Of a stretch of 64,000 nt of DNA, positions 1-64,000 are shown piece after piece. Below the pieces are notes generated by a model. That model was not told the origin of the DNA, ran no database searches, and saw only the letters and a list, made by a program, of their open reading frames with translations. Numbering within the stretch: the first letter of the stretch is position 1; the number at the start of each line of letters is the position of its first letter. Made by a program: the position numbers and the translations under genes. Source of the DNA: Clostridium sp. M62/1 (GTDB lineage Bacteria; Bacillota; Clostridia; Lachnospirales; Lachnospiraceae); the NCBI RefSeq assembly GCF_020736365.1, contig NZ_CP085988.1, positions 1,432,001 through 1,496,000 of the forward strand, given 5' to 3'.

Positions 1-1619
1 AGGCGGTTACCAGAGGAAACGGAGAGATCGGCGAGGTGATCACAAACAATGCGAAAACTTTCGTCAACGTTCCCATGACCATTCCCTACAAGGGGCAGCT
101 TGTGCTCCGCGGGGAAGCAGTGATCCGGTATTCAGATTTTCTGAAAATCAATGAGGAGATTGAGGATGTGGATGCCAGATACAAAAACCCCAGAAACCTG
201 TGCAGCGGGTCTGTGAGGCAGCTGAACAGTGAGGTTACGGCTCAGAGAAAGGTGAGATTTTTCGCATTCAGCCTGGTGTCTGCCGACGGAGTGGATTTTA
301 AAAATTCCAGGGAGGAACAGTTTCTGTGGCTTAAGTCCCAGGGCTTTGAAACGGTGGAATACCGGCTGGTGACGGCAGATACCCTTGAGGCGGCTGTGGC
401 ATCTTTTTCCGAGGCTGTGGAGAAGAATGACGTGCCGTCAGACGGGCTGGTTCTGCTGTTTGACGATATTGCCTATGGACAGTCCCTGGGAAGGACTGCC
501 AAATTTCCCAGAGACTCCATTGCCTTTAAATGGGCGGATGAGATCCAGGAGACAACCCTTTCCTATATTGAGTGGAGCGCGTCCAGGACAGGGCTTATTA
601 ACCCGGTGGCAGTATTTGAGCCGGTGGAGCTGGAGGGTACCACAGTAAGCAGGGCCAGCGTCCACAATATCAGTATCATGGAGGCCCTGGAGCTGGGAGA
701 GGGAGACCGCATTACCGTTTACAAGGCCAATATGATTATCCCCCAGATTGCAGACAACCTTACAAGAAGCGGAGTGAGAGATATTCCCGAAACCTGTCCT
801 GTCTGCGGAGGAAAGACGGAAGTGAGGAAGGTAAACGATGTCAAATCGCTGTACTGCACCAATCCGGACTGTCAGGCCAAAAAGATCAAGAGCTTTACCC
901 TGTTTACCAGCAGGGACGCCCTCAATATAGGGGGACTGTCCGAGGCGACCCTGGAAAAGTTCATCGCCAGAGGCTTTATTCACGAATATGCGGATATTTT
1001 TCATCTGGACAGGCATGAGGAGGAGATTGTAAATATGGAGGGCTTTGGGAAGAAATCCTTCGATAAGCTGACAGAGGCGGTGAAGAGGGCCGCAGACACA
1101 ACCCTTCCCCGGGTCGTGTACGGCCTGGGTGTGGCAGGAATCGGGCTTGCCAACGCCAAGATGCTGTGCCGCCATTTCCAGTATGATTTTCATGCCATGC
1201 GCTGCGCGGGAAAGGAAGAGCTGACAGCGGTGGACGGAATCGGCGAGGTGCTTGCCGACGCCTGGATCCAGTTCTTCGCAGATGAAAAGAATAACCAGAT
1301 GGTGGACCGGCTGATGGAGGAGCTGACCATAGAGGCTGCTCCAAAGGAGGAAGGGGAGAGGACAGAGCTCTTTGAAGGGCTTGTGTTTGTCATCACAGGC
1401 TCGGTGGAGCACTTTAAGAACCGCAAGGAGGTTCAGGAGATCATTGAGTCCAGAGGGGGGAAGGTGACGGGAAGCGTCACAGCAAAAACCAGCTATCTGA
1501 TCAACAATGATGCCGCATCAAATTCTTCTAAGAATAAGAAGGCCAGAGAACTCGGGATTCCTGTTATCACAGAGGAGCAGTTTATAGAAATGCTGGGAAC
1601 AGATTCTGCGAAGCAGTGA
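1..1619 (+). CDS. ligA: NAD-dependent DNA ligase, divergent LigA (5' end missing)
   Basis: This is the C-terminal four fifths of an NAD+-dependent DNA ligase, which seals nicks using NAD+ as AMP donor. The reading frame is open from base 3, so the catalytic KxDG lysine lies upstream of the window. Visible in order are a nucleotidyltransferase part (TRGNGEIGE, LRGEAV, RNLCSGSVRQL, AFKW), an OB fold, a four-cysteine zinc finger (CPVCGG then CTNPDC), helix-hairpin-helix repeats (EGFGKKSFDKL, VDGIGEVLADAW) and a C-terminal BRCT domain (LVFVITGS, SRGGKVTGSV). Two sites depart from canonical LigA: TRGDG is TRGNG, and motif IV DGVVIK is DGLVLL, so the usual motif IV lysine is absent. It may be a second, specialised ligase. 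The call as a LigA family member is firm; full activity is not. Confidence 0.9.
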   Translation, partial: AVTRGNGEIGEVITNNAKTFVNVPMTIPYKGQLVLRGEAVIRYSDFLKINEEIEDVDARYKNPRNLCSGSVRQLNSEVTAQRKVRFFAFSLVSADGVDFKNSREEQFLWLKSQGFETVEYRLVTADTLEAAVASFSEAVEKNDVPSDGLVLLFDDIAYGQSLGRTAKFPRDSIAFKWADEIQETTLSYIEWSASRTGLINPVAVFEPVELEGTTVSRASVHNISIMEALELGEGDRITVYKANMIIPQIADNLTRSGVRDIPETCPVCGGKTEVRKVNDVKSLYCTNPDCQAKKIKSFTLFTSRDALNIGGLSEATLEKFIARGFIHEYADIFHLDRHEEEIVNMEGFGKKSFDKLTEAVKRAADTTLPRVVYGLGVAGIGLANAKMLCRHFQYDFHAMRCAGKEELTAVDGIGEVLADAWIQFFADEKNNQMVDRLMEELTIEAAPKEEGERTELFEGLVFVITGSVEHFKNRKEVQEIIESRGGKVTGSVTAKTSYLINNDAASNSSKNKKARELGIPVITEEQFIEMLGTDSAKQ

Positions 1620-1720
1620 GAAAGAAGCAGGATTGGCGGGAGAGAGAAAAGCAGGCTCTCCCGGGAAAGATAAATACAGACTGTTTGGCAGAGCGCACCA
1701 GAAGAACAGCAGAGGGCTGG

Positions 1721-1753
1721 GGTCAGGGCATCCTGGAGGGATGCGCTCTGACC
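1721..1753. terminator. Hairpin between the convergent ligA and ferritin-like genes
   Basis: GGTCAGGGCATCC at 1721-1733 can pair with GGATGCGCTCTGACC at 1739-1753, with a small internal loop. It lies between convergent genes, where a bidirectional terminator is expected, but neither strand has a clear T-run, so the call is weak. Confidence 0.3.
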
Positions 1754-1787
1754 GGCCCGGGGAAACTTCTGATGCGCTCTCTGGTTC

Positions 1788-2810
1788 TCAGCAGTATTTG
1801 TGAAACAGACGTGTAAACAGCTCTGCATGCATCTGCTCGTCTGCGGCAATTCGTTTCAGATTGTCGCAGATATTGGGATCCTGAATCCAGGATGCCTGTT
1901 TCAGGTATTTGCTGCAGGCTTCCCGCTCTGAGGCGATGGCAGCAGAGAGAAGTTTCTTGATAGAGGAGGAGTAGTGCAGATAACCGGCATCCCAGTACAT
2001 ATACCTTCCGGTGCGCAGGCTTCTGGTCCAGAGCCTGGGATCTGCGCCTAGCTGCATGGCGAGCTGACCGAAGATTTTCAGGTGATGCATTTCCACGATA
2101 TTGACCTGGTGGAAGGTCTCAGAAATTTCCGGGCATTCGGCGGAGAGAAGAGAGGAATAAAAATACTGTCCCACAGCCGTCATCTCTGAGAACTGGCCGC
2201 CCAGATTGTCAAGCATTGCAGAGGCATAGCGGGGATTCTGGCATCCGGCCTTGACGGGAGGGTAGGGGGTGGCTGCGCGGAAGGCCTGCTCGCCGGGGCG
2301 AAGGCCATGGGGATGAAATTCGCCGCAGCGGGGCCCGCCGGGAAAAGCCTCTCCCGGGCCTGAGTTTCCGGGCGCACACGGACTGTCTTTTCTGATTCCC
2401 TGACTTTTGAGCTGAGATCTTGAAGCCTCAGCCGTTTCGCCGTTTTTTTCAGCCCGGTTTATCTCGGATCGGTTTGTCTCCTCCATCTCAGCCTCCGTTT
2501 TGCAGCTGTCAAAGCGGTTTTTGTCCGCTCTGTTTCTGGCGCGTGGGTCGGCGTCCTGAATGTGCATGGAAGAAAAGGAAGACAGGCTTCCTTGGCTTGG
2601 GGAGCCGTTCGGCTGACAGCTATCCTGGCCCTTGGAGGGCTGCTTTCTGATATGATTCTGATAGATGACCTGGCCTTTCAGAGGCTGACCTGTCTGCGAA
2701 ACCGTCTGTCTGACAGAGACCTGCTTCATATGGTCTGACGAACCTGAGGCAGACTGGGCGGTAAGAGCCTCATTCTGTTCCTGAACATTGGAAAAATCCG
2801 ATTCCTGCAT
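1788..2810 (-). CDS. Ferritin-like domain protein with long low-complexity N-terminus
   Basis: The 340-residue product has two parts. Residues 1 to about 180 are polar and low in complexity (rich in Gln, Ser, Asn, Glu and Arg), with no signal peptide. From about 190 to the end it is helical and resembles ferritin-like proteins, with acidic and histidine pairs that could bind metal: NIVEMHHLKIFGQLAMQL and ADEQMHAELFTRLF, plus ASEREACSKYL. Such EMHH and DEQMHAE helices are typical of rubrerythrin-, manganese catalase- and CotJC-like folds. It is transcribed towards ligA, and upstream it diverges from metA. The substrate and the role of the N-terminal part are unknown. A spore-coat or oxidative-stress role is only a guess. 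Confidence 0.7.
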   Translation of the reverse strand: MQESDFSNVQEQNEALTAQSASGSSDHMKQVSVRQTVSQTGQPLKGQVIYQNHIRKQPSKGQDSCQPNGSPSQGSLSSFSSMHIQDADPRARNRADKNRFDSCKTEAEMEETNRSEINRAEKNGETAEASRSQLKSQGIRKDSPCAPGNSGPGEAFPGGPRCGEFHPHGLRPGEQAFRAATPYPPVKAGCQNPRYASAMLDNLGGQFSEMTAVGQYFYSSLLSAECPEISETFHQVNIVEMHHLKIFGQLAMQLGADPRLWTRSLRTGRYMYWDAGYLHYSSSIKKLLSAAIASEREACSKYLKQASWIQDPNICDNLKRIAADEQMHAELFTRLFHKYC

Positions 2811-3016
2811 GAAAATTTCCTTTCCATAACAGCAGATAGGACAGCTTCTGCTGTTACGCCTTTCGGGTTTTATTTATTCTATTTTATGAGTCACGCTGGC
2901 AATTATGTTTAAAATGTGATATGATACCCTACGGCAGTCCGCCTTTTTGCGAAGCGAAAGACAAAACGCAGACAGGAGGAAGAGCTGCCTTACTGACAGT
3001 AAAATGGAGGGATGTT

Positions 3017-3931
3017 ATGCCTATTAAAATACAGAAGGATCTGCCGGCAAAGGCGATTCTGGAAGCGGAAAACATTTTTATGATGGATGAGGACAGGGCC
3101 TTAAGACAGGACATCAGGCCGCTGGAAATCCTGATTCTGAATCTGATGCCGATCAAGGAGGAAACGGAAACACAGCTTTTGAGGGCTCTTTCCAACACTC
3201 CGCTGCAGGTGGACTGTACTTTTTTGATGCTCTCGTCCCACGTCTCGAAAAATACATCTGCCAGCCATCTCAATAAGTTTTATGTGACATTTGACGAGGT
3301 GAGACGGAAAAAATATGACGGAATGATTATTACAGGGGCTCCTGTGGAAAATATGGAGTATGAGGAGGTCAACTACTGGGAGGAGCTCACGGACATTATG
3401 GAGTGGAGCAAAACCCATGTGACCTCCACCCTCCACATCTGCTGGGGGGCTCAGGCGGGACTTTACTACCACTACGGAATCCCTAAATATAAGAGGGAGA
3501 GGAAACTCTCCGGCATCTACCGGCATCAGGTGCTGAACAGGAAGGTTCCCCTTGTCAGGAGCCTGGATGATTACTTCTACTGCCCCCACTCCAGATGGAC
3601 AGAGGTGAGGGAAGCGGATGTGGCAAAGCACCCGGAGCTGATGCTTTTGTCCCGCTCTGAGCAGGCAGGCGTTTTTCTGGTGATGAGCCGGGACGGAAGG
3701 CAGATATTTATGCAGGGACATCCGGAATACGATCGGATGACGCTGAACAATGAATATCACAGGGATTTGAGCAAGGGAATGAATCCGGAGATACCGTACA
3801 ATTACTATGAAGACAACGATCCGTTTTCAGTTCCGACGCTGAAATGGCGCAACGTGGCCAACACTCTCTACACCAACTGGCTGAATTTCTATGTATATCA
3901 GGTGACTCCGTATCTTTTGTCGGAGGATTGA
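3017..3931 (+). CDS. metA: Homoserine O-acetyltransferase (MetA family)
   Basis: MetA-family acyltransferase that activates the hydroxyl of L-homoserine in methionine synthesis. I chose the ATG at 3017 because GGAGGG lies just upstream and the product starts MPIKIQKDLP as in the family; it has 304 residues against about 309 in E. coli. Cys142 (LHICWGAQ) is the acyl-accepting cysteine, and the QGHPEYD segment near residue 235 carries the catalytic His and Glu. Residue 111 is Glu (GAPVE) where succinyl-CoA enzymes have Gly; in this family Glu111 is known to go with acetyl-CoA, so acetyl transfer is inferred. The last 80 or so bases lie in a repeat that is the attachment site of the element downstream. 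No SAM riboswitch was seen upstream. Confidence 0.93.
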   Translation: MPIKIQKDLPAKAILEAENIFMMDEDRALRQDIRPLEILILNLMPIKEETETQLLRALSNTPLQVDCTFLMLSSHVSKNTSASHLNKFYVTFDEVRRKKYDGMIITGAPVENMEYEEVNYWEELTDIMEWSKTHVTSTLHICWGAQAGLYYHYGIPKYKRERKLSGIYRHQVLNRKVPLVRSLDDYFYCPHSRWTEVREADVAKHPELMLLSRSEQAGVFLVMSRDGRQIFMQGHPEYDRMTLNNEYHRDLSKGMNPEIPYNYYEDNDPFSVPTLKWRNVANTLYTNWLNFYVYQVTPYLLSED

Positions 3932-3935
3932 GAAA
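3849..3935 (+). repeat. Left attachment repeat, attL (3' end of metA)
   Basis: This 87-bp stretch recurs at 12410-12496 with one difference (T at 3892, C at 12453). It covers the last 27 codons and stop of metA plus 4 bases. The copy rebuilds the metA end, as tyrosine-integrase elements often do when they enter gene 3' ends. The crossover lies somewhere within the repeat. Confidence 0.9.
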
Positions 3936-4003
3936 AGGCTTGTAAAATAAGGGAAAAATGACACTTTAGTCAATGAAAGTACTTTGCGGGAAAATGGCGA
4001 AAA

Positions 4004-4043
4004 TACCCCATTTTTGATAGTTAAATGGGGTAGAAATGGGGCA
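4004..4043. repeat. Putative integrase arm-type sites, left end
   Basis: AAATGGGGTA occurs at 4023-4032, a one-base variant AAATGGGGCA at 4034-4043 (start-to-start spacing 11 bp), and an inverted copy TACCCCATTT at 4004-4013. The same decamer occurs twice, also 11 bp apart, at the opposite end (12340-12360). One helical turn spacing at both ends suits arm-type sites for the N-terminal domain of the integrase. Binding is inferred. Confidence 0.6.
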
Positions 4044-4106
4044 GTAAATATAACCAGTGAAAAGACCTATATAACATCAAAAAAGACTATGAAATGGAGT
4101 ATAATT

Positions 4107-4301
4107 ATGAATGGTATGAATGATGCTATACAGGTAGATTTAGACGTTCTGTTAGTTAAAATGGAATCAATTTTAAACCTTATCACCTTGTTAGAAGAAG
4201 CCTTTGCAATGAGCCAGAATATACAGGGAGAATCAGTTATGAGGGTATTAAAATTACTGCTTACTGACTTAGATGATCAGTTATCGGAGTTTATAGAATA
4301 A
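4107..4301 (+). CDS. Small helical protein of the integrative element
   Basis: The product has 64 residues, starts MNGMNDAIQVDLDVLL and reads as two amphipathic leucine-rich helices ending DDQLSEFIE. I chose the ATG at 4107 because GGAG at 4095-4098 is well placed; the longer upstream extension runs through the arm-type repeats and is unlikely to be coding. It is acidic, with no cysteines or membrane segment. It is the first gene inside the left end, a place where excisionase-like or small accessory proteins are often found, but it is not basic as an excisionase would be. The function is unknown. Confidence 0.5.
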   Translation: MNGMNDAIQVDLDVLLVKMESILNLITLLEEAFAMSQNIQGESVMRVLKLLLTDLDDQLSEFIE

Positions 4302-4448
4302 GATTGTATTAAAAAAAATACAATTTATTTTTTAAACCATTCCATTGGAGCAGAATTTTTTACTCTGGATTATTTGGTAAAAATGATGTTTATTAAGACG
4401 AAAATCCATTTCAAGAATTAAAATGGGAAAAATATAAGGTAAACAGGT

Positions 4449-4492
4449 AAAGTGGCTTTAAAGGCTTATTATGAGCTTTTAGAGCCACTTTT
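4449..4492 (+). terminator. Terminator-like hairpin after the small helical gene
   Basis: AAAGTGGCTTTAAAGGCT can pair with AGCTTTTAGAGCCACTTT across a short loop, with two mismatches. The stem ends in TTTT, but the T-run is short. It lies 150 bp after the stop codon at 4301. Confidence 0.45.
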
Positions 4493-4519
4493 GCTATACC
4501 ATGAGCAAATTTGGGGGAC

Positions 4520-4547
4520 TTTAAAAAAGATGAAATTGTGATATAAT
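4520..4547 (+). promoter_or_regulatory. Possible promoter of the leader ORF
   Basis: TTTAAA at 4520-4525 and TATAAT at 4542-4547 are separated by 16 bp. It would start transcription about 45 bp before the leader ORF ribosome binding site. Confidence 0.4.
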
Positions 4548-4600
4548 GTATTTTACAACCAAACACATACAGAATTGAAATCTGAAGGAGAAAACCCAGT

Positions 4601-4666
4601 ATGATGAAATATAGTGGACTTTTAAAGATAGATATAATACGGAAAGGCGGTGTGAAGAAAAGATAG
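4601..4666 (+). CDS. Candidate 21-residue leader peptide
   Basis: ATGATG starts a 21-codon ORF that reads MMKYSGLLKI and ends in a basic stretch GGVKKR before TAG. GAAGGAG lies at 4584-4590, ten bases upstream, so it should be translated. A rho-independent terminator follows 116 bases later and the BRO gene after that. A short translated ORF followed by structured RNA and a terminator is the layout of ribosome-stalling attenuators, common before resistance genes on Firmicutes elements. Here no resistance gene follows, so this may be a leftover regulatory module. The family is not recognised. Confidence 0.35.
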   Translation: MMKYSGLLKIDIIRKGGVKKR

Positions 4667-4781
4667 CAGAACCATGCTGAAAATTGAATAAGCCGTTATG
4701 AAACCGTAATGTCTTGTTATATCATGTGATTTGATATATACCGGGGACTGCTAACCCTCGAAAGAGGAAGTAATAGGAAAA

Positions 4782-4836
4782 GGCGTTAAATCATTTAGAT
4801 GGAGCATAATCTGTCTGTTGATTTAGCGTCTTTTTG
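4782..4836 (+). terminator. Rho-independent terminator or attenuator
   Basis: GGCGTTAAATCA at 4782-4793 pairs with TGATTTAGCGTC at 4819-4830 (12 pairs, two of them G-T) and is followed by TTTTTGTTTT. It would stop transcripts that begin near 4555 before they reach the BRO gene. Confidence 0.65.
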
Positions 4837-5008
4837 TTTTTTAGAGAAAAGAAAGATAGATATTAGAGTATTACGAAACATATGAGATAGTTTCTCAGAA
4901 CTTTGGAAGCTGTGTCAATAGCAGTTTTAAAAGGATAATAGGAAAATCTAATAATTCTATTGTCTATGAAAGTTTATATATTAAATAAAGATAAAAGGAG
5001 AAATGATT

Positions 5009-5488
5009 ATGAATGAATTACAAATTTTTAATAATGAGGAGTTTGGTCAGGTAAGAACATTAATAATTAACAATGAGCCTTGGTTTGTTGGGAAGGATGT
5101 AGCTGAAATTCTTAATTATACAAATCCAAGAAAAGCTATTAGTGATCATATAGATGAAGAAGATAAGGGGGTAACGAAATGTGACACCCTTGGTGGAGTT
5201 CAAAATTTAACTATTATAAATGAATCAGGTCTTTATAGTTTGATTCTTTCCAGTAAACTTCCAAATGCCAAAAGATTTAAACATTGGGTAACATCAGAAG
5301 TCCTTCCCTCAATTCGTAAGACAGGTGGATATGTAAATGATGACGAACTTTTTGTTAATACTTATCTTCCCTTTGCTGATGATATGACAAAACAATTGTT
5401 TAAAGCAACTTTACAAACAGTTCGTAGACAAAATGAAATTATTGAATCTCAAAAAGAAAGATTGCCACACAAAATCAACAAATCGTAG
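5009..5488 (+). CDS. BRO-N domain antirepressor, C-terminally short
   Basis: The 159-residue protein begins MNELQIFNNEEFGQVR and matches the Bro-N fold of phage antirepressors: WFVGKDVAEILNYTNPRKAI, then NESGLYSLILSSKLPNAKRFKHWVTSEVLPSIRKTGGY at about residues 70-107. Such proteins inactivate or bypass phage-type repressors. The start at 5009 is chosen because AAAGGAG ends at 5000, eight bases upstream; the ATG at 5003 would be too close. Family members usually carry a further DNA-binding (ANT/KilA-C) domain of about 100 residues; here the frame stops soon after ETQ-like residues at QKERLPHKINKS. The gene is therefore probably truncated, or a minimal form. Confidence 0.75.
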   Translation: MNELQIFNNEEFGQVRTLIINNEPWFVGKDVAEILNYTNPRKAISDHIDEEDKGVTKCDTLGGVQNLTIINESGLYSLILSSKLPNAKRFKHWVTSEVLPSIRKTGGYVNDDELFVNTYLPFADDMTKQLFKATLQTVRRQNEIIESQKERLPHKINKS

Positions 5489-5758
5489 AGATGGAGTAAT
5501 TAAATTTACACAAATAAAAGGCATATTTTCAATTTGTAAAGGAAGGGGATAAAAATATCATGGAACAAATAAAAATGGATTCTAGCTGATTATACGGCGT
5601 GAAAAAGTAAAGTTTAGAGGAGACGGAATAGGAAGGGAGGGGATAGGCGATTACCAAAGAAAAAATAGAATGGAAGAGGAGGGAAAATATAGTGACAGGA
5701 TAAAAACACTTATTATGATTACGGTATATTTATAGGAAAGATAATATTACTAAAGTAT

Positions 5759-5896
5759 ATGTGTATATATGCAGGAACAAAGGAAATCACTGATTTTAGT
5801 GTATTTTATAAGGGGGATATTATCAAAAAATGCGAATGGAAAATATTAGAAATAGATGGTAGCAGATACGTTACCTTTAAGGGAGATTTAATTTAA
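5759..5896 (+). CDS. Doubtful short ORF or gene remnant
   Basis: A 45-codon frame reads MCIYAGTKEITDFSVFYKGD and ends RYVTFKGDLI. The composition is protein-like, and the same frame stays open upstream to about 5696 without a start codon. No convincing ribosome binding site precedes the ATG. It may be the end of a decayed gene whose beginning was lost when the BRO gene was shortened. The stop codon lies inside the first inverted-repeat arm. Confidence 0.25.
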   Translation: MCIYAGTKEITDFSVFYKGDIIKKCEWKILEIDGSRYVTFKGDLI

Positions 5897-5964
5897 ATAA
5901 TTTAATAATCTTGCTTCGCTTTTGCAAGCTACGCAATCTTATATAAATATATTTAAATTAAATC
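5885..5964. repeat. Inverted repeat 1 of the origin-like region
   Basis: GATTTAATTTAAAT (5885-5898) is exactly inverted as ATTTAAATTAAATC (5951-5964). The 52-base centre contains a smaller hairpin, CTTGC with GCAAG. Confidence 0.7.
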
Positions 5965-5965
5965 T

Positions 5966-6090
5966 TTGTCTAATATATTTCAAAATTTATTTAAAACATA
6001 AAGCATTTTTCCGAGTGCTTTGACGGACAAGCCGTAAATCACTCTTCAAAATGTATGTGTTTAAATAAATTTGTGAAACATATCAGACAA
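5966..6090. repeat. Inverted repeat 2 of the origin-like region
   Basis: The arm at 5966-6000 (TTGTCTAATATATTTC...) is complementary with a few mismatches to the arm at 6054-6090 (...GAAACATATCAGACAA), about 35 bp per arm. The 53-base centre folds into two further small hairpins. The bulk and nesting are unusual for a simple operator or terminator. Confidence 0.65.
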
Positions 6091-6144
6091 TCAAAAAATA
6101 TTTGAATTTTAAGCCGCGACTGAATAGAAGCGGCATAGTAATAA

Positions 6145-6205
6145 TAGGGTAGTTTTGAAATGCGTATAAACAATTTAAAAATATATATAATTCAAAACTA
6201 CCCTA
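6145..6205. repeat. Inverted repeat 3, just upstream of the 6227 gene
   Basis: TAGGGTAGTTTTGAA (6145-6159) is exactly inverted as TTCAAAACTACCCTA (6191-6205), 15 bp per arm, ending 21 bp before the next start codon. It could be an operator for autoregulation or the initiator binding site of an origin. Confidence 0.7.
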
Positions 6206-6226
6206 AATTGATATGAAAGGATAAAT

Positions 6227-7273
6227 ATGAGTAGTAGATATATAGTAAATTTAGAAAATTTAGCAGAAATTAATGTGAACCAAGAATTTCCATCGAAGTC
6301 AAGTTTATATCAGCTTTTACTTGGAATGAAGCCAGATGGACAAATTGCCCGTAGATATATGCGACAAGAAATTGAAAGATATTTAAAATTTGAAGAGATA
6401 GGAACCGGACATAGAATTAAAATAACAGAAAAATATTCAGAACCGATATTCAGAAAAGAAAATCGTGGTGGAAGAAATAATACTAAATATATCCAATATG
6501 TAGAAAAGTTAATTTTAGAAGCAGGAAGTTTTACAAAAGTTTCATGGGAAATTTTCAGTGCATTATATGGTATTGGAGATAAAGAATTTTGGAAAAGGAA
6601 TGAAGAAGATACTCCTGTGATTTGGTATTTTAAGCAGATGATTCGTGATAAATTAAATACAATTAATGATTCTGCCTTTAAATCGTTAACTAATCAAGGA
6701 ATTATTGAACATAATCTGATTTGGGTAAAAAGTAAAGATAATAATATAATTGAGTTAGATGATGATGAATTAGCAATAGTAGAAAACCTTCAAAATGAAA
6801 TTTGTAAAGAATTAGAGTGCTCTTTACAGGATGCTTTGAGAAGCCATAAGAAATTTCCCAAATATAAAAAAAGATTTGAGAATAGGATAAAAAAATACGG
6901 TTTTAAACCTTTTCAGGCACATAAAGTTATAATTGGGAAAAAATACTTATTGTCAAAAGAGGAGTATGAAGAAAGTCAAAAAATACTAAAAGAGGAAGTT
7001 GCATATTACATATATAAACAAATAATGGAAAGCAGAGATAAAAGTTACAAAAAAAATCGGAAAAGAAGAGTAAGAGGATTTGGACAAGGTAGTAAGTTGT
7101 ACTTACATCCGTTTGATTTAAAAGAAAGATCAGATGTTCTAGAAGTTTATTGTAAACTGTTTGGATTGAAAAGTTTTGAAGAAGCGGAAGATAGATATAA
7201 AGTACGTTATAAAATTGAGAATAAAGAAGATATTATGAAAGAAAAACAAGAAATTTTATATACTGTCTGTTAA
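6227..7273 (+). CDS. Putative DNA-binding (replication-type) protein of the element
   Basis: The 348-residue product is lysine-rich and soluble. The ATG follows AAAGGAT at about the right spacing. An N-terminal part of about 70 residues (SSLYQLLLGM, IARRYMRQEIERYLKFEEI, HRIKITEKYSEPI) looks like the winged-helix start seen in many plasmid and element proteins of Firmicutes. A middle part (YVEKLILEAGSFTKVSWEIFSALYG) also looks helical. The C-terminal part is very basic (KKNRKRRVRGFGQGSK). It lies right after three inverted repeats, which fits a replication initiator acting on a nearby origin. I do not recognise the family with confidence, and no catalytic motif is clear. Confidence 0.5.
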   Translation: MSSRYIVNLENLAEINVNQEFPSKSSLYQLLLGMKPDGQIARRYMRQEIERYLKFEEIGTGHRIKITEKYSEPIFRKENRGGRNNTKYIQYVEKLILEAGSFTKVSWEIFSALYGIGDKEFWKRNEEDTPVIWYFKQMIRDKLNTINDSAFKSLTNQGIIEHNLIWVKSKDNNIIELDDDELAIVENLQNEICKELECSLQDALRSHKKFPKYKKRFENRIKKYGFKPFQAHKVIIGKKYLLSKEEYEESQKILKEEVAYYIYKQIMESRDKSYKKNRKRRVRGFGQGSKLYLHPFDLKERSDVLEVYCKLFGLKSFEEAEDRYKVRYKIENKEDIMKEKQEILYTVC

Positions 7274-7327
7274 AGAATTGTGTATAAAGTCCTGCTGCCA
7301 GTGTCGTTGTTATAGTGTAACAGGACT

Positions 7328-7546
7328 CTATAAAATTTGGTCATCATCACATGGTACATATGTGGCGATATCTTTTACATCACAATTTAGAATCCGGCAT
7401 AAGTCGTTGATAGTGGTAGTAGAGATAGGTTTATTATGTTTTAATCTATGAAGAGTAGAAAAAGAAATTCCATGTTTATTATGAAGGGTGTACCAGTTTT
7501 CACCAGACTCTTCACATTTTTTCCAGAAGGGATCAAATAAAATCAT
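7328..7546 (-). CDS. Small Cro/CI-type helix-turn-helix regulator
   Basis: The 72-residue protein has a single helix-turn-helix domain: FWKKCEESGENWYTLHNKHG, then ISFSTLHRLKHNKPISTTTINDLCRILNCDVKDIATYV, the normal pattern of compact XRE-family regulators. It is the only small gene on the minus strand in the element and faces a divergent promoter region shared with the lipoprotein gene at 7703. The intergenic region contains an imperfect palindrome (GAATATCTTC and GAAGATTC near 7603-7628) that may be its operator. It probably keeps element genes silent and is a possible target for the antirepressor, though Bro proteins vary in target. Confidence 0.75.
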   Translation of the reverse strand: MILFDPFWKKCEESGENWYTLHNKHGISFSTLHRLKHNKPISTTTINDLCRILNCDVKDIATYVPCDDDQIL

Positions 7547-7702
7547 AGGTTTTATGCTCCTGTCTTAGCTGATAGTATTAGCATAGAGCCTATTTTTTTA
7601 TACGAATATCTTCGATATAAAGAAGATTCTGGTTGAAAGTGTAATATAAATGTTGTAGTATAGATACATATTCGTTAAAAAGAATATAATATAGGAGAAA
7701 AA

Positions 7703-8362
7703 ATGATGAAAAAGAAAATGTTATTGATAGGGCTTTTAGCAAGTGTAGGACTTATTGGATGTAGTAGTCAGACGACAGAAATGGCAACTACAGCGGTTGA
7801 AACTACAACCATAAATGAGACGACGGAACCGGAAACTAAGAAAGCGATTGAAAAAGAAGATTTAAGTGAAAGTAAAAAATTGGAAATATTAGCATTTATA
7901 AATGGTCAAATTGACCCATTATACGATACAGATATATCAGATGCAGACCTTGAAAAAAAGGCTGATGAGATATGGACAGAAGCAGAGAAAAAATTTAATG
8001 TATCAGAAAACGATATTTTTATGATTATGACTGATACGAATTTAGTTAAAAAATATTACAGTGGAGAAACTGCTAAAAATGAAATAAAAACATATGATGC
8101 AACATTAGAAGACAACGGATATGGATCGGTTGTTTTGGCTATATCGAGAGATGCGTTAGATGAATGGCTTAAAGCTATCGAAAATAACGATGAAAATATG
8201 ATGAACTCCATGGTAGAGGGGGGAAAGATTGCATTAGAGGGAAATGGAACAAAAGTCTATGTTAAGGATGTAGGAATAGCTGTAACAAAGGTAGAATTAC
8301 TTGAGGGTGCAAACAAAGGTGCAATAGCCTATGTTATGAGTGAACAGGTAGAAATGAAATAG
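7703..8362 (+). CDS. Secreted lipoprotein of unknown function
   Basis: The 219-residue product starts MMKKKMLLIGLLASVGLIGC, a signal peptide with lipobox LIGC and the lipidated cysteine at residue 20. A short Thr/Glu-rich linker (TTEMATTAVETTTINETTEPE) follows. The mature part is acidic and globular, with no recognised motif. AGGAG at 7693-7697 supports the start, and a TATAAT-like box lies just upstream. It is cargo of the integrative element and forms a same-strand run with the zinc-ribbon protein (19-bp gap). A surface role for the host cell, such as exclusion or envelope protection, is possible but unsupported. Confidence 0.65.
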   Translation: MMKKKMLLIGLLASVGLIGCSSQTTEMATTAVETTTINETTEPETKKAIEKEDLSESKKLEILAFINGQIDPLYDTDISDADLEKKADEIWTEAEKKFNVSENDIFMIMTDTNLVKKYYSGETAKNEIKTYDATLEDNGYGSVVLAISRDALDEWLKAIENNDENMMNSMVEGGKIALEGNGTKVYVKDVGIAVTKVELLEGANKGAIAYVMSEQVEMK

Positions 8363-8381
8363 AAAAATATGGAGGGAAATT

Positions 8382-8870
8382 ATGGCGTTAATTCAATGTC
8401 CAGAGTGCGGAAAAGAAGTAAGTGACAGAACAGAAAAATGTATTTATTGTGGTTTTCCTTTAAATCAAACTCAAGAAAAGTTAAGTAAGGAAAATACTAA
8501 TATCGTATACTGCTATAACAAAGGCATACAAAATTTGTATTTAAGGTGTTCCTGTGGGCAAGAATTTAAGTATATCAATACTATGTATAAAAGAAATATT
8601 CTTGATAATGGAGATTACAAATTTGAAGCAGGAGGACTGCCTATAATGTGTCCTCGATGTCATTCTATATATGATACAATTTCTTTTAGACCAGAAACAG
8701 ACCCTTATTTTGAATTTAAAAATAGTGATAAAATAAATGATACTACCGTTAAATGTCCTAAATGTGGATCAACTCAGATTCAGATGGTTCCAAGAAAATG
8801 GTCTTTAGCTACAGGATTTTTAACGAATAAAGTAGATAGGGTTTGTATGAACTGTAAATGTAAATTTTAA
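8382..8870 (+). CDS. Double zinc-ribbon protein
   Basis: The 162-residue protein begins MALIQCPECGKEVSDRTEKC and continues IYCGFPLN, a zinc ribbon with paired CxxC knuckles of the kind found at the N-terminus of many Firmicutes membrane or cargo proteins. A central segment holds more cysteine pairs (LRCSCGQEF, IMCPRCHSIYD). The C-terminus holds another ribbon (VKCPKCGSTQIQM, VCMNCKCKF). No membrane segment is present. GGAGGG sits upstream of the ATG. It follows the lipoprotein by 19 bp and is probably cotranscribed. Ribbon proteins of this kind bind nucleic acid or protein; the partner here is unknown. Confidence 0.65.
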   Translation: MALIQCPECGKEVSDRTEKCIYCGFPLNQTQEKLSKENTNIVYCYNKGIQNLYLRCSCGQEFKYINTMYKRNILDNGDYKFEAGGLPIMCPRCHSIYDTISFRPETDPYFEFKNSDKINDTTVKCPKCGSTQIQMVPRKWSLATGFLTNKVDRVCMNCKCKF

Positions 8871-8904
8871 AATCATTGAAATTCAGTTGATAGGGGGTGC
8901 TAGA

Positions 8905-9120
8905 ATGGGAAAAATATCAGAGAAAAATGGAAGATGTTCATTAACAGCAGAAAATGTTACTGTTAGAACAGTTAGAATGACTTATAAAAATAGATTAGAG
9001 GGATTTAATACAACATATTGTTCAAATGAAAATACGTGTATATATGCTTCACAGTGTATTCATTCTAATCTTAATCGGAAGCTTGCAAATGAAGCCTATA
9101 ATCCAACTATAAAAGAATAA
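8905..9120 (+). CDS. Small Cys-containing protein, cargo
   Basis: The 71-residue product starts MGKISEKNGRCSLTAENV. It has four cysteines, three of them clustered (YCSNENTCIYASQC), which could bind a metal or an Fe-S cluster. The ATG at 8905 follows a GGGGG ribosome binding site; an upstream ATG at 8887 lacks one. The last two bases of its stop codon are part of the 5-bp target duplication of the IS4-family insertion that follows. It is similar in style to small conserved proteins of Firmicutes elements but I do not recognise it. Confidence 0.5.
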   Translation: MGKISEKNGRCSLTAENVTVRTVRMTYKNRLEGFNTTYCSNENTCIYASQCIHSNLNRKLANEAYNPTIKE

Positions 9121-9123
9121 TTA

Positions 9124-10711
9124 ACTAAAACTTCCCATACCTAAAATGGGATTCGTTCCTTGAAAATTCAATATTTCAGCTAACAAAATAGCGATTTATG
9201 CCGCTGCAGCTTCCAAATGGAGTGCTTTTCTCAGATATTCCGGCAATCTTGCTTCAAAATCAGCGGTAAAAGCATTCAGTTGCTCATCGCTTAGTTTAAA
9301 GATTCCCTGAAGACTTGCCATCAAGGCTTCCATCAGGATGCAAAGTGACCTGTTGAAAGTAATGTCTGCCATTTCATCAACAAGGAAGAAGAACAGTTCA
9401 CCAAGCGTTCTCTGATCTTCATTTTGGCGCTGCTCCATTGCAAGTAACATATATCGGGTAAACACGATCGCCACATGGGCTGTCAGTGCATCATAAGATA
9501 AACTGTGGCATTCTCCAACCAGATTCAGCATGGATTTGCAGGTTTTGAAAAAGACCTCGATCTGCCAGCGCTTTCCATAAATACGGATAATCTCTTCCTC
9601 GGAAAGTGTTGTAGCTGTACAGATAAAAGCAAGCCAGTCCTTGCGGTTTGCCTTGTTCCTTACGCATACGATTTTCGCCGGAATTGGATTCGCCTTTCCT
9701 ACCATAACATCAACAGAAAGCAGATACTTTGATCTGCCACGGCGCTTTTTGTTCCGGGAATAGATTTCTTTGATATTCAGCTGTTCACCACCGTACGAAT
9801 ATTTGATCCGGCTACTTTTCTTAATCATGGCAATCACATCCATGCCTTTTGCATGGATGGCTGTGACCTGTGCTGGATTGGAAAACCAGGAATCAAACAG
9901 GACATAATCCGCTTTCAGCCCTGCACTGAGGGCTGTATTCAGTAAAGTCATCATTGCCTCTGGTGCTTTTGTTTGGGCTAGCGCACGTCTTTTTCCTGCA
10001 AGGGTTCTGTTGTCAAAGTCCTTTACCGGGCCGATGATATTTGTATTCTTTGCAGACGCTAACAGGCAGCTGTTTACAGGGATCAGTGTGTTTCCATCAC
10101 TCCAGCTTAAAGTAAGCATCCTGAAGCCCTTTTTGAAATGCATATCCGTGTGGTCAAAAACTTTTGATCCCAGTTCCGTTTTCTTACAGCTGGTACGGTT
10201 GAAAAGGCTGTCATCAATGATAAAGACATTTTTTCTTTCCGGATCTGTCAGATCACGAATGTCATGATTGACAATATCAGCTGCAAGAAGAGAAGTAAAA
10301 CGAAGCCAGTTTGTTTTTGAAGAATTAAGGAAACGGTAGAAAGTGTTCTTGGAAAACGCCTCCTTAAAAGAGCCAGTCCGCTGCTGCATATACATACTTC
10401 TTCCGACAAAAATGTTGCTGAGTTTATAACGAAGCAGGGAAACAGATGAAACACCTTTTTCCTTCATTCCATTACATCTGGCAAGGAGCCTGCCAACATG
10501 ATGTTTGGAAAAAAATCTCTGAACACAGTCAATTAAGTCGTTCTCAACGAAATAGTTTTGTGGTATACTGGACATGGCATAAATCTCCTTTGTAAAGATG
10601 GTTTCTAGTCAATTCCATTATACCAAACGGAACAGATTTATGCTTTTTTTATTGGCTGAAATATTGAATTTTCAAGGATCAACGCACCAATATGGTGTGG
10701 GAAGTTTTAGT
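9124..10711 (-). mobile_element. IS4-family insertion sequence, copy 1
   Basis: The element is 1,588 bp. Its ends are inverted: ACTAAAACTTCCCA at 9124-9137 and the complement at 10698-10711. Farther in, CCTTGAAAATTCAATATTTC is also shared by both ends, so the terminal repeats are long and imperfect. It is flanked by AATTA at 9119-9123 and 10712-10716, a 5-bp target duplication. It is a passenger within the integrative element. A second copy begins at 63615 in the opposite orientation, with an end that matches this one base for base over the stretch I compared. Confidence 0.9.
9196..10575 (-). CDS. IS4-family DDE transposase
   Basis: This intact 459-residue transposase has the DDE catalytic triad of the IS4 family: the first Asp in FIIDDSLFNR (residue 121 or 122), the second in VLFDSWFSNP, and the Glu in the family signature Y-(2)-R-(3)-E-(6)-K, seen as YGKRWQIEVFFKTCK. 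The catalytic core is interrupted by the beta-strand insertion typical of the family. AAAGGAG precedes the start. It fills the insertion sequence between its terminal repeats and shows no frameshift, so it is probably active. The same protein starts again at 63751. Confidence 0.93.
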   Translation of the reverse strand: MSSIPQNYFVENDLIDCVQRFFSKHHVGRLLARCNGMKEKGVSSVSLLRYKLSNIFVGRSMYMQQRTGSFKEAFSKNTFYRFLNSSKTNWLRFTSLLAADIVNHDIRDLTDPERKNVFIIDDSLFNRTSCKKTELGSKVFDHTDMHFKKGFRMLTLSWSDGNTLIPVNSCLLASAKNTNIIGPVKDFDNRTLAGKRRALAQTKAPEAMMTLLNTALSAGLKADYVLFDSWFSNPAQVTAIHAKGMDVIAMIKKSSRIKYSYGGEQLNIKEIYSRNKKRRGRSKYLLSVDVMVGKANPIPAKIVCVRNKANRKDWLAFICTATTLSEEEIIRIYGKRWQIEVFFKTCKSMLNLVGECHSLSYDALTAHVAIVFTRYMLLAMEQRQNEDQRTLGELFFFLVDEMADITFNRSLCILMEALMASLQGIFKLSDEQLNAFTADFEARLPEYLRKALHLEAAAA

Positions 10712-10806
10712 AATTAAATTCATAATAAATGATTCAGATATAAATCAGAGGTGTACGTAAGTATGCCTCTTTTTATACTCAAAATAGTATCAAAAAACGT
10801 ATCATA

Positions 10807-11031
10807 ATCTATTTACTTTTTGACACAAGAGATTTGATTAGTCAGAGAACCAAGGAAGGACTAAAAGCAGCAAAAGCCAGAGGCAGAAATGGGGGAAGGC
10901 CATCTAAGCAAAATGAAAAAGGAGAAACAGTTCTATTGTTGTATAAGGGGGGGATGAAAATTGCGGACATCTGTAAGGAGACAGCATTGAGCAGAAGTAC
11001 AGTTAACCGGATTTTAAGAAATATTAAATAA
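10807..11031 (+). pseudogene. Serine recombinase C-terminal remnant
   Basis: The frame reads FDTRDLISQRTKEGLKAAKA, then RGRNGGRPSK and a Hin-type helix-turn-helix (MKIADICKETALSRSTVNRIL). This is the C-terminal end of a resolvase/invertase-family serine recombinase. The N-terminal catalytic domain with its nucleophilic serine is missing; the frame closes at 10804-10806. The IS4-family insertion lies immediately upstream, and the missing part may have been lost with it. It could still make a 65-residue DNA-binding peptide from the TTG at 10834, but this is unlikely. Confidence 0.75.
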
Positions 11032-11114
11032 ATAAGTATTGATACGATGCAAAAGAAGATTTAAAATAAGTTATGTTATATAGGTCTTTTCTCATCTGTT
11101 AGAAAGGATTTAAT

Positions 11115-12341
11115 ATGGGAAAAGATTTAAAAGGTAAAGAATTAGGAGTTGGAATCAGGCAAAAAGTAGACGGTATTTATTCTGCAAGATATGTAGATAA
11201 ATTTGGTAAGCGTAAAGAATTATATGATAGAAATTTGTCTTCTTTAAAAAGAAAACTAAACGAAGCCAAATATAATGATGCAATCGGGAATGTGATATTA
11301 GATGATTCTTTAACTTTATCTGTTTGGTTTGATAATTGGCTGGAAATCTATAAATACAATGTAATACGTGATAATACCAGAGTCTATTATAAACAGGTTT
11401 TTAAAAAGCATATTGAACCGCTATTAGGACATAAGAGGTTAAAAGACATAACACAGCTGCACATAAGGGCATTATTAAAAGAGTTAGATAAGCAGGGCTT
11501 ACAGTTTCAAACACAAAACAAAGTCAGGGTTATGTTGCTCGATATGTATAATAAAGCAATTCTTGACAATTATGCTGTTCGGAATCCTGCAAAAGGTATC
11601 AGGCTTCCAAAGCACAACAAAAGAAATAAAAGAGTATTTTCAGTGGAAGAACAGATAGATTTTTTTGATTGCTGTAAAGGTACATTTTATGATAATCTCT
11701 TTACTGTTGCCGTCAATACGGGACTGAGACAAGGTGAGCTATGTGCTTTAACATGGGATGATATTGATTTAGAGAAGAAAGAAATCAATGTAGAAAAGAC
11801 TCTGCTGTATCAGAAGTTAGAGGGAGATACCGGAAAGACATTTCATATTAATCCCCCAAAAACAAAAACAAGCAATAGAAAAGTTCCAATAAATAAACAA
11901 TGTGAAATTGCATTGAAAAAACAGTTGATTCAAAGAAATAATATTATCTCGAGGCAGTCAGCAAAGCCGGAAAAGGGGTTTGAAAATCTACTGTTCACTA
12001 CAAAATACGCAACGCCTATTTGTGACCAGATTCTAATTGATGCCATTAAGAAAATTGTAAACGAGATTAATTCAGTCAGAAGCGAGATTGAGCAGTTTGA
12101 AATGTTTACTCCGCATTGCTTTCGGCATACGTTTGCAACACGATGTTTTGAAGCCGGAATATCACCAAAAGTAATACAGACGTATTTGGGACATTCTACA
12201 TTACAAATGACAATGGATTTGTATACTTCCGTATTTAAACATTGTGAAGAGAAGGCAATCAGCAGACTAAGTGAATATTTTATTTCTCTGGAAGACAGCA
12301 GAGAAATAAATATTGAAAGAGAATTTGAAAAGCAGATATAA
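11115..12341 (+). CDS. int: Tyrosine integrase of the metA element
   Basis: The 408-residue integrase has three parts: an N-terminal arm-binding domain (about residues 1-60, GVGIRQKVDGIYSARYVDKFGKRKE) similar in style to Tn916 Int, a SAM-like core-binding domain (about 65-165), and a catalytic domain. The catalytic residues are visible as TGLRQGEL (Arg near 204), TPHCFRHTFATR (His-x-x-Arg near 334-337), YLGHST (His near 360) and LYTSVF (Tyr near 369). AGAAAGGAT precedes the ATG. It lies at the right end of the element, and its stop codon overlaps the right arm-type repeats. It should catalyse insertion into and excision from the 3' end of metA. Confidence 0.93.
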   Translation: MGKDLKGKELGVGIRQKVDGIYSARYVDKFGKRKELYDRNLSSLKRKLNEAKYNDAIGNVILDDSLTLSVWFDNWLEIYKYNVIRDNTRVYYKQVFKKHIEPLLGHKRLKDITQLHIRALLKELDKQGLQFQTQNKVRVMLLDMYNKAILDNYAVRNPAKGIRLPKHNKRNKRVFSVEEQIDFFDCCKGTFYDNLFTVAVNTGLRQGELCALTWDDIDLEKKEINVEKTLLYQKLEGDTGKTFHINPPKTKTSNRKVPINKQCEIALKKQLIQRNNIISRQSAKPEKGFENLLFTTKYATPICDQILIDAIKKIVNEINSVRSEIEQFEMFTPHCFRHTFATRCFEAGISPKVIQTYLGHSTLQMTMDLYTSVFKHCEEKAISRLSEYFISLEDSREINIEREFEKQI

Positions 12342-12360
12342 ATGGGGTAAAAATGGGGTA
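12340..12360. repeat. Putative integrase arm-type sites, right end
   Basis: Two exact copies of AAATGGGGTA at 12340-12349 and 12351-12360, 11 bp apart, match the pair at the left end (4023-4043). They overlap the stop codon of the integrase and lie 50 bp from the right attachment repeat. Confidence 0.6.
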
Positions 12361-12409
12361 GAGGGAAAAAATATGGGGGTAGTAAAGGTTGAAATTCCTG
12401 TAAATACAA

Positions 12410-12496
12410 GCAACGTGGCCAACACTCTCTACACCAACTGGCTGAATTTCTACGTATATCAGGTGACTCCGTATCTTTTGTCGGAGGATTGAGAAA
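12410..12496 (+). repeat. Right attachment repeat, attR
   Basis: This is the second copy of the 87-bp metA 3' end, one base different from 3849-3935. In an empty chromosome the sequence after 12496 would directly follow metA. Confidence 0.9.
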
Positions 12497-12791
12497 TACG
12501 TTTTTCTCCCTGAGTTCCGTGGAATACGGGAGAGGCTGCCGTCTGAAGAGATGGAAAAGGTAAAGGCGGAGCTGGCATCAGAGAAAGAGGAAGCAGAAAA
12601 TTAAAAAAGGGAAACGCCAGAAAATCAGTCCCTCCGGCAGGAAAGGAGAATGCCAGTCCTGCCGGGGGGATTTGTCAGTTATACTGATCAGCGGGAACAG
12701 CTCAGAACAGATGGAGCCCTGAAACAGCAGCACTTTTTTCTGATTCTTCAGGCCGAAGGCGAAATTCACTTCCCTACCTGTAAGGAGAGGT
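12497..12791. other. Gene-free stretch right of the element
   Basis: Within the roughly 420 bp between the right attachment repeat and the M28 gene I see no convincing gene. A short charged frame ends at TAA near 12603 (reading EKVKAELASEKEEAEN) and may be a remnant. A hairpin CCGGCAGGA/TCCTGCCGG lies at 12634-12665, and a TATAAT-like box lies at 12794-12799, within the structured element that follows. Confidence 0.4.
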
Positions 12792-12890
12792 GGTATAATA
12801 ACCAAGGAATACCTGCAAAGCGGGCATTATACCTGCGCATGCCGGCTTCAGTATGCAGTGCCGGCAACCGGGCGCTAAGTTTTGCCGGAA
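12792..12890 (+). promoter_or_regulatory. Candidate structured leader, element A
   Basis: The 61 nt at 12829-12889 align without gaps to 51775-51835, 48 identical by my count. Fixed blocks are ATACCTGCGCA, CCGGGCGCTAA and GCCGGA; the middle is a hairpin that changes sequence but keeps pairing (GCCGGC with GCCGGC here). Upstream, GGTATAAT (12792-12799) can pair with ATTATACC (12826-12833), and copy B also has a stem at this place. It ends nine bases before the ribosome binding site of the M28 peptidase. It is either a cis-acting RNA or a small dispersed repeat. Confidence 0.45.
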
Positions 12891-12914
12891 TGTTTAACAG
12901 GAGGGAAGGCAGTC

Positions 12915-14942
12915 ATGATAACACAGGAAGAGATCCTAAAGCATCTGGATGTGGATTATTCCTACCGTCTGGCAAAACGGATGGAAGTATATAAATCCAA
13001 TCCTGTCCTGGGATACCGCACAGCGGGCTCCAGGGCGGAGTTTGAAACAGGAGAAATGCTGAAACAGGAGATGGAGAGCATCGGCCTTTCAGATGTGTCA
13101 AAGGATGCGGTAACCGTGGATGGCTGGGAGTTTAAAAAGGCAGTTCTTCGGTTTGAGGGACAGGACGGAAGGGAGAGAGAGGTTCAGCTGGGAGCTTACC
13201 AGACCACTCTTGTGACAGATGGATTTGAGGAGTGCTCCCTGATGTACCTGGGGAAGGGAACGGACCGGGATTATGAGGGAAAGAATGCAGCCGGAAAGCT
13301 GGTTTTGGTGGATATTAACCAGAGGGATGAGTGGTGGATTAACTATCCGGTCTATGAAGCCCATTTAAAGGGGGCCAGAGCTCTGATCGCTGTTCAGAGC
13401 GGAGGGTACGGCGAAATCGGAGAGGAAGCATTAAACGCCCAGGATATTGCAGGGCCGGAGGATGCACCTGCTTTCTCTATCTCAGAAAGAGATGCAAGAG
13501 AGCTGAAAAAGCTGCTGCAGGAGAAGGGGGAGCTGTCTGTGTTTCTGGATGCGGATACCCGTGTCAGAAGAAACTGCACCACCTACAACATCACAGGCCG
13601 TATTCCGGGAAGACATCCGGAGCGTATGGTTCTCCTGTCTGCCCACTATGATTCCTATTTCAGCGGCTTTCAGGATGATAATACAGCTGTGGCTATGATG
13701 CTGGGAATTGCCAGGGCTCTGGTGGCAAGCGGCTTTCAGCCCAACAATACCATTGTTTTCTGCGCTATGGCGGCTGAGGAGTGGGGAGTAGCCGATTCTA
13801 ATTTTGACTGGTCTGCGGGAGCCTATGAGCAGGTGTTCACAGCGCATCCCGAATGGGTGGGCAGGGTGATTGCAGACCTGAATTTCGAGCTGCCGGCTCT
13901 GGCACATGGAACCAGGGCGAGGATCAGAAGCTGCTACGAATACGTAGATTATCTGAATGAATGGCTGGAGGATCTGCCCAATCTGACTCAGGCGTATCCG
14001 GAAGAGACAAAGGTAACGGCTCCCATTGAAACCTGGTCAGATGACTTTTCCATGGCAATTGCCGGAATTCCGTCCATGGTCAATGATTTCACAGGCGGGA
14101 GCTTTATGGAAACGCATTATCATTCCCAGTTTGACAATGATGAGTTCTATGATGAGCAGGTCTACAGACTTCACCATGAGCTGTTCGCTCTTCTGATTGA
14201 GGCTCTTGACCGGACAGCTGTGGTTCCTCTCTGTTTTGAGCGGGTGATGAAGCGGGCGGCCCGGTCTCTTGATGAAGAACTGGGAGAGCTATGGGTGAGT
14301 CCGGAGGTGGCTGTCAGGCTGGAAGAGATGAAGCAGCTCTTTGAGCAGGCGGCAGAGTTCTCATGGAGAGAATATGAAGAAGTGCGGGAAATCAATAACC
14401 GCTACAGCAGCCTTCTGAGCCAGGGAAGAGAGGCGCAGGCAGAGGAGCTGTTTCAGAGAGAGAGAAAGCGCGAGGCAGAGCTTTTAAGGCGCTTTAAGCT
14501 GGAACAGGATGAGTTTGTGCGCATTGACTGGTATGGAAATGTCTATTATCTTCATGAGCTCTGTATGGAAAAGATACGGCTGCTGGGCGGGGCGGTGAAG
14601 AATCTCAGAGAAGGAAAGATCTCAGCTGCTCTGCGAAAGCTCTATCAGGTGGATAATAATGCCTATGCCTTTATGTTTTCTGAAGAAGTGTACCGCCACT
14701 TTACCGAGTATGTGCTGGATCAGCCAAAGGACCGTCTGAAATGGGGGTACCAGAGACTTGCCGGTCATGAAAATCTGTATCCTCTTGTCACAGGGCTGCT
14801 TCAAAGAGAGTCCGGAGGAGAGAGTGACTGCAGGAAGGAAGCAGATGCGCTTGATGAGGCGCTGTCAAGACAGCTTCGAGCGCTTCTGGATGCTTTGGAC
14901 ACTCTTGAAAAAATAACAAAAAAGGACTTTATACAGAGGTGA
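12915..14942 (+). CDS. M28-family zinc aminopeptidase with PA domain
   Basis: The 675-residue protein is an M28-type metallopeptidase. Ligands for two zinc ions are visible: His and Asp in LLSAHYDSYF, Asp in FQDDNTAVAMM, paired Glu in AMAAEEWGV, an acidic residue in IADLNFE, and His in METHYHSQFDND. A protease-associated domain (KLVLVDINQRDEWW to about residue 200) sits before the catalytic part. A helical charged C-terminal region of about 200 residues follows. I start at 12915, where AGGAGGG lies nine bases upstream. No signal peptide is present, so it probably acts on peptides in the cytoplasm. Only 9 bp separate it from the GNAT gene, with which it likely forms an operon. Confidence 0.85.
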   Translation: MITQEEILKHLDVDYSYRLAKRMEVYKSNPVLGYRTAGSRAEFETGEMLKQEMESIGLSDVSKDAVTVDGWEFKKAVLRFEGQDGREREVQLGAYQTTLVTDGFEECSLMYLGKGTDRDYEGKNAAGKLVLVDINQRDEWWINYPVYEAHLKGARALIAVQSGGYGEIGEEALNAQDIAGPEDAPAFSISERDARELKKLLQEKGELSVFLDADTRVRRNCTTYNITGRIPGRHPERMVLLSAHYDSYFSGFQDDNTAVAMMLGIARALVASGFQPNNTIVFCAMAAEEWGVADSNFDWSAGAYEQVFTAHPEWVGRVIADLNFELPALAHGTRARIRSCYEYVDYLNEWLEDLPNLTQAYPEETKVTAPIETWSDDFSMAIAGIPSMVNDFTGGSFMETHYHSQFDNDEFYDEQVYRLHHELFALLIEALDRTAVVPLCFERVMKRAARSLDEELGELWVSPEVAVRLEEMKQLFEQAAEFSWREYEEVREINNRYSSLLSQGREAQAEELFQRERKREAELLRRFKLEQDEFVRIDWYGNVYYLHELCMEKIRLLGGAVKNLREGKISAALRKLYQVDNNAYAFMFSEEVYRHFTEYVLDQPKDRLKWGYQRLAGHENLYPLVTGLLQRESGGESDCRKEADALDEALSRQLRALLDALDTLEKITKKDFIQR

Positions 14943-14951
14943 AAATTTATT

Positions 14952-15587
14952 ATGGATAGTGATAAGCTGTACCGTGTGCAGAGAAAAGATCTGCCGAAGC
15001 TGGAGAAAATTTTGAATCTCTGCTTTGCACATGATCCGCTCTATGAAACGCTGATCCCTGATCCAGAGGTCAGAAAAAGGCTGATGCCTGAGCTGTTTCA
15101 CTGTGATCTGGATGAATTTTTTGAAACCTGTGAGATATTTGCAGACAGCGAAGAGCTGAAGGGGGTACTGGTTGTATCGGATGAGGCAGAGCCGTATAAC
15201 CTGTTCCGGTTTTACTTTTCAGAGGCAAAGGCGGCTCTGTACACGGACACTGTGCTGATCAAGGAGGATCCGTCTCTAAAGACTTTCTATAACTTTATGA
15301 GGGGCATAGATTACCTGAATTCAAGCTGGACGGATCAGCTTCACCAGAACAGAAGGCTCCACATTATTTACCTTGCCGTAGATCCTCATGTACAGCACCA
15401 CGGGGTAGCGGCCCTTCTGTTAGACGAGGCCATTGACTATGCAAACCGCCATCGAATGATGATTTCACTGGAAACACACAATGAAAAGAATCTGGCCTTT
15501 TATGCCAAATTCGGTTTTAAGGTATATGGGGTGGTAAAGAAGCATTTCCCTCTGAATCAGTACTGCCTGATCAGGGAAGTGCAGTGA
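14952..15587 (+). CDS. GNAT-family N-acetyltransferase
   Basis: The 211-residue protein has the acetyl-CoA-binding fold of GNAT enzymes. The core motif is IIYLAVDPHVQHHGVAALLLDEAIDYA, the V-x-P-x-x-Q-x-x-G-x-A/G pattern that wraps the pyrophosphate, here with Val in place of the second Gly (residues about 138-162). The motif LETHNEKNLAFYAKFGFKVYG closes the fold. The acceptor is unknown; small amines, peptides or protein N-termini are all possible. It follows the M28 peptidase gene by 9 bp and could modify products of its action, but this is only inferred from position. Confidence 0.8.
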   Translation: MDSDKLYRVQRKDLPKLEKILNLCFAHDPLYETLIPDPEVRKRLMPELFHCDLDEFFETCEIFADSEELKGVLVVSDEAEPYNLFRFYFSEAKAALYTDTVLIKEDPSLKTFYNFMRGIDYLNSSWTDQLHQNRRLHIIYLAVDPHVQHHGVAALLLDEAIDYANRHRMMISLETHNEKNLAFYAKFGFKVYGVVKKHFPLNQYCLIREVQ

Positions 15588-15763
15588 AAAATGATCAGGC
15601 CTTCTGCCTGCTTCAAGGGCAGAACAGGCAGCTGAAGGAACTGCAGGCGGCCGCAGCTTACGTGCTGGGGACAGAGAAAGCAGAACATCCTTTCTGCGCC
15701 GGAGCAAACTGTGTGAAAAGCTGCAGAATTGCAGAACGGATAAACAATGAATGGAGGATTCAG

Positions 15764-16822
15764 ATGAGTACGTATTTAGTAGATTTCGAGAATGTAGGAG
15801 TAGGAGGAATGGACGGAGTGGAGAAACTTTCTGACCACGACAGAGTTGTGATTTTTTATGGAAAGCAGGCGGCGGCCGTCCCGTTTGAGCGCCATATTGA
15901 GATTGCTTCTTCCAGGGCAGAGGTCAGATATATTAAGGTGGATAAAACAGGAAAGAATTTCCTGGATTTTCAGCTCTCCAGCTACTGCGGCTACCTGATC
16001 GGAAGTACAGCTGAAAAGGATTTTATTATCGTCAGCCGTGACAATGGATTCGGCAGTATGGAGGATTTCTGGGACGGAAAGGAGATGTCAGGAAAGCTGA
16101 TCAGTATGAAACGCCAGCCGGCCATAGCGGTGAATGAGGAGAAGGCGGAGAGCGTGAGGGAGATTATTGTCGACCGCAGTGAGCGGGCCGGAGAAAAGGC
16201 CAAGGAACAAGAGACCAAAAGTTCCAGAGAAAAAAGCGGGCAGACAGAACAGGGAAGACGGGAAAAAGAACAGAAAAAACAGAAAAAAGCTGACAGAAAG
16301 GCTGAGAAGGAGAAACACGAAAAAGAAAAGCGGGAGAGAGAGCGGCAGGAAAAAGAAAGGCATATCCGGGAAAAGCGGGAAAGACAGGAAGCAGCCAGGG
16401 AGGAGATGAGGGAAGCGTCCTCTGAGAATGAGCAGGAGGAGGCCTCCATACCGGAAATGAGGAGAAAAGGCAGAAGAAACACCGGGAAAAAGCGCGGTCA
16501 GAGGCCGGATGAGGAGATGATTCTCTCTGCTGCAGAGGAGACACAGAACCATTTGAAGGAGGAGTCAGTCAGAAAGGATTCCAGGCGTGAGGAGCCAAAA
16601 TGGCTGAAAGAGAGAGCTGAAAAGGAGAACGGGAAGAAAAACACGAAGGGAGAGCAGAGGTCCGCAGAATGCGTTCACGAAGAGACGAAAGGAGCAGAGG
16701 AAAAGGAGGAGAAAAGACAGATACCAGCTTCAGACGGCGGCCAGGAAGGTGAGAAAGAGGCGAGAAGGCATTTAAAAAGAAGCAGGAGAAGGCCGAAGGA
16801 CAGATATGTCTGGAGACGGTAA
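15764..16822 (+). CDS. PIN/NYN-like protein with a long charged tail
   Basis: Residues 1 to about 125 look like a PIN/NYN-type nuclease domain: MSTYLVDFENVGV, then RVVIFYGKQA, NFLDFQLSSYCGYLIG and FIIVSRDNGFG. Acidic residues at the strand ends (Asp in VDFEN, Asp in FLDFQ, Asp in SRDNG) match the metal-binding pattern of RNA-cleaving PIN enzymes. Residues 125-352 are a highly charged run of Lys, Glu and Arg, predicted as a long single helix or disordered tail; it could bind RNA or ribosomes. I start at 15764, with GGAGG at 15753-15757. The terminator after this gene is split by the IS256-family element. The target is unknown. Confidence 0.75.
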   Translation: MSTYLVDFENVGVGGMDGVEKLSDHDRVVIFYGKQAAAVPFERHIEIASSRAEVRYIKVDKTGKNFLDFQLSSYCGYLIGSTAEKDFIIVSRDNGFGSMEDFWDGKEMSGKLISMKRQPAIAVNEEKAESVREIIVDRSERAGEKAKEQETKSSREKSGQTEQGRREKEQKKQKKADRKAEKEKHEKEKRERERQEKERHIREKRERQEAAREEMREASSENEQEEASIPEMRRKGRRNTGKKRGQRPDEEMILSAAEETQNHLKEESVRKDSRREEPKWLKERAEKENGKKNTKGEQRSAECVHEETKGAEEKEEKRQIPASDGGQEGEKEARRHLKRSRRRPKDRYVWRR

Positions 16823-16847
16823 AAGTCTGGAAGGGACAGCCTGAGAG

Positions 16848-18477
16848 AGGCTGTAAAATATTCTGTGTCTATGGGAATGAAACCTTCCAGATAAGAATTC
16901 GATATGTAGTGGTTTTTGTCGGCTTTTGCAGCCGTATCTTTTGTCGAATTTATCTTTCTGGTTATAGTATTTCCTGCCCGCTTTCTTTTATACATGCTTT
17001 TTAAATTTTTACATGCTGATTAGACATTTACAGAAGCCAAAGCCATTTCCCGTACTTCAGGTTTAAAACGGGCTTTCCCGGCTATACTGTAAATGTCTGT
17101 ATAACAGAGCCGGAACAGCTGCTTATGCCTATAAAACGCTGTCCCGGCTTTTATTGCTTTTTCTTCCTTTACAGATACGGTGTAAGACGTTCCGGATACA
17201 GAAGAATCAGCTGACTGAGCACCTGGTCCCAGTTCCGGTATCTCTGCGTCCATTTCTTTGTCACATTTCCGCTCGCCAGATACAGCATTTTCTCCAGCGC
17301 GCTGTCGCTCGGGAATACACTCTTTGTTTTTGTTACCTTCCGGTACTGGCGGTTCAGCCCTTCTATGATGTTTGTGGTATACATGATCCGGCGGATGTCC
17401 CCTGAAAACTGGAAAAAGGAACTGACATCCTCCCAGTTGTTTTCCCAGTTACTGACCGCGTATGGGTACTTCTTTCCCCATTTTTCCTTCACTGCCTCCA
17501 GCTCTGCCAGGGCTGCTGCCTCTGTCGGGGCATTATAGACCGCTTTGAAATCAGAGGAAAATTTCTTAAGGTCATTGTAATTCACATACTTGAAGGAATT
17601 GCGCAGCATGTGGATGACGCACCGCTGGATCTGTGCCTGCGGGTATACGGCCTGGATCGCGTCCTTAAATCCCGGCAGTCCGTCCACACAGAAAAACAGG
17701 ACATCCTGCACGCCGCGGTTCTTCAGGTCATTGAGCATCCCCAGCCAGAACTTTGAGGTTTCATTGGCTCCTACAGTGATGCTGAGGATTTCCTTATAGC
17801 CTTCCGTTGTAACGCCCAGCACCACATAAGCGGCCCGGCTGAGGATCCTGCCCTCTTCCCTGACCTTGTAATGGATACAGTCCATAAAGACAAAAGGGTA
17901 GATGGGATTGAGGGGACGGGACTGCCACTCTTTGATTTCAGGGAGGATCCGGTCTGTGATCTTACTGACCATTTCAGCGGACAGTTCAATCCCATAGAGG
18001 TCCTGAAGCTGGTCATGGATATCCCTGGTGCTGAGGCCTCTGGAATAAAGGGAGATCACCTTATCCTCAATGCCGGAGATATCCCGCTGGTATTTGGGGA
18101 TGAGCTTCGGCTCGAATTCCCCGTTGCGGTCTCTGGGGACGTCAATCTGGAACTCTCCATACTGGCTTTTCAGGGTTTTCTGGGAATGGCCGTTCCTTTT
18201 GTTAGAGGAAACGGAATCCCCTTTCTGATTCTTTTCATAACCGAGGGAGGCATCGAGTTCCGCTTCCATCAGCTCCTGGAGGATATCCTTAAAACTGTCC
18301 CTGAGGAGGGAATAGACATCAGCAACACTGGATAAGTTGTTATCAGCAATAATCTGTCGAATCTGTTCCTTAGCTACCGGCATAAAAATACTCCTTTTCG
18401 ATAAGAATTTTCATATCGTAATTCTTACCAAAAAGGAGTCATTTTCTTCCAAAGACACAAACTTTTTTACACTACCG
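16848..18477 (-). mobile_element. IS256-family insertion sequence
   Basis: Related terminal repeats are seen as TGTAAAATATTCTGTGTCTA near 16852 and the complement of TGTAAAAAAGTTTGTGTCTT ending near 18471. CCTGAGA occurs at both flanks (16840-16846 and 18478-18484) as a target duplication of about 7-8 bp. The ends are approximate to a few bases, since the outermost bases of the two ends do not align cleanly. The element is about 1.63 kb. Removing it and one duplicate joins a perfect terminator hairpin, which confirms the site. Confidence 0.85.
17169..18383 (-). CDS. IS256-family (mutator-type) transposase
   Basis: The 404-residue protein is a full-length IS256-family transposase. Signs are ELMEAELDASLGYEKNQK, then RNGHSQKTLKSQYGEFQIDVPRDR, and the DDE residues in VFMDCIHYKV, VLFFCVDGLPGFKDAI and NIIEGLNRQYRKVTK. 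The cysteine-histidine segment QRCVIHMLRNSFKYV follows the second Asp as in the family. No stop or frameshift interrupts the frame, so it could be active. It runs opposite to the neighbouring host genes. Confidence 0.95.
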   Translation of the reverse strand: MPVAKEQIRQIIADNNLSSVADVYSLLRDSFKDILQELMEAELDASLGYEKNQKGDSVSSNKRNGHSQKTLKSQYGEFQIDVPRDRNGEFEPKLIPKYQRDISGIEDKVISLYSRGLSTRDIHDQLQDLYGIELSAEMVSKITDRILPEIKEWQSRPLNPIYPFVFMDCIHYKVREEGRILSRAAYVVLGVTTEGYKEILSITVGANETSKFWLGMLNDLKNRGVQDVLFFCVDGLPGFKDAIQAVYPQAQIQRCVIHMLRNSFKYVNYNDLKKFSSDFKAVYNAPTEAAALAELEAVKEKWGKKYPYAVSNWENNWEDVSSFFQFSGDIRRIMYTTNIIEGLNRQYRKVTKTKSVFPSDSALEKMLYLASGNVTKKWTQRYRNWDQVLSQLILLYPERLTPYL

Positions 18478-18480
18478 CCT

Positions 18481-18500
18481 GAGAAGGCTGTCTCTTTTTT
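18481..18500 (+). terminator. Right half of a terminator split by the IS256-family element
   Basis: GACAGCCT at 16835-16842 and AGGCTGTC at 18485-18492, followed by a T-run, are the two arms of one rho-independent terminator for the PIN-like gene. The insertion sequence landed in the loop and duplicated CCTGAGA. The hairpin can no longer form in a transcript of the PIN-like gene. Confidence 0.75.
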
Positions 18501-18571
18501 AAACCATCTGATCTTAAAGACGGAAATCCCCACGGAAATTTCCAGTACGCATTTTGGCGCATACTTTATTA

Positions 18572-18600
18572 TTGAAAATGATAATCATTTTCGATATAAT
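18572..18600 (+). promoter_or_regulatory. Promoter overlapped by a Fur-box-like palindrome
   Basis: TTGAAA at 18572-18577 and TATAAT at 18595-18600 have the ideal 17-bp spacing. The spacer contains a perfect 19-bp palindrome, GAAAATGATAATCATTTTC (18574-18592), close to the Fur consensus. It should place the GGDEF gene under iron (Fur-type) repression. Confidence 0.75.
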
Positions 18601-18669
18601 GACAGGTATGAAAAAGTGGCGGGGACGCATCCACAGAACAGTTTCCGCGGCAGCGGGAGGAATGCTATT

Positions 18670-20036
18670 ATGAGAGTAAAAAAGCTGCTGGAACAATTTT
18701 TTGACGCATGCCTGATAGAGGGAAATGTAGAAAAGGCTTTGACTTTTGCCTCTGAGAAAATCATGAGCTTCGGGACAGAGGAACAGGAGATTGCAAGGAA
18801 CAAGATGGAGCTTAGGGCTCTTCTGGAACGTGAAACTGCCGCAGTTCAGAAAGAAGAAAAGTTCAGCTACGTCCTGGCAGATTACAGAGAAAGCGAATAT
18901 GGGGAGGGGATGTGCGGGGCCTTCTGCTTTTTTGTAACTGCGGTGGAAAAGAAACAGGAGGGGGCCATTCGAAAAAATGCCGGAATCCGTCTGACTGCAT
19001 GCGCAAGGAAGGAGGAGGGGATGTGGAAGCTTGTTCAGCTGCATATGTCAAGGCCTATGCGCTTCCAGGAGAGAGAGGAGGTCTTTCCTCTGAAATATGG
19101 CCATCGTTCTGTAGGAAAAATCGGGGCTGTAGCAGGAAGAAGCCTGATACAGACCATGTCATCCCTGCTTCCCGGAGGAATTCGGGAGTATATCTGGAAC
19201 CGGGTTTTCCTCTCTATGTCATCAATGATTCCATGCTAAGCTATCTGGGCTATACATACGAGGAACTGGTGGAGGTGACAGGGGAGAAGATTATCTCCAT
19301 CATTGCCCCCGAGGACAGAAAACAGGTGGAACGGGAGGTCTTTCAGAGCGTAAGGGACACGGGCGAGTATGAACTGCAGTGCAGATTTATGAGAAAAGAC
19401 GGATCCCTTATGTGGATTATGGAAAAGGGGCACCGGATTGTCACAGAGGACGGAAGAGAGGCCATTATAGGGATTATTCTGGATAATTCTAAAAATATGG
19501 ATCTGCAGGAAAAACTGAAGCGCGAGGCAATAGAGGATCCCCTCACGGGAACGCTCAACAGAAAGGGAGCGGCAGGCTGCATCAGGCAGTCTTTTATGAC
19601 AGACAAAAAGGGGACGCTTTTTCTGCTTGATATTGACAATTTCAAAAAAGTCAACGATATTTACGGGCACCAGGCAGGAGACAGAGTGCTGATGGCTCTG
19701 GCAAACATTTTAAAGGTCCACACAAGAAGACAGGATACGGTTTCACGCATGGGAGGCGATGAATTTCTGATTTATCTTTCAGGCTGTGTGGCAAAGAATG
19801 TGGTGGAGGACAGAGCCAGGAGTATTATCGAGGCATTCCGTCTGGAGGGAAAGGATTACCCTATGGCAGGAATATCCATCAGCATCGGCGTATCCATGAG
19901 GGAAAAAGAGGAGAGCTTCCAGGAGCTTTATCTGCAGGCCGATCAGGCTCTCTATGAAGCTAAAAGAACGGGAAAGGGCCAGTACAGGCTGAGAAAGAAG
20001 GAGGATTCAGAGAATGGACAGAGAGAAGCACTTTGA
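18670..20036 (+). pseudogene. NTF2-like/PAS/GGDEF diguanylate cyclase, frameshifted
   Basis: Two frames together make one protein. The first (18670 onward) is MRVKKLLEQFFDACLIEGNVE and a SnoaL/NTF2-like domain of about 150 residues. The second, continuing to 20036, has a PAS domain (LYVINDSMLSYLGYTYEEL to MWIMEKGHRIV) and a GGDEF domain (EDPLTGTLNRKGA, LLDIDNFKKVNDIYGHQAGD, RMGGDEFLIYL). The intact GGDEF motif predicts c-di-GMP synthesis. One extra G in the G-run at 19184-19186 would join them as PGGIRGVYLEPGF. It is therefore a recent mutation or a sequencing error. GGGAGG precedes the start at 18670, and a Fur-like promoter lies upstream. Confidence 0.8.
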
Positions 20037-21402
20037 TTTAAGATACCTGAACGTACCTCTTCCTGAGGATGTGGAAAAACTCAAATGGGGGGGAGACTAT
20101 GAGCGGCTTCAAAAGGTAATCGAGAAAAAGCTGAAAAGTGAGTCGCTTCCGGAAGCGCTTAGAATCAGGCTGGAGCTTGAGCGGGAGCTGGCCGTAAGGA
20201 TACCGGCTCAGTATCCTTACAGCTATGAAGATGCCCTCTTGATTTTAAGAGAGAGGATTGAGAATTTCCAGGATGAAGAGCTGGAAAGGCTGTGGGAGGA
20301 GAATACGGCTGACTGGATCTACATAAAAGGAAGCGTACATTTCCATGAACTGTTTTTTGATAATTTAATGAAGACAAGGCCGGACTATGAGGTCAGGGCG
20401 AAAGAAAAAAGCAGCGACGGAGAAAAAAATGCGGCACTGCTGAGGGAGAATATCAGAATCATGAAGGAAAAGGGGAGCAGGACGCTTCACCTCCATCTTC
20501 ACACAACCCTTCGCCTGACACCTGAAGCGGAGAAAGGCTGTATGGGAAAGAAACTTGGCGTTTATCTTCCCCTTCCCGTGGAGTATGCACAGGTAAAAAA
20601 TCTGAAAATCTGCGGCTTTCCCGGCAATGTGGGAGCTCCGGTCAGAATCGATGAGGGAAGTTATCCCCAGCGGACGGCTTACTTTGAGACAGTGATCAAA
20701 GGAGGGGAGCGCTGGGAGACAGAGTACGAATTTGACAATATAACCGTTTACCGGCAGCCCGATCCAGGAGAAGTTCTGCCTGTCCAGCCGGCCTTCTATA
20801 CGCAGGAAGAGGCGCCTCATATCCGTTTTACGCCGTATATCAGGGAGCTGACGCGGGAGGCTGTGGGGGAGGAAAAGAATCCTCTGCTGGCAGCGGAAAA
20901 AATTTACCGCTTTATCACATCGGAGGTTCGGTATTCTTTTGTCAGAAGCTACAGTACCATCTATGACATTCCGGAGTTTACGGCAGTCAATCAGAAGGGG
21001 GACTGCGGTTTCCAGGCCCTTTTATTTATCACCATGTGCAGGGCGGCGGGAATACCTGCCAGGTGGCAGTCGGGTCTTTATGCCACGCCCCTTTCCGTCG
21101 GGTGCCATGACTGGGCTCAATATTATGTGGCGCCTTTTGGCTGGCTGAGTGCAGACTGTTCCTTCGGCGGCTCTGCATTCCGGCAGAAGGATGAGGAGCG
21201 CAGGGAATACTATGGGAAAAACCTGGATCCATACCGAATCCCCTATGCTTCTTCGTTTATGCACGGTTTTTCCGTTCCGGAAGGGGGACTCAGGGACGAT
21301 CCCTATGACAACCAGTGCGGGGAAGTGTTCTGCGAGGGACAGGCCCTTCGGTGCAGAAAGGACTTTACGGTTGAGTACCGGCTGGATACAGAGGAATTAT
21401 AA
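20014..21402 (+). CDS. Transglutaminase-like (papain-fold) protein
   Basis: The 462-residue protein has a C-terminal transglutaminase-like domain with a complete catalytic triad: Cys in QKGDCGFQALLF, His in VGCHDWAQYYV and Asp in LSADCSFGG, at roughly residues 328-392. The N-terminal two thirds is a helical part followed by a beta-rich part (TLHLHLHTTLRLTPEAE, VYLPLPVEYAQV) as in other bacterial proteins of this type. No signal peptide is visible. The start overlaps the end of the GGDEF frame by 23 bp, which implies translational coupling and a joint transcript. It may act as a peptidase or amide hydrolase; the substrate is unknown. Confidence 0.8.
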   Translation: MDREKHFDLRYLNVPLPEDVEKLKWGGDYERLQKVIEKKLKSESLPEALRIRLELERELAVRIPAQYPYSYEDALLILRERIENFQDEELERLWEENTADWIYIKGSVHFHELFFDNLMKTRPDYEVRAKEKSSDGEKNAALLRENIRIMKEKGSRTLHLHLHTTLRLTPEAEKGCMGKKLGVYLPLPVEYAQVKNLKICGFPGNVGAPVRIDEGSYPQRTAYFETVIKGGERWETEYEFDNITVYRQPDPGEVLPVQPAFYTQEEAPHIRFTPYIRELTREAVGEEKNPLLAAEKIYRFITSEVRYSFVRSYSTIYDIPEFTAVNQKGDCGFQALLFITMCRAAGIPARWQSGLYATPLSVGCHDWAQYYVAPFGWLSADCSFGGSAFRQKDEERREYYGKNLDPYRIPYASSFMHGFSVPEGGLRDDPYDNQCGEVFCEGQALRCRKDFTVEYRLDTEEL

Positions 21403-21519
21403 ATATACTGTACAGGATATAAATATGTGCTATAATAGCAGAAGAGCTGTAAAAAGTCTTCAGGGCAGGGAACTTCAGGCCCAGGGGACAGGACAGCATA
21501 AGATGAGGAGGTTTATTTT

Positions 21520-21810
21520 ATGAAGGCATACGATATGCAGGAGAAAAAAGAGGTGGAGGTTACAGGAGAGGAGCTTATGAAGCTTTTAGACTCCAACCGC
21601 CAGGTGGATTTAGTATTTTCAGAGCCAAGGACAGATGAGGACGGCTACCTGACCTGGGATCGGGAGAACTGGCTGCTGGTTAAAGAGGGAAAATATCAGA
21701 GAAATTATTTCTTAAAGGGAAAAGCCCTCTATGACTTTACCCACCATAACAAATACGATATGAAGAATTCCTTCTTCCCGGAGCAGGCAGAGAAGATAGA
21801 GATTAATTAG
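21520..21810 (+). CDS. Small acidic hypothetical protein
   Basis: The 96-residue protein starts MKAYDMQEKKEVEVTGEELM. It has a good ribosome binding site (GAGGAGG) and its own space between the transglutaminase gene and a strong terminator, so it is very likely real. It is a soluble alpha/beta protein rich in aromatic residues (TWDRENWLLVKEGKYQRNYFL). No known motif is seen. A promoter-like TATAAT lies near 21434, which may give it a separate transcript. Confidence 0.6.
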   Translation: MKAYDMQEKKEVEVTGEELMKLLDSNRQVDLVFSEPRTDEDGYLTWDRENWLLVKEGKYQRNYFLKGKALYDFTHHNKYDMKNSFFPEQAEKIEIN

Positions 21811-21873
21811 TCGGAAACGCAGTCAGAGACATTTAAGGAATTACCGAAAATACGCAGAAATTCAGAATAAATA

Positions 21874-21919
21874 AAGGCATCCCGCGCAGTGAACCTGCCA
21901 GCAGAGGGGTGCCTTTTAA
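21874..21919 (+). terminator. Rho-independent terminator
   Basis: AAGGCATCCC (21874-21883) pairs with GGGGTGCCTT (21906-21915) and is followed by TTTTAAT. It ends the GGDEF to small-protein gene group. Confidence 0.75.
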
Positions 21920-21991
21920 TATAGGAAATTCGGAAGAATTTCCATAATACAAAAAGCCCTGACTGGCAGGATGCGCACGCCGTGCAGAAGA

Positions 21992-22012
21992 AAAAGGCTG
22001 CCTTAGGCAGCC
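21992..22012 (-). terminator. Terminator of the first MATE gene
   Basis: On the minus strand GGCTGCC and GGCAGCC form a seven-pair stem (21996-22012) followed by TTTTT. It lies 33 bp after the stop of the MATE gene at 22046. Confidence 0.75.
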
Positions 22013-22045
22013 CCTAGGTGCTGCGCTGCGTCGGAAAGGAAAAGT

Positions 22046-23401
22046 CTAAAGCAGCTCCTCCCGGCTTTTTGGACGCTCCTCCAGACGGCGCAGGACATAG
22101 CGGCAGGATATGCCTGTAAAGACGGAGGCGGCTATCCAGGCGGCCGGATCGCAGAAGCAGGCCAGCGGGTAGCTCATGAGCTTCATGGCTATGGGGGCCA
22201 GAGCGCAGCGGGCGCCAAGCTCAGCCGCACCTCCCATCATGGGGAGAAAGCCGTAGCCGCAGCCCTGCATGAAATTGCGGAAGACAAAAATGTAGCTGAG
22301 AGGAATGTAAAATGCCACACAGATGTACATATAGGTCTGCGCATAGGGAAGGATCTGGGTAAGGTCGCCTGTAAAAAACAGACGAATTCCAAAAGGAAGC
22401 AGAAGAACCAAGGCGGCCGCGCTGGCGAGGGCGTACACTGTGCTGATAGCCAGAGAGGTTTTGATCCCCTGGCGGATGCGCCAAAGATCGCCCTTGCCGA
22501 TATTCTGACCGGCGTACGTGGCGGCCATCTGCCCCATTGCAACCATTCCCTGGGTTACCAGGTTCTGAAGCCGGCTCACAGCGGTGAAGGCTGCCACGGC
22601 TGTGGAGCCGAAGAGATTGATGGCAGCCTGCATGACGATGGTTCCCACAGCAGTGATGGAAAACTGCAGAGCCATGGGGATTCCCATAGAGAGCTGGCAG
22701 CGTACATAGGAAGCCCTCGGAAGGAAGGAATCACGCACGGGACAGAGAGCAGGGACGCGCTTCCAGATATATAAAAGGCACAGCAGTCCCGAAATCAGAG
22801 TGGCCGCGTTTGTGGCCCATGCAGCGCCCGCCACACCCATATGAAACCAGATGATAAAAACCAGATCCAGAATCACGTTGATCCCAGCTGAGAGAATCAG
22901 GAAAAACAGGGGAGCTTTGCTGTTTCCCACTGCTCTCAGGTAGGAGGAAAGAAGGTTGTAGAGGATGTTGGCGCCAAGGCCAATGCAGATGACACTGATA
23001 TAGGAATAGGCGTCGTCAAAAATATCAGCCGGCGTATTCATGGCAGCTAAAAGGGGCTTCATAAACAGAAGGCTGGACACTGTCAGAAGGACGGCTGCCG
23101 CCAGGGACAAAAGAGCGCCGTTTCCCACACTGCGCCTGACTCCGTGTGTATCTCCGGCCCCGTATTTCTGGGAAGTGAGAACGGAAAAGCCGGCAGTCAG
23201 ACCCTGGGCAAAGCCGGTGATCAGAAACATAATCGTTCCGGTAGACCCCACCGCCGCCAGGGCGCTGCTGCCTACATAGCGCCCTACGATGACGGTGTCA
23301 ACCATGTTGTAGAGCTGCTGGAACACATTGCCTATGAATAACGGAAAAACAAATCTTAAAATAAGGGGGAGCGGTTTCCCCTCAGTCATGTCAAGTTCCA
23401 T
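22046..23401 (-). CDS. MATE-family multidrug efflux pump
   Basis: The 451-residue membrane protein has twelve hydrophobic segments in two homologous halves, the MATE architecture. The first half begins MELDMTEGKPLPLILRFVFP and shows the family pattern FPLFIGNVFQQLYNMVDTVIVGRYVG and ALAAVGSTG; the second half repeats it weakly (MGIPMALQFSITAVGTIVMQAAIN, AVAAFTAVSRLQNLVTQGM). Such pumps export drugs, flavins or metabolites using Na+ or H+. It stands alone with its own terminator and is divergent from the SulP gene. A second pump of the family lies at 32006. Confidence 0.9.
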   Translation of the reverse strand: MELDMTEGKPLPLILRFVFPLFIGNVFQQLYNMVDTVIVGRYVGSSALAAVGSTGTIMFLITGFAQGLTAGFSVLTSQKYGAGDTHGVRRSVGNGALLSLAAAVLLTVSSLLFMKPLLAAMNTPADIFDDAYSYISVICIGLGANILYNLLSSYLRAVGNSKAPLFFLILSAGINVILDLVFIIWFHMGVAGAAWATNAATLISGLLCLLYIWKRVPALCPVRDSFLPRASYVRCQLSMGIPMALQFSITAVGTIVMQAAINLFGSTAVAAFTAVSRLQNLVTQGMVAMGQMAATYAGQNIGKGDLWRIRQGIKTSLAISTVYALASAAALVLLLPFGIRLFFTGDLTQILPYAQTYMYICVAFYIPLSYIFVFRNFMQGCGYGFLPMMGGAAELGARCALAPIAMKLMSYPLACFCDPAAWIAASVFTGISCRYVLRRLEERPKSREELL

Positions 23402-23566
23402 GGGAAATTCCTTTCTTAACGTTTTTTAACAAAGGAAAGTGTATACGGGGAAGGAGAGAATGTCAAATGGTTTTTGAGGCTGCCCAAGGCCTTCTGAAAA
23501 TCCCAGATTGCACATACAGGTATTCCGATGATATAATAAAACTGATTTTTTTTGGAGGCGATCACC

Positions 23567-25753
23567 ATGAACCTATCTCTTTTTCCGACACTAAAAGGAT
23601 ACAGGCCCTCCTGGCTTGTTAAGGACATCCAGGCAGGGCTTATTATTGCTGCCGTTTCAATCCCCATTTCTATGGGATATGCGGAGGTGGCCGGGCTTCC
23701 GGCGGTATACGGCCTCTATGGCTCGCTTCTGCCCATTCTCTGTTTTGCACTCTTTTCCACTTCGCCCCAGTTTATCCTGGGAGTGGATGCAGCTCCGGCA
23801 GCGATCGTGTGCGCTGCCCTGTCGTCTGCGGGGATAGAGGCAGGTTCCCCCGAGGCCATGGCTTTTGTGCCGTTTACTGCTCTGCTTGCAGGGCTGTGGC
23901 TTCTGCTCTTTTATTTCCTGAAGGCGGGAAAAATTGTCAACTACATTTCCACCCCCGTAATGGGCGGATTTATCACGGGAATTTCCTTCACCATTATCCT
24001 GATGCAGATTCCGAAGATTCTTGGAAGCGGTTCCGGCTCAGGGGAGCTTCTGGAGCTTCTCTTACATATCTGGGAGGCTTTTGAGCATGTGAGCATCCTG
24101 TCTGTGATGCTCGGTGCCGGCGCTCTTGTGATTCTGCGCCTGTCCCAGAGGCTGGTGCCGAAATTCCCCATGGCAGTGGCCATTATGGCGGCAGGAGTGG
24201 GCCTGGAGCTGGCATTCGGGCTGCACGGGATGGGTGTCAGGATGCTTGCGGCCGTAGAGCCGGGCTTTCCCGCTCTGTCCCTTCCTTCCGTTTCCGGCCT
24301 GGATATCGGCAGGGCGGCGGGAACCAGCCTGACAGTGGCAGTGGTGGTCATGTCAGAAACACTTTTATCGGAAAATAATTTTGCCTTTAAAAATGGATAT
24401 CAGATTAAGGACAACAGGGAGATCCTGGCCTGTGCAGCCGGAAACCTGGCTGCCGCTCTGGTTGGCTGCTGCCCGGTAAACGGAAGTATTTCCAGGACCT
24501 CCATGAACGATCAGTTCGGGGGCAAAACGCAGATGACAGGGATCGTGGCAGGAGCTGCGATGGCAGTCATTCTGCTCTTTGCCACAGGCTTTATCGGCTA
24601 TCTTCCTGTTCCCGTGCTGGCGGCCATCGTCATCTCCGCCCTGATGAATGTGGTAGAGCTGCATCTGGCAAAGCGGCTGTTTTCTGTGAGCCGAAACGAG
24701 TTCTGGATTTTTCTGGCAGCCTGCATGAGCGTACTCTGCCTTGGAACGATCTACGGAGTTGTCATTGGAATTGCCCTGTCTTTTACAGAAATGATCTTAA
24801 AGGCTGCCAATCCGCCCAGAACGGTGCTGGGAATTATTCCGGGCAGGGAGGGATTCTTCGATCTCAGAAAAAATCCCCATGCCGTTCCCATCAGAGGAAC
24901 GGTGATCTACCGATTCAGCGAGAGTCTTTTCTTTGCCAACATAAAGATATTTAAGGAGGACATCGAGTCCTTGATTGAGGATGACACAAAAACAGTGATT
25001 GTGGATGCAGGGGCAGTGACAAGCCTTGATATTACGGCCGCCGATCAGCTGGAGGCTCTGGCAGAAAGCCTGAAAAAGAGGGGAATCCGCTTTTACCTGA
25101 CCGAGCATGTGGATACAGTCAATGAGGAAATGAGAAAGCTGGGAATTGGCCGCCTGATTGAGGAGGGAATGGTAAGACGCACCATCACCACTGCCTTAAA
25201 GGCAGCCGGAATGGAGGAGCCCTACCCGGTAAAGGAGAGAGAGGCAGGCCCTTCCAGGTACCAGGCTATGACAGGCCTCTCTGCGGAGGAGGAGAATTCT
25301 CTGGAGGAATTTGGCTGGGCCTTCGGAGGGGACGTGGTGAGCCAGATCGAGAGACGCGTCCACCGGATTATGGAGAGCATCCACTATATGCCGGACATTG
25401 AGGAGCTGGTGGAACGCGGTCTTCCTGAGGATAAGGACGGATGGATGAATCTGGGAGCCTTTGATGAGGACGAGATTTTAAGAAGAATCGAGCTTCACCT
25501 TGATGAGCTGCCGGAAAATCTGAGCGACAACAAAAGCATTGTCCTGAGCCTTCTCGAAAAACGAAGGCAGAGGATCAGGGAAGAGCTTGAGCAGAATCAT
25601 CCGGAGCTTTTAAGCATGTTAAAGCAGCGGCGTGAGAAGCTGGAACGGCGGCTGATGAAGCAGAACCCGGAAGCTGCCATGCGGCTTCGCGAATGGGAAA
25701 AGGCTCTGAGTGAAGGCAGAGAGAAAACAGACAAAACAGGTAACATTCGGTGA
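23567..25753 (+). CDS. SulP-family anion transporter with STAS domain and long C-terminal extension
   Basis: The 728-residue protein has a SulP transporter domain (residues about 1-415; signature QAGLIIAAVSIPISMGYAEVAGLPAVYGLY), a STAS domain (about 435-545; VIVDAGAVTSLDITAADQLEAL) and then about 170 charged, helical residues not typical of the family, with EEFGWAFGGDVVSQIERR and an Arg/Glu-rich coiled end. SulP proteins move sulfate, bicarbonate or other anions. I start at 23567, since TTGGAGGCG just before it is the ribosome binding site rather than a TTG start. It precedes clpS by 45 bp. The extension may sense a ligand or bind a partner. Confidence 0.85.
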   Translation: MNLSLFPTLKGYRPSWLVKDIQAGLIIAAVSIPISMGYAEVAGLPAVYGLYGSLLPILCFALFSTSPQFILGVDAAPAAIVCAALSSAGIEAGSPEAMAFVPFTALLAGLWLLLFYFLKAGKIVNYISTPVMGGFITGISFTIILMQIPKILGSGSGSGELLELLLHIWEAFEHVSILSVMLGAGALVILRLSQRLVPKFPMAVAIMAAGVGLELAFGLHGMGVRMLAAVEPGFPALSLPSVSGLDIGRAAGTSLTVAVVVMSETLLSENNFAFKNGYQIKDNREILACAAGNLAAALVGCCPVNGSISRTSMNDQFGGKTQMTGIVAGAAMAVILLFATGFIGYLPVPVLAAIVISALMNVVELHLAKRLFSVSRNEFWIFLAACMSVLCLGTIYGVVIGIALSFTEMILKAANPPRTVLGIIPGREGFFDLRKNPHAVPIRGTVIYRFSESLFFANIKIFKEDIESLIEDDTKTVIVDAGAVTSLDITAADQLEALAESLKKRGIRFYLTEHVDTVNEEMRKLGIGRLIEEGMVRRTITTALKAAGMEEPYPVKEREAGPSRYQAMTGLSAEEENSLEEFGWAFGGDVVSQIERRVHRIMESIHYMPDIEELVERGLPEDKDGWMNLGAFDEDEILRRIELHLDELPENLSDNKSIVLSLLEKRRQRIREELEQNHPELLSMLKQRREKLERRLMKQNPEAAMRLREWEKALSEGREKTDKTGNIR

Positions 25754-25798
25754 CAAGACGGCTTATTGATATGAAAAACTGCAGCAGGAGGGAGAGAG

Positions 25799-26098
25799 AT
25801 GGCATTCCAGACAGGCGTAAAAGAGGACACTAAGATAAAGCTGAAAAAACCGAGCCTCTACCATGTAGTTATGCACAATGATGATTTTACCACCATGGAT
25901 TTTGTGGTGGAGATTCTGATGACGATTTTCCACAAGGAACATGAGGAGGCAGTAGCCCTGATGATGCTTGTGCATAATATCCAGAGGGCGGTGGTGGGAA
26001 CGTATTCCTACGATATTGCCAGGACCAAGGCAGAGGAGGCAGAGGAAAGAGCCAGGGAACAGGGATTCCCGTTCAGGCTCAGCGTAGAAGAGGCATAG
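25799..26098 (+). CDS. clpS: ClpS adaptor protein
   Basis: The 99-residue protein is a standard ClpS: a short N-terminal extension, then PSLYHVVMHNDDFTTMDFVVEIL with the conserved NDD residues that bind N-degron substrates, HKEHEEAVALMMLVHNIQRAVVGTYSYDIARTKAEEA, and a C-terminal end. ClpS delivers proteins with destabilising N-terminal residues to ClpA. It sits directly before clpA, 75 bp away, with a hairpin in between. The start is supported by AGGGAGAG upstream. Confidence 0.93.
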   Translation: MAFQTGVKEDTKIKLKKPSLYHVVMHNDDFTTMDFVVEILMTIFHKEHEEAVALMMLVHNIQRAVVGTYSYDIARTKAEEAEERAREQGFPFRLSVEEA

Positions 26099-26101
26099 GA
26101 A

Positions 26102-26148
26102 TCCGGCAGACAGCTTCCGGGAAATTTTCTGCTGTCTGCCGGAATTTG
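26102..26148 (+). terminator. Hairpin between clpS and clpA
   Basis: TCCGGCAGACAGC (26102-26114) pairs perfectly with GCTGTCTGCCGGA (26131-26143), followed by ATTT. With only three T residues it is a weak terminator and may set the ClpS to ClpA ratio or protect the clpS message. Confidence 0.55.
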
Positions 26149-26173
26149 CGTCAGAAAAAGGAGAAATTTGCAG

Positions 26174-28579
26174 ATGATGGAAATAGATGAAGAGGTAGCC
26201 CGTGTGTTCAGTGGTGCTGTGAAGGAAGCAGGAGAGCGGGGGCTGGAGTATGTGACTCCTGAACTGTTTCTGCTAAAAATTGCAGACGAGCCTATGTTTC
26301 GGGAGGCCTTTGAGGAGTGCGGCGGCGACTGCGGGGAGCTGAAAAGCAAGCTTGAAGCGTACATCAGGGAACAGGTACCGGCTTCAGACGGAAAAAAAGA
26401 GCCTGTTCCTTCCGCCGACTTAAATGAGCTTTTATTCTATACAGAGCTTACCACCCAGAATTGCGGGAAAAGGAGCATTGACCTGAATCACCTGATCGCC
26501 GCTTATTACCACTTAGAGAACAGCTTTGCCCTCTACTATCTGATGGAGCAGGGCATTGAAAAGGCGGAGCTTCTGCTGGAGCTTATTGAGTCCGGTGAAA
26601 AATGGGAGGGGGAGTATGAGGAATACGAGGTTCATGAGGGCGGTGACAATTCGGAGGAGTGGGAGGAATACTATGCCCGGGAATATGAGCTGGAAAAGCG
26701 CAGGGAAGAGCTGATGAGAGGCGGCGGGAAAAGAACGGAAGGAAAGAATGATGACGGCGGGGAAGAGGACATCCCGTTTGGCAGTACAGAAAAGAAGAGG
26801 GAAAAATGGAGAGATTATGTGACCTGCTTAAATGACAGCCTGTCGGATGTAAGCCCCCTCATCGGCAGGGAGGACGAGCTGGAACGCACCATGCAGATTC
26901 TCTGCCGCAGGGAGAAAAACAACCCCCTTCATATCGGCGAACCCGGCGTCGGGAAAACAGCCATAGCCTACGGCCTTGCAAGGCTTCTGGAAGAAGAAAA
27001 GGTGCCGGAGGCCTTAAAAGGTGCCAGAATCTATTCTCTGGATCTAGGAGCCATGATTGCCGGAACCCAGTACAGAGGCGAGTTTGAAAAACGGTTAAAG
27101 AGTGTTCTGGCAGGCCTTGAGAGGGAAGAAAAGCCCATTGTATACCTGGATGAGATCCACAACATTGTAGGAGCCGGGGCCGTGGGGGAGGGGAGCTTTG
27201 ACGCGTCAAACCTGTTAAAACCCTACCTGGCAGCCGGAAGGATCCGTTTTATAGGGGCCACTACCCATGAGGAATATAAAAAGCACTTTGAGAAGAGCAA
27301 GAGCCTGGTGCGCCGGTTTCAGAACATTGAAATTTCCGAGCCCGGAGAGGAGGAGACAGTCAAAATTCTGGAAGGGCTCAGGAAGCACTATGAGAAATAC
27401 CACGGCGTTTCCTACAAAAAGGGCGTGATGGAGTATGCGGTGCACATGAGCGCCAGGTATATCAATGAGAGATTTCTGCCGGACAAGGCCATCGATCTGA
27501 TCGACGAGGCAGGCGCTTACCGGAAGCTCCATCCGCTTCCCCAGAAAAAGCAGACCGTGGGAAAGGAGGTCATTGACGAGATCCTCTCAAAGACCTGCCG
27601 GATTCCAAAGAAGGTGGTGGAGAGCGGGGAGATAAAGAAGCTCGCGGGCCTGGAGCGCAGACTGTCTGCCTGTGTGTTCGGCCAGGACGAGGCCATAAAA
27701 GAGGTGGTCAACGCCATCAAGTTCTCCAGGGCAGGGCTCTCCGAGGCGGGAAAGCCCCTGGCCAGCTTCCTGTTTGTAGGCCCCACAGGGGTGGGAAAGA
27801 CGGAGATCGCCAGAAGTCTTGCGTCGGAGCTTGGGATCAGGCTGATCCGCTTCGACATGAGCGAATATGAGGAGAAGCATGCGGTGGCGAAGCTCATCGG
27901 AGCGCCGGCCGGCTATGTGGGATACGAGGAGGGAGGCCTTCTGACAGAGGCGGTCAGAAAGAATCCCCATGCAGTCCTGCTTTTGGACGAGATTGAGAAG
28001 GCCCATTCCGATATTTACAATATTCTTCTCCAGGTGATGGACTATGCGACGCTTACGGACAATCAGGGGAGAAAGGCGGATTTCAGAAATATTGTCCTGA
28101 TTATGACCTCCAATGCCGGGGCAAGCAGGCTTACGAAAGCAAGGCTGGGCTTCGGGGACGGCGCCGGCGCAGACGGACGGGGCAGCGTGATTATGGATGA
28201 GGTAAACCGGGTATTCCAGCCGGAGTTCAGGAACCGTCTGAGCCGGATTGTCGTGTTTGATGGAATTGACGAGAGGACGGCCAGAGAGATTGCAGGGAAA
28301 AAGCTCAGGGAGCTGGGAGCCCTTCTCTCGGAGCGGCAGGTGGAGTTTTCTTTCACCAGGCAGGCGGAGGCCCTTCTGACGAAAAAGGGAGTGAGCCGGG
28401 AATATGGGGCAAGGGAGCTTACGAGGGTGATCGAGCGGGAGATCAAGCCTCTCCTGGCTGACCGGCTTTTGTTTGGAAGCCTGAAGCGGGGCGGTTTCTG
28501 CCGGCTGGATGTAAAAGACGGCGCGTTTGTTCTCTCAGATGAAGCTGGCGCAAAGGAAAAAAGGGAGGAACATGCATGA
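26174..28579 (+). CDS. clpA: ClpA, AAA+ unfoldase of the ClpAP protease
   Basis: The 801-residue protein has the ClpA layout: an N-domain (residues 1-150), an acidic insertion (about 150-205), and two AAA+ domains. Walker A motifs are GEPGVGKTA in the first domain and GPTGVGKTE in the second; Walker B segments are PIVYLDEIHNIVGAG and AVLLLDEIEKAH. The tyrosine pore loop GTQYRGEFEKR and the C-terminal small domain (SREYGARELTRVIEREI) are present. I start at 26174 (ATG) rather than the TTG at 26168, given AAGGAG at the correct distance. No ClpP gene is near. It unfolds substrates, including those brought by ClpS from the gene just upstream. Confidence 0.93.
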   Translation: MMEIDEEVARVFSGAVKEAGERGLEYVTPELFLLKIADEPMFREAFEECGGDCGELKSKLEAYIREQVPASDGKKEPVPSADLNELLFYTELTTQNCGKRSIDLNHLIAAYYHLENSFALYYLMEQGIEKAELLLELIESGEKWEGEYEEYEVHEGGDNSEEWEEYYAREYELEKRREELMRGGGKRTEGKNDDGGEEDIPFGSTEKKREKWRDYVTCLNDSLSDVSPLIGREDELERTMQILCRREKNNPLHIGEPGVGKTAIAYGLARLLEEEKVPEALKGARIYSLDLGAMIAGTQYRGEFEKRLKSVLAGLEREEKPIVYLDEIHNIVGAGAVGEGSFDASNLLKPYLAAGRIRFIGATTHEEYKKHFEKSKSLVRRFQNIEISEPGEEETVKILEGLRKHYEKYHGVSYKKGVMEYAVHMSARYINERFLPDKAIDLIDEAGAYRKLHPLPQKKQTVGKEVIDEILSKTCRIPKKVVESGEIKKLAGLERRLSACVFGQDEAIKEVVNAIKFSRAGLSEAGKPLASFLFVGPTGVGKTEIARSLASELGIRLIRFDMSEYEEKHAVAKLIGAPAGYVGYEEGGLLTEAVRKNPHAVLLLDEIEKAHSDIYNILLQVMDYATLTDNQGRKADFRNIVLIMTSNAGASRLTKARLGFGDGAGADGRGSVIMDEVNRVFQPEFRNRLSRIVVFDGIDERTAREIAGKKLRELGALLSERQVEFSFTRQAEALLTKKGVSREYGARELTRVIEREIKPLLADRLLFGSLKRGGFCRLDVKDGAFVLSDEAGAKEKREEHA

Positions 28580-29760
28580 TACGAACGCTCATCGTGCCGA
28601 ACTACTACAGAGAGTTTCACTGTATCGAGAGCAGCTGTCCGGACACCTGCTGCGGAGGCTGGAAAATTCCCATTGACAAAAAAACCATGAAAAAATACCG
28701 TGCTCTGGGCCGGAGCGGCTTTGACTTCCATGGTGCGGTAGACAGGAGAAGGCGGCAGATTGTGATGAAGGATGGTTCCTGCCCTCTGCTGGAAAAGGGG
28801 CTCTGCAGGCTCCACAGGGATCTGGGGGAGGATTACCTGTGCCGTGCCTGCCGGCTCTATCCGCGCCACGATGAAGATTACGGCAGTGTTCACGAGCGTT
28901 CCCTCTCCCTGTCATGCCCGGAGGCGGCCAGGCTGATCTTAAAGAGAGAGGGGAGGCTTACCTTCCGGAAATATATGGGGAGGGGAGAAAAAGAGGCAGA
29001 GGATCCGGCGTCCCGTCCTCTCTTTGCCCAGCTTATGAGGGCGAGAAAACAGATGCTCTCAATGTTATCCTTCCGGGAAAGGCCTCTCGCACACCGTCTG
29101 GCTATGATTCTCGCCATGTCCCACGACATGCAGCGGGGAATCAGCCAGGGCAAAGATGAATCCCTCCATATGATAATGGATCGGTACACCCTGCTGGAAA
29201 CAGAGAAGGGGTACGAGTGGTTTCTGTCGAAAACGTCATCCTGCATGGGGAGACGGGAGGAGCGGTATGATCAGATGGCAGCCTGCCTGGGGCTTCTCGG
29301 GGAGCTGACTGAAATTTACCCGGGCTATGGGAGGATGGTTTCCGGCTGGATGGATGTGCTCTACCGGACGGAGGCTGGATTTGCAGATTATGACAGAGCA
29401 GTGCGGGAAAGCGAGGGAGAGCCGGAAATCGAAATCATGCTTGAAAATCTGGCCGCCTATATCCTGTGTCTGTACGTGCCCGGGGCAGTCTATGACAGGG
29501 ATGTGTATACCAAGGTGAAATACTGCCTGTTTTCTGTTCTCTGTATCCGGGAGGCTCTGACTGCAGAGATGGCTCTAGGAAGGCTTAAGAAAGAAAATGC
29601 CATGGGCAGGGAGGAAGCCGAGGCCGCGCTCCTCAGACTGTCATGGAGCTATTCCAGGCAGACGGAGCATTCTGACGAAAATCTGGAGCTGATAGAGAAT
29701 GCCCTGAAAAAGAGAAAACTGTTTTCCATGAAGTCCATATTTATCAACCTGTTTGGCTGA
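28576..29760 (+). CDS. FliB-like Cys-rich protein (flagellin lysine-N-methylase family)
   Basis: The 394-residue protein has the FliB-family N-terminal cysteine pattern: FHCIESSCPDTCCGGWKIPID, DGSCPLLEKGLCRLHRDLGEDYLCRACRLYPR, then LSLSCPEAARLIL. These cysteines probably bind a metal or Fe-S cluster. FliB methylates flagellin lysines in Salmonella, but many relatives occur without flagella. The ATG overlaps the clpA stop as ATGA, which means tight coupling to clpA. No flagellar gene is visible in the window. The role in a protein-quality operon is unclear, so the name should be read as family membership. Confidence 0.75.
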   Translation: MIRTLIVPNYYREFHCIESSCPDTCCGGWKIPIDKKTMKKYRALGRSGFDFHGAVDRRRRQIVMKDGSCPLLEKGLCRLHRDLGEDYLCRACRLYPRHDEDYGSVHERSLSLSCPEAARLILKREGRLTFRKYMGRGEKEAEDPASRPLFAQLMRARKQMLSMLSFRERPLAHRLAMILAMSHDMQRGISQGKDESLHMIMDRYTLLETEKGYEWFLSKTSSCMGRREERYDQMAACLGLLGELTEIYPGYGRMVSGWMDVLYRTEAGFADYDRAVRESEGEPEIEIMLENLAAYILCLYVPGAVYDRDVYTKVKYCLFSVLCIREALTAEMALGRLKKENAMGREEAEAALLRLSWSYSRQTEHSDENLELIENALKKRKLFSMKSIFINLFG

Positions 29761-30098
29761 AACCTGGTCAGCCCGTTTGCCCGGACTGCCCTCCGGGGTT
29801 AAGGAGCCCGCCGCCTGGCGGGCTCAGCCGCTAAAATACAATATCTTTCTGCAGGCTCTCTCTCCATCTCATTTTACATCAAATTTACACCAAATCTCGT
29901 TTCTCGTATCTCATTTTCATAAATAAAAGCGTTTTAGAAATTCTTATCTTTTTTTCTTTTCAGGAAATGGAAAAATAAAGAAAATGTAAGGAAATCGAAA
30001 TTGACGAACGGTTTTTCCAGAAGTATCCTAAACATAGACTGGATCAGTTAACCGCGAACCATTCACAGGTATGAGAGGAATGGGGACGAAGAGATAGA
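29761..30098. other. 338-bp intergenic region with hairpin and promoter
   Basis: A nine-pair hairpin, GAGCCCGCC with GGCGGGCTC (29804-29825), follows the FliB-like gene but lacks a T-run. From 29880 to 30000 the DNA is A+T-rich. A probable promoter, TTGACG (30001-30006) and TATCCT (30024-30029) with 17-bp spacing, precedes the next gene. No gene is seen. Confidence 0.5.
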
Positions 30099-30110
30099 AT
30101 GGAGATTGAG

Positions 30111-31064
30111 ATGAAAAAAGGGAGATTGAGAGCCGCGAGGGGATTTTGGCTGGCCGTCTGCATCCTGGGGCTGGCAGCAATAGGGGCAGGATGGGCGGTA
30201 AAGGGCGTGTCTTATGTAATGGCTCAGAAGCTGCAGAGTTCTGACACGGCAGACGGCGGGGAGAGTGAGCCGATTGCCACTGATGACGCAGATCTGCGCT
30301 TCAGAGAGCGATTTTACGCGCTGAGTCCGGACAGTCTGGAAGTGACAGATGCCGAGACGGCAGAAAAGGCTGCGTCCGAGGGGAGAGAGGGCCTGGGTAT
30401 TCTGCTGGCGGAATTCCCTCAGGAAGACATTTCCGTATACGGGTATGTGGACGCAGAGAAGCCCTGGCAGGGAGTCATGATCCGGTGTGGAGACAATGTG
30501 AGCTATTTTCCGGATATTGTCTATCTGTCAGAGTCTCGGGAGATGCCGGAGATTTACGCAGACAGCAGCAACAGCCTGATTATAGCCTCCTTCCACGCCG
30601 GGGCAGGAGAGGAAAAGAAGCGGGATACCCTCTACGCCTTCTTAAAAAGCCCGGCGGGAACCATGACATGTCAGGAATTTACGGCAGAGGACTTTCTGGG
30701 GCAGATGGAAAACCGTTTTTCCCTGAGCTACCAGCCTGGGGAAAACAGCGGGAAACTGGTGGGCCAGGATGGGAGGCTGATTGGTGAGGTGGACCTGAGC
30801 TGGGCGGACGGAGCCGCCATCACAGGACTGAATGTCATCAATCGCGTCCGCTTTATTCCCGGCAGCACGGTCTGGGCAGAGGTGGAGATCGGAATCACAG
30901 CCGAAGGGCGCGCCCCCTACTATGGAGAGAACCTTGTTGTGACGGCCCCGGTAGAGTTAAACAGCCAAAGCTATGGAAACGGAACGAAAAAGGTCAGCTT
31001 TTTAATCGGTGAAGTGAGGGAAAAAGCAGGAGAAAATCAGAGCGGTGAGGGGCTGGAGGAATAG
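30111..31064 (+). CDS. Membrane-anchored extracellular protein of unknown function
   Basis: The 317-residue product begins MKKGRLRAARGFWLAVCILG, a basic start followed by one hydrophobic segment (to about residue 36), so it is anchored with a large outside domain or is secreted. The outside part is acidic and beta-rich, with no recognised domain. I chose ATG at 30111, six bases after GGAG, over ATG at 30099, which lacks a ribosome binding site. The final 20 residues are Glu- and Gly-rich. It lies 50 bp before the dedA gene and may share its transcript. Confidence 0.6.
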   Translation: MKKGRLRAARGFWLAVCILGLAAIGAGWAVKGVSYVMAQKLQSSDTADGGESEPIATDDADLRFRERFYALSPDSLEVTDAETAEKAASEGREGLGILLAEFPQEDISVYGYVDAEKPWQGVMIRCGDNVSYFPDIVYLSESREMPEIYADSSNSLIIASFHAGAGEEKKRDTLYAFLKSPAGTMTCQEFTAEDFLGQMENRFSLSYQPGENSGKLVGQDGRLIGEVDLSWADGAAITGLNVINRVRFIPGSTVWAEVEIGITAEGRAPYYGENLVVTAPVELNSQSYGNGTKKVSFLIGEVREKAGENQSGEGLEE

Positions 31065-31117
31065 AAGGGCCAGTGTCCGAATAAACTGGACTGAGAAGCT
31101 GTGTGCAGGGGAATGCA

Positions 31118-31759
31118 GTGCAGGAATTTGTTTTTCAAGTGATGGATTCGTTCGGATACATAGGGATATTTGCTTTGATTTTGATAGAAAATCTGTTTCC
31201 TCCCATTCCTTCTGAGGTGATTCTTACCTTCGGCGGATTTATGACTACATATACGTCCATGACGCCTGCAGGAGTGATTGCAGCGTCTACAGCGGGTTCG
31301 GTTCTGGGGGCTGTGATTCTGTACTATGCAGGGCATCTCATTCCGAGGGAACATATGTCCCGCCTTCTGGACGGAAAGGTGGGACATATGCTGCATTTTC
31401 AGAAGGAGGATGTGGGAGACGCTGTGGAGTGGTTTGAGAGACGGGGAATGGCAGCAGTGCTGATCTGCCGCTGTGTCCCGATTATCAGAAGCATGATCTC
31501 CATTCCTGCAGGCATGGCCGGAATGAGGATGTTTCCCTTCCTCCTTTTCACAGCCGCCGGAAGCCTGGTGTGGAATACAGCCCTGGTTCTGGCAGGGGCC
31601 ACAGCAGGTGCATCCTGGGAGAGGATTCTGGAGGCCATGGACGCCTACTCGAATGCGGCCGTTCTCCTGATCGGCGCTGCGGCCTTTCTGGGAAGCTGTC
31701 TCTATTTCAGAAAGAGAGAGGGGCAGGACAGCGGTGAAGAAAATGGAGGGGAGAGATAG
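31118..31759 (+). CDS. DedA-family membrane protein
   Basis: The 213-residue protein is of the DedA/SNARE-associated type, now linked to lipid-carrier (undecaprenyl phosphate or phosphatidylethanolamine) flipping. Signature segments are GYIGIFALILIENLFPPIPSEVIL with the acidic residue in the re-entrant loop, and CRCVPIIRSMISIPAGMAGM with the conserved arginines. Four or five hydrophobic segments follow. The start is a GTG: I chose 31118, five bases after AGGGGAA; a GTG at 31103 is possible. The C-terminus is charged. It ends 74 bp before a terminator that serves the convergent tRNA gene. Confidence 0.85.
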   Translation: MQEFVFQVMDSFGYIGIFALILIENLFPPIPSEVILTFGGFMTTYTSMTPAGVIAASTAGSVLGAVILYYAGHLIPREHMSRLLDGKVGHMLHFQKEDVGDAVEWFERRGMAAVLICRCVPIIRSMISIPAGMAGMRMFPFLLFTAAGSLVWNTALVLAGATAGASWERILEAMDAYSNAAVLLIGAAAFLGSCLYFRKREGQDSGEENGGER

Positions 31760-31833
31760 CTCCCCTGCCGCAGTGCGATCCCCGCGGAGCGTTTTTATAT
31801 AACAGGGAACGAAGTTGTCTGTTATATAAAAAA

Positions 31834-31871
31834 ATCCCCTGTCAGACTGCCTGGACAATCTGACAGGGGAT
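31834..31871 (-). terminator. Terminator of tRNA-Arg, also facing dedA
   Basis: ATCCCCTGTCAGA (31834-31846) and TCTGACAGGGGAT (31859-31871) form a perfect 13-pair stem. The minus strand ends it in a run of seven T, so it mainly terminates the tRNA; on the plus strand only TTT follows. Confidence 0.85.
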
Positions 31872-31877
31872 TTATCA

Positions 31878-31949
31878 TGCGTCTGATAGGAATCGAACCT
31901 ACGCACACGGCTCCGGAGGCCATTGCTCTATCCACTGAGCTACAGACGC
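31878..31949 (-). tRNA. tRNA-Arg, anticodon CCG
   Basis: On the minus strand the sequence folds as a complete cloverleaf: acceptor stem GCGTCTG with CAGACGC, D arm GCTC/GAGC, anticodon stem ATGGC/GCCGT with loop CTCCGGA, T arm GTAGG-TTCGATT-CCTAT and discriminator A. The loop gives anticodon CCG, which reads the arginine codon CGG. The CCA end is not encoded. A strong terminator follows it. Confidence 0.95.
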
Positions 31950-32005
31950 ATCGATTGTATTTTACTATAAACTGTTGGAAAAGGCAAGAACTTTTTCAAT
32001 TATCG

Positions 32006-33373
32006 CTAATCTGCAACCTCATGCTCCAGCCATTTCCCGCTTCTGAACCGTCTTACAAAGAAGAAGCCCCGCACAGTCCAGTCAGTAAACATTCCAATCC
32101 ATACAGCCATGGGGCCAAAGCCGCAGACTCTGATCAGGAAGATGCAGAGAGTGACCCGGCAGGTCCACATGGAGAGGCAGGAGAGCAGCATGGAAAATTT
32201 CACATCGCCGGCCGCTCTCAGGCCATAGCCGGGAATAAAGGCGGCTGTCCATACCAGAGGCTTTACCACCGTAATCCATCCCATCATAAACAGACAGAGG
32301 GAGGCGCTCTCTGCCTCCAGGCCTGCCAGCCTCGTGATAGGCCCTGAAAGGAGGAAGATGAGAATGCAGCTCACAAAGACGGCGGCCTCTGCGGCATAGC
32401 TCAGCTTTTTTATGTAATACCTGGCCTCGTCAGGTCTGCCTGCTCCCAGGCACTGGCCCACCACAGTCATCATTCCGATCCCGATGCCGATCCCGGCAAT
32501 GCCGTTGAAATTTTCCATAATATTCGTCATGGCCTGGGCGGCAATGGCCGCTGTTCCCAGAGTGGAAACGGTGGACTGAATGGCCAGCTTTCCAAACTGG
32601 AACATTCCGTTTTCCACCCCGGAGGGAATCCCGATGCGCAGAATATTTTTGATCAGGCGTCCGTCCGGCCGTAGGAAGATGAAGTTTCCGATAATGATCT
32701 GGCCGGATTTCCTCCGGAGGAATAAAAGCACGCAGACGGCGGCGATAATCCGGGATACCAGGGTGGAGATGGCAGCTCCTGCCACCCCCAGCCCTGCACC
32801 CCAGATTAGAACGGCATTTCCGAAAATATTCAGAAGATTCGTGGCTACTGTGACAGCCATGGGAAGGCGGCTGTTATTCTGTGCCCTGAAGATAGCTGAA
32901 CCGGAGTCAAAGAGGGCGATGAAGGGGAAGGACAGGGAGGTATAGAAAAAATATACCATGGCAGAGTCCATGACCTCCTTTTCCACCGAGCCGAAGATCA
33001 GGCCAAGGATCGGCCCTCTGAAAAGCTGGCAGACTGCGAGAACAGCCAGCGAGATGGCAAGTACGATAAACAGAAGCTGGTCGGCACAGCGTTTCGCCTG
33101 TTCCTCCCGCTTCTGGCCCATATAGTTGGCGCAGATAATCGCACCCCCGGCAGCCAGAGCGTAAAAGGCCTGGATAACCAGTATGTTGATGGAGTCTACA
33201 AGGGAAACGGCGGAGATGGCCGCCTCGCTGACATTGCTCACCATCATGGAGTCCACAGTTCCCATAAAAGAGGTGAAGAGCTGCTCACAGATCAGGGGAA
33301 CCATCAGGGCGAAAAGCTGCCGGTTGCTGTAGAGATGTCCTGCGCCGGAAGGGGCGCTTTCTTTTTGATTCAT
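32006..33373 (-). CDS. MATE-family efflux protein
   Basis: The 455-residue protein has twelve hydrophobic segments and MATE signatures: LFALMVPLICEQLFTSFMGTVDSMMVSNVSEAAISAVSLVDSINIL in the first half and LRIGIPSGVENGMFQFGKLAIQSTVSTLG with IAAQAMTNIMENF in the second. It differs clearly from the pump at 22046 and belongs to another subgroup, so the two are not recent copies. The substrate is unknown. It is transcribed away from the oxidoreductase at 33661, and the tRNA gene follows on the same strand. Confidence 0.88.
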   Translation of the reverse strand: MNQKESAPSGAGHLYSNRQLFALMVPLICEQLFTSFMGTVDSMMVSNVSEAAISAVSLVDSINILVIQAFYALAAGGAIICANYMGQKREEQAKRCADQLLFIVLAISLAVLAVCQLFRGPILGLIFGSVEKEVMDSAMVYFFYTSLSFPFIALFDSGSAIFRAQNNSRLPMAVTVATNLLNIFGNAVLIWGAGLGVAGAAISTLVSRIIAAVCVLLFLRRKSGQIIIGNFIFLRPDGRLIKNILRIGIPSGVENGMFQFGKLAIQSTVSTLGTAAIAAQAMTNIMENFNGIAGIGIGIGMMTVVGQCLGAGRPDEARYYIKKLSYAAEAAVFVSCILIFLLSGPITRLAGLEAESASLCLFMMGWITVVKPLVWTAAFIPGYGLRAAGDVKFSMLLSCLSMWTCRVTLCIFLIRVCGFGPMAVWIGMFTDWTVRGFFFVRRFRSGKWLEHEVAD

Positions 33374-33660
33374 TGCAATGCACCTTCATTTCATACACGT
33401 TGTCAGCTGTATGCTTTTTCCTTTTTCATTGCTGTACAGGCGTGAAACATACGGAGTTTATTGTAACGGAAAGGGAGGAAGAATGCAAGAACGTATCTTT
33501 CTGCTGTTTCCGGCAGGAGGGAGGGGAGATGCCGGCCGGTGCAGCGGATTGCCGGGACAGTGAGTCTGTGAGAATTTCCTGTAGGAATCAGGCCGGACTG
33601 TGTGATATGATAAGAATATCAGAAACGTACAGGGATTTTTCTGGAAAAAGGAGGAAACAT

Positions 33661-34653
33661 ATGATTCATATTGCAATACTCGGAGTGGGATCCATTGCGG
33701 AAAAGATGGCCCAGACCTTAAATGGAATGGAGGGAAAGGATAAGGAGTTCTGCTGTTATGGGGCAGCGTCCAGGGACAGAGAGAGGGCGGAGGCCTTTGC
33801 AGCCAAATATGGCTTTGAGAAGGCCTACGGCTCCTATGAGGAGATGGCGGCCGACCAGGCAGTGGATCTGGTCTACCTTGCAACCCCTCATTCCCACCAC
33901 TATGCCCATGCCAAGCTGTGCCTGGAAAACGGAAAGCATGTGCTGTGTGAGAAGGCCTTTACAGTCAACGCCCCTCAGGCCAGGGAGCTGTTTGATATGG
34001 CTGAGAAACGGGGGCTTCTTCTGACAGAGGCCATCTGGACAAGGTACATGCCTATGAGAGAGATGATTGACGATGTGCTGGCATCGGGCATTATCGGCAC
34101 TCCCTGTACCCTGACTGCGAATCTGGGGTACCGGATTTTTGAGAAGGAGAGGCTTATCCGGCCGGAGCTGGCAGGAGGAACTCTCCTGGATGTGGGAGTT
34201 TATACGCTGAATTTTGCTCTCATGGCCTTTGGAAAGGATTTTGAAAAAATAGAATCCTCCGTGCAGATGGCAGAGACGGGAGTGGACGCCCAGGAGAGCA
34301 TTACCCTGCGCTACAGAGACGGCAGGATGGCTGTGCTGAATGCGACGATGATGGGGATCAGCGACAGACGCGGCGTGATCTACGGAGACAGAGGGTTCCT
34401 GGAAGTGGAAAATATTAACAACCCACAGTCCATTACGGTTTATGACGGGGATTACAGGGAAGTAAAAAGGATTCCCTGCCCGCCCCAGGTGACAGGATAT
34501 GAGTACGAGGTGGAGAGCTGCCTGAAGGCTGTCAGGGAGGGCCGGACAGAATGTCCCGAAATGCCTCACAGTGAAACGATCTATGTCATGGAGCTGATGG
34601 ATGAGCTGAGGAGGCAGTGGGGACTGTCCTACCCCTGTGAGGAAATTTCATGA
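33661..34653 (+). CDS. Gfo/Idh/MocA-family oxidoreductase
   Basis: The 330-residue NAD(P)-dependent dehydrogenase has a Rossmann fold at the N-terminus (IAILGVGSIAEKMAQTL) and the family signature VYLATPHSHHYAHAKLCLENGKHVLCEKAFTVNA with the catalytic Lys of the CEK segment. The C-terminal alpha/beta domain (GGTLLDVGVYTLNFALMAFG) carries the usual His/Asp-type active-site region, where Tyr replaces the common His. Substrates in this family are sugars, inositols and related polyols; this subgroup resembles trans-dihydrodiol/xylose dehydrogenases. I start at 33661, after AAAGGAGG. A 287-bp leader with a small doubtful ORF precedes it. Confidence 0.88.
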   Translation: MIHIAILGVGSIAEKMAQTLNGMEGKDKEFCCYGAASRDRERAEAFAAKYGFEKAYGSYEEMAADQAVDLVYLATPHSHHYAHAKLCLENGKHVLCEKAFTVNAPQARELFDMAEKRGLLLTEAIWTRYMPMREMIDDVLASGIIGTPCTLTANLGYRIFEKERLIRPELAGGTLLDVGVYTLNFALMAFGKDFEKIESSVQMAETGVDAQESITLRYRDGRMAVLNATMMGISDRRGVIYGDRGFLEVENINNPQSITVYDGDYREVKRIPCPPQVTGYEYEVESCLKAVREGRTECPEMPHSETIYVMELMDELRRQWGLSYPCEEIS

Positions 34654-34767
34654 CATGGGCTGAGGCGGCAGCCGGCAGGCCGGTTTTCTGCCATTAAAAT
34701 GGAGGAATTTTCCATAATTACACAATAATAACTTTTTTCGAGAATGAATGTAAAAAACATCAAAAGG

Positions 34768-34796
34768 TTGACGCCGCATTCATTTTATGTAATAAT
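34768..34796 (+). promoter_or_regulatory. Promoter of the APC permease gene
   Basis: TTGACG at 34768-34773 and AATAAT (34791-34796; or TAATAA one base earlier) have 16-17 bp spacing. The predicted transcript begins with the attenuator-like structure below. Confidence 0.55.
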
Positions 34797-34832
34797 TCTC
34801 GTTGTGCCTTTGGGAAAGCAAAATAACTTGTC

Positions 34833-34906
34833 TGGGAGTGCTGCTCCTGGAACTTCTGCTTTACAGTTTATGCTGCAAAAGTTCCATCATGCGACACTCC
34901 CTTTTT
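34833..34906 (+). promoter_or_regulatory. Attenuator-like hairpin in the permease leader
   Basis: GGGAGTG (34834-34840) pairs with CACTCCC (34895-34901), which is followed by TTTTT. Inside, GGAACTT (34849-34855) pairs with AAGTTCC (34879-34885). The structure forms a terminator between the promoter and the permease start, so expression probably depends on read-through. No known riboswitch or T-box signature was recognised. Confidence 0.5.
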
Positions 34907-34998
34907 GGGTCCGTCAGTCAGCGGGAAGCTGGCGGCTCTGGGACAGGTTTCTTCCCGGGGAAAGGCAGATGAAAGAAATGAAAGAAAAAGAGGTGTTT

Positions 34999-36432
34999 AT
35001 GGAAAACTCAAAGAAAATCAACTGGTACACCCTGGCCTTTATGGCGTTTTCTACGGTCTGGGGTTTTGGAAACGTGCTCAACGGCTTCGTTTACTTTAAC
35101 GGAATCCAGGTTATCTTCAGCTGGATTCTGATGTTTGCCCTGTACTTTGTACCTTATACGCTGATGGTCGGCGAACTGGGCTCTGCCTTCAAGCATTCCG
35201 GCGGCGGCGTAAGCTCCTGGATCCGTGAAACCATCAGCCCCAAGTTTGCCTACTATGCAGGCTGGACGTACTGGGCCTGCCATGTAACCTATATCGCCAG
35301 CAAGGGAAGCGGCGGATTAAAGGCTTTAAGCTGGATGGTATTCCAGAACGGAAGCACCTATGACACGCTGCCCACCACCTGGGTACAGCTTGCGACTCTG
35401 GCTGTGTTCCTGTTCTTCTGCTGGGTTGCAAGCCGCGGCTTAAACCCGCTGAAAAAGCTGGCCACCATCGCCGGAACAAGCATGTTCATTATGTCAATCC
35501 TCTACATTCTCATGATGTTCGCAGCTCCGGCCATCAACCCGGGAGGCGGCTACGTTTCCATGGATTTCAGCGCAAAGAACCTGATTCCGCAGTTTAACGT
35601 GGGATATTTCACCTCCCTGTCCATCCTTGTGTTTGCAGTGGGCGGATGTGAAAAGATTTCTCCCTATGTAAACAAGGTGAAAAACTCTGCCACCGGCTTC
35701 CCCAAGGGAATGATTGCCCTGGCCGTCATGGTTATGGTCTGCGCGATCCTGGGTACGGTAGCCATGGGTATGATGTTTGATCCGGCGGTCATCAATGAGA
35801 GCACAGAGAGCTTCAATTCCTACGTGTCCAACGGCGGATACTGGGCATTCCAGAAGCTGGGCGAGTATTACCATGTGGGAAATCTGTTCTTAATCATCTA
35901 CGCTGCCTGCAACGCAGTGGGACAGTTCTCCACGCTGGTACTCAGCATCGACGCTCCGCTTCGCATGCTGCTTGACAATGAGGATGCGAGAGAGTTTATC
36001 CCGACAAAGCTGTTAAAGAAGAACAAATACGGCGCTTACATCAACGGAATCTGGATGGTGGTTATCCTGTCAGGAAGCATCATCGCAATTCAGTCCTTTG
36101 TGCCGGGGGCTGCTGCAGTTCTGGCCCAGTTAAATAAGCTGAACTCCGTAACCATGCCGCTGCGCTACCTGTGGGTATTTGCTGCCTACATTGCGCTGCG
36201 CAGATGTATCGGAAAATTTAATCCGGAATACCGCTTTACAAAGCATCAGGGTCTTGCCTTCACGGCAGGCATATGGTGCTTCGGCGTCACAGCCCTCTGC
36301 TGCGTCCTGGGTATGTATGTAGAAGGCGATATCGCTTCCACAGCGTTAAACATTGTGACTCCGTTCGTGCTGACAGCCCTTGGACTGATTCTTCCTATTA
36401 TCAAGAAGAGAGAGGCAGCTAAGGCACAGTGA
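34999..36432 (+). CDS. APC-superfamily amino acid permease, YjeM-like
   Basis: The 477-residue membrane protein has about twelve hydrophobic segments and the APC-type first helix, NWYTLAFMAFSTVWGFGNVLNGFVYFNG, that resembles the YjeM and glutamate/GABA antiporter group. Other marks are VGELGSAFKHSGGGVSSWI and FAVGGCEKISPYVNKVK. I prefer the ATG at 34999 (AAGAGG upstream), since the family starts here; an ATG at 34969 with GGGGAAAGG upstream would add ten residues. The amino acid carried is unknown. It has its own promoter, attenuator and terminator. Confidence 0.85.
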   Translation: MENSKKINWYTLAFMAFSTVWGFGNVLNGFVYFNGIQVIFSWILMFALYFVPYTLMVGELGSAFKHSGGGVSSWIRETISPKFAYYAGWTYWACHVTYIASKGSGGLKALSWMVFQNGSTYDTLPTTWVQLATLAVFLFFCWVASRGLNPLKKLATIAGTSMFIMSILYILMMFAAPAINPGGGYVSMDFSAKNLIPQFNVGYFTSLSILVFAVGGCEKISPYVNKVKNSATGFPKGMIALAVMVMVCAILGTVAMGMMFDPAVINESTESFNSYVSNGGYWAFQKLGEYYHVGNLFLIIYAACNAVGQFSTLVLSIDAPLRMLLDNEDAREFIPTKLLKKNKYGAYINGIWMVVILSGSIIAIQSFVPGAAAVLAQLNKLNSVTMPLRYLWVFAAYIALRRCIGKFNPEYRFTKHQGLAFTAGIWCFGVTALCCVLGMYVEGDIASTALNIVTPFVLTALGLILPIIKKREAAKAQ

Positions 36433-36484
36433 GAAGCAAGATAAAAACAAGATAAAACAGAATAAAAACAAGATAAAACAGAGA

Positions 36485-36524
36485 AGCCGCTGGCAGGGAA
36501 AAATTTCCCCCAGCGGCTCTTTTT
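36485..36524 (+). terminator. Rho-independent terminator of the permease
   Basis: AGCCGCTGG (36485-36493) pairs with CCAGCGGCT (36510-36518), with an inner GGGAAA/TTTCCC stem, followed by CTTTTTC. Confidence 0.85.
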
Positions 36525-36582
36525 CTGTATAGCGGAAGGGATTTTAGAGACTGCAGTGCTGCCGGTTCCGGCACTTCCCGGT

Positions 36583-37860
36583 TCAGCATCCCGTCATGAT
36601 TCGGATAATCTCCTTGTCTGTCTCCCGCATGCCGTCCTTTCCAAGGCGGCCGATATTCCGGATCGTGTTCTCCACTCCCTTGGACACGACACCGTCACCG
36701 CCGTAGAACTGCTGGCCGTTGCGGTACATGTTCCAGCCCAGAATGCCGGCATCCACGGAGGCGGCAATCTTGGCGGCGCAGGAAGCCTTGGCGCCGTCAC
36801 AGATAATGCCGGAGGTAATTGCAATGGCATTTACCAGGGTATGGGCAATTTCCTCAAAGCCGCCTCCGGCCAGGTAGGCGATCCCGGCACCGGCGCCGGC
36901 GCCGGCGCTGACGGCTCCGCAGTAGGCTGACAGCCGTCCAATCCCTGTTTTCTGGTGCAGGGTGATGAGATCCGAGACGAGAAGAGCCCGGTACAGCTTC
37001 TCCTCGCTGCAATTCCACTCCTTAGCGTATTCGATAACCGGAAGGGAGGCGGTTATGCCCTGGTTTCCGCTGCCGGAGAGAATGACAACGGGCATTTCAC
37101 AGCCGTTCATTCTGGCATCGGAGCCGGCAGCCGCCGCAGCCTTTGCCCTGTTTTTTACATCTGTTCCGTATTCCTTTAAAAGAACTTTTCCGATGTTGGC
37201 CCCATAGCTGCCGCGCAGTCCCTCCTGGGAGATGGCGGTATTGTATGCGATCTGGCGGTCTAACAGTTCGCGGACATCGGAGAGGTCTGCTGTATCAGAA
37301 AAGTCCACGATTCCCTCAACCGTCAGAAGGCTGTAGTCAGGCATATCTGTGCTTGCCTGCTCGGAGAGCTCTCCCTGGTAGAGAACTTCCCCGTCTTTTT
37401 CGAGAAGAACAATATTGGTATGCTCATTGATTATGCGGGCTTTGGCCTGTGAGCCGTCCTTCTTCACGGTCACGGATACGTCCAGGATAAAGGGGGAATC
37501 TGCCGGGCGGACATAAATGGAAGCCGTTTTCAGGTAGGCGGCAAGCTTTTCTTTTTCCTCATCAGTTACCTGTGACAGAACCTCCAGCTTCAGCTCCTCC
37601 TTTCCTGCGATGATGCCGGCAGCTGCTGCAGCCTCGATTCCCTTGGCCCCGTTTGTGTTGGGGACGATAACGCTTTTTACATTTTTTATAATGTTTCCGC
37701 TGGCTTCAATGAGGACGGAATCGGGGATACAGCCCAGCAGCGCTCTGGCCCTGGCAGCGCAGTAGGCGATGGCGATAGGTTCCGTGCATCCCATGGCGGG
37801 GAGAAGTTCCCGTTTCAGAATGTCCACGTAGGTTTTGTATCGGATATCAGATTTTTCCAT
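36583..37860 (-). CDS. cyuA: L-cysteine desulfidase, CyuA/UPF0597 family
   Basis: The 425-residue protein matches the CyuA (YhaM, COG3681) family: LLPAMGCTEPIAIAYCAARARALLG near the start, then VPNTNGAKGIEAAAAAG, and VVILSGSGNQGITASLPVI and SGIICDGAKASCAAKIA near the end. The cysteines in GCTEP, CDGAK and SCAAK are those thought to hold a [4Fe-4S] cluster. These enzymes split cysteine into pyruvate, ammonia and sulfide. The residue run AGAGAGAG at about 300-310 is low in complexity but in frame. It is divergent from the LysR-type regulator at 38054, which likely controls it. Confidence 0.85.
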   Translation of the reverse strand: MEKSDIRYKTYVDILKRELLPAMGCTEPIAIAYCAARARALLGCIPDSVLIEASGNIIKNVKSVIVPNTNGAKGIEAAAAAGIIAGKEELKLEVLSQVTDEEKEKLAAYLKTASIYVRPADSPFILDVSVTVKKDGSQAKARIINEHTNIVLLEKDGEVLYQGELSEQASTDMPDYSLLTVEGIVDFSDTADLSDVRELLDRQIAYNTAISQEGLRGSYGANIGKVLLKEYGTDVKNRAKAAAAAGSDARMNGCEMPVVILSGSGNQGITASLPVIEYAKEWNCSEEKLYRALLVSDLITLHQKTGIGRLSAYCGAVSAGAGAGAGIAYLAGGGFEEIAHTLVNAIAITSGIICDGAKASCAAKIAASVDAGILGWNMYRNGQQFYGGDGVVSKGVENTIRNIGRLGKDGMRETDKEIIRIMTGC

Positions 37861-37941
37861 ATTTTGTTTCCTCTTTTCTTTCTGTTTTCATGTGCTCTCC
37901 GTCTCGGAGGAGAAGCAGAAGGCAGGTGATAAAGATTTCCT

Positions 37942-37970
37942 TTGACACAGAATCTCCTTATAAGATATTA
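37942..37970 (+). promoter_or_regulatory. Possible promoter of the LysR gene
   Basis: TTGACA (37942-37947) and ATATTA (37965-37970) are 17 bp apart in the divergent region between cyuA and the LysR gene. Confidence 0.45.
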
Positions 37971-38053
37971 TGGGGAAAATAACAGGTTTTGTCCAACAGT
38001 TTTTTGAAAAAGGCCCACAAAAAAATATTGTATATTGTGGCAGGGGGTTAATC

Positions 38054-39004
38054 ATGAATTTTGTAGATCTTTCGTGTTTTGTCATGGCTGCCGAGGAAAT
38101 GAACTTTACGCGTGCAGCCAAGCGGCTTTACATTTCTCAGCAGTCTCTGAGCAGCCATATTGCAAAGCTGGAGGAGCATTATGGTGTCCGTCTGTTTGAC
38201 AGAAGCGCACCTTTGACAATGACCAGGGAGGGAAACCTTCTTCTGAAGCATGCCCGGGCAATTCTCGATGAAGAAAATCAGATAAAAGAAGAACTCCAGG
38301 ACTTAAGAGAGGGAGGAGGATGCCAGCTTTCCATAGGAATCTCCGGCTATCGAAGCAGCGCTATGATGCCTGTTCTTTTACCGGCTTTTTATAAAAAAAG
38401 GCCTGAATGCCGGGTAAAGCTTCTCGAGGCCCCGTTAGCCCAGGTGACAGAGGCGCTCCTTCACGGGAGAGTTGAGATGGCAATCGGATATGAATCAGAT
38501 GAGGACAAAGGGATTCGAAGCGATGTCCTCTATGAGGAGGAGATATGGCTTGTGATTCCCGGAAAAATTTTTGAAGCGTGCTTCAGTGACAGCGAAAGAG
38601 AACGCCTGCTATCCCAAACCAGGATTTCTTTTCAGACGGCCAGAAAATGTCCTCTGATTTTGATGGGTGAGAGAACCTGGCTTCGGGAAATGGTAGAGGC
38701 TTTTGGGAGGGAAAAGGAGGTGGAATTTTACTCTTCAGTAGAGACAGCAAGTATTGACACGATGATTTCTCTGTGTATGAAAGAGATGGGAGCTATGGTT
38801 TGTCCGGAAATTTATCTTGATGAGAAACAACTCCGTGAAGACGGTTTTAAGGTATTTCGGCTGTCAGAATCCATGTTTCGCAGGAAAATAGCAGTTAACT
38901 ATCTGGATCGAAAGTATCAGCCCCGCATAGCAAAGGAATTTATTGCCCTGGCAAAACAGGTTTTCCATAAGGGCTGGCATGAAAAAATAATCAGACAAAA
39001 TTAA
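38054..39004 (+). CDS. LysR-family transcriptional regulator
   Basis: The 316-residue protein has the LysR winged helix-turn-helix at residues 1-60: FVMAAEEMNFTRAAKRLYISQQSLSSHIAKLEEHYGVRLFDRS, then a substrate-binding fold starting CQLSIGISGYRSSAMMPVLLP. I start at 38054, after CAGGGGG. LysR proteins usually control a divergent gene and themselves, so cyuA is the first candidate; the downstream M20 to P1 genes are also possible. The effector may be cysteine or a peptide-derived amino acid. That is an inference from position. Confidence 0.9.
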   Translation: MNFVDLSCFVMAAEEMNFTRAAKRLYISQQSLSSHIAKLEEHYGVRLFDRSAPLTMTREGNLLLKHARAILDEENQIKEELQDLREGGGCQLSIGISGYRSSAMMPVLLPAFYKKRPECRVKLLEAPLAQVTEALLHGRVEMAIGYESDEDKGIRSDVLYEEEIWLVIPGKIFEACFSDSERERLLSQTRISFQTARKCPLILMGERTWLREMVEAFGREKEVEFYSSVETASIDTMISLCMKEMGAMVCPEIYLDEKQLREDGFKVFRLSESMFRRKIAVNYLDRKYQPRIAKEFIALAKQVFHKGWHEKIIRQN

Positions 39005-39197
39005 ATTATAGGCGGTGAAAGGGAAGATTATATCAATCTGCCTGAAAAAATGAAAGCGACAGAAAAACACAGTGGCCTCACCGGATAAAACTGTTGGAAT
39101 TCAGTAGAAATTGTTTGTATAATTGTCCATAAATAGGAGAATACCAGACAACAGTTCAAATCAGCGGGGGATTTTGCCTGTCATATCCTCCGGATAT

Positions 39198-39235
39198 GCC
39201 ATCTCTCCGAGAGATGCGCACTCGTAATGGATGGC
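39198..39235 (+). promoter_or_regulatory. Small structured element C before the M20 gene
   Basis: GCCAT (39198-39202) pairs with ATGGC (39231-39235) around a hairpin CATCTCT-CCG-AGAGATG and the string GCGCACTCG. The reverse complement of 51836-51890 has the same parts: an outer stem, a CTCTCC/GAGGGAG hairpin and CACACTCG. It may be a small dispersed repeat. Confidence 0.35.
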
Positions 39236-39281
39236 TGGATTTTACTGGGTACATCAATAGGATTTTAGGGGAGGAAGGAGC

Positions 39282-40484
39282 ATGGAGAACCATAGCTTAA
39301 AGCGGTTAATCCGCCTTTCGGACGAGTATGAAGCATATACACTGAAAAACAGGAGAGAGATCCACAAAAACCCGGAGCTGTCTTTTCAGGAGTTCCGTAC
39401 GGCGGCCCTGGTGTGCCGGGAGCTTGACGCCCTTTCCATTCCCTGGGAAAAAAGTCCGGTTGAACCGGGGATCATTGCTCAGATAGACAGCGGACGTCCG
39501 GGAAAGCTTCTAATGCTTCGGGCAGACATGGATGCCCTTCCAATTCAGGAGGAAAATGACCTGGAGTTTCGCTCTGAGCGTGAAAATGTCATGCATGCCT
39601 GCGGACACGATGTCCATACCGCAAACCTTTTAACTGTCGCCAGGATTTTAAATGAGATGAAAGACTGCTTTAACGGCCGGGTAAAGCTGGTGTTCCAGCC
39701 AGGCGAGGAGAGCGGAGGAGGCGGCAGAAGAATGATTGAACAGGGGCTTCTGGATGAAAAGCCGGATGCCTGTATAGGGCTCCACGTGTTTCCCTGGACT
39801 CAGGGGAAACTGGTAATCGGGAGCGGGTATCTGACGGCCTTTTCTGATGGCTGCACAGTGAAAATACACGGAAAAGCGGCCCATTCATCCACACTGGAAG
39901 AAGGAGTGGATGCCATAGGAATTGCGGCGGCGATTGTGACAGCTCTCAATTCAGTGGCAGCCAGGAACATCAGCCCCATGGAGAACTCCACTCTGAATGT
40001 AGGAAAAATTGCAGGGGGAAGTGCGCCGAATATTATCGCCTCGGAATGTGAACTCTCAATTATGATGCGCAATATTACGCCAGATGCCCGTGAGGTGATG
40101 ATGGAAAAAATTAATTCTATATCAAAAGGGATAGCGGAAGCTATGGGGGGCAGCTGTGAAATTTCTTTTCGCCAGGGATATCCGTCTGTATACAATGATC
40201 CGGAATTTACCGCTTTTGTGACAGATACGGTTGAGAACCACAGGGAAGTGCTGTATGATGGGATTGTGGAGATTCCGGAACACTATTTACTCACAGGCAG
40301 CCAGGCAAGGCTGATCGCTGAAGACTTCGGATTTTATTCCAGACAAGTTCCCTCCTGCTTTATCCAGGTGGGAACGGGAGTATATGCCCCAGCTCACAGT
40401 TCCCGGTTTATGGTTGACGAAAACTGCATTAAGCTCTGCACCAGGCTTATGGCAGCTGCAGCGCTCCGTTTTTTAAGTATGTAG
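39282..40484 (+). CDS. M20-family amidohydrolase/aminoacylase
   Basis: The 400-residue protein belongs to the M20D amidohydrolases (hippurate, N-acyl-amino acid and IAA-amino acid hydrolases). Visible are REIHKNPELSFQEF, MLRADMDALPIQEEN, the metal ligands in HACGHDVHTA, the catalytic and ligand glutamates in FQPGEESGGGG, IGLHVFPW, and a dimerisation domain (VKIHGKAAHSS to about 290). AGGAAGGAG precedes the start. It frees amino acids from N-acyl or similar conjugates in the cytoplasm. It follows the LysR gene on the same strand and starts the peptidase run. Confidence 0.88.
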   Translation: MENHSLKRLIRLSDEYEAYTLKNRREIHKNPELSFQEFRTAALVCRELDALSIPWEKSPVEPGIIAQIDSGRPGKLLMLRADMDALPIQEENDLEFRSERENVMHACGHDVHTANLLTVARILNEMKDCFNGRVKLVFQPGEESGGGGRRMIEQGLLDEKPDACIGLHVFPWTQGKLVIGSGYLTAFSDGCTVKIHGKAAHSSTLEEGVDAIGIAAAIVTALNSVAARNISPMENSTLNVGKIAGGSAPNIIASECELSIMMRNITPDAREVMMEKINSISKGIAEAMGGSCEISFRQGYPSVYNDPEFTAFVTDTVENHREVLYDGIVEIPEHYLLTGSQARLIAEDFGFYSRQVPSCFIQVGTGVYAPAHSSRFMVDENCIKLCTRLMAAAALRFLSM

Positions 40485-40660
40485 ATCTGCAGCTGGGAAG
40501 ATTCCCCGCTTTAAGAGAGCAGGATGAGTAAAGCAAAAACATGGCAGGCTTAGGGTGAGGATATCCAGGTCAAGTAGATATAGACAGATATAGGCAAGAC
40601 GCACAGTTAATGTGAATGATGAAAGAGATATACAGTCAGGAAGGAGTTAAAAAGAAGAGA

Positions 40661-41428
40661 ATGGAACATTCAGAAGAAATGGAACGCCCTGTAATAGGAG
40701 TACTGGGAAATCTGTATACACATACACATTCCGCGTATGCGGCTCAGATGACATATGCAAATTCTGCATACCTGAACGCAGTGAGTGAGAACGGAGGGAT
40801 TCCCTTTGTGATCCCGGCTGTGGGCACAGAAGAGGAACTGGAGAGGCTCCTCTCTTTCTGTGACGGACTGCTGTTTCCCGGAGGAGAGGATGTGGATCCG
40901 AAGCTGTTCGGGGAGGAGCCCCATCCCTCCATCGGTTCAGTCAATGAGCAGATGGATCGCTTCTGGATTCTGGCAGAGAAAAAGGCAGAGGAGCGGAAGC
41001 TCCCGGTGCTTGGAATCTGCAGAGGAATGCAGCTTGTCAATGTTGCCAGAGGAGGGAGCCTGTGGCAGGATATCAGCCTGTACCGGGCGGATCACCAGCT
41101 CCATGCGCAGAAGCAGGAGAGATCCTATCCGATCCATCAGGTGAGGATCGAGAAGGGAAGCCGGCTTTCAAAAATACTGGGAGAGGAGACCGTATATACA
41201 AATACTCTTCATCACCAGTGCGTCAGGCTCCCGGGAAGAGATCTGGCTGTAACAGCCTGGGCGGTAGACGGAGTGGCGGAGGCTATGGAGAGTCCGGAGG
41301 GAAGAATTGTTCTTGTACAGTGGCATCCCGAGGAGCTTACAAGGTCGGTGCCGAAAATGAACGGGCTGTTTTCTGATCTGGTGCGAAAGGCACAGAGGCA
41401 CAGATGCGAGAAGCAGCAGGAATCCTGA
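40661..41428 (+). CDS. Class I glutamine amidotransferase-like hydrolase (C26, PuuD-like)
   Basis: The roughly 255-residue protein is of the gamma-glutamyl-gamma-aminobutyrate hydrolase type. The nucleophile Cys lies in VLGICRGMQLVNVARGG, the oxyanion segment is LFPGGEDVDPKLF, and the catalytic His-Glu pair is QWHPEEL. It should cleave gamma-glutamyl amides. The start is uncertain: 40661 is chosen as the first ATG after GGAAGGAG; ATG at 40679 (MERPVIGVLG) or at 40616 is also possible. It follows the M20 gene by about 180 bp. A second gene of the family is at 43743 on the minus strand. Confidence 0.85.
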   Translation: MEHSEEMERPVIGVLGNLYTHTHSAYAAQMTYANSAYLNAVSENGGIPFVIPAVGTEEELERLLSFCDGLLFPGGEDVDPKLFGEEPHPSIGSVNEQMDRFWILAEKKAEERKLPVLGICRGMQLVNVARGGSLWQDISLYRADHQLHAQKQERSYPIHQVRIEKGSRLSKILGEETVYTNTLHHQCVRLPGRDLAVTAWAVDGVAEAMESPEGRIVLVQWHPEELTRSVPKMNGLFSDLVRKAQRHRCEKQQES

Positions 41429-41515
41429 TCTCATCCGGACTTTTACGTTTCAGTGGAAAATCCTCTCTTCCTGTAGTACAATCAGGATAGCTTGCATTGG
41501 AAAGGAGTGACATGG

Positions 41516-41860
41516 ATGCCTTTTATTAACTCAAAACTGTCAGTTAAGGTGTCAGATGAAAAAAAGGAAGCAATTAAAACAAAGCTGGGGCATGCCATAG
41601 AGGCGATTCCGGGCAAAACGGAAAGCTGGCTGATGGTAGGATTTGAGGATGACTACTGCCTGTATTTCAAGGGAAACCAGGACGGACCCACTGCCTTTAT
41701 TGAGGTGAAAATTTTCGGCAGCGCGCCGGACAGCGCCTTTGACAGGCTGACAGAGCGTATTTCTTCCATCTATGAGGAGGAGCTTGGAATACCCAAAAAC
41801 CGTATTTATATCAAGTATGAGGAAGTGCTTCACTGGGGATGGAACGGAGCTAATTTTTAA
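41516..41860 (+). CDS. MIF-like tautomerase
   Basis: The 114-residue protein has the length and fold signs of macrophage migration inhibitory factor-like phenylpyruvate tautomerases. The start is MPFINSKLSV, so Pro2 becomes the catalytic N-terminal base after Met removal. Further signs are KTESWLMVGFEDD (with the conserved WLMV strand), AFIEVKIFGSAPDSAF and IPKNRIYIKYEEVLHWGWNGANF. AAAGGAG is upstream. I start at 41516 because only this Met is followed by Pro. It may convert keto and enol forms of aromatic pyruvates that come from peptide breakdown. Confidence 0.85.
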   Translation: MPFINSKLSVKVSDEKKEAIKTKLGHAIEAIPGKTESWLMVGFEDDYCLYFKGNQDGPTAFIEVKIFGSAPDSAFDRLTERISSIYEEELGIPKNRIYIKYEEVLHWGWNGANF

Positions 41861-41922
41861 GGGAGGCGGCGGTTTGACAAAGATGCCGCAGGCAGAGACA
41901 GAGAAGAAGGAGGATGACGGTC

Positions 41923-42435
41923 ATGATGAACGAAAAAGTGGCAGAGCTTATTAACACACAGGTAAATAAGGAGTTTTACTCCGCATACCTTTATCTGGAA
42001 TTTTCCAATTTTTACGTGGAGCAGGGATTAAGCGGATTTGCAAACTGGTACAGCATACAGGCCCAGGAGGAGAGAGATCACGCGATGCTGATGTTAAAAT
42101 ACCTTCAAAACAACGGCGTGTCTGTGACGCTGGAGGCTATTGACAAGCCGCAGGTACAGCTTCAGAACAATATGGATCCTCTGAAGGAGGGCCTTAAGCA
42201 TGAGCAGTATGTAACCTCCCTGATCAACAATATCTATGACGCAGCCTACACCGGGAAAGATTTCCGCACCATGCAGTTCCTCGACTGGTTTGTAAAGGAG
42301 CAGGGGGAGGAGGAGATGAATGCCTCTGACCTGATCAAAAAGATGGAGCTGTTTGGAGGAGATCCGAAGGGACTTTATATGCTGGACAGCGAGCTGGGAG
42401 CCAGGACGTATACAGCTCCTTCCCTGACTCTGTAG
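41923..42435 (+). CDS. ftnA: Ferritin, FtnA type
   Basis: The 170-residue protein is a bacterial non-heme ferritin. The ferroxidase ligands are visible in INTQVNKEFYSAYLYLEFSNFY, QAQEERDHAMLMLKYL and WFVKEQGEEEMNASDL. It oxidises and stores iron in a 24-subunit shell. AAGGAGG ends at 41913, so ATG 41923 (nine bases on) is the likely start; an ATG at 41914 abuts the site and ATG 41926 is possible. It stands in the peptidase run without a clear functional link, though FeS-dependent CyuA is a neighbour. No Fur site was found before it. Confidence 0.92.
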   Translation: MMNEKVAELINTQVNKEFYSAYLYLEFSNFYVEQGLSGFANWYSIQAQEERDHAMLMLKYLQNNGVSVTLEAIDKPQVQLQNNMDPLKEGLKHEQYVTSLINNIYDAAYTGKDFRTMQFLDWFVKEQGEEEMNASDLIKKMELFGGDPKGLYMLDSELGARTYTAPSLTL

Positions 42436-42487
42436 TCTGCGGCAGTCAAGGCCTGCGCTGAGGAAAGCAGACAGAAAGGCGAAAATA

Positions 42488-43600
42488 ATGAGACAGAGAA
42501 TCTGTGATTATGGAATTCAGATTGGGAGTTTTCCCAGGGGAACCAGAAATCTGATAACGGATGTTCCAGGCGTAGCTGTAGGGCATAAGACGGTGAAGGG
42601 AAACGGGAACTGTACGGGAGTCACAGTGATTATGCCTGTAAAAGACAATCTGTTTTTGAACAAGTGCACTGCCGCAGCTTACATCCACAATGGTTTTGGA
42701 AAAACCTGCGGACTTTTGCAGGTGGAGGAGCTTGGAACACTGGAAACACCCATCGCGCTTACCAACACGCTGAATGTAGGGCTGGTGGCCGATGCGCTGG
42801 TAGAATATACCTTAAACCGCTGTGAGGCTGACGGAGAGCCTGCTTTTTCCGTCAATCCGGTGGTGGGAGAGTGCAATGACAGCCGGATTAATAAGATCTC
42901 TGTGAGAGCAGTGACAAAAGAGGATGTGTTTGAGGCGATCGAGGCAGCCGGTGAGGACTTTGAGGAGGGCAGCGTGGGCGCCGGAGCCGGAACCATCTGC
43001 TATGGCTTCAAGGGAGGAATCGGCTCCGCATCCCGGCTGGTGGAAGTGGAAGGAAAGAAATATACCATCGGAGTCCTGGTTCAGTCAAACTTCGGTGCCA
43101 CCCGCTGTCTGACGATCAACGGCGTTCCCGTGGGAAGGGAAATTCTGAGAGAGGCAGAGGGACAGGAGCTGCCCTCCCCTTCAGATACCCTGAGAAGCCA
43201 TGTCAAAAAGGCTCTGTTCCACGGTACCCAGGAGGATCGCGGTTCCATTATGATGATCTGCGCTACGGATCTACCGCTCTCAGATCGCCAGTTAAAGCGC
43301 CTGATCCGCAGAATGGGAAACGGACTGGCCAGAACCGGCTCCTATACAGGACATGGCAGCGGGGAGATTATGATAGGTTTCTCCACTGCCAATCGCGTTC
43401 CGGCGGCACAGGAACCTGCGGTTCTGACGAGGGAGATGCTCAACGAGAGCCTTCTCAATGAGCCCTTTGAGGCAGTGGCCGAGGCGGTGGAGGAGGCGGT
43501 TCTCAATTCCATGACCATGGCTGATACGACAGAGGGAGTGGACGGAACCGTTTATTACAGCCTGGCGGAATTTTTGGAAAGAAAACCGATCAGAGAGTAA
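42488..43600 (+). CDS. P1-family (DmpA-type) aminopeptidase
   Basis: The 370-residue protein is of the DmpA/L-aminopeptidase-D-esterase family, which cleave themselves before a Ser or Thr that becomes the N-terminal nucleophile. Landmarks are NLITDVPGVAVGHKTV, GVTVIMPV, LTNTLNVGLVADALVEY, GSVGAGAGTICYGFKGGIGSASR and DRGSIMMICATDLPLSDRQL; the Ser of RGSIM is the expected cleavage site, at about residue 257. Such enzymes release N-terminal residues, sometimes D-amino acids or beta-amino acids. The gene follows ftnA by 52 bp and ends at a strong terminator. Confidence 0.88.
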   Translation: MRQRICDYGIQIGSFPRGTRNLITDVPGVAVGHKTVKGNGNCTGVTVIMPVKDNLFLNKCTAAAYIHNGFGKTCGLLQVEELGTLETPIALTNTLNVGLVADALVEYTLNRCEADGEPAFSVNPVVGECNDSRINKISVRAVTKEDVFEAIEAAGEDFEEGSVGAGAGTICYGFKGGIGSASRLVEVEGKKYTIGVLVQSNFGATRCLTINGVPVGREILREAEGQELPSPSDTLRSHVKKALFHGTQEDRGSIMMICATDLPLSDRQLKRLIRRMGNGLARTGSYTGHGSGEIMIGFSTANRVPAAQEPAVLTREMLNESLLNEPFEAVAEAVEEAVLNSMTMADTTEGVDGTVYYSLAEFLERKPIRE

Positions 43601-43661
43601 AAAGACAGTCCTGTTGGGACGTGATAAGAACGAGGGAAAAGCAGAATACAGAGCGTGAAGC

Positions 43662-43698
43662 GGAGCCGGCATTATGCAGAAATGCCGGCTCCATTTTA
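43662..43698. terminator. Bidirectional terminator
   Basis: GGAGCCGGCATT (43662-43673) pairs with AATGCCGGCTCC (43681-43692), followed by ATTTTA on the plus strand. It separates the P1 gene from the convergent C26 gene. Confidence 0.8.
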
Positions 43699-43742
43699 CT
43701 GTTTGCAGGATATTTCTCTGAAGTTTATGAATAAAGCTCTGC

Positions 43743-44462
43743 CTAATCTTTAAAGGGGACGCAAGCCTCACGGACAAGGGATTCAAATAATGGAAGCATG
43801 GCGTCATCAACAGGGAGCATGGCCTCCGGGTGCCACTGAAGCCCGATTCCAAATGGATAATCTTTTACCTCCACCGCTTCGATTACCCCGTCATCGGAGA
43901 GAGCGGCTGTCTGCAGGCATTCTGCCACAGTCTTGAGAGCCTGGTGATGGTAGCTGTTCGTCCAGATTCTGGTTCCGAACAGCTGATGAAGAAGAGTTCC
44001 CTCCTTAATTGTGACAGGGTGGCTGACATCCCCTCTGTCCGTTGCCTGCATGTGCTTTGAAACGGTTGGAGAAAATTCCGTCAAGTCCTGATAGAGCGTT
44101 CCGCCGCAGGCCACATTGAGAACCTGTATGCCGCGGCAGATGGCGATAAAGGGCTTTTTCGCCTCCAGCACGAGCTTCATCAGAGACAGCTGAAAATCGT
44201 CCAGAAGAAGGCTGGTAGGCCCCACAAGACGGCTGGGAAGCTCTCCGTATTTGCAGGGAGAGATATCCTGCCCTCCGCTGAAGAGAAAGCCGTCGCAGAC
44301 AGCAAGATACTGGGAAAGAATTTCCCTGTTCTTCGTTACAGGCAGCATGACGGGAACGCCGCCGCCGCGGATGACGGCGTTCGGATAATTTATGTTGGTA
44401 AAGACTCTGGGAACCGCCTCTTCGCCCAGGACGGTGACAATTCCGATAACCGGCTGTTTCAT
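43743..44462 (-). CDS. C26-family glutamine amidotransferase-like hydrolase
   Basis: The 239-residue protein is a second PuuD-like gamma-glutamyl hydrolase. The nucleophile segment is FIAICRGIQVLNVACGG, the oxyanion strand FLFSGGQDISPCKYGE and the His-Glu pair QWHPEA. It is about as similar to the gene at 40661 as different family members are and is not a recent copy. It has its own promoter region with a doubled 12-bp motif. It stands convergent to the P1 gene and divergent from the peptide importer, so it is probably part of the same salvage function but under separate control. Confidence 0.88.
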   Translation of the reverse strand: MKQPVIGIVTVLGEEAVPRVFTNINYPNAVIRGGGVPVMLPVTKNREILSQYLAVCDGFLFSGGQDISPCKYGELPSRLVGPTSLLLDDFQLSLMKLVLEAKKPFIAICRGIQVLNVACGGTLYQDLTEFSPTVSKHMQATDRGDVSHPVTIKEGTLLHQLFGTRIWTNSYHHQALKTVAECLQTAALSDDGVIEAVEVKDYPFGIGLQWHPEAMLPVDDAMLPLFESLVREACVPFKD

Positions 44463-44497
44463 TAGAAAAAATCCCCCTTTTACAATATAGATTTATC

Positions 44498-44530
44498 TTA
44501 GTATAGCATAGATTCCTTTTAGTATAGCAT
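44498..44530 (-). repeat. Direct repeat in the promoter of the C26 gene
   Basis: TTAGTATAGCAT occurs at 44498-44509 and at 44519-44530, 21 bp apart (two helical turns). On the minus strand each contains TATACT, so one may be the -10 box and both may be bound by a regulator. The region from 44531 to 44780 is A+T-rich and holds no gene I accept. Confidence 0.5.
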
Positions 44531-44791
44531 GGAGCAGAAGGAATGCACAGATAAAAGAGAGAATATTTTTCGTGCCGCTTCATATAAATCGAATACCGGA
44601 AGTCAGTAAAAAATCACAGAAAATGAGATGGAAAGATATGCCAGACAGTCAGGTCAGCTTCAAAAAGCAGAATAAAATAATGGAAATTCTACAGGAAAAG
44701 ACGAATAAAACAAAAATAAAAACAGTAAAGAAATATTTGGAATATTTCAGAGCCTCCGAAGACAAAAACAAAATTATTAAAAGGTGAAATA

Positions 44792-44820
44792 TTGACATAA
44801 TACAAAATTTATGGGATAAT
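44792..44820 (+). promoter_or_regulatory. Near-consensus promoter of the peptide importer operon
   Basis: TTGACA (44792-44797) and GATAAT (44815-44820) lie exactly 17 bp apart, 74 bp before the start of the substrate-binding protein gene. It is the strongest promoter seen in this part of the window. Confidence 0.75.
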
Positions 44821-44894
44821 ATATCAAAAATTCAGAAATTTACAGCGGTGCGGTTAAAATGCGTATTCTGTGAAAAAAAGGGAGGAGAGATTTT

Positions 44895-46622
44895 ATGAAA
44901 TTGAGAGCGAAAAAACTACTTGCCCTTGCAATGGCCGGTGTGATGACGTTATCCCTGGCCGGCTGCGGCGGCTCCGGAAGCTCCGGCGGTTCCGGGAACG
45001 CAGGCTCAGAGGCAGCGGGGCAGACCGGAGAAGCATCCTCAGAGGGCGGAGCAGCTTCTTCAGTTCCCAAATCAGCAGAGGAAGTGGTTGTGCCGGAGGG
45101 AGAATCCGTTTCCCAGGAGATGGATGTGGTCGGTGCCATGAATGTGGATTTCACCACCATGGATCCCATGGATACCAGCGATACACTTTCAGGCGGTATT
45201 CAGAGACTCATGATGGATGGATTATTCGGATTTGACGACAACATGAAGATCATCCCCATGCTGGCAACGGATTATGAGGCAAATGAAAATGCCACAGAAT
45301 ATGTGATTCATTTAAGACAGGGAATTTCTTTCACAGACGGGACACCGTTCAATGCAGAAGCGGCGAAGGCCAACCTGGATCGCTGGGGCGATAAGGAGCT
45401 GGGACTTAAGAGGACGACACTTCTTTGCAATGTTCTGGAATCGACAGAGATCGTGGATGAGTATACCGTAAGGGTGAAGCTGTCACAGCCTTTCGGCGCC
45501 TTTATTGCAACGCTGGCCCACCCGGCCTGTGTGCTGATGAGCCCGAAGGTGATTGCCCAGGGAAACGACGCCTGTGCCGAGAGCCCGGTTGGAACAGGAC
45601 AGTACATATTTAAGGAGTGGATCGCAGGCGATCACGCTACCGTCACACTTAACAAGGACTGGTGGGGCTATGACGCAGAAATCTGCGGCGGTACAGCTCT
45701 GGCAGAGCCGGATGCAGGCTTTAAGAGCATCACCTTCCGCCCGGTAGCTGAGAACGCCACGAGAGTCGCCATGCTTCAGTCAGGGGATGCCCAGTTTATC
45801 TGGCCGGTTCCCACAGAGAGCATGCAGGCACTTGCGGCAGATACAAACGTGTATGTAGGAGCAGAGGAGGGCATGGTTGTCCGCTATCTGTTCATGAACA
45901 ATATGAAAGCGCCGTTTAATGACAAGAGGGTGCGCCAGGCTGTCAACTATGCAATCAACAAGGAAGCCTACATTGCAGTTGTAAAGAATGGCCTCTCCTC
46001 GGTGGCAACCTCCATCATCGGACCTGCCACTCAGCACTATAAGGCAAACGATCCATACCCCTATGATCCCGAAAAGGCCAAGGAACTTCTCACAGAGGCG
46101 GGATATCCGGACGGATTTGAGTGCACCCTGATCTGCGCCAGCACCACGGCAAACTTAAAACAGGCCGAGTTCCTTCAGCAGCAGCTGGCTCAGGTGGGAA
46201 TCACCATGAACATCAACGCTCTCGAGAGCGCGGTCGTAAATGACAAGGTAGAGAATGTCAATGTTCCCGGCTCAGAGGCTGAGGTAGAGATGTACACCAT
46301 CGGCTGGTCCTCCTCCACGGGAGATGCAGACTGGGGTATCCGTCCTCTGGTTGCTGTAGAATCCATGCCTCCGATGAGCTATAACATCTGCTACTATGAA
46401 AATGAGGAAGTAGATAACCTTCTCTATGAAGCACTGGCAACGGCAGATGAGGAGAAGAGGGCAGAGGCCTATGCCAAGGCTCAGGATATTCTCTGGGAAG
46501 ACTGCCCGATGGTATGCCTCGTGAACGATTACAACACATGGGCCACCACAAACAAGATTGCCAATGTTAAGGTTTACCCGGATAACTGTCTGAACATCAG
46601 AAATGCCAGAATGGCAAAATAG
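44895..46622 (+). CDS. ABC peptide importer, substrate-binding lipoprotein (family 5)
   Basis: The 575-residue protein has a lipoprotein signal (LAMAGVMTLSLAGC, lipidated Cys24), a Gly/Ser linker, and a family 5 solute-binding domain: GGIQRLMMDGLFGFD, then ATEYVIHLRQGISFTDGTPFNAEAAKANLDRW, and YPYDPEKAKELLTEAGYPDGF. It collects oligopeptides, dipeptides or glutathione-like ligands outside the membrane. GGGAGGAG precedes the ATG. It heads a five-gene operon (44895-50755) with both permeases and both ATPases. Adjacent cytosolic peptidases point to peptides as the ligand; nickel or sugars cannot be excluded. Confidence 0.92.
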   Translation: MKLRAKKLLALAMAGVMTLSLAGCGGSGSSGGSGNAGSEAAGQTGEASSEGGAASSVPKSAEEVVVPEGESVSQEMDVVGAMNVDFTTMDPMDTSDTLSGGIQRLMMDGLFGFDDNMKIIPMLATDYEANENATEYVIHLRQGISFTDGTPFNAEAAKANLDRWGDKELGLKRTTLLCNVLESTEIVDEYTVRVKLSQPFGAFIATLAHPACVLMSPKVIAQGNDACAESPVGTGQYIFKEWIAGDHATVTLNKDWWGYDAEICGGTALAEPDAGFKSITFRPVAENATRVAMLQSGDAQFIWPVPTESMQALAADTNVYVGAEEGMVVRYLFMNNMKAPFNDKRVRQAVNYAINKEAYIAVVKNGLSSVATSIIGPATQHYKANDPYPYDPEKAKELLTEAGYPDGFECTLICASTTANLKQAEFLQQQLAQVGITMNINALESAVVNDKVENVNVPGSEAEVEMYTIGWSSSTGDADWGIRPLVAVESMPPMSYNICYYENEEVDNLLYEALATADEEKRAEAYAKAQDILWEDCPMVCLVNDYNTWATTNKIANVKVYPDNCLNIRNARMAK

Positions 46623-46914
46623 TGAATATATCAGATCATGCAGAAGATGGAAAAGACAGTGAAAAAGTAAACTGAATACAAAAACATAATTGAAAGTCAG
46701 CAGGAGAGCGGCAGGCCAAAGTCGCAGGAAGACTTCCGGTAAGACGGATGGCCTGAGCTCTCTTTCTTGACTGGAATACAGCCTGTAGCTGCAGGAAAAG
46801 CTGAAAAGGCAAAGAGTGCAGAAGCTCAGGATTTGCTCGGAAATGGTTTGGCGGTCTGTAACAGAAAGCTGCCAAACCATTTTTGGGAGTAGGGAGAGAA
46901 GGGAGAGTGAACGG

Positions 46915-47835
46915 ATGCTTAAATATATTGTAAAGCGTGTGATTGGTGTAATCCCGACACTGATTATTGTTACAACCTTTGTGTTCTTTTTCGTTCGCCT
47001 GATTCCGGGAGATCCGGCCCGTCTGGTGGCCGGCCCTCAGGCGACTCTTGAGGACGTGGAGGTAGTAAGGGAAGAGCTGGGGCTTAATAAACCCATTCTC
47101 ACTCAGTATGCAGACTATGTGACAGGACTGTTTCACGGAGATCTGGGAATGTCTCTGAGAACGAAGCGCCCGGTAGCCACAGAGGTAAGTCTGCGGTACA
47201 TGAATACAGTGAAGCTGACTGTGTTCAGTCTGGTGTGGAGTGTGATTGTGGGAGTGCTCATCGGAGTCTGGTCAGGAAAGCACCGATCGCGGTGGCAGGA
47301 TTACACGGGAATGACGCTGGCCATATCGGGCATCTCCATGCCTTCTTTCTGGATCGGTTTTCTCCTGATTATGGTGTTTTCCGTTAACCTCAAATGGTTT
47401 CCCACCACAGGTGCGGACTCCTGGAAGAGCTTTATTCTTCCGGCTATTGCACTGGGAACCAGTATCGCGGCCATTATCGCCAGGTTTACCCGTTCGTCCA
47501 TTATTGAGGTAATGAAGGAAGATTATATAAGGACAGCCAGGGCCAAGGGCCTCAGGGAGAAATCTGTCATCTGGAAGCACGCCTTCAGAAATGCCATGAT
47601 CTCCGTGGTGACAGTAGTGGGTCTGCAGTTTGGATTCCTCCTTGGCGGTTCTGTAGTTACAGAGTCTGTGTTTGCATTTCCGGGTCTTGGCTCCCTTCTT
47701 GTGGAGTCGGTAAACTACAGGGATTACAATGCTATTCAGTCCCTGATCCTGATTTTCTCGCTGCACTTTATTTTGATTAACCTGGTAGTGGACATCCTCT
47801 ATGCTCTGCTGAATCCGGAAATCAAGCTGAATTAA
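46915..47835 (+). CDS. ABC peptide importer permease, DppB/OppB type
   Basis: The 306-residue permease starts MLKYIVKRVIGVIPTLIIVTTFVFFFVRLIPGDPA, the typical DppB opening with its GDPA motif. It has six membrane segments, and the coupling EAA loop is VMKEDYIRTARAKGLREKSVIWKHAFRNA. I start at 46915; AGGGAGAG is upstream. The 290-bp gap between the binding-protein gene and this one holds no gene. It contains an inverted repeat of the AAACCATTT type near 46840-46880. Confidence 0.93.
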   Translation: MLKYIVKRVIGVIPTLIIVTTFVFFFVRLIPGDPARLVAGPQATLEDVEVVREELGLNKPILTQYADYVTGLFHGDLGMSLRTKRPVATEVSLRYMNTVKLTVFSLVWSVIVGVLIGVWSGKHRSRWQDYTGMTLAISGISMPSFWIGFLLIMVFSVNLKWFPTTGADSWKSFILPAIALGTSIAAIIARFTRSSIIEVMKEDYIRTARAKGLREKSVIWKHAFRNAMISVVTVVGLQFGFLLGGSVVTESVFAFPGLGSLLVESVNYRDYNAIQSLILIFSLHFILINLVVDILYALLNPEIKLN

Positions 47836-47853
47836 TGGGAAAGGGGATACGTT

Positions 47854-48735
47854 ATGGCGAAGGAAGAAAAAGTATTAAATGAAAAAACGGACATCAATAC
47901 GCCGTTTAAGGACTTTGTGCGGAAATTTAAAAAGCAGAAAACGGCAATCGTGGCAATGTTCTTCATCATTGCCCTGGTGATACTCGCATTTATCAGCTAC
48001 CAGATTGCCCCCTATGGCATTAATGAGTATGATTACACGGCGATCATGCAGGGACCCAGCGCAGCCCACTGGTTTGGAACAGACGAGTTTGGGCGGGATC
48101 TGTTTTCAAGGATCATCTGCGGTACCAGGATCTCCCTGAGTGTAGGACTGTTCTCTGTCAGCATCGCTGCTGTCTGCGGAACTATTCTGGGACTCCTTGG
48201 CGGATATTACGGCGGAATCCTGGACTCTATCATTATGAGAATCTGTGACACTCTGTTTGCATTCCCGGGAATTATTCTGGCTATCGCTATCATTGCCATT
48301 CTGGGAAGCGGAATGACAAACGTGGTGATTGCAGTAGCTGTGTTCAGCACACCTACCTTTGCGAGGCTGGTGCGCAGTACCACCCTGTCGACGAAGGGAA
48401 ATGTGTTTGTGCAGGCGGCAAGAAATCTGGGCGCCAGCGACGCCAGGATCCTGTTTCGCCATATTCTGCCCAGCGCCATTCCCAATATCATCGTGCAGTA
48501 TACCATGTCTATCGGAACCTCCATTCTGACAGCATCGAGCCTCAGCTTTCTGGGAATGGGAGCCCAGCCGCCGACACCGGAGTGGGGACTTCTTCTGAGC
48601 AACGGAAGAACCTACATGATGACCAGCTGGCACATTACCCTGTTTCCGGGCCTTGCCATATTCCTGACAGTTCTGTGCTTCAACCTTCTGGGGGACGGAC
48701 TCAGGGATGCACTGGATCCGAAGCTGACCGATTAA
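47854..48735 (+). CDS. ABC peptide importer permease, DppC/OppC type
   Basis: The 293-residue permease has a soluble N-terminal part, then FKKQKTAIVAMFFIIALVILAFIS and HWFGTDEFGRDLFSRIICGTRISL, the DppC signature. The EAA loop is VFVQAARNLGASDARILFRHILPSA. It pairs with the permease upstream to form the channel. The gap to that gene is 18 bp. Confidence 0.93.
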   Translation: MAKEEKVLNEKTDINTPFKDFVRKFKKQKTAIVAMFFIIALVILAFISYQIAPYGINEYDYTAIMQGPSAAHWFGTDEFGRDLFSRIICGTRISLSVGLFSVSIAAVCGTILGLLGGYYGGILDSIIMRICDTLFAFPGIILAIAIIAILGSGMTNVVIAVAVFSTPTFARLVRSTTLSTKGNVFVQAARNLGASDARILFRHILPSAIPNIIVQYTMSIGTSILTASSLSFLGMGAQPPTPEWGLLLSNGRTYMMTSWHITLFPGLAIFLTVLCFNLLGDGLRDALDPKLTD

Positions 48736-48787
48736 ATGAAGGAAGAGAAACGATGAAAGGGAGAGCCGGACAGGAGGGAGGAACGGA

Positions 48788-49765
48788 ATGGATACAAGGA
48801 AGAATATTCTGGAAATAAAAAATATGCACACCTACTTTTTCACAGACAATGGAGTGGTAAAGTCGGTGGACGGAGTGGATATCGAGCTGAAGGAGGGCTC
48901 CACTCTGGGGATAGTGGGAGAGTCGGGAAGCGGAAAGAGCGTGACGGCCCTCTCGGTTATGGGACTGTTAATGGGAACCACGGGAAAGGTGGTGGAGGGG
49001 CAGATTCTGCTGGACGGCCGCGACATCACAAACCTGAGCGCTGAGGAGAGAAGAAAGATCAGGGGAAATCAGATTTCCATGATCTTCCAGGAGCCTATGA
49101 CGAGCCTGAACCCGGTTATGAAAATCGGGGATCAGCTGGTGGAGGCCATCAAGATGCACCAGAACAAGACGAAACAGGAGGCCAGGGAGATGGCCGTTGA
49201 GATGCTGAAAAAGACGGGACTTCCGAGGGTAGAGCGGATTGTCAATGAGTACCCGTTTCAGCTCTCCGGAGGACAGAGGCAGAGGGTTATGATCGCCATG
49301 GCTCTCGTCTGCAACCCGAAAATCCTCATCGCCGATGAGCCTACCACTGCTCTGGATGTGACGATTCAGGCCCAGATCATTGATCTGATGAACCATCTGA
49401 AGCAGGAGATAGGAACTTCTATCATGTTCATTACCCACGATCTGGGTGTGGTGGCGGAAACCTGCGACGAGGTGGTGGTAATGTACTGCGGCCGCGTGGT
49501 GGAAAAGGGAAATGTGTACGACATTTTCGGGCAGACAGCTCATCCATACACCCAGGGACTTCTGCGCTCCATCCCAAAGCTCGGGGAGCATGTGGAGGAG
49601 CTGGATTCCATTCCCGGCAATGTGCCGAATCCCAAATATATGCCAAAGGGCTGCAAGTTCGCCCCCAGATGCGAACACGCCACAGAACGCTGCAGAGAGG
49701 AAGAGCCGGGATTCTTTGATCTGGGGAACGGACACCTGAGCAGATGCTGGCTCTGTGAAAGATAA
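48788..49765 (+). CDS. ABC peptide importer ATPase, DppD/OppD type
   Basis: The 325-residue ATPase has Walker A GESGSGKSVT, signature LSGGQRQRVMIAMAL, Walker B ILIADEPTTALD and H-loop FITHDLG. The C-terminal oligopeptide/dipeptide tail has the cysteine pattern GCKFAPRCEHATERC typical of OppD and OppF, which in some members binds an Fe-S cluster. It powers transport together with the next gene, which starts 13 bp on. Confidence 0.94.
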   Translation: MDTRKNILEIKNMHTYFFTDNGVVKSVDGVDIELKEGSTLGIVGESGSGKSVTALSVMGLLMGTTGKVVEGQILLDGRDITNLSAEERRKIRGNQISMIFQEPMTSLNPVMKIGDQLVEAIKMHQNKTKQEAREMAVEMLKKTGLPRVERIVNEYPFQLSGGQRQRVMIAMALVCNPKILIADEPTTALDVTIQAQIIDLMNHLKQEIGTSIMFITHDLGVVAETCDEVVVMYCGRVVEKGNVYDIFGQTAHPYTQGLLRSIPKLGEHVEELDSIPGNVPNPKYMPKGCKFAPRCEHATERCREEEPGFFDLGNGHLSRCWLCER

Positions 49766-49777
49766 GGGGGGACGGAT

Positions 49778-50755
49778 ATGGCAGAAGATTTATTAAAGGT
49801 AGAGGGACTGAAACAGTATTATCCGGCATCCAGCGGCCTGTTTGGGAAAAAGACCTACGTAAAGGCCGTGGACGATGTGGATTTTGAGGTAAAGAAGGGA
49901 GAAGTGTTCGGAATCGTAGGAGAGTCCGGATGCGGAAAATCCACTCTCGGAAAGGCTATCTGCAAGCTCATTGAGCCCACAGACGGAAAAATTATTCTGG
50001 ACGGGGAGGATATCCGGGGCTATGACAGCAAAAAAATGAGAAGCGTGAGAAAGAAGGTTCAGATGGTATTCCAGGATCCTTACGCTTCCCTGAATCCCAG
50101 AATGTCCATCCACGATATTCTGGCAGAGCCGTTGGTGATCCACGGGCTTGCCAAGGGAAAACAGGAGATCGACGAGGCGGTGGTGCGGCTTCTCAGAGAG
50201 GTGGGGATGGACGACTACCATGCCAGAAGATACCCTCATGAGTTCTCAGGAGGCCAGAGACAGAGAATCGGCATTGCGAGGGCTCTGGCCGTGCGGCCGC
50301 AGCTGATTATCGCCGACGAGCCGGTATCTGCGCTGGACGTGTCCATTCAGTCTCAGGTTTTAAACCTGATGAGCAGACTGAAGAAGGAGTTTAACTTAAC
50401 CTATATCTTCATTGCCCATGATCTGAGCGTTGTAGAGCATATCAGCGACAGGATTGGGGTTATGTATCTGGGAAATTTTGTGGAGGAGGCAAACAAGGAA
50501 AATCTCTATAAGAATCCCATGCATCCGTACACACAGGCGCTGCTGTCTGCAGTTCCGATTCCCGATCCGACGGTGAAGAAGGAGAGGATTATCCTGGAGG
50601 GAAGCATTCCGTCGGCGATCAATCCGCCGTCCGGCTGCAAATTCCACACCAGATGCCCGAAATGTATGGAGATATGCAAAAAAGAAGCTCCGAGAAAATA
50701 CCAGGTAGGAGAGGATCACTTCGTATACTGCCACCTGTATGACAACGAGATGTAG
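49778..50755 (+). CDS. ABC peptide importer ATPase, DppF/OppF type
   Basis: The 325-residue ATPase has Walker A GESGCGKSTLG, signature FSGGQRQRIGIARAL, Walker B LIIADEPVSALD and H-loop IFIAHDLS. Its tail has GCKFHTRCPKCMEIC. The N-terminal insertion YPASSGLFGKKTYVKAVDDV is typical for OppF. A 20-pair terminator follows, so this is the last gene of the operon. Confidence 0.94.
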   Translation: MAEDLLKVEGLKQYYPASSGLFGKKTYVKAVDDVDFEVKKGEVFGIVGESGCGKSTLGKAICKLIEPTDGKIILDGEDIRGYDSKKMRSVRKKVQMVFQDPYASLNPRMSIHDILAEPLVIHGLAKGKQEIDEAVVRLLREVGMDDYHARRYPHEFSGGQRQRIGIARALAVRPQLIIADEPVSALDVSIQSQVLNLMSRLKKEFNLTYIFIAHDLSVVEHISDRIGVMYLGNFVEEANKENLYKNPMHPYTQALLSAVPIPDPTVKKERIILEGSIPSAINPPSGCKFHTRCPKCMEICKKEAPRKYQVGEDHFVYCHLYDNEM

Positions 50756-50796
50756 AAAGAAAACGGAAGAGTACAGGCGAAGGGAGAGACGGAGGG

Positions 50797-50863
50797 ACGG
50801 CAGGAATCCAGCCCGTTTTTGTTCCGGCGAGGCCGGGAAAACGGGCTGGATTCCTGCCGTTTG
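50797..50863 (+). terminator. Terminator of the peptide importer operon
   Basis: The arms at 50797-50816 and 50841-50860 are perfectly complementary over 20 bp, enclosing a GGCGAGGCC-type loop. Only TTGCGTT follows, but the stem is very strong. Confidence 0.8.
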
Positions 50864-50957
50864 CGTTAGAGAATTCTTTTCGGGGAAAGAAGGTTGCATT
50901 TGAAGCGGAGTGTGATATGATGCTTTGTAGAGGAAAGGATGAGAGGAGGAATAAGCG

Positions 50958-51758
50958 ATGAAGCTGTTTATCAGCGCTGATATTGAAGGCTGCGTCGGGA
51001 CGACGCTGGCCAGTGAAACCCATAAAGATATGCCGGAGTACCGCCAGTTTGCCAGACAGATGACAGAGGAGGTGGCGGCAGTCTGCGAAGCTGCTCTGGA
51101 GGCAGGAGCTGACGAGATTGTAGTGAAGGATGGCCATGGAGATGCGACAAATATTGATTTTACCGCTCTCCCTGACCGTGTGACCCTGATCAGAGGAAAG
51201 AGCGGGCATCCCTACAACATGATGTTCGGGCTGGATGACAGCTTTGACGCTGTGCTCTATGTAGGCTACCACGCTCCGGCTGGAAATGGAGGGAACCCGA
51301 TCAGCCACACATCCACGGGAAACAGCAATCAGATTCTTCTGAACGGAAAGGTGATGAGTGAATTCATGCTCAACACATACACGGCTGCCATGATTGGCGT
51401 CCCGGCTGTATTTATATCCGGAGACGAGGCAATCTGCTCTCTGGCAAGAGAGATGGTTCCCGCAATTACCACGGCGGCTGTGAAGAAGGGAGTCGGGGGA
51501 AGTACGATCAGCATGAGCAAAGCGGAGGCGGACCGTCTTCTGCGAAGCCGTGTGAAGGAAGCTCTGAGCCGCGGCCCGGAAGCCTGCCGTATTTCCATGC
51601 CGGAAAAATTTGAGTATGTGGTGAATTACAAGGATTTGAAAAAAGCCTACCAGATGTCATTTTTCCCGGGAGCAGAGCGGGTGGATGAGAGGACAAACCG
51701 GGTGGTGAGCAGCAATTACCGCGATATAGTGACGGCACATTCGTTTATGGTATATTGA
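50958..51758 (+). CDS. dppA: D-aminopeptidase, M55 family (DppA)
   Basis: The 266-residue enzyme matches DppA of the M55 family. Zinc ligands are in MKLFISADIEGCVG (Asp8 and Glu10), VVKDGHGDATN (His), YVGYHAPAG (His near 106) and EAICSLAREM. DppA forms a decamer and removes N-terminal D-amino acids from short peptides, for example D-Ala-D-Ala or D-Ala-Gly from cell walls. GAGGAGGAATAAGCG precedes the start. It lies right after the importer operon as in Bacillus dpp operons, which strongly suggests uptake and hydrolysis of wall-derived D-peptides. Confidence 0.93.
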   Translation: MKLFISADIEGCVGTTLASETHKDMPEYRQFARQMTEEVAAVCEAALEAGADEIVVKDGHGDATNIDFTALPDRVTLIRGKSGHPYNMMFGLDDSFDAVLYVGYHAPAGNGGNPISHTSTGNSNQILLNGKVMSEFMLNTYTAAMIGVPAVFISGDEAICSLAREMVPAITTAAVKKGVGGSTISMSKAEADRLLRSRVKEALSRGPEACRISMPEKFEYVVNYKDLKKAYQMSFFPGAERVDERTNRVVSSNYRDIVTAHSFMVY

Positions 51759-51835
51759 CCGCGGAGAGGTCAATATACCTGCGCAAACCGGTTTCAGCAT
51801 TCACTGCTGAAAGCCGGGCGCTAAATTCCGCCGGA
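51750..51835 (+). promoter_or_regulatory. Candidate structured leader, element B
   Basis: The 61 nt at 51775-51835 align without gaps to element A (12829-12889), 48 identical by eye. Just before it, GTATATTGACC (51750-51760) pairs with GGTCAATATAC (51768-51778), overlapping the dppA stop codon. The core hairpin is TTTCAGC with GCTGAAA enclosed by CCGG and CCGG. It lies between dppA and the M42 gene. It could be an RNA switch, an RNA processing site or a small dispersed repeat. Confidence 0.45.
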
Positions 51836-51890
51836 GGCTGGCAAAAGTCCTAGGCGGCGAGTGTGCCTCCCTCGGGGAGAGCAGCCAGCC
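51836..51890. repeat. Second stem-loop unit before the M42 gene
   Basis: GGCTGG (51836-51841) pairs with CCAGCC (51885-51890), enclosing CGAGTGTG and the hairpin CTCCCTCGGGGAG. Its reverse complement resembles element C at 39198-39235, before another peptidase gene. Confidence 0.4.
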
Positions 51891-51946
51891 GCTTTTCGTA
51901 CAGCGGATGAATCATACAGACAGGAGAAAGATAAGGAGGGATTTAC

Positions 51947-53077
51947 ATGGCAGATTTAAAAATGATAGAGGATCTCACCAACGCCTTCGGGCCAAGCGGA
52001 TTTGAGGAGGATGTGGTGAGGGCGATTAAGGCTCACAGCGGAGCGCTTTGCCTTAAACATGACGCCATGCATAATGTATATGCATTTATGGACGAGCAGG
52101 CGGGAGAGGCTTTCAGCCGGGGAGAGCTCAGGCAGGGGGAGAGGAGGAGACCTGTTCTGATGCTGGATGCCCATTCCGATGAGGTGGGCTTCATGGTCCA
52201 GAATATTGAGGAAAACGGTCTTCTGGACATTATCTGTCTGGGGGGAATTCACAACACCAATATTCCGGCCCATTCAGTGATTGTCAAAAATGGAGCGGGA
52301 AAGAAAATCAGGGGAATCACAACCTCAAAGCCGGTGCATTTTCTGACTGCGGCTGAGAAGGCAGACAACTCCTTAAATATAGAGGACATACGGATTGACG
52401 TGGGCGCGTCCAGCCGGCAGGAGGTAATGGAGGATTACGGAATTTCTGTAGGCGACCCGGTTATGCCGGATGTGCGGTTTGAGTATGATGAGGAACACGG
52501 AATCTGCTACGGAAAAGCCTTTGACAACCGTCTGGGATGTGTGAGTATTCTTGAAACCATGAAGACTCTGCAGAAGGAGGAGAAAAATCTGGCTGTCCAG
52601 GTAGTGGGAGCCTTTGCCGCCCAGGAGGAGGTGGGGACAAGGGGAGCCCAGGTAACTTCCCAGGCAGTCCTGCCGGATCTGGCGATTGTGTTTGAGGGTT
52701 CTCCGGCAGATGACTTTTATTTCAGGCCGGGAATTGCCCAGTGCAGCCTGAAGGCGGGAACCCAGATTCGCCATCTGGACGCAAGTTATGTATCAAACCC
52801 GGAATTTATCCGTCTGGCTCATGAGATAGGAGAGCAGTGCGGAATCAAATATCAGGATGCCGTGAGAAGGGGAGGCAGCACCAATGCCGGGAAGATCAGT
52901 CTCACGGGAAAGGCTGTGCCGGTTCTGGTTCTCGGAATCCCATCCAGGTACGTTCACACCCATTACAATTTCTGCGCCATGGAGGATATCGACGCTACTG
53001 TGAAAATGGCGGCAGAGGTAATAAAGAGCCTTGACAGAGAAAGGATTGACCGGGTGCTGCGCAGAGGAACGATTTAG
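51947..53077 (+). CDS. M42-family aminopeptidase
   Basis: The 376-residue protein is an M42 (glutamyl aminopeptidase, PepA, TET-like) metallopeptidase. Motifs are LTNAFGPSGFEEDV, MLDAHSDEVGFMVQ with a zinc His and the catalytic Asp, YGKAFDNRLGCVSILETM with a ligand Asp, AAQEEVGTRGAQ with the catalytic and ligand glutamates, and SRYVHTHYNFCAMEDIDATV with the last His. It is co-oriented with dppA. M42 enzymes form dodecameric particles that trim oligopeptides in the cytoplasm. AAGGAGG precedes the start. Confidence 0.92.
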   Translation: MADLKMIEDLTNAFGPSGFEEDVVRAIKAHSGALCLKHDAMHNVYAFMDEQAGEAFSRGELRQGERRRPVLMLDAHSDEVGFMVQNIEENGLLDIICLGGIHNTNIPAHSVIVKNGAGKKIRGITTSKPVHFLTAAEKADNSLNIEDIRIDVGASSRQEVMEDYGISVGDPVMPDVRFEYDEEHGICYGKAFDNRLGCVSILETMKTLQKEEKNLAVQVVGAFAAQEEVGTRGAQVTSQAVLPDLAIVFEGSPADDFYFRPGIAQCSLKAGTQIRHLDASYVSNPEFIRLAHEIGEQCGIKYQDAVRRGGSTNAGKISLTGKAVPVLVLGIPSRYVHTHYNFCAMEDIDATVKMAAEVIKSLDRERIDRVLRRGTI

Positions 53078-53535
53078 CAGAGAAGCAGATTAAAAATACG
53101 GGAAGCACAGGCTGCTGTAAGACAGAGTGCCATAGGAAAGAAAAGGAAAACTTTCAGGACAGGGATACATTTCTGAGAGTCTTTCCAGAGTATGGACTGG
53201 GGCGTTCGTCTTGCAGCAGCTTTTTTGATTCTGAAGAAACGGAAAAACATTTGGTTTGTTTGTGAAAAAATAAATAAAAATCTGAAAAAACAGGAAAATA
53301 ATCTTGTATTATATTGTGTAATCAGGGTGATATGTTATATAATTAAGAAAATAGTTGCTCTGCCTGTATACGGTTCGTATATTCTGCCTGGCTGAGAATA
53401 AGGTGGGCTGTTTTTAGCTCCTTCTGAGGAGGAAGAGGAGAAAATGGAAATATGTTAGCTGCGGCACAGCCAGAGTGGAATATGACAATATACACAGCGG
53501 AGCAGGCAGGCCATTTTGGCAGGAGGAGGTATCTT
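53078..53535. other. 458-bp intergenic region with long-loop terminator
   Basis: After the M42 stop there is a large stem-loop (53111-53226, listed separately). From 53250 to 53440 the DNA is A+T-rich with possible promoter elements (TATAAT-like strings near 53310 and 53337) before the next gene. A frame starting at 53192 is not supported. Confidence 0.5.
53111..53226 (+). terminator. Terminator with 84-nt structured loop, possible small RNA
   Basis: GCTGCTGTAAGAC (53111-53123) pairs with GTCTTGCAGCAGC (53208-53220; one G-T), followed by TTTTTT. The unusually long loop has an inner stem GGAAAG (53135-53140) with CTTTCC (53180-53185). It ends the M42 transcript, and a stable RNA from this region is possible. 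Confidence 0.6.
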
Positions 53536-54177
53536 ATGGAACATGCAATGATGAAAATTCGCGCAAAGAACACACATCTTCCGCTCAAGGCGGTTCCGGG
53601 ACATTTCGCAACGAATCACGCCCACATTAATTATTATATTGATATGACGACAGTGAAGGCCCGCCAGAGCGAGGCAGAGGAGATGGCAAAGACACTGGCA
53701 GGCCAGTATGTAAACAATACGGTAGTAGATACCATCGTATGTCTGGACGGAACCCAGGTTATTGGAGCTTATCTTGCAGAGGAGCTTTCCAGGGCCGGTT
53801 TCATATCAATGAATGAGCATAAGACGATCTATATCATTACCCCGGAGTTCAACAGCAACAGCCAGATGATATTTAAAGAAAATGTCAGGCCAATGGTGGC
53901 CGGGAAGCATGTGATTCTTCTGCTGGCAAATGTCACCACCGGCCTGACCCTCAATAAGGCGCTGGAGTGCATTGGATATTATGAGGGGATCCTGGAAGGG
54001 GTGGCCGCCGTGTTCAGCGCCCAGACGGAGGTGGACGGGGTGCATATCAACAGCGTGTATTCCACAGAGGATCTGCCGGACTACCGGTTCTACGATTACA
54101 GGAACTGTCCATTCTGTGAAAGAAAGATGAAAATTGATGCCCTGGTAAACAGCTTTGGGTATTTCAGGCAGGAATAG
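53536..54177 (+). CDS. Phosphoribosyltransferase-like protein
   Basis: The 213-residue protein resembles type I phosphoribosyltransferases such as orotate phosphoribosyltransferase. The PRPP-loop region reads VILLLANVTTGLTLNKALECIGYYEG, where the usual acidic pair before TTG is Ala-Asn, so PRPP binding may be altered or lost. FRAMES before it are AEEMAKTLAGQYVNN and IVCLDGTQVIGAYLAEEL. The C-terminus has two cysteines in NCPFCERKM. I start at 53536 after AGGAGGAGGT. It precedes cas3 by 27 bp on the same strand, so it may read into the CRISPR-Cas operon. A real link to CRISPR is not shown. Confidence 0.7.
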   Translation: MEHAMMKIRAKNTHLPLKAVPGHFATNHAHINYYIDMTTVKARQSEAEEMAKTLAGQYVNNTVVDTIVCLDGTQVIGAYLAEELSRAGFISMNEHKTIYIITPEFNSNSQMIFKENVRPMVAGKHVILLLANVTTGLTLNKALECIGYYEGILEGVAAVFSAQTEVDGVHINSVYSTEDLPDYRFYDYRNCPFCERKMKIDALVNSFGYFRQE

Positions 54178-54204
54178 TGGACGGGGAATGGAGGAAGATG
54201 TGAG

Positions 54205-56481
54205 ATGTGCCGGGAGACGAAGCGGAGGTTTCTGGCCCATATCAGTGAAGATGGGAAACGTGAGCAGACAATTTTGGAGCACCTGGAGGGAACGGGAAGG
54301 CTGGCAGAGCAGTTTGCAGAAGTATTCGGATTCGGAAGTTATGGCTATGCTTTGGGGAAACTGCATGATATAGGAAAGTATTCCTTTGAATTTCAGAAAA
54401 GGCTCACGGAAAATGGAAAAAAAGTAGATCATGCCACTGCCGGAGCCAGGCTGTGCTGGGAGCAGAAAGGGCCCTACAGTCCGTATGGAATGCTTGCCTA
54501 CGCAGTGGCTGGACACCACAGCGGCCTGCCCGATACAGGCGGAGATGGGGACTTAGCTGGAAGGGGAACATTGAAAGGGAGAATGAAGAAAAAACTCTGC
54601 AGCTTTGAGGAGTACCGAAAGGAAGTTGACTTTCCTGCCCTTTCTGCTCCCACAAATTTCAGGGGAACAGACAGAGGGGAGGATCCGGGATTTGCCCAGT
54701 CTTTTCTAATTCGGATGCTGTATTCCTGCCTGGTAGATGCGGATTATCTCGACACGGAAGCATTTATGAAGGAAAAAGTGGAGAGGGATTCCGGCGAAAA
54801 ACTGGAATCCCTTTTAAAAAAGCTGGAAAAGCACGTGTCGGGCTGGCTGGATAATCACGACAGGAGGACCGTCAACGGGAGAAGAAGTGAGATTTTGAGG
54901 CAGTGCCTTGAGAAAGGAACGCTCCCTCGTGGTCTGTTTCGGCTGACAGTACCCACCGGAGGAGGAAAAACCATATCTTCCCTGGCCTTTGCTCTCCGCC
55001 ATGGCGCAGAGCACGAGATGAAGCGGGTGATCTACGTGATCCCGTATACAAGCATCATCGAACAGAATGCTAAAATCTTCAGCGACATTCTGGGAAGAGA
55101 GAATGTGCTGGAGGATCACTGTAATATCGACTATGAGAGTGATGAGGAACTGAAACCGCTTCACCTGGCGGCTGAGAACTGGGACAAGCCTGTGGTGGTG
55201 ACGACGAATGTCCAGTTTTTTGAATCCCTGTTTTCCAATAAGTCATCAAAGTGCAGAAAACTCCACAATATAGCGGACAGCGTGATCATATTTGATGAGG
55301 CACAGATGCTGCCCTGCGAGTACCTGAGGCCCTGTATCGCTGCGATGGAGGAATTGCTTTTGAGGTACAGGAGTACGCTGGTACTCTGCACAGCGACACA
55401 GCCGGCCCTCGGCGGCCTGTTCAGAAAAAGTATAACGTGGGAAGAGTTGTGCCCCGATCGCGAGGAGCAGTTTCAGTTTTTTAAGCGCTGCCAGATACTT
55501 AATCTCGGAAGAATCCGCAGGGAGGAGCTGATTGACAGGCTGGAGCAGGAAGACCAGGCACTTTGCATCCTGAATACAAAGCGGGAGGTTCAGGAGGTCT
55601 ATCAGGAGCTGAAGGAGAGAAGAGGACAATCATCGGAAGGAGAGATTTTTCACCTTTCAACCCAGATGTATCCGGAGCACAGGAAGGCGGTTTTGGAGGA
55701 GATACGGAAACGGACAGGGAAAAGGGCAGAAGGAAAATCTCAGATTGAGAAAACTGGGATTGAGGAAGAAACAGAAGAGACAGAATCTGCAGGGAATGTC
55801 TGCATTGTGATTGCGACGAGCCTGGTGGAGGCTGGAGTGGACCTGGATTTTGCATCTGTGTACCGGGAAATGGCAGGTCTCGACTCGGCCATACAGGCGG
55901 CCGGGCGCTGCAACAGGGAGGGGAAACGCCCCCTGGAGGAGAGCAGAACCTGGATTTTTGATATGGAGGGGGAAAAGAAAACCGCAGAACAGGAACAGAG
56001 GGCCGAGGTGATGAGCGGAATGCTGGAGAAGCTTGAAAGGGCAGGAAAAAGCCTGAATTCCCCGGAGGCAGCGGAAGAATATTTCCGCTATCTGTACCAG
56101 TTTAAGGGAAGTGAGCTGGACAGAAAACATATAATGGAATATTTCCACCCGGGAAATTTCAGCTTCGCCTCTGCCGCTCAGGAATTTAAGATGATCGAGG
56201 AACACACAGTATCTCTCCTGATACCGGTCGAGGAGAGTGCAGAAAAAATTGCGGAGGAAATCCGTTTAAAAGGCTGCAGCAGAAAGCGGATGCGTGAGGC
56301 GGGCAGGTACAGTGTGAGCGTAGACAAAAAGAAAATAGAAGAGTTCTGCCGAAACGGCATTGCTGAGCTATTGACCGAAGGGGAAGAAGACGGATTGTAC
56401 CTGCTGAAGAGGAGAGAGCAGTATTCGCAGGAAGTCGGACTCCTGATGGAGGTGGAAACAGGAAAGGCATTTTTGATGTAG
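54205..56481 (+). CDS. cas3: Cas3, type I-C nuclease-helicase
   Basis: The 758-residue protein has an N-terminal HD nuclease domain: HLEGTGRLAEQFA, LHDIGKYSFEFQ (His54-Asp55), KVDHATAGA and AGHHSGLPDTG. The SF2 helicase domain follows with Walker A PTGGGKT (about residue 250), the DEAH-box variant DEAQ in VIIFDEAQMLPCE (about 363-366), CTATQPAL and motif VI QAAGRCNREGKRP (about 562). Cas3 is recruited by Cascade to unwind and degrade target DNA. The start at 54205 has GGAGGA upstream. A strong terminator follows it, so the downstream cas genes need another promoter. Confidence 0.95.
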   Translation: MCRETKRRFLAHISEDGKREQTILEHLEGTGRLAEQFAEVFGFGSYGYALGKLHDIGKYSFEFQKRLTENGKKVDHATAGARLCWEQKGPYSPYGMLAYAVAGHHSGLPDTGGDGDLAGRGTLKGRMKKKLCSFEEYRKEVDFPALSAPTNFRGTDRGEDPGFAQSFLIRMLYSCLVDADYLDTEAFMKEKVERDSGEKLESLLKKLEKHVSGWLDNHDRRTVNGRRSEILRQCLEKGTLPRGLFRLTVPTGGGKTISSLAFALRHGAEHEMKRVIYVIPYTSIIEQNAKIFSDILGRENVLEDHCNIDYESDEELKPLHLAAENWDKPVVVTTNVQFFESLFSNKSSKCRKLHNIADSVIIFDEAQMLPCEYLRPCIAAMEELLLRYRSTLVLCTATQPALGGLFRKSITWEELCPDREEQFQFFKRCQILNLGRIRREELIDRLEQEDQALCILNTKREVQEVYQELKERRGQSSEGEIFHLSTQMYPEHRKAVLEEIRKRTGKRAEGKSQIEKTGIEEETEETESAGNVCIVIATSLVEAGVDLDFASVYREMAGLDSAIQAAGRCNREGKRPLEESRTWIFDMEGEKKTAEQEQRAEVMSGMLEKLERAGKSLNSPEAAEEYFRYLYQFKGSELDRKHIMEYFHPGNFSFASAAQEFKMIEEHTVSLLIPVEESAEKIAEEIRLKGCSRKRMREAGRYSVSVDKKKIEEFCRNGIAELLTEGEEDGLYLLKRREQYSQEVGLLMEVETGKAFLM

Positions 56482-56493
56482 AAAGAAGGAAAA

Positions 56494-56530
56494 GAGGGAG
56501 AGGGGGCCGAATGGCCCCCTCTCCCTTTTC
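56494..56530 (+). terminator. Strong terminator directly after cas3
   Basis: GGGAGAGGGGGCC (56496-56508) pairs perfectly with GGCCCCCTCTCCC (56513-56525) across GAAT, followed by TTTTC. It lies 13 bp after the cas3 stop, inside what is normally a single cas operon. Confidence 0.85.
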
Positions 56531-56552
56531 ATAAATAAAACTGGAAAAAAAT

Positions 56553-56594
56553 ATTTCAATCCACGCCCGGTATCGGATAAGAATGCTGAGCGAC
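56553..56594 (-). CRISPR. Single degenerate type I-C-like repeat
   Basis: On the minus strand this 42-nt stretch begins GTCGCTC and ends GGGCGTGGATTGAAAT, like the two ends of type I-C repeats, which are about 32 nt. The middle (about 19 nt) is longer than in a normal repeat and does not show the standard stem. No second repeat is found on either side. It could be the remains of an array, or a degenerate repeat of the kind used by Cascade-guided regulatory RNAs. Confidence 0.5.
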
Positions 56595-56650
56595 ATAGAT
56601 ACCATAACACAAGAAGCGGTGAAAAAAAAGAGTTAATGGCAAAAATCAGA

Positions 56651-56678
56651 TTGACTTAAAAAGAAAAAGTGATATGAT
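56651..56678 (+). promoter_or_regulatory. Promoter of the gene between cas3 and cas5
   Basis: TTGACT (56651-56656) and TATGAT (56673-56678) are 16 bp apart. With the terminator after cas3, this makes the inserted gene an independent unit, and it could also drive cas5 to cas1. Confidence 0.65.
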
Positions 56679-56759
56679 AGAAATACAAATAGTTTTATAA
56701 ATAAAAAAGAAAAAAATGAAGTTAAATATTGATTTACCGAAGAAAGAAGGGTTTTACTA

Positions 56760-58165
56760 ATGCAGATCTATTCAGCAATTTTTCCTGTGAAGGAATCTTT
56801 AACTCAGGATGTTTTAATTCAATTAGTAATTGAATGGAATCAAGGAAGTCCTTTTAATAAAATTTCTAATTTAAATTGGGATGGAAAAAAAGAAATATAA
56901 AATTTGAAGATGAAAATTTATCTTTATCCATTGAGGAAATCCGTGCTTATAATACAATTGCTGTGAGATTTCATCAGTTTGATGAAAATAAGATTATATG
57001 GAATACGGATATTGTTGTGAATTTTTCCACACATATTTTCTCTATCAAATTAGACAGGGAAACAACTGTTGATACAATTAGTTTCATTCCCAAATTCAAA
57101 CCGCCGATTCTTGTTAATATGCTGCTGGAAAGGGGATATATAGGAACTGATAAGGACATGCCCATAAGTGATAAGCCGATTTTCATTAATAAAGATAACT
57201 ATAAAGTAATAGAAAATATTATATGTAGAAATGTTGTATATTCGATGCCTGTGATCTATGTAACGAAACTATGGGGGAATTATCCTTTAAGAGTTCAGGA
57301 CTTAGCATATAAATTGCGCGGTGTTGCACATGTTCTTGCGGAGGATGATGCAGATGTGTCAAAGATTCTCAGAGAAAGCTGCGATGGGATGAATTCACAT
57401 CATGGAAGTATCGGCATTTATTACCCAAGCAGTTCGGCATTGAATAAAATAATTAGCACCAAAAACTATGAAGAACGGGAGGAAGTACTGATAGAGCGCG
57501 TAGTAAATATTGTATGCAGATATGTTAATCAACAGGCTAGGGACAGGATGATGACCTGGGAGGGCGTTCAGAATGAATTGCTGAAATTACGTTATGTAAG
57601 AGCTAAAGAAAAGAAAGAAAAAGCGGAGAGCGAAGTATCTGAGATTTATGATAGTTTTGGAGAGGAACTCGAAGAAAAGGAACATACCATTGAAGAGTTA
57701 AATAATCGAGTTATGGCACTGCAGGCAGAAAACCAGGGACTTAGAGCAAAATATGATCAGATTACAGAAATTCCTCTGTTATACTACGGCACGGAAGATG
57801 AATTGTTTGAGGGGGAAATAAAAGATCAGATACTGGGAATGCTTAGTAATCAACTGAAGAATATAAAAAAGAAGACTCGAAAGGAAGATATATTACAGGA
57901 TATTTTGAAATCTAATAAGTCGACAGATGTTTTAAATAAAAAACAGGCAGAGATTAAGCGTATATTAAAAGGTTATACGAAGGTAGATGATCATTTAAAA
58001 AGGGAGTTAAAAACATATGGTTTTACCATTACAAAAGATGGGGGACATTATAAGCTCACATATAAAGGGGACTCCAGATATTTGTTTACGTTATCAGCAT
58101 CAGGAAGTGACAGCCAGCATGGAGGTGGGAATCTTGCGGCGGAGATTATTCAGGATATGCTTTAA
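56760..58165 (+). pseudogene. Unknown protein inserted between cas3 and cas5, frame broken in an A7 run
   Basis: The first frame starts at 56760 (MQIYSAIFPVKESLTQDVLI) and stops at 56900. The second frame goes on from the A-run at 56885-56891 to 58165. One extra A, or a -1 slip on A-AAA-AAA, joins them as WDGKKRNIKFEDE, giving a protein of about 468 residues. The N-terminal half has LAYKLRGVAHVLAE and GSIGIYYPSSSAL; the middle (about 260-300) is coiled coil; the C-terminus (VDDHLKRELKTYGFTITKDGGHYKLTY) resembles a HicA-like RNA-binding fold. No catalytic motif was recognised. It is richer in A+T than the cas genes. Position suggests a defence or CRISPR-accessory gene. Confidence 0.6.
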
Positions 58166-58303
58166 TAAGGCTTCAGAGATTACTCAGAGGTAAAAAGGAG
58201 ATTTGATGATTTTTCTCGGAGAAAAATTATTTGGATGAGACTTTAAGGTATTAGCGAAAATATTGAATGTTTGTATACACAGCAAAAGAAAGGAGCCATA
58301 CAT

Positions 58304-58966
58304 ATGGCAAAAGGAATCAAAGTACGGGTGTGGGGAGATTATGCTCTTTTTTCGCGGCCGGAGATGAAGGTAGAACGGTGCACCTACGATGTGATGACAC
58401 CCTCTGCCGCCCGGGGCATATTGGAGGCAATCTACTGGCATCCTGGCCTCAGATGGAAAATTGACAGGATTTATGTCAAGAAGCCCATTCGCTTTACCAG
58501 CGTCAGAAGAAATGAGGTGAAAAGCAAGCTGTCTGCGTCTAATGCTCTTTCCGTTTACAATGGAGCGAAAAAGGATCTCTACATCAGCACGAAAGCCGAT
58601 ATTGTTCAGAGGGCGTCACTGATTTTAAAGGATGTAGAATACGTGATAGAAGCCCATTTCGAGATGACGCAGGATGCCAATGAAACAGACAACCCGGGAA
58701 AGTTTAAGGACATTGTAACCAGAAGACTCAATAGAGGGGAGTGTTTTCATATGCCCTATTTTGGATGCAGGGAGTTTCCCGCCTACTTTGCTCCCTGCGA
58801 GGAGGAAGTAATTTCCACTGCCTATGAGGGGGAGGAGGAAAGAGATTTGGGATATATGCTTTATGATATGGACTATTCCGATCTGAAAAATATCCAGCCC
58901 ATGTTTTTCAGGGCCGTATTAAGGCGGGGAGTGCTGGATGTAAAAGACTGTGAGGTGGTACGGTGA
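58304..58966 (+). CDS. cas5c: Cas5c (Cas5d), type I-C
   Basis: The 220-residue protein is the type I-C Cas5, which cuts pre-crRNA in place of Cas6 and holds the 5' handle. It begins MAKGIKVRVWGDYALFSRPEMKVERCTYDVMTPSAARGILEAIYWHPG, the diagnostic N-terminal pattern, and has VRRNEVKSKLS and FHMPYFGCREFPAYF later. I start at 58304, with AAAGGAG at 58289-58295. It overlaps cas8c by 4 bp. No strong promoter was seen directly before it. Confidence 0.93.
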   Translation: MAKGIKVRVWGDYALFSRPEMKVERCTYDVMTPSAARGILEAIYWHPGLRWKIDRIYVKKPIRFTSVRRNEVKSKLSASNALSVYNGAKKDLYISTKADIVQRASLILKDVEYVIEAHFEMTQDANETDNPGKFKDIVTRRLNRGECFHMPYFGCREFPAYFAPCEEEVISTAYEGEEERDLGYMLYDMDYSDLKNIQPMFFRAVLRRGVLDVKDCEVVR

Positions 58967-60741
58967 TTTTACAGGAGCTTGTAAAGTATTATGAAAGGCT
59001 GGCAGAGCAGGGGAAAGTATCAAAACCAGGCTGGTGCAGCGCAAAGGTATCATACTGCCTGGATCTGAGACCGGACGGGACAGTGGCCAGAGTGATTTCC
59101 TGTTTGAAAGAGGAAGAACGCGGTAAAAAAAAGGTTCTGGTTCCCCAGGATTTTACTGTGCCGGCCATGGTTTCCCGTTCCTCAGGCATTGCCCCGAATT
59201 TTCTCTGTGACAATTCTAAATACCTTCTGGGAATAGACAAAAATGGTTCGGGAAAGCGGCTCAGAGAGTGCTTTGAGGCAGCTAAGAACAGGCATCTGGA
59301 AATTCTCGACGGCGTTTCCGGAGAAGCCGCAGAGGCTGTCTGTGCGTTTTTTAAGAGCTGGGACCCGGATAAGGCAGCGGAAAATCCTGTGATTAGTGAA
59401 AAGTGGGAGGAGCTTACAGCTGGTGGAAACCTTATCTTTTCCGTTGGGATGGATGAAGCCCAGAAGGATGAAAGTATCCGGTGCGCCTGGGAAGAAAGCC
59501 AGAATAAAAAGGGAGAAGGGGAAGAAAAAGCCGGGGTTTGCCTTGTGACAGGAAAGAGGACAGAGATCGCAAGAATTCACAATACGATCAAGGGAGTTTC
59601 GGGTGCACAGTCCAGCGGTGCGGCTCTGGTATCCTTCAATGCAGATTCATTTACTTCCTACGGGAAGGAACAGAGCTACAATGCACCAGTGGGAATCTAT
59701 GCGGCCTTCGCCTATACGACGGCTCTCAATTATCTTCTGTCCCAGCGCAGATATGTGTTCCAGTTGGGAGATGCGACTGTGATTTTCTGGTCTGAGAGCG
59801 GAGAAGAAGCCTACCAGCAGGCGTTCTGGATGGGAATAGAGGCCAGAGAGGACGATCAGGAAAAGCTCAGGGAGCTGTTGGAGGCGATGCAGAAGGGCAG
59901 ACCTGTGGCGATAGATGACATTTCTCTGAATCCCGAACAGAGTTTCTGCGTCCTGGGACTGTCGCCGAATGCGGCGCGGCTGTCTGTGCGTTTTTTCTAT
60001 AAGGACAGCTTTGGCAGTATTCTTACCAATCTGAAACGCCACTATGAGCAGATGGAGATTGTCCGGCCTTCCTGGGACAGGACAGAATATCTGAGTGCAG
60101 GAAGAATGCTGTATGAAACGGCTAATCAGAAGTCCCGTGACAAAAAAGCACCGCCGAATATGGCTGCTGCCGTTTTCGAATCGATCCTGTCGGGAGCGAA
60201 ATACCCGGAAAGCCTTTACTCCAACGTGCTCATTCGGATACGGGCCGAGAACGGTGCAGGAAAAGTGACAAGGGGACGGGCTGCTATTATCAAGGCCTAT
60301 CTCATACGAAATAAAGAGGAACGACTGATAAAGGAGGGAACATTTGTGAGGGTAAATGAGTCCTGCGTCGACACAGCCTATGTGCTGGGACGCATATTTG
60401 CAGTGCTGGAGGAAATTCAGGAGAAGGCGAATCCAGGCCTGAACAGCACAATTAAAGACAGATATTTTAATGCTGCCTGCTCCAGGCCGCAGCTGATTTT
60501 TCCCACGCTTTTCAAGCTGGAGAGCAGCCATATCAGAAAGCTGGAGGACAGAGCTGCCATTTACTATGAGAGACAGCTTACAGAACTTCAAGGGATGCTA
60601 CAGGCAGAGAAGGGAGAAAACGGAATAAGGGAAAAGGCAAAATCCTATCCGGCCAGCCTGAATCTGGAAGAGCAGGGGGCGTTTATTCTGGGGTACTATC
60701 ACCAGGTTCAGAAGAGATATACGAAAAAGGAGGATAAATAG
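58963..60741 (+). CDS. cas8c: Cas8c (Csd1), large Cascade subunit
   Basis: The 592-residue protein is Csd1/Cas8c, the PAM-reading large subunit of type I-C Cascade. It starts at a GTG in the GTGA overlap with cas5 and reads MILQELVKYYERLAEQGKVSKPGWCSAKVSYCLDLRPDGT. Other family segments are GVCLVTGKRTEIARIHNTIKGVSGAQSSGAALVSFNADSFTSYGKEQSYNAPV and FCVLGLSPNAARLSVRFFYKDSFG. The C-terminal part is helical, and in I-C loci it may also yield the internally translated Cas11 small subunit. The stop is directly followed by the cas7 start. Confidence 0.95.
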   Translation: MILQELVKYYERLAEQGKVSKPGWCSAKVSYCLDLRPDGTVARVISCLKEEERGKKKVLVPQDFTVPAMVSRSSGIAPNFLCDNSKYLLGIDKNGSGKRLRECFEAAKNRHLEILDGVSGEAAEAVCAFFKSWDPDKAAENPVISEKWEELTAGGNLIFSVGMDEAQKDESIRCAWEESQNKKGEGEEKAGVCLVTGKRTEIARIHNTIKGVSGAQSSGAALVSFNADSFTSYGKEQSYNAPVGIYAAFAYTTALNYLLSQRRYVFQLGDATVIFWSESGEEAYQQAFWMGIEAREDDQEKLRELLEAMQKGRPVAIDDISLNPEQSFCVLGLSPNAARLSVRFFYKDSFGSILTNLKRHYEQMEIVRPSWDRTEYLSAGRMLYETANQKSRDKKAPPNMAAAVFESILSGAKYPESLYSNVLIRIRAENGAGKVTRGRAAIIKAYLIRNKEERLIKEGTFVRVNESCVDTAYVLGRIFAVLEEIQEKANPGLNSTIKDRYFNAACSRPQLIFPTLFKLESSHIRKLEDRAAIYYERQLTELQGMLQAEKGENGIREKAKSYPASLNLEEQGAFILGYYHQVQKRYTKKEDK

Positions 60742-61641
60742 ATGAGCGAGGCAATTAAAAACAGATATGAATTCGTGGTATTATTCGATGTGGAAAACGG
60801 AAATCCAAACGGAGATCCAGATGCAGGCAATATGCCGAGAATCGATCCGGAGAGTAATTTTGGACTTGTGACGGATGTGTGCCTGAAGCGGAAAATACGA
60901 AATTATGTGGAAACAGTAAAAGAGGGGGAGGAAGGATACGGAATTTATATCAGAGAAGATGTGCCTCTCAACACAAGTGACAAGAAGGCATTATCCTATA
61001 TCGGAGTCGAAGATTTGAGCGATAAGGGGCTTAAGGAATTAAAGAAAAATGATCCGGAAGCGGACAAAAAAATCAGAGATTTTATGTGCCGGAATTTCTT
61101 TGACATTCGGACCTTCGGGGCAGTCATGACGACCTTTGTGAAGGCATCTTTAAACTGCGGGCAGGTGAGGGGACCTGTGCAGATTGGTTTTGCCAGAAGC
61201 ATTGACCCGATTGTGAGTCAGGAGCTCACCATAACCAGAGTGGCGATTACCACAGAGGAGGACTCGCTGAATAAAAAGACGGAGATGGGAAGAAAAAATA
61301 TTGTCCCATATGGCCTGTACCGGGCAGAGGGATTTATCTCTGCAAACCTGGCTAGAAAGGTGACAGGATTTTCAGAGGAAGACCTGGAACTTTTGTGGGA
61401 AGCGATTATCAATATGTTTGAGCACGATCATTCCGCAGCAAGAGGGAAAATGGCCGTCCGCAGGCTGATTGTGTTTAAACACAGCAGGGAGCTGGGAGAC
61501 TGCCCGTCGTACAAACTGTTTGATGCTGTTGAGGTAAAGAGAAAGGAAGGGGTGGAATTTGCAAGGCAGTATTCAGATTATGAGATAGCAATTCACAGGG
61601 AGCAGATTCCGGAAAGCGTTGAAGTGATGGACAAGATTTAA
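60742..61641 (+). CDS. cas7c: Cas7c (Csd2), Cascade backbone
   Basis: The 299-residue protein is Csd2/Cas7, which lines the crRNA as the multi-copy backbone. The family opening is NRYEFVVLFDVENGNPNGDPDAGNMPRIDPESNFGLVTDVCLKRKIRNYV. The thumb region and the glycine-rich end (NIVPYGLYRAEGFISANLARKVTGFSEEDLELLWEAIINMFEHDHSAARGKM) match type I-C. It starts immediately after the cas8c stop. A 139-bp gap with an eight-pair hairpin (GCGGCAGA with TCTGCCGC, near 61724-61757) separates it from cas4. Confidence 0.95.
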   Translation: MSEAIKNRYEFVVLFDVENGNPNGDPDAGNMPRIDPESNFGLVTDVCLKRKIRNYVETVKEGEEGYGIYIREDVPLNTSDKKALSYIGVEDLSDKGLKELKKNDPEADKKIRDFMCRNFFDIRTFGAVMTTFVKASLNCGQVRGPVQIGFARSIDPIVSQELTITRVAITTEEDSLNKKTEMGRKNIVPYGLYRAEGFISANLARKVTGFSEEDLELLWEAIINMFEHDHSAARGKMAVRRLIVFKHSRELGDCPSYKLFDAVEVKRKEGVEFARQYSDYEIAIHREQIPESVEVMDKI

Positions 61642-61780
61642 CGCACTTTTTCAGAGGGACTGAAAATAGCCTGTATGGCTTATACATACCTGTACATATT
61701 GCACATATAGTCCAAAGCAGGAGGCGGCAGAGGAAAAAGCGGTATGTCTTCTGCCGCAGAGAGGGGAAGGCAGTAAAACG

Positions 61781-62443
61781 ATGGAATACAGGGAAGAGGA
61801 TTATCTGATGATTTCCGGGATTCAGCATTTCAGGTTCTGCAGAAGACAGTGGGCAATCATCCATATAGAGAAGCAGTGGGAGGAAAATGTCCATACTGTA
61901 ACTGGAGAATTGATGCACAGGAAGACCCATGATCCCTATCTGGCAGAAAAGAGAAGAGATGTTCTGATCAGCAGAGCCCTTCCGGTACATTCCCGGTCAC
62001 TGGGGGTGAGCGGCGAGTGTGATACGGTGGAATTCAGAAAATCAGAGAATGGAATCAAGCTGCATGGCCATAGGGATCTCTATGAAATTTATCCGGTAGA
62101 ATATAAGAAGGGAAGCCCGAAAATTACAGAGGAGGACCGCCTTCAGCTTACCGCTCAGGCCATGTGCCTGGAGGAAATGTTTTCTGTAAATATTGCTGAG
62201 GGGGCTATTTTTTACGGGGAAACAAGAAAACGGGAGGCTGTGACGTTTACAGATGAGCTGCGAACAGAAGTGAAGGAAATGTTTGAGGAAATGCATCAGT
62301 ATTACAATCGCGGTTACACTCCGAAGGTTAAATGGAGCAAAAGCTGCAATGGCTGCTCTTTGAAGGACATCTGTCTGCCAAAGCTGGGAAAGGCACAGTC
62401 AGTAAAAGCATATATCAGCCAGGCAGTTGGGGAGGAAGAATGA
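61781..62443 (+). CDS. cas4: Cas4, PAM-selecting exonuclease
   Basis: The 220-residue Fe-S nuclease takes part in adaptation with Cas1 and Cas2, trimming and orienting new spacers. It has ISGIQHFRFCRRQWAIIHIEKQW with the first cluster Cys, a RecB-type nuclease centre (GHRDLYEIYPVEYKKGSP with the ELK-like YKK and Asp, and QLTAQAMCLEEMF) and the remaining cysteines in SCNGCSLKDICLP. Its stop overlaps the cas1 start as ATGA. Confidence 0.94.
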   Translation: MEYREEDYLMISGIQHFRFCRRQWAIIHIEKQWEENVHTVTGELMHRKTHDPYLAEKRRDVLISRALPVHSRSLGVSGECDTVEFRKSENGIKLHGHRDLYEIYPVEYKKGSPKITEEDRLQLTAQAMCLEEMFSVNIAEGAIFYGETRKREAVTFTDELRTEVKEMFEEMHQYYNRGYTPKVKWSKSCNGCSLKDICLPKLGKAQSVKAYISQAVGEEE

Positions 62444-63471
62444 GAAGGCTTTTAAATACATTGTATGTCACATCAGAGGACAGCTATCTGGCTCTGGATG
62501 GAGAGAATATTGTGGTACTTACAGGTGAACAGGAGGCTGGCAGGCTTCCGCTTCATACGCTCGAATCGGTGATTTCCTTTGGATACCGGGGTACAAGCCC
62601 TGCCCTTATGGGAGCGTGTGCAGAGCGGGGAATCTCTCTTTGCTATCTGACGCCCCAGGGTAAATTTCTGGCAAGGGTAAGCGGGAAAGTTAAGGGCAAT
62701 GTACTGCTGAGACAAAGGCAGTTTGAGAGCAGCAGAAATGATGAGGAGAGCCTTGCAATTGCGAAAAACTGCATGATTGGAAAGGTACATAATGCCAGAT
62801 GGGTGCTGGAGAGAGCCATAAGAGATCACGGAATGCAGATAGATGCAAAAAAGGTGAAAGAAGTATCCCTGCACTTAAAGGAGAGTCTGAAATGCATAGA
62901 AAGAAGCAAGACAAAGGAAGAGCTGAGAGGTCATGAGGGAGAGGCGGCTGCGGCGTATTTCGGCGTATTTGATGAGCTGATCCTTCAGCAGAAAAAAGAG
63001 TTTTTCTTTCAAGGGCGCAGTAAAAGGCCGCCTATGGATAATGTCAATGCACTGCTGTCCTTCGTCTACACACTTCTTGCCAATATGATTTCTTCGGCTC
63101 TCGAGTGTGTGGGCCTTGATCCCTATGTAGGGTATTTTCATACGGATCGTCCGGGAAGGGCATCTCTGTCCTTTGACATAATAGAGGAGTTCCGGCCGGC
63201 GCTGGCAGATCGCTTTGTATTGTCGCTGATTAATAAAAAGCTCGTAAACGGAAAAGGGTTTAAGAAGAAAGAGAACGGAGCGGTTATTATGACGGATGAT
63301 ACAAAACGGATTGTACTGACAGAGTGGCAGAACAGGAAAAAAGAGACACTTACACATCCGTTTCTTAAGGAAAAAATAGAATGGGGAATGGCACCTTACG
63401 TCCAGGCATTGCTTCTGGCCAGATATCTGAGAGGAGATTTGGATGGTTATCCGCCTTTTTTATGGAAGTAG
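62440..63471 (+). CDS. cas1: Cas1, spacer integrase
   Basis: The 343-residue type I-C Cas1 begins MRRLLNTLYVTSEDSYLALDGENIVVL. The catalytic region has ELRGHEGEAAAAYFGVFDEL with the first Glu, LECVGLDPYVGYFHTDRPGRASLSFDIIEEFRP with the His, and the Asp near the end of that segment. It forms the integrase with Cas2. The frame is intact. The gene that follows, cas2, seems to be interrupted, so new spacers may no longer be acquired. Confidence 0.95.
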   Translation: MRRLLNTLYVTSEDSYLALDGENIVVLTGEQEAGRLPLHTLESVISFGYRGTSPALMGACAERGISLCYLTPQGKFLARVSGKVKGNVLLRQRQFESSRNDEESLAIAKNCMIGKVHNARWVLERAIRDHGMQIDAKKVKEVSLHLKESLKCIERSKTKEELRGHEGEAAAAYFGVFDELILQQKKEFFFQGRSKRPPMDNVNALLSFVYTLLANMISSALECVGLDPYVGYFHTDRPGRASLSFDIIEEFRPALADRFVLSLINKKLVNGKGFKKKENGAVIMTDDTKRIVLTEWQNRKKETLTHPFLKEKIEWGMAPYVQALLLARYLRGDLDGYPPFLWK

Positions 63472-63595
63472 GGCATAGGATAGGAAGAAGAAAGCGAACC
63501 TGAGAGAAATACAGTAAACACGGCGATGGGAAAACGAGTATGGAAACGTATGAGTGAAAAAGTGAAAAAAACGTGGGAAGCCTTAAGGAGGGAGA

Positions 63596-63614
63596 ATGCT
63601 TGTATTAATTACTA
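63596..63614 (+). pseudogene. cas2: cas2 start, cut off by an IS4-family insertion
   Basis: AAGGAGGG leads into ATGCTTGTATTAATTACT, which reads MLVLIT, the usual N-terminus of type I-C Cas2 (MLVLITYDV). The insertion sequence begins at 63615, after about six codons. The position after cas1 is where cas2 belongs. The rest of cas2, and any array, would lie beyond the window end, after the inserted element. The target duplication is probably the five bases TACTA or a subset. Confidence 0.65.
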
Positions 63615-64000
63615 ACTAAAACTTCCCACACCATATTGGTGCGTTGATCCTTGAAAATTCAATATTTCAGCCAATAAAAAAAGCATAAATCTGTTCCGTT
63701 TGGTATAATGGAATTGACTAGAAACCATCTTTACAAAGGAGATTTATGCCATGTCCAGTATACCACAAAACTATTTCGTTGAGAACGACTTAATTGACTG
63801 TGTTCAGAGATTTTTTTCCAAACATCATGTTGGCAGGCTCCTTGCCAGATGTAATGGAATGAAGGAAAAAGGTGTTTCATCTGTTTCCCTGCTTCGTTAT
63901 AAACTCAGCAACATTTTTGTCGGAAGAAGTATGTATATGCAGCAGCGGACTGGCTCTTTTAAGGAGGCGTTTTCCAAGAACACTTTCTACCGTTTCCTTA
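63615..64000 (+). mobile_element. IS4-family insertion sequence, copy 2 (incomplete at the window end)
   Basis: The left end ACTAAAACTTCCCA and the next 130 or so bases agree with copy 1 (reverse strand, 10711 downward) wherever I compared them. It has the opposite orientation to copy 1. The right end is outside the window. Confidence 0.92.
63751..64000 (+). CDS. IS4-family transposase, copy 2 (3' end outside the window)
   Basis: The first 83 codons are visible, MSSIPQNYFVENDLIDCVQR onward, and match the protein of copy 1 at 9196-10575. The start has AAAGGAG at the same distance. It reads in the same direction as the cas genes, so readthrough of the cas operon could express it. Confidence 0.9.
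   Translation, partial: MSSIPQNYFVENDLIDCVQRFFSKHHVGRLLARCNGMKEKGVSSVSLLRYKLSNIFVGRSMYMQQRTGSFKEAFSKNTFYRFL

Follow-up and report, generated by a model that had tools for sequence, protein, structure and literature searches.

The closest described systems are CreTA, CreR and CrePA, the last of which was reportedly described by Shu et al. in 2025. CreA, the RNA of CreTA in H. hispanica, has one degenerate repeat, a spacer-like tail and a terminator (PMC8501985, PMC9458426). According to the parts of this work drawn on here, it pairs at nucleotides 1-5 and 7-11 beside TTC, and the 6th and 12th nucleotides are left unpaired (PMC8501985). CreTA is known from type I-B haloarchaea, and reportedly also from type I-F Acinetobacter (PMC10097628). 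CreR, a cas-regulating RNA, reportedly occurs in types I-B, I-E and V-A (PMC13131331), and the portions of the papers used here describe it as Cascade feedback on its own cas promoter in other subtypes (PMC13131331, PMC12737573). In the same portions, CrePA appears as a protein effector that is silenced by a CreA-like guide with Cascade and released by anti-CRISPRs, and its effector CreP typically has a KilA-N domain (PMC12737573).

Here we analysed a stretch of 64,000 nucleotides (the window) in which a type I-C operon is interrupted between cas3 and cas5. We propose, from sequence and at roughly two chances in three, that the interval holds a CRISPR-guided expression switch, in which a defence-type cargo gene would be repressed by Cascade and released when Cascade is disabled. 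The inserted gene is best seen as cargo.

The interval between cas3 and cas5

The cas genes of the window form a type I-C operon; all have strong profile scores, and the calls are certain:

54205..56481, plus strand, cas3 (type I-C; PADLOC Cas3c, E 2e-221)
58304..58966, plus strand, cas5 (Cas5c), by profile match
58963..60741, plus strand, cas8c, by profile match
60742..61641, plus strand, cas7, by profile match
61781..62443, plus strand, cas4, by profile match
62440..63471, plus strand, cas1, by profile match

The gene upstream of cas3 (53452-54177) has a weak phosphoribosyltransferase match, under the Pfam cut-off. Just past the window end (G000:C1:1495751-1499073), cas1 is followed by two identical tandem transposase genes and a Cas2 frame. 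The array comes next (G000:C1:1499.2-1502.3 kb), and its 32-nt repeat, GTCGCTCCCCTCGCGGGAGCGTGGATTGAAAT, is present in more than 46 copies. The open part of the Cas2 frame has 74 residues (Pfam Cas2, E 2.4e-17), and its start is missing at the point where the inserted DNA ends. Since the start of Cas2 is lost, spacer acquisition may be impaired in this genome, whereas the Cascade genes are whole.

The interval between cas3 and cas5 contains 1.8 kb of additional DNA. Its gene has a GC content of 0.347, compared with 0.45-0.51 in the six cas genes and 0.476 in the window, which confirms the A+T-rich coding DNA that an earlier, sequence-only reading had placed here. That reading had also assumed a protein of about 468 residues. 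This length is true of the family (a database search found 185 relatives, and 77 of the 120 listed have exactly 468 residues), but the window copy is frameshifted and its frame is discontinuous:

56760..56900, plus strand, initial fragment of the gene, with 46 codons before the stop at 56898-56900, corresponding to residues 1-49 of the relative P0001 (86%)
56876..58165, plus strand, second piece, a 429-residue open reading frame in another frame, HEC-07-related, with a coiled coil and a HicA-like C-terminus

The closest relative among the 120 matches listed of the 185 is 99% identical. The family is therefore a genuine one with intact members in other genomes, whereas the window copy is broken. 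The break sits within a run of A, and it may be a real frameshift, a homopolymer assembly error or a slippage site.

Between cas3 and the promoter-like site of the inserted gene, we found a solitary degenerate CRISPR repeat that the sequence-only reading had overlooked; it lies outside the array and adjoins cas genes, as is typical of CreA and CreR. The elements of this region are as follows:

56495..56526, strand not assigned, strong 14-pair hairpin that resembles a terminator on the minus strand and would there end the guide transcript (transcript fold)
56518..56552, minus strand, spacer-like part of the guide, assigned a length of 35 nt, with 26 nt before the 14-pair hairpin and 22 nt free in the fold
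56553..56594, minus strand, degenerate CRISPR repeat of 42 nt, its ends identical to the array repeat (also supported by RNA fold)
56601..56609, minus strand, possible extended -10 box (TGTTATGGT) for transcription of the guide, its end lying 6 nt ahead of the repeat
56651..56678, plus strand, promoter-like site TTGACT-16-TATGAT with TG upstream (promoter scan)
56683..56717, minus strand, predicted guide target with a TTC PAM at 56718-56720 (minus strand), over the expected transcription start

Read from 56594 to 56553, the repeat consists of GTCGCTC, 21 diverged bases, and then GCGTGGATTGAAAT. Its first 7 and last 14 nt are those of the 32-nt array repeat, and the middle is diverged and longer. 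The 3.9-Mb genome has 47 copies of the 14-base handle; 46 belong to the array, and the single copy outside it is in this degenerate repeat. The -10-like box with TG 6 bases before the repeat and the hairpin 26 bases behind it make a small transcription unit plausible. Among the 12 loci looked at, a candidate -10 hexamer is preceded by TG in 8 and lacks the TG in the other 4. The guide RNA was predicted to fold into a short stem ending exactly at the start of the 11-nt handle. A stem of 4 or more pairs that closes at the handle can be formed by 15/15 elements versus 48% of shuffles, and one of 5 or more pairs by 7/15 versus 24%, which is a modest result.

The sequence-only reading had given the gene its own promoter and a strong terminator in front. 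The promoter-like site is there, but such matches in the stretch are no more frequent than chance (7 in the region versus 7.3 expected). The strong hairpin is there too, but the terminator scan scored it on the minus strand only; judging from its stem and TTTT tail, it would also end the cas3 mRNA on the plus strand.

Cargo of related junctions and relatives of the gene

Related cas5 genes were found in 75 of 397 genomes of the window's family (the window genome included), at 76 places. We fetched 53 cas5 loci, four of them from other families of the same order. They comprised 40 of the 41 best cas5 places after the window and 13 later additions (four from the same list, including the one skipped, and nine others); further searching yielded no additional place. 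L092 and L138, which lack an upstream cas3, were excluded, and this gave 51 junctions beyond the window. The gap between cas3 and cas5 was below 100 nt in 29 of these, 100-330 nt in 11, and above 1 kb in 11.

Nine of the 11 large inserts carry the same two genes, encoding a DUF3990 protein and its partner. The pair of L081, which was the one tested, corresponds to the PADLOC candidate defence pair PDC-M10A/PDC-M10B (E 5e-80 and 1.5e-69), and it recurs in eight more junctions and in L055. The large insert of L102 encodes a Schlafen/AlbA_2 protein. L107 has an insert of 1.87 kb encoding a 566-residue protein, ATPase-like by eye, with no recognisable guide repeat; this is possibly a second route into the same slot. 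At L085 the first PDC-M10 gene is broken near its start and the guide repeat is unrecognisable, as if the module were decaying together. In the 123-nt gap of L093, a plus-strand repeat-like sequence lies directly before cas5, in the orientation opposite to the others.

A second HEC-07-like gene was found in the slot of Ca. Mediterraneibacter excrementigallinarum, on two contigs (L060:2529-2996 and L055:1320-2266), where it is split by an IS66-like element (identified by eye) and carries a frameshift. In L055 the PDC-M10 pair and then cas5 lie behind it. Together the two contigs suggest that a single species has cas3, a broken HEC-07-like gene, the PDC-M10 pair and cas5 in this order. The insertion noted by the sequence-only reading recurs as a HEC-07-like homologue in one more species; the slot cargo otherwise varies. 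A repeated link with cas genes, the absence of which that reading had named as part of a refutation, is present both in this homologue between cas3 and cas5 and in the other candidate defence genes that use the slot.

A guide was recognised in 15 loci: 9 of the 11 junctions with large inserts, 4 of the 11 with intermediate gaps, and also the window and L060. We found no recognisable guide in the two other large inserts (L085 and L107) or in seven of the 11 gaps of 100-330 nt. All 13 guide-bearing loci taken from genomes belong to the same family as the window, and L060 comes from a species of the Lachnospiraceae as well.

These junctions bear on the alternative that survives best, which we nevertheless regard as unlikely: the element serves pure CreR-like autoregulation of the cas effector genes, whereas the inserted gene came along by accident, is decaying and draws no benefit from repression. 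Four loci (L080, L095, L096 and L098) have a guide and a target in a cas3-cas5 gap of 231-319 nt with no cargo seen, as this explanation would have it. The HEC-07-like genes found in the slot are broken in both cases (the window and L060/L055), so that HEC-07-like cargo may be in the course of being lost; the breakage fits a costly product and, equally, a passenger being lost. However, the PDC-M10 pair occupies most of the large inserts as well as L055, and both of its frames are open in 8 of the 9 large inserts concerned (six by the list of open reading frames, with L126 and L127 stop-free, and L085 broken). This speaks against a mere passenger.

To place the inserted gene in a wider context, the six cas proteins of the window were compared by tblastn (E 1e-5) with the flanking DNA of 55 loci of its relatives in public genomes. 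Only two loci, L060 and L055, had cas genes in the flanks covered, and the absence of a cas match at the other 53 indicates that the gene is mostly free-standing. In L026, a prokaryotic Argonaute (10260-12494; PADLOC pAgo, E reported as 0) lies directly after a HEC-07-like gene, and in L020 (Streptococcus) a relative of the gene is positioned behind methyltransferase-type genes. Distant homologues were found on 10 plasmid records, 8 of them typed mobilizable. Five Klebsiella plasmids of 5.9 kb (e.g. NZ_CP028803.2) carry a 26% relative over 96% of the query, annotated as a hypothetical protein.

Alternatively, the gene might act in defence on its own, under a separate promoter, having settled in the cas operon as in a defence island, and the repeat might be unrelated to its control. 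Most relatives away from cas genes, the pAgo and methyltransferase-type neighbours and the plasmid homologues agree with this explanation. We consider it improbable, since guide-target pairing is conserved at the junction across unrelated cargo.

No Pfam family was above the cut-off for the window protein or P0001, and a sequence search of solved structures gave nothing better than E 0.14. The PADLOC HEC-07 profiles (PDLC04161 and PDLC04158) provide a likeness, matching 15 of 22 relatives (E up to 1; best 1.7e-13; about residues 9-320). In contrast, the window protein and P0001 had no HEC-07 match at E 1, and the PDLC04161 model exceeds the relatives in length by about 85 residues. We did not find the term HEC-07 in the free-paper literature searched, and the main text of the PADLOC paper, in the part consulted, names Hma and contains no word starting with HEC (PMC8565338).

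The HicA-like C-terminus proposed by the sequence-only reading is supported indirectly. In an AlphaFold2 model (66-sequence, pLDDT 84.9), the C-terminal elements run helix-strand-strand-strand-helix, and His430 is invariant in the 66 sequences together with 17 other residues; HicA has an alpha-beta-beta-beta-alpha fold and a catalytic His. With E values up to 1 counted (best 6.6e-7), PHROG_2053 matched all of the 22 relatives. The PADLOC HicA-like profile matched only two distant relatives (E 2e-4 and 5e-3, among 10 proteins), and none of another set of 22 relatives.

Three roles had been offered for the protein. A separate defence gene comes nearest, given the HEC-07 matches and the relatives without cas neighbours, but the guide seemingly regulates it. 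For an accessory effector we found no support. Nor did we find any for a regulator of Cascade; the sequence suggests the reverse, that Cascade probably regulates the gene.

Pairing between guide and target

To compare guides across loci, we searched junctions longer than 100 nt for the motif RTTTCAAYCC, which was picked after the first examples. The guide of L080 is one base off this motif; it was spotted by eye and is kept outside the 14-locus statistics. The start of each spacer was set by the handle, and the best TTC-flanked site 20-270 nt downstream was scored at bases 1-5 and 7-11.

Own pairs matched at 130 of 140 core positions over the 14 loci, and 12 loci scored 9 or 10 of 10; L080, as a fifteenth locus, scored 10/10. 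Swapped spacer-target pairs reached at least 9 in 10 of 182 cases. None of 100,000 permutations attained the sum of 130 (the largest was 118), although the 14 loci are related, so the permutations overstate independence. When the flank was varied, 12 loci scored at least 9 beside TTC, one beside TGA, one beside GAA, and none beside the other 61 trinucleotides. When the spacer was shifted by 1-4 nt, sums fell to 69-84, and one locus reached at least 9, in one of the eight offsets. Mismatches were found at position 6 in 11 loci, at position 12 in 12 and at position 18 in 10, about chance level, and the unscored positions 13-17 matched in 48 of 70 cases and mismatched in 22. The spacers and targets vary among loci while the match is kept, which looks like selection on pairing. 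Taken together, this pattern is the published CreA signature (PMC8501985).

The window pairing is the second weakest of the 14 loci, with a core score of 8/10 (L084 is the weakest, with 7/10). Spacer bases 1-9 match the target, and bases 10 and 11 are mismatched. Taken alone, the match is modest and T-rich: shuffled window spacers reached 8/10 in 17% of trials, and nine contiguous bases in 0.5%. That the repeat is merely left over, without function, from a former array, with the promoter match a product of chance in A+T-rich DNA, would be consistent with these shuffles, but we consider it very improbable, and for the group of loci largely refuted, because it is opposed by the controls run on the 14 loci (permutation, swapped pairs, PAM and offset), the 46 array spacers reach at most 7/10 of the core or 5 contiguous bases in the same promoter region, and the longest PAM-adjacent match among the 3,073 TTC sites of the 64-kb window falls on this promoter.

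Proposed mechanism and comparison with known systems

We propose that a short minus-strand transcript begins at the degenerate repeat and ends at the hairpin behind cas3, and that Cas5c would process it into a crRNA-like guide. The guide would bring Cascade (Cas5-Cas8c-Cas7) to its target beside TTC, where the promoter begins. By analogy with published CreA work, the pairing is probably too short for Cas3 cleavage, so that Cascade would only block transcription. The target promoter is predicted to drive the cargo gene, and read-through would extend its transcript into cas5-cas8c-cas7 and the genes that follow. Between the end of the cargo and cas5 lie 16-26 nt in six PDC-M10 loci and 138 nt in the window, an operon-like spacing that suggests one transcription unit, and the terminator scan of the window found no plus-strand terminator between the inserted gene and cas5.

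In cargo-free loci, the same arrangement would act as CreR-like feedback on Cascade's own effector genes. Where cargo is present, the gene would stay silent under active Cascade and be made once Cascade is inhibited, titrated or lost, for example through an anti-CRISPR. The released cargo may then serve as a second line of defence or cause growth arrest.

A broader version of this proposal, which we favour by a little over even odds, is that the junction is a standard 'cargo bay' of Lachnospiraceae type I-C systems. Here a promoter autorepressed by Cascade would carry exchangeable back-up immune genes (HEC-07-like, the DUF3990 pair, Schlafen/AlbA), and loss of Cascade would switch on a second defence together with more Cascade. 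If true, CRISPR-guided self-regulation would extend to subtype I-C of gut Lachnospiraceae, and one guided promoter would be a slot for exchangeable protein effectors, as opposed to one dedicated toxin. This would explain why unrelated candidate defence genes are found between cas3 and cas5, and would give the PDC-M10 and HEC-07-like proteins a testable trigger, namely loss of Cascade activity. It also predicts that phages with I-C anti-CRISPRs should set off the slot genes. We found no description of such a slot in type I-C in the free-paper literature, and a prior mention is possible in the original CreR and CrePA papers.

Compared with CreTA, as the consulted parts of the sources describe it, the guide-bearing loci as a group share with CreA a degenerate repeat and a spacer-like tail between cas genes, and pairing at positions 1-5 and 7-11 beside 5'-TTC to a promoter (PMC8501985, PMC9458426). 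However, the repressed gene of CreTA is a small toxic RNA, whereas the window and its sister loci carry protein genes and belong to subtype I-C; in addition, the target promoter region at the I-C junction also precedes cas5. All cargo seen was protein-coding, of about 150 to 480 residues (566 in L107). We rejected identity with CreTA because the cargo is a protein.

The likeness to CrePA, so far as the available text of that work goes, lies in a protein effector proposed to be silent under a CreA-like guide and Cascade. The difference is that CreP typically has KilA-N, and the I-C slot cargo scanned is without it: no KilA-N domain was among the Pfam matches of the window protein, the best 25 of 61 families in 22 relatives, or the three other cargo proteins scanned. 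On these scans, CrePA as described was rejected.

With CreR, in the portion of the literature used, the locus would share the guiding of Cascade to a promoter of its own cas genes, a description that the four cargo-free junctions fit. It differs in its subtype (I-C), in its position at the internal cas3-cas5 junction, and in the genes inserted behind the promoter in most of the 15 loci. By analogy, the best reading is that the slot works like CreR and CrePA.
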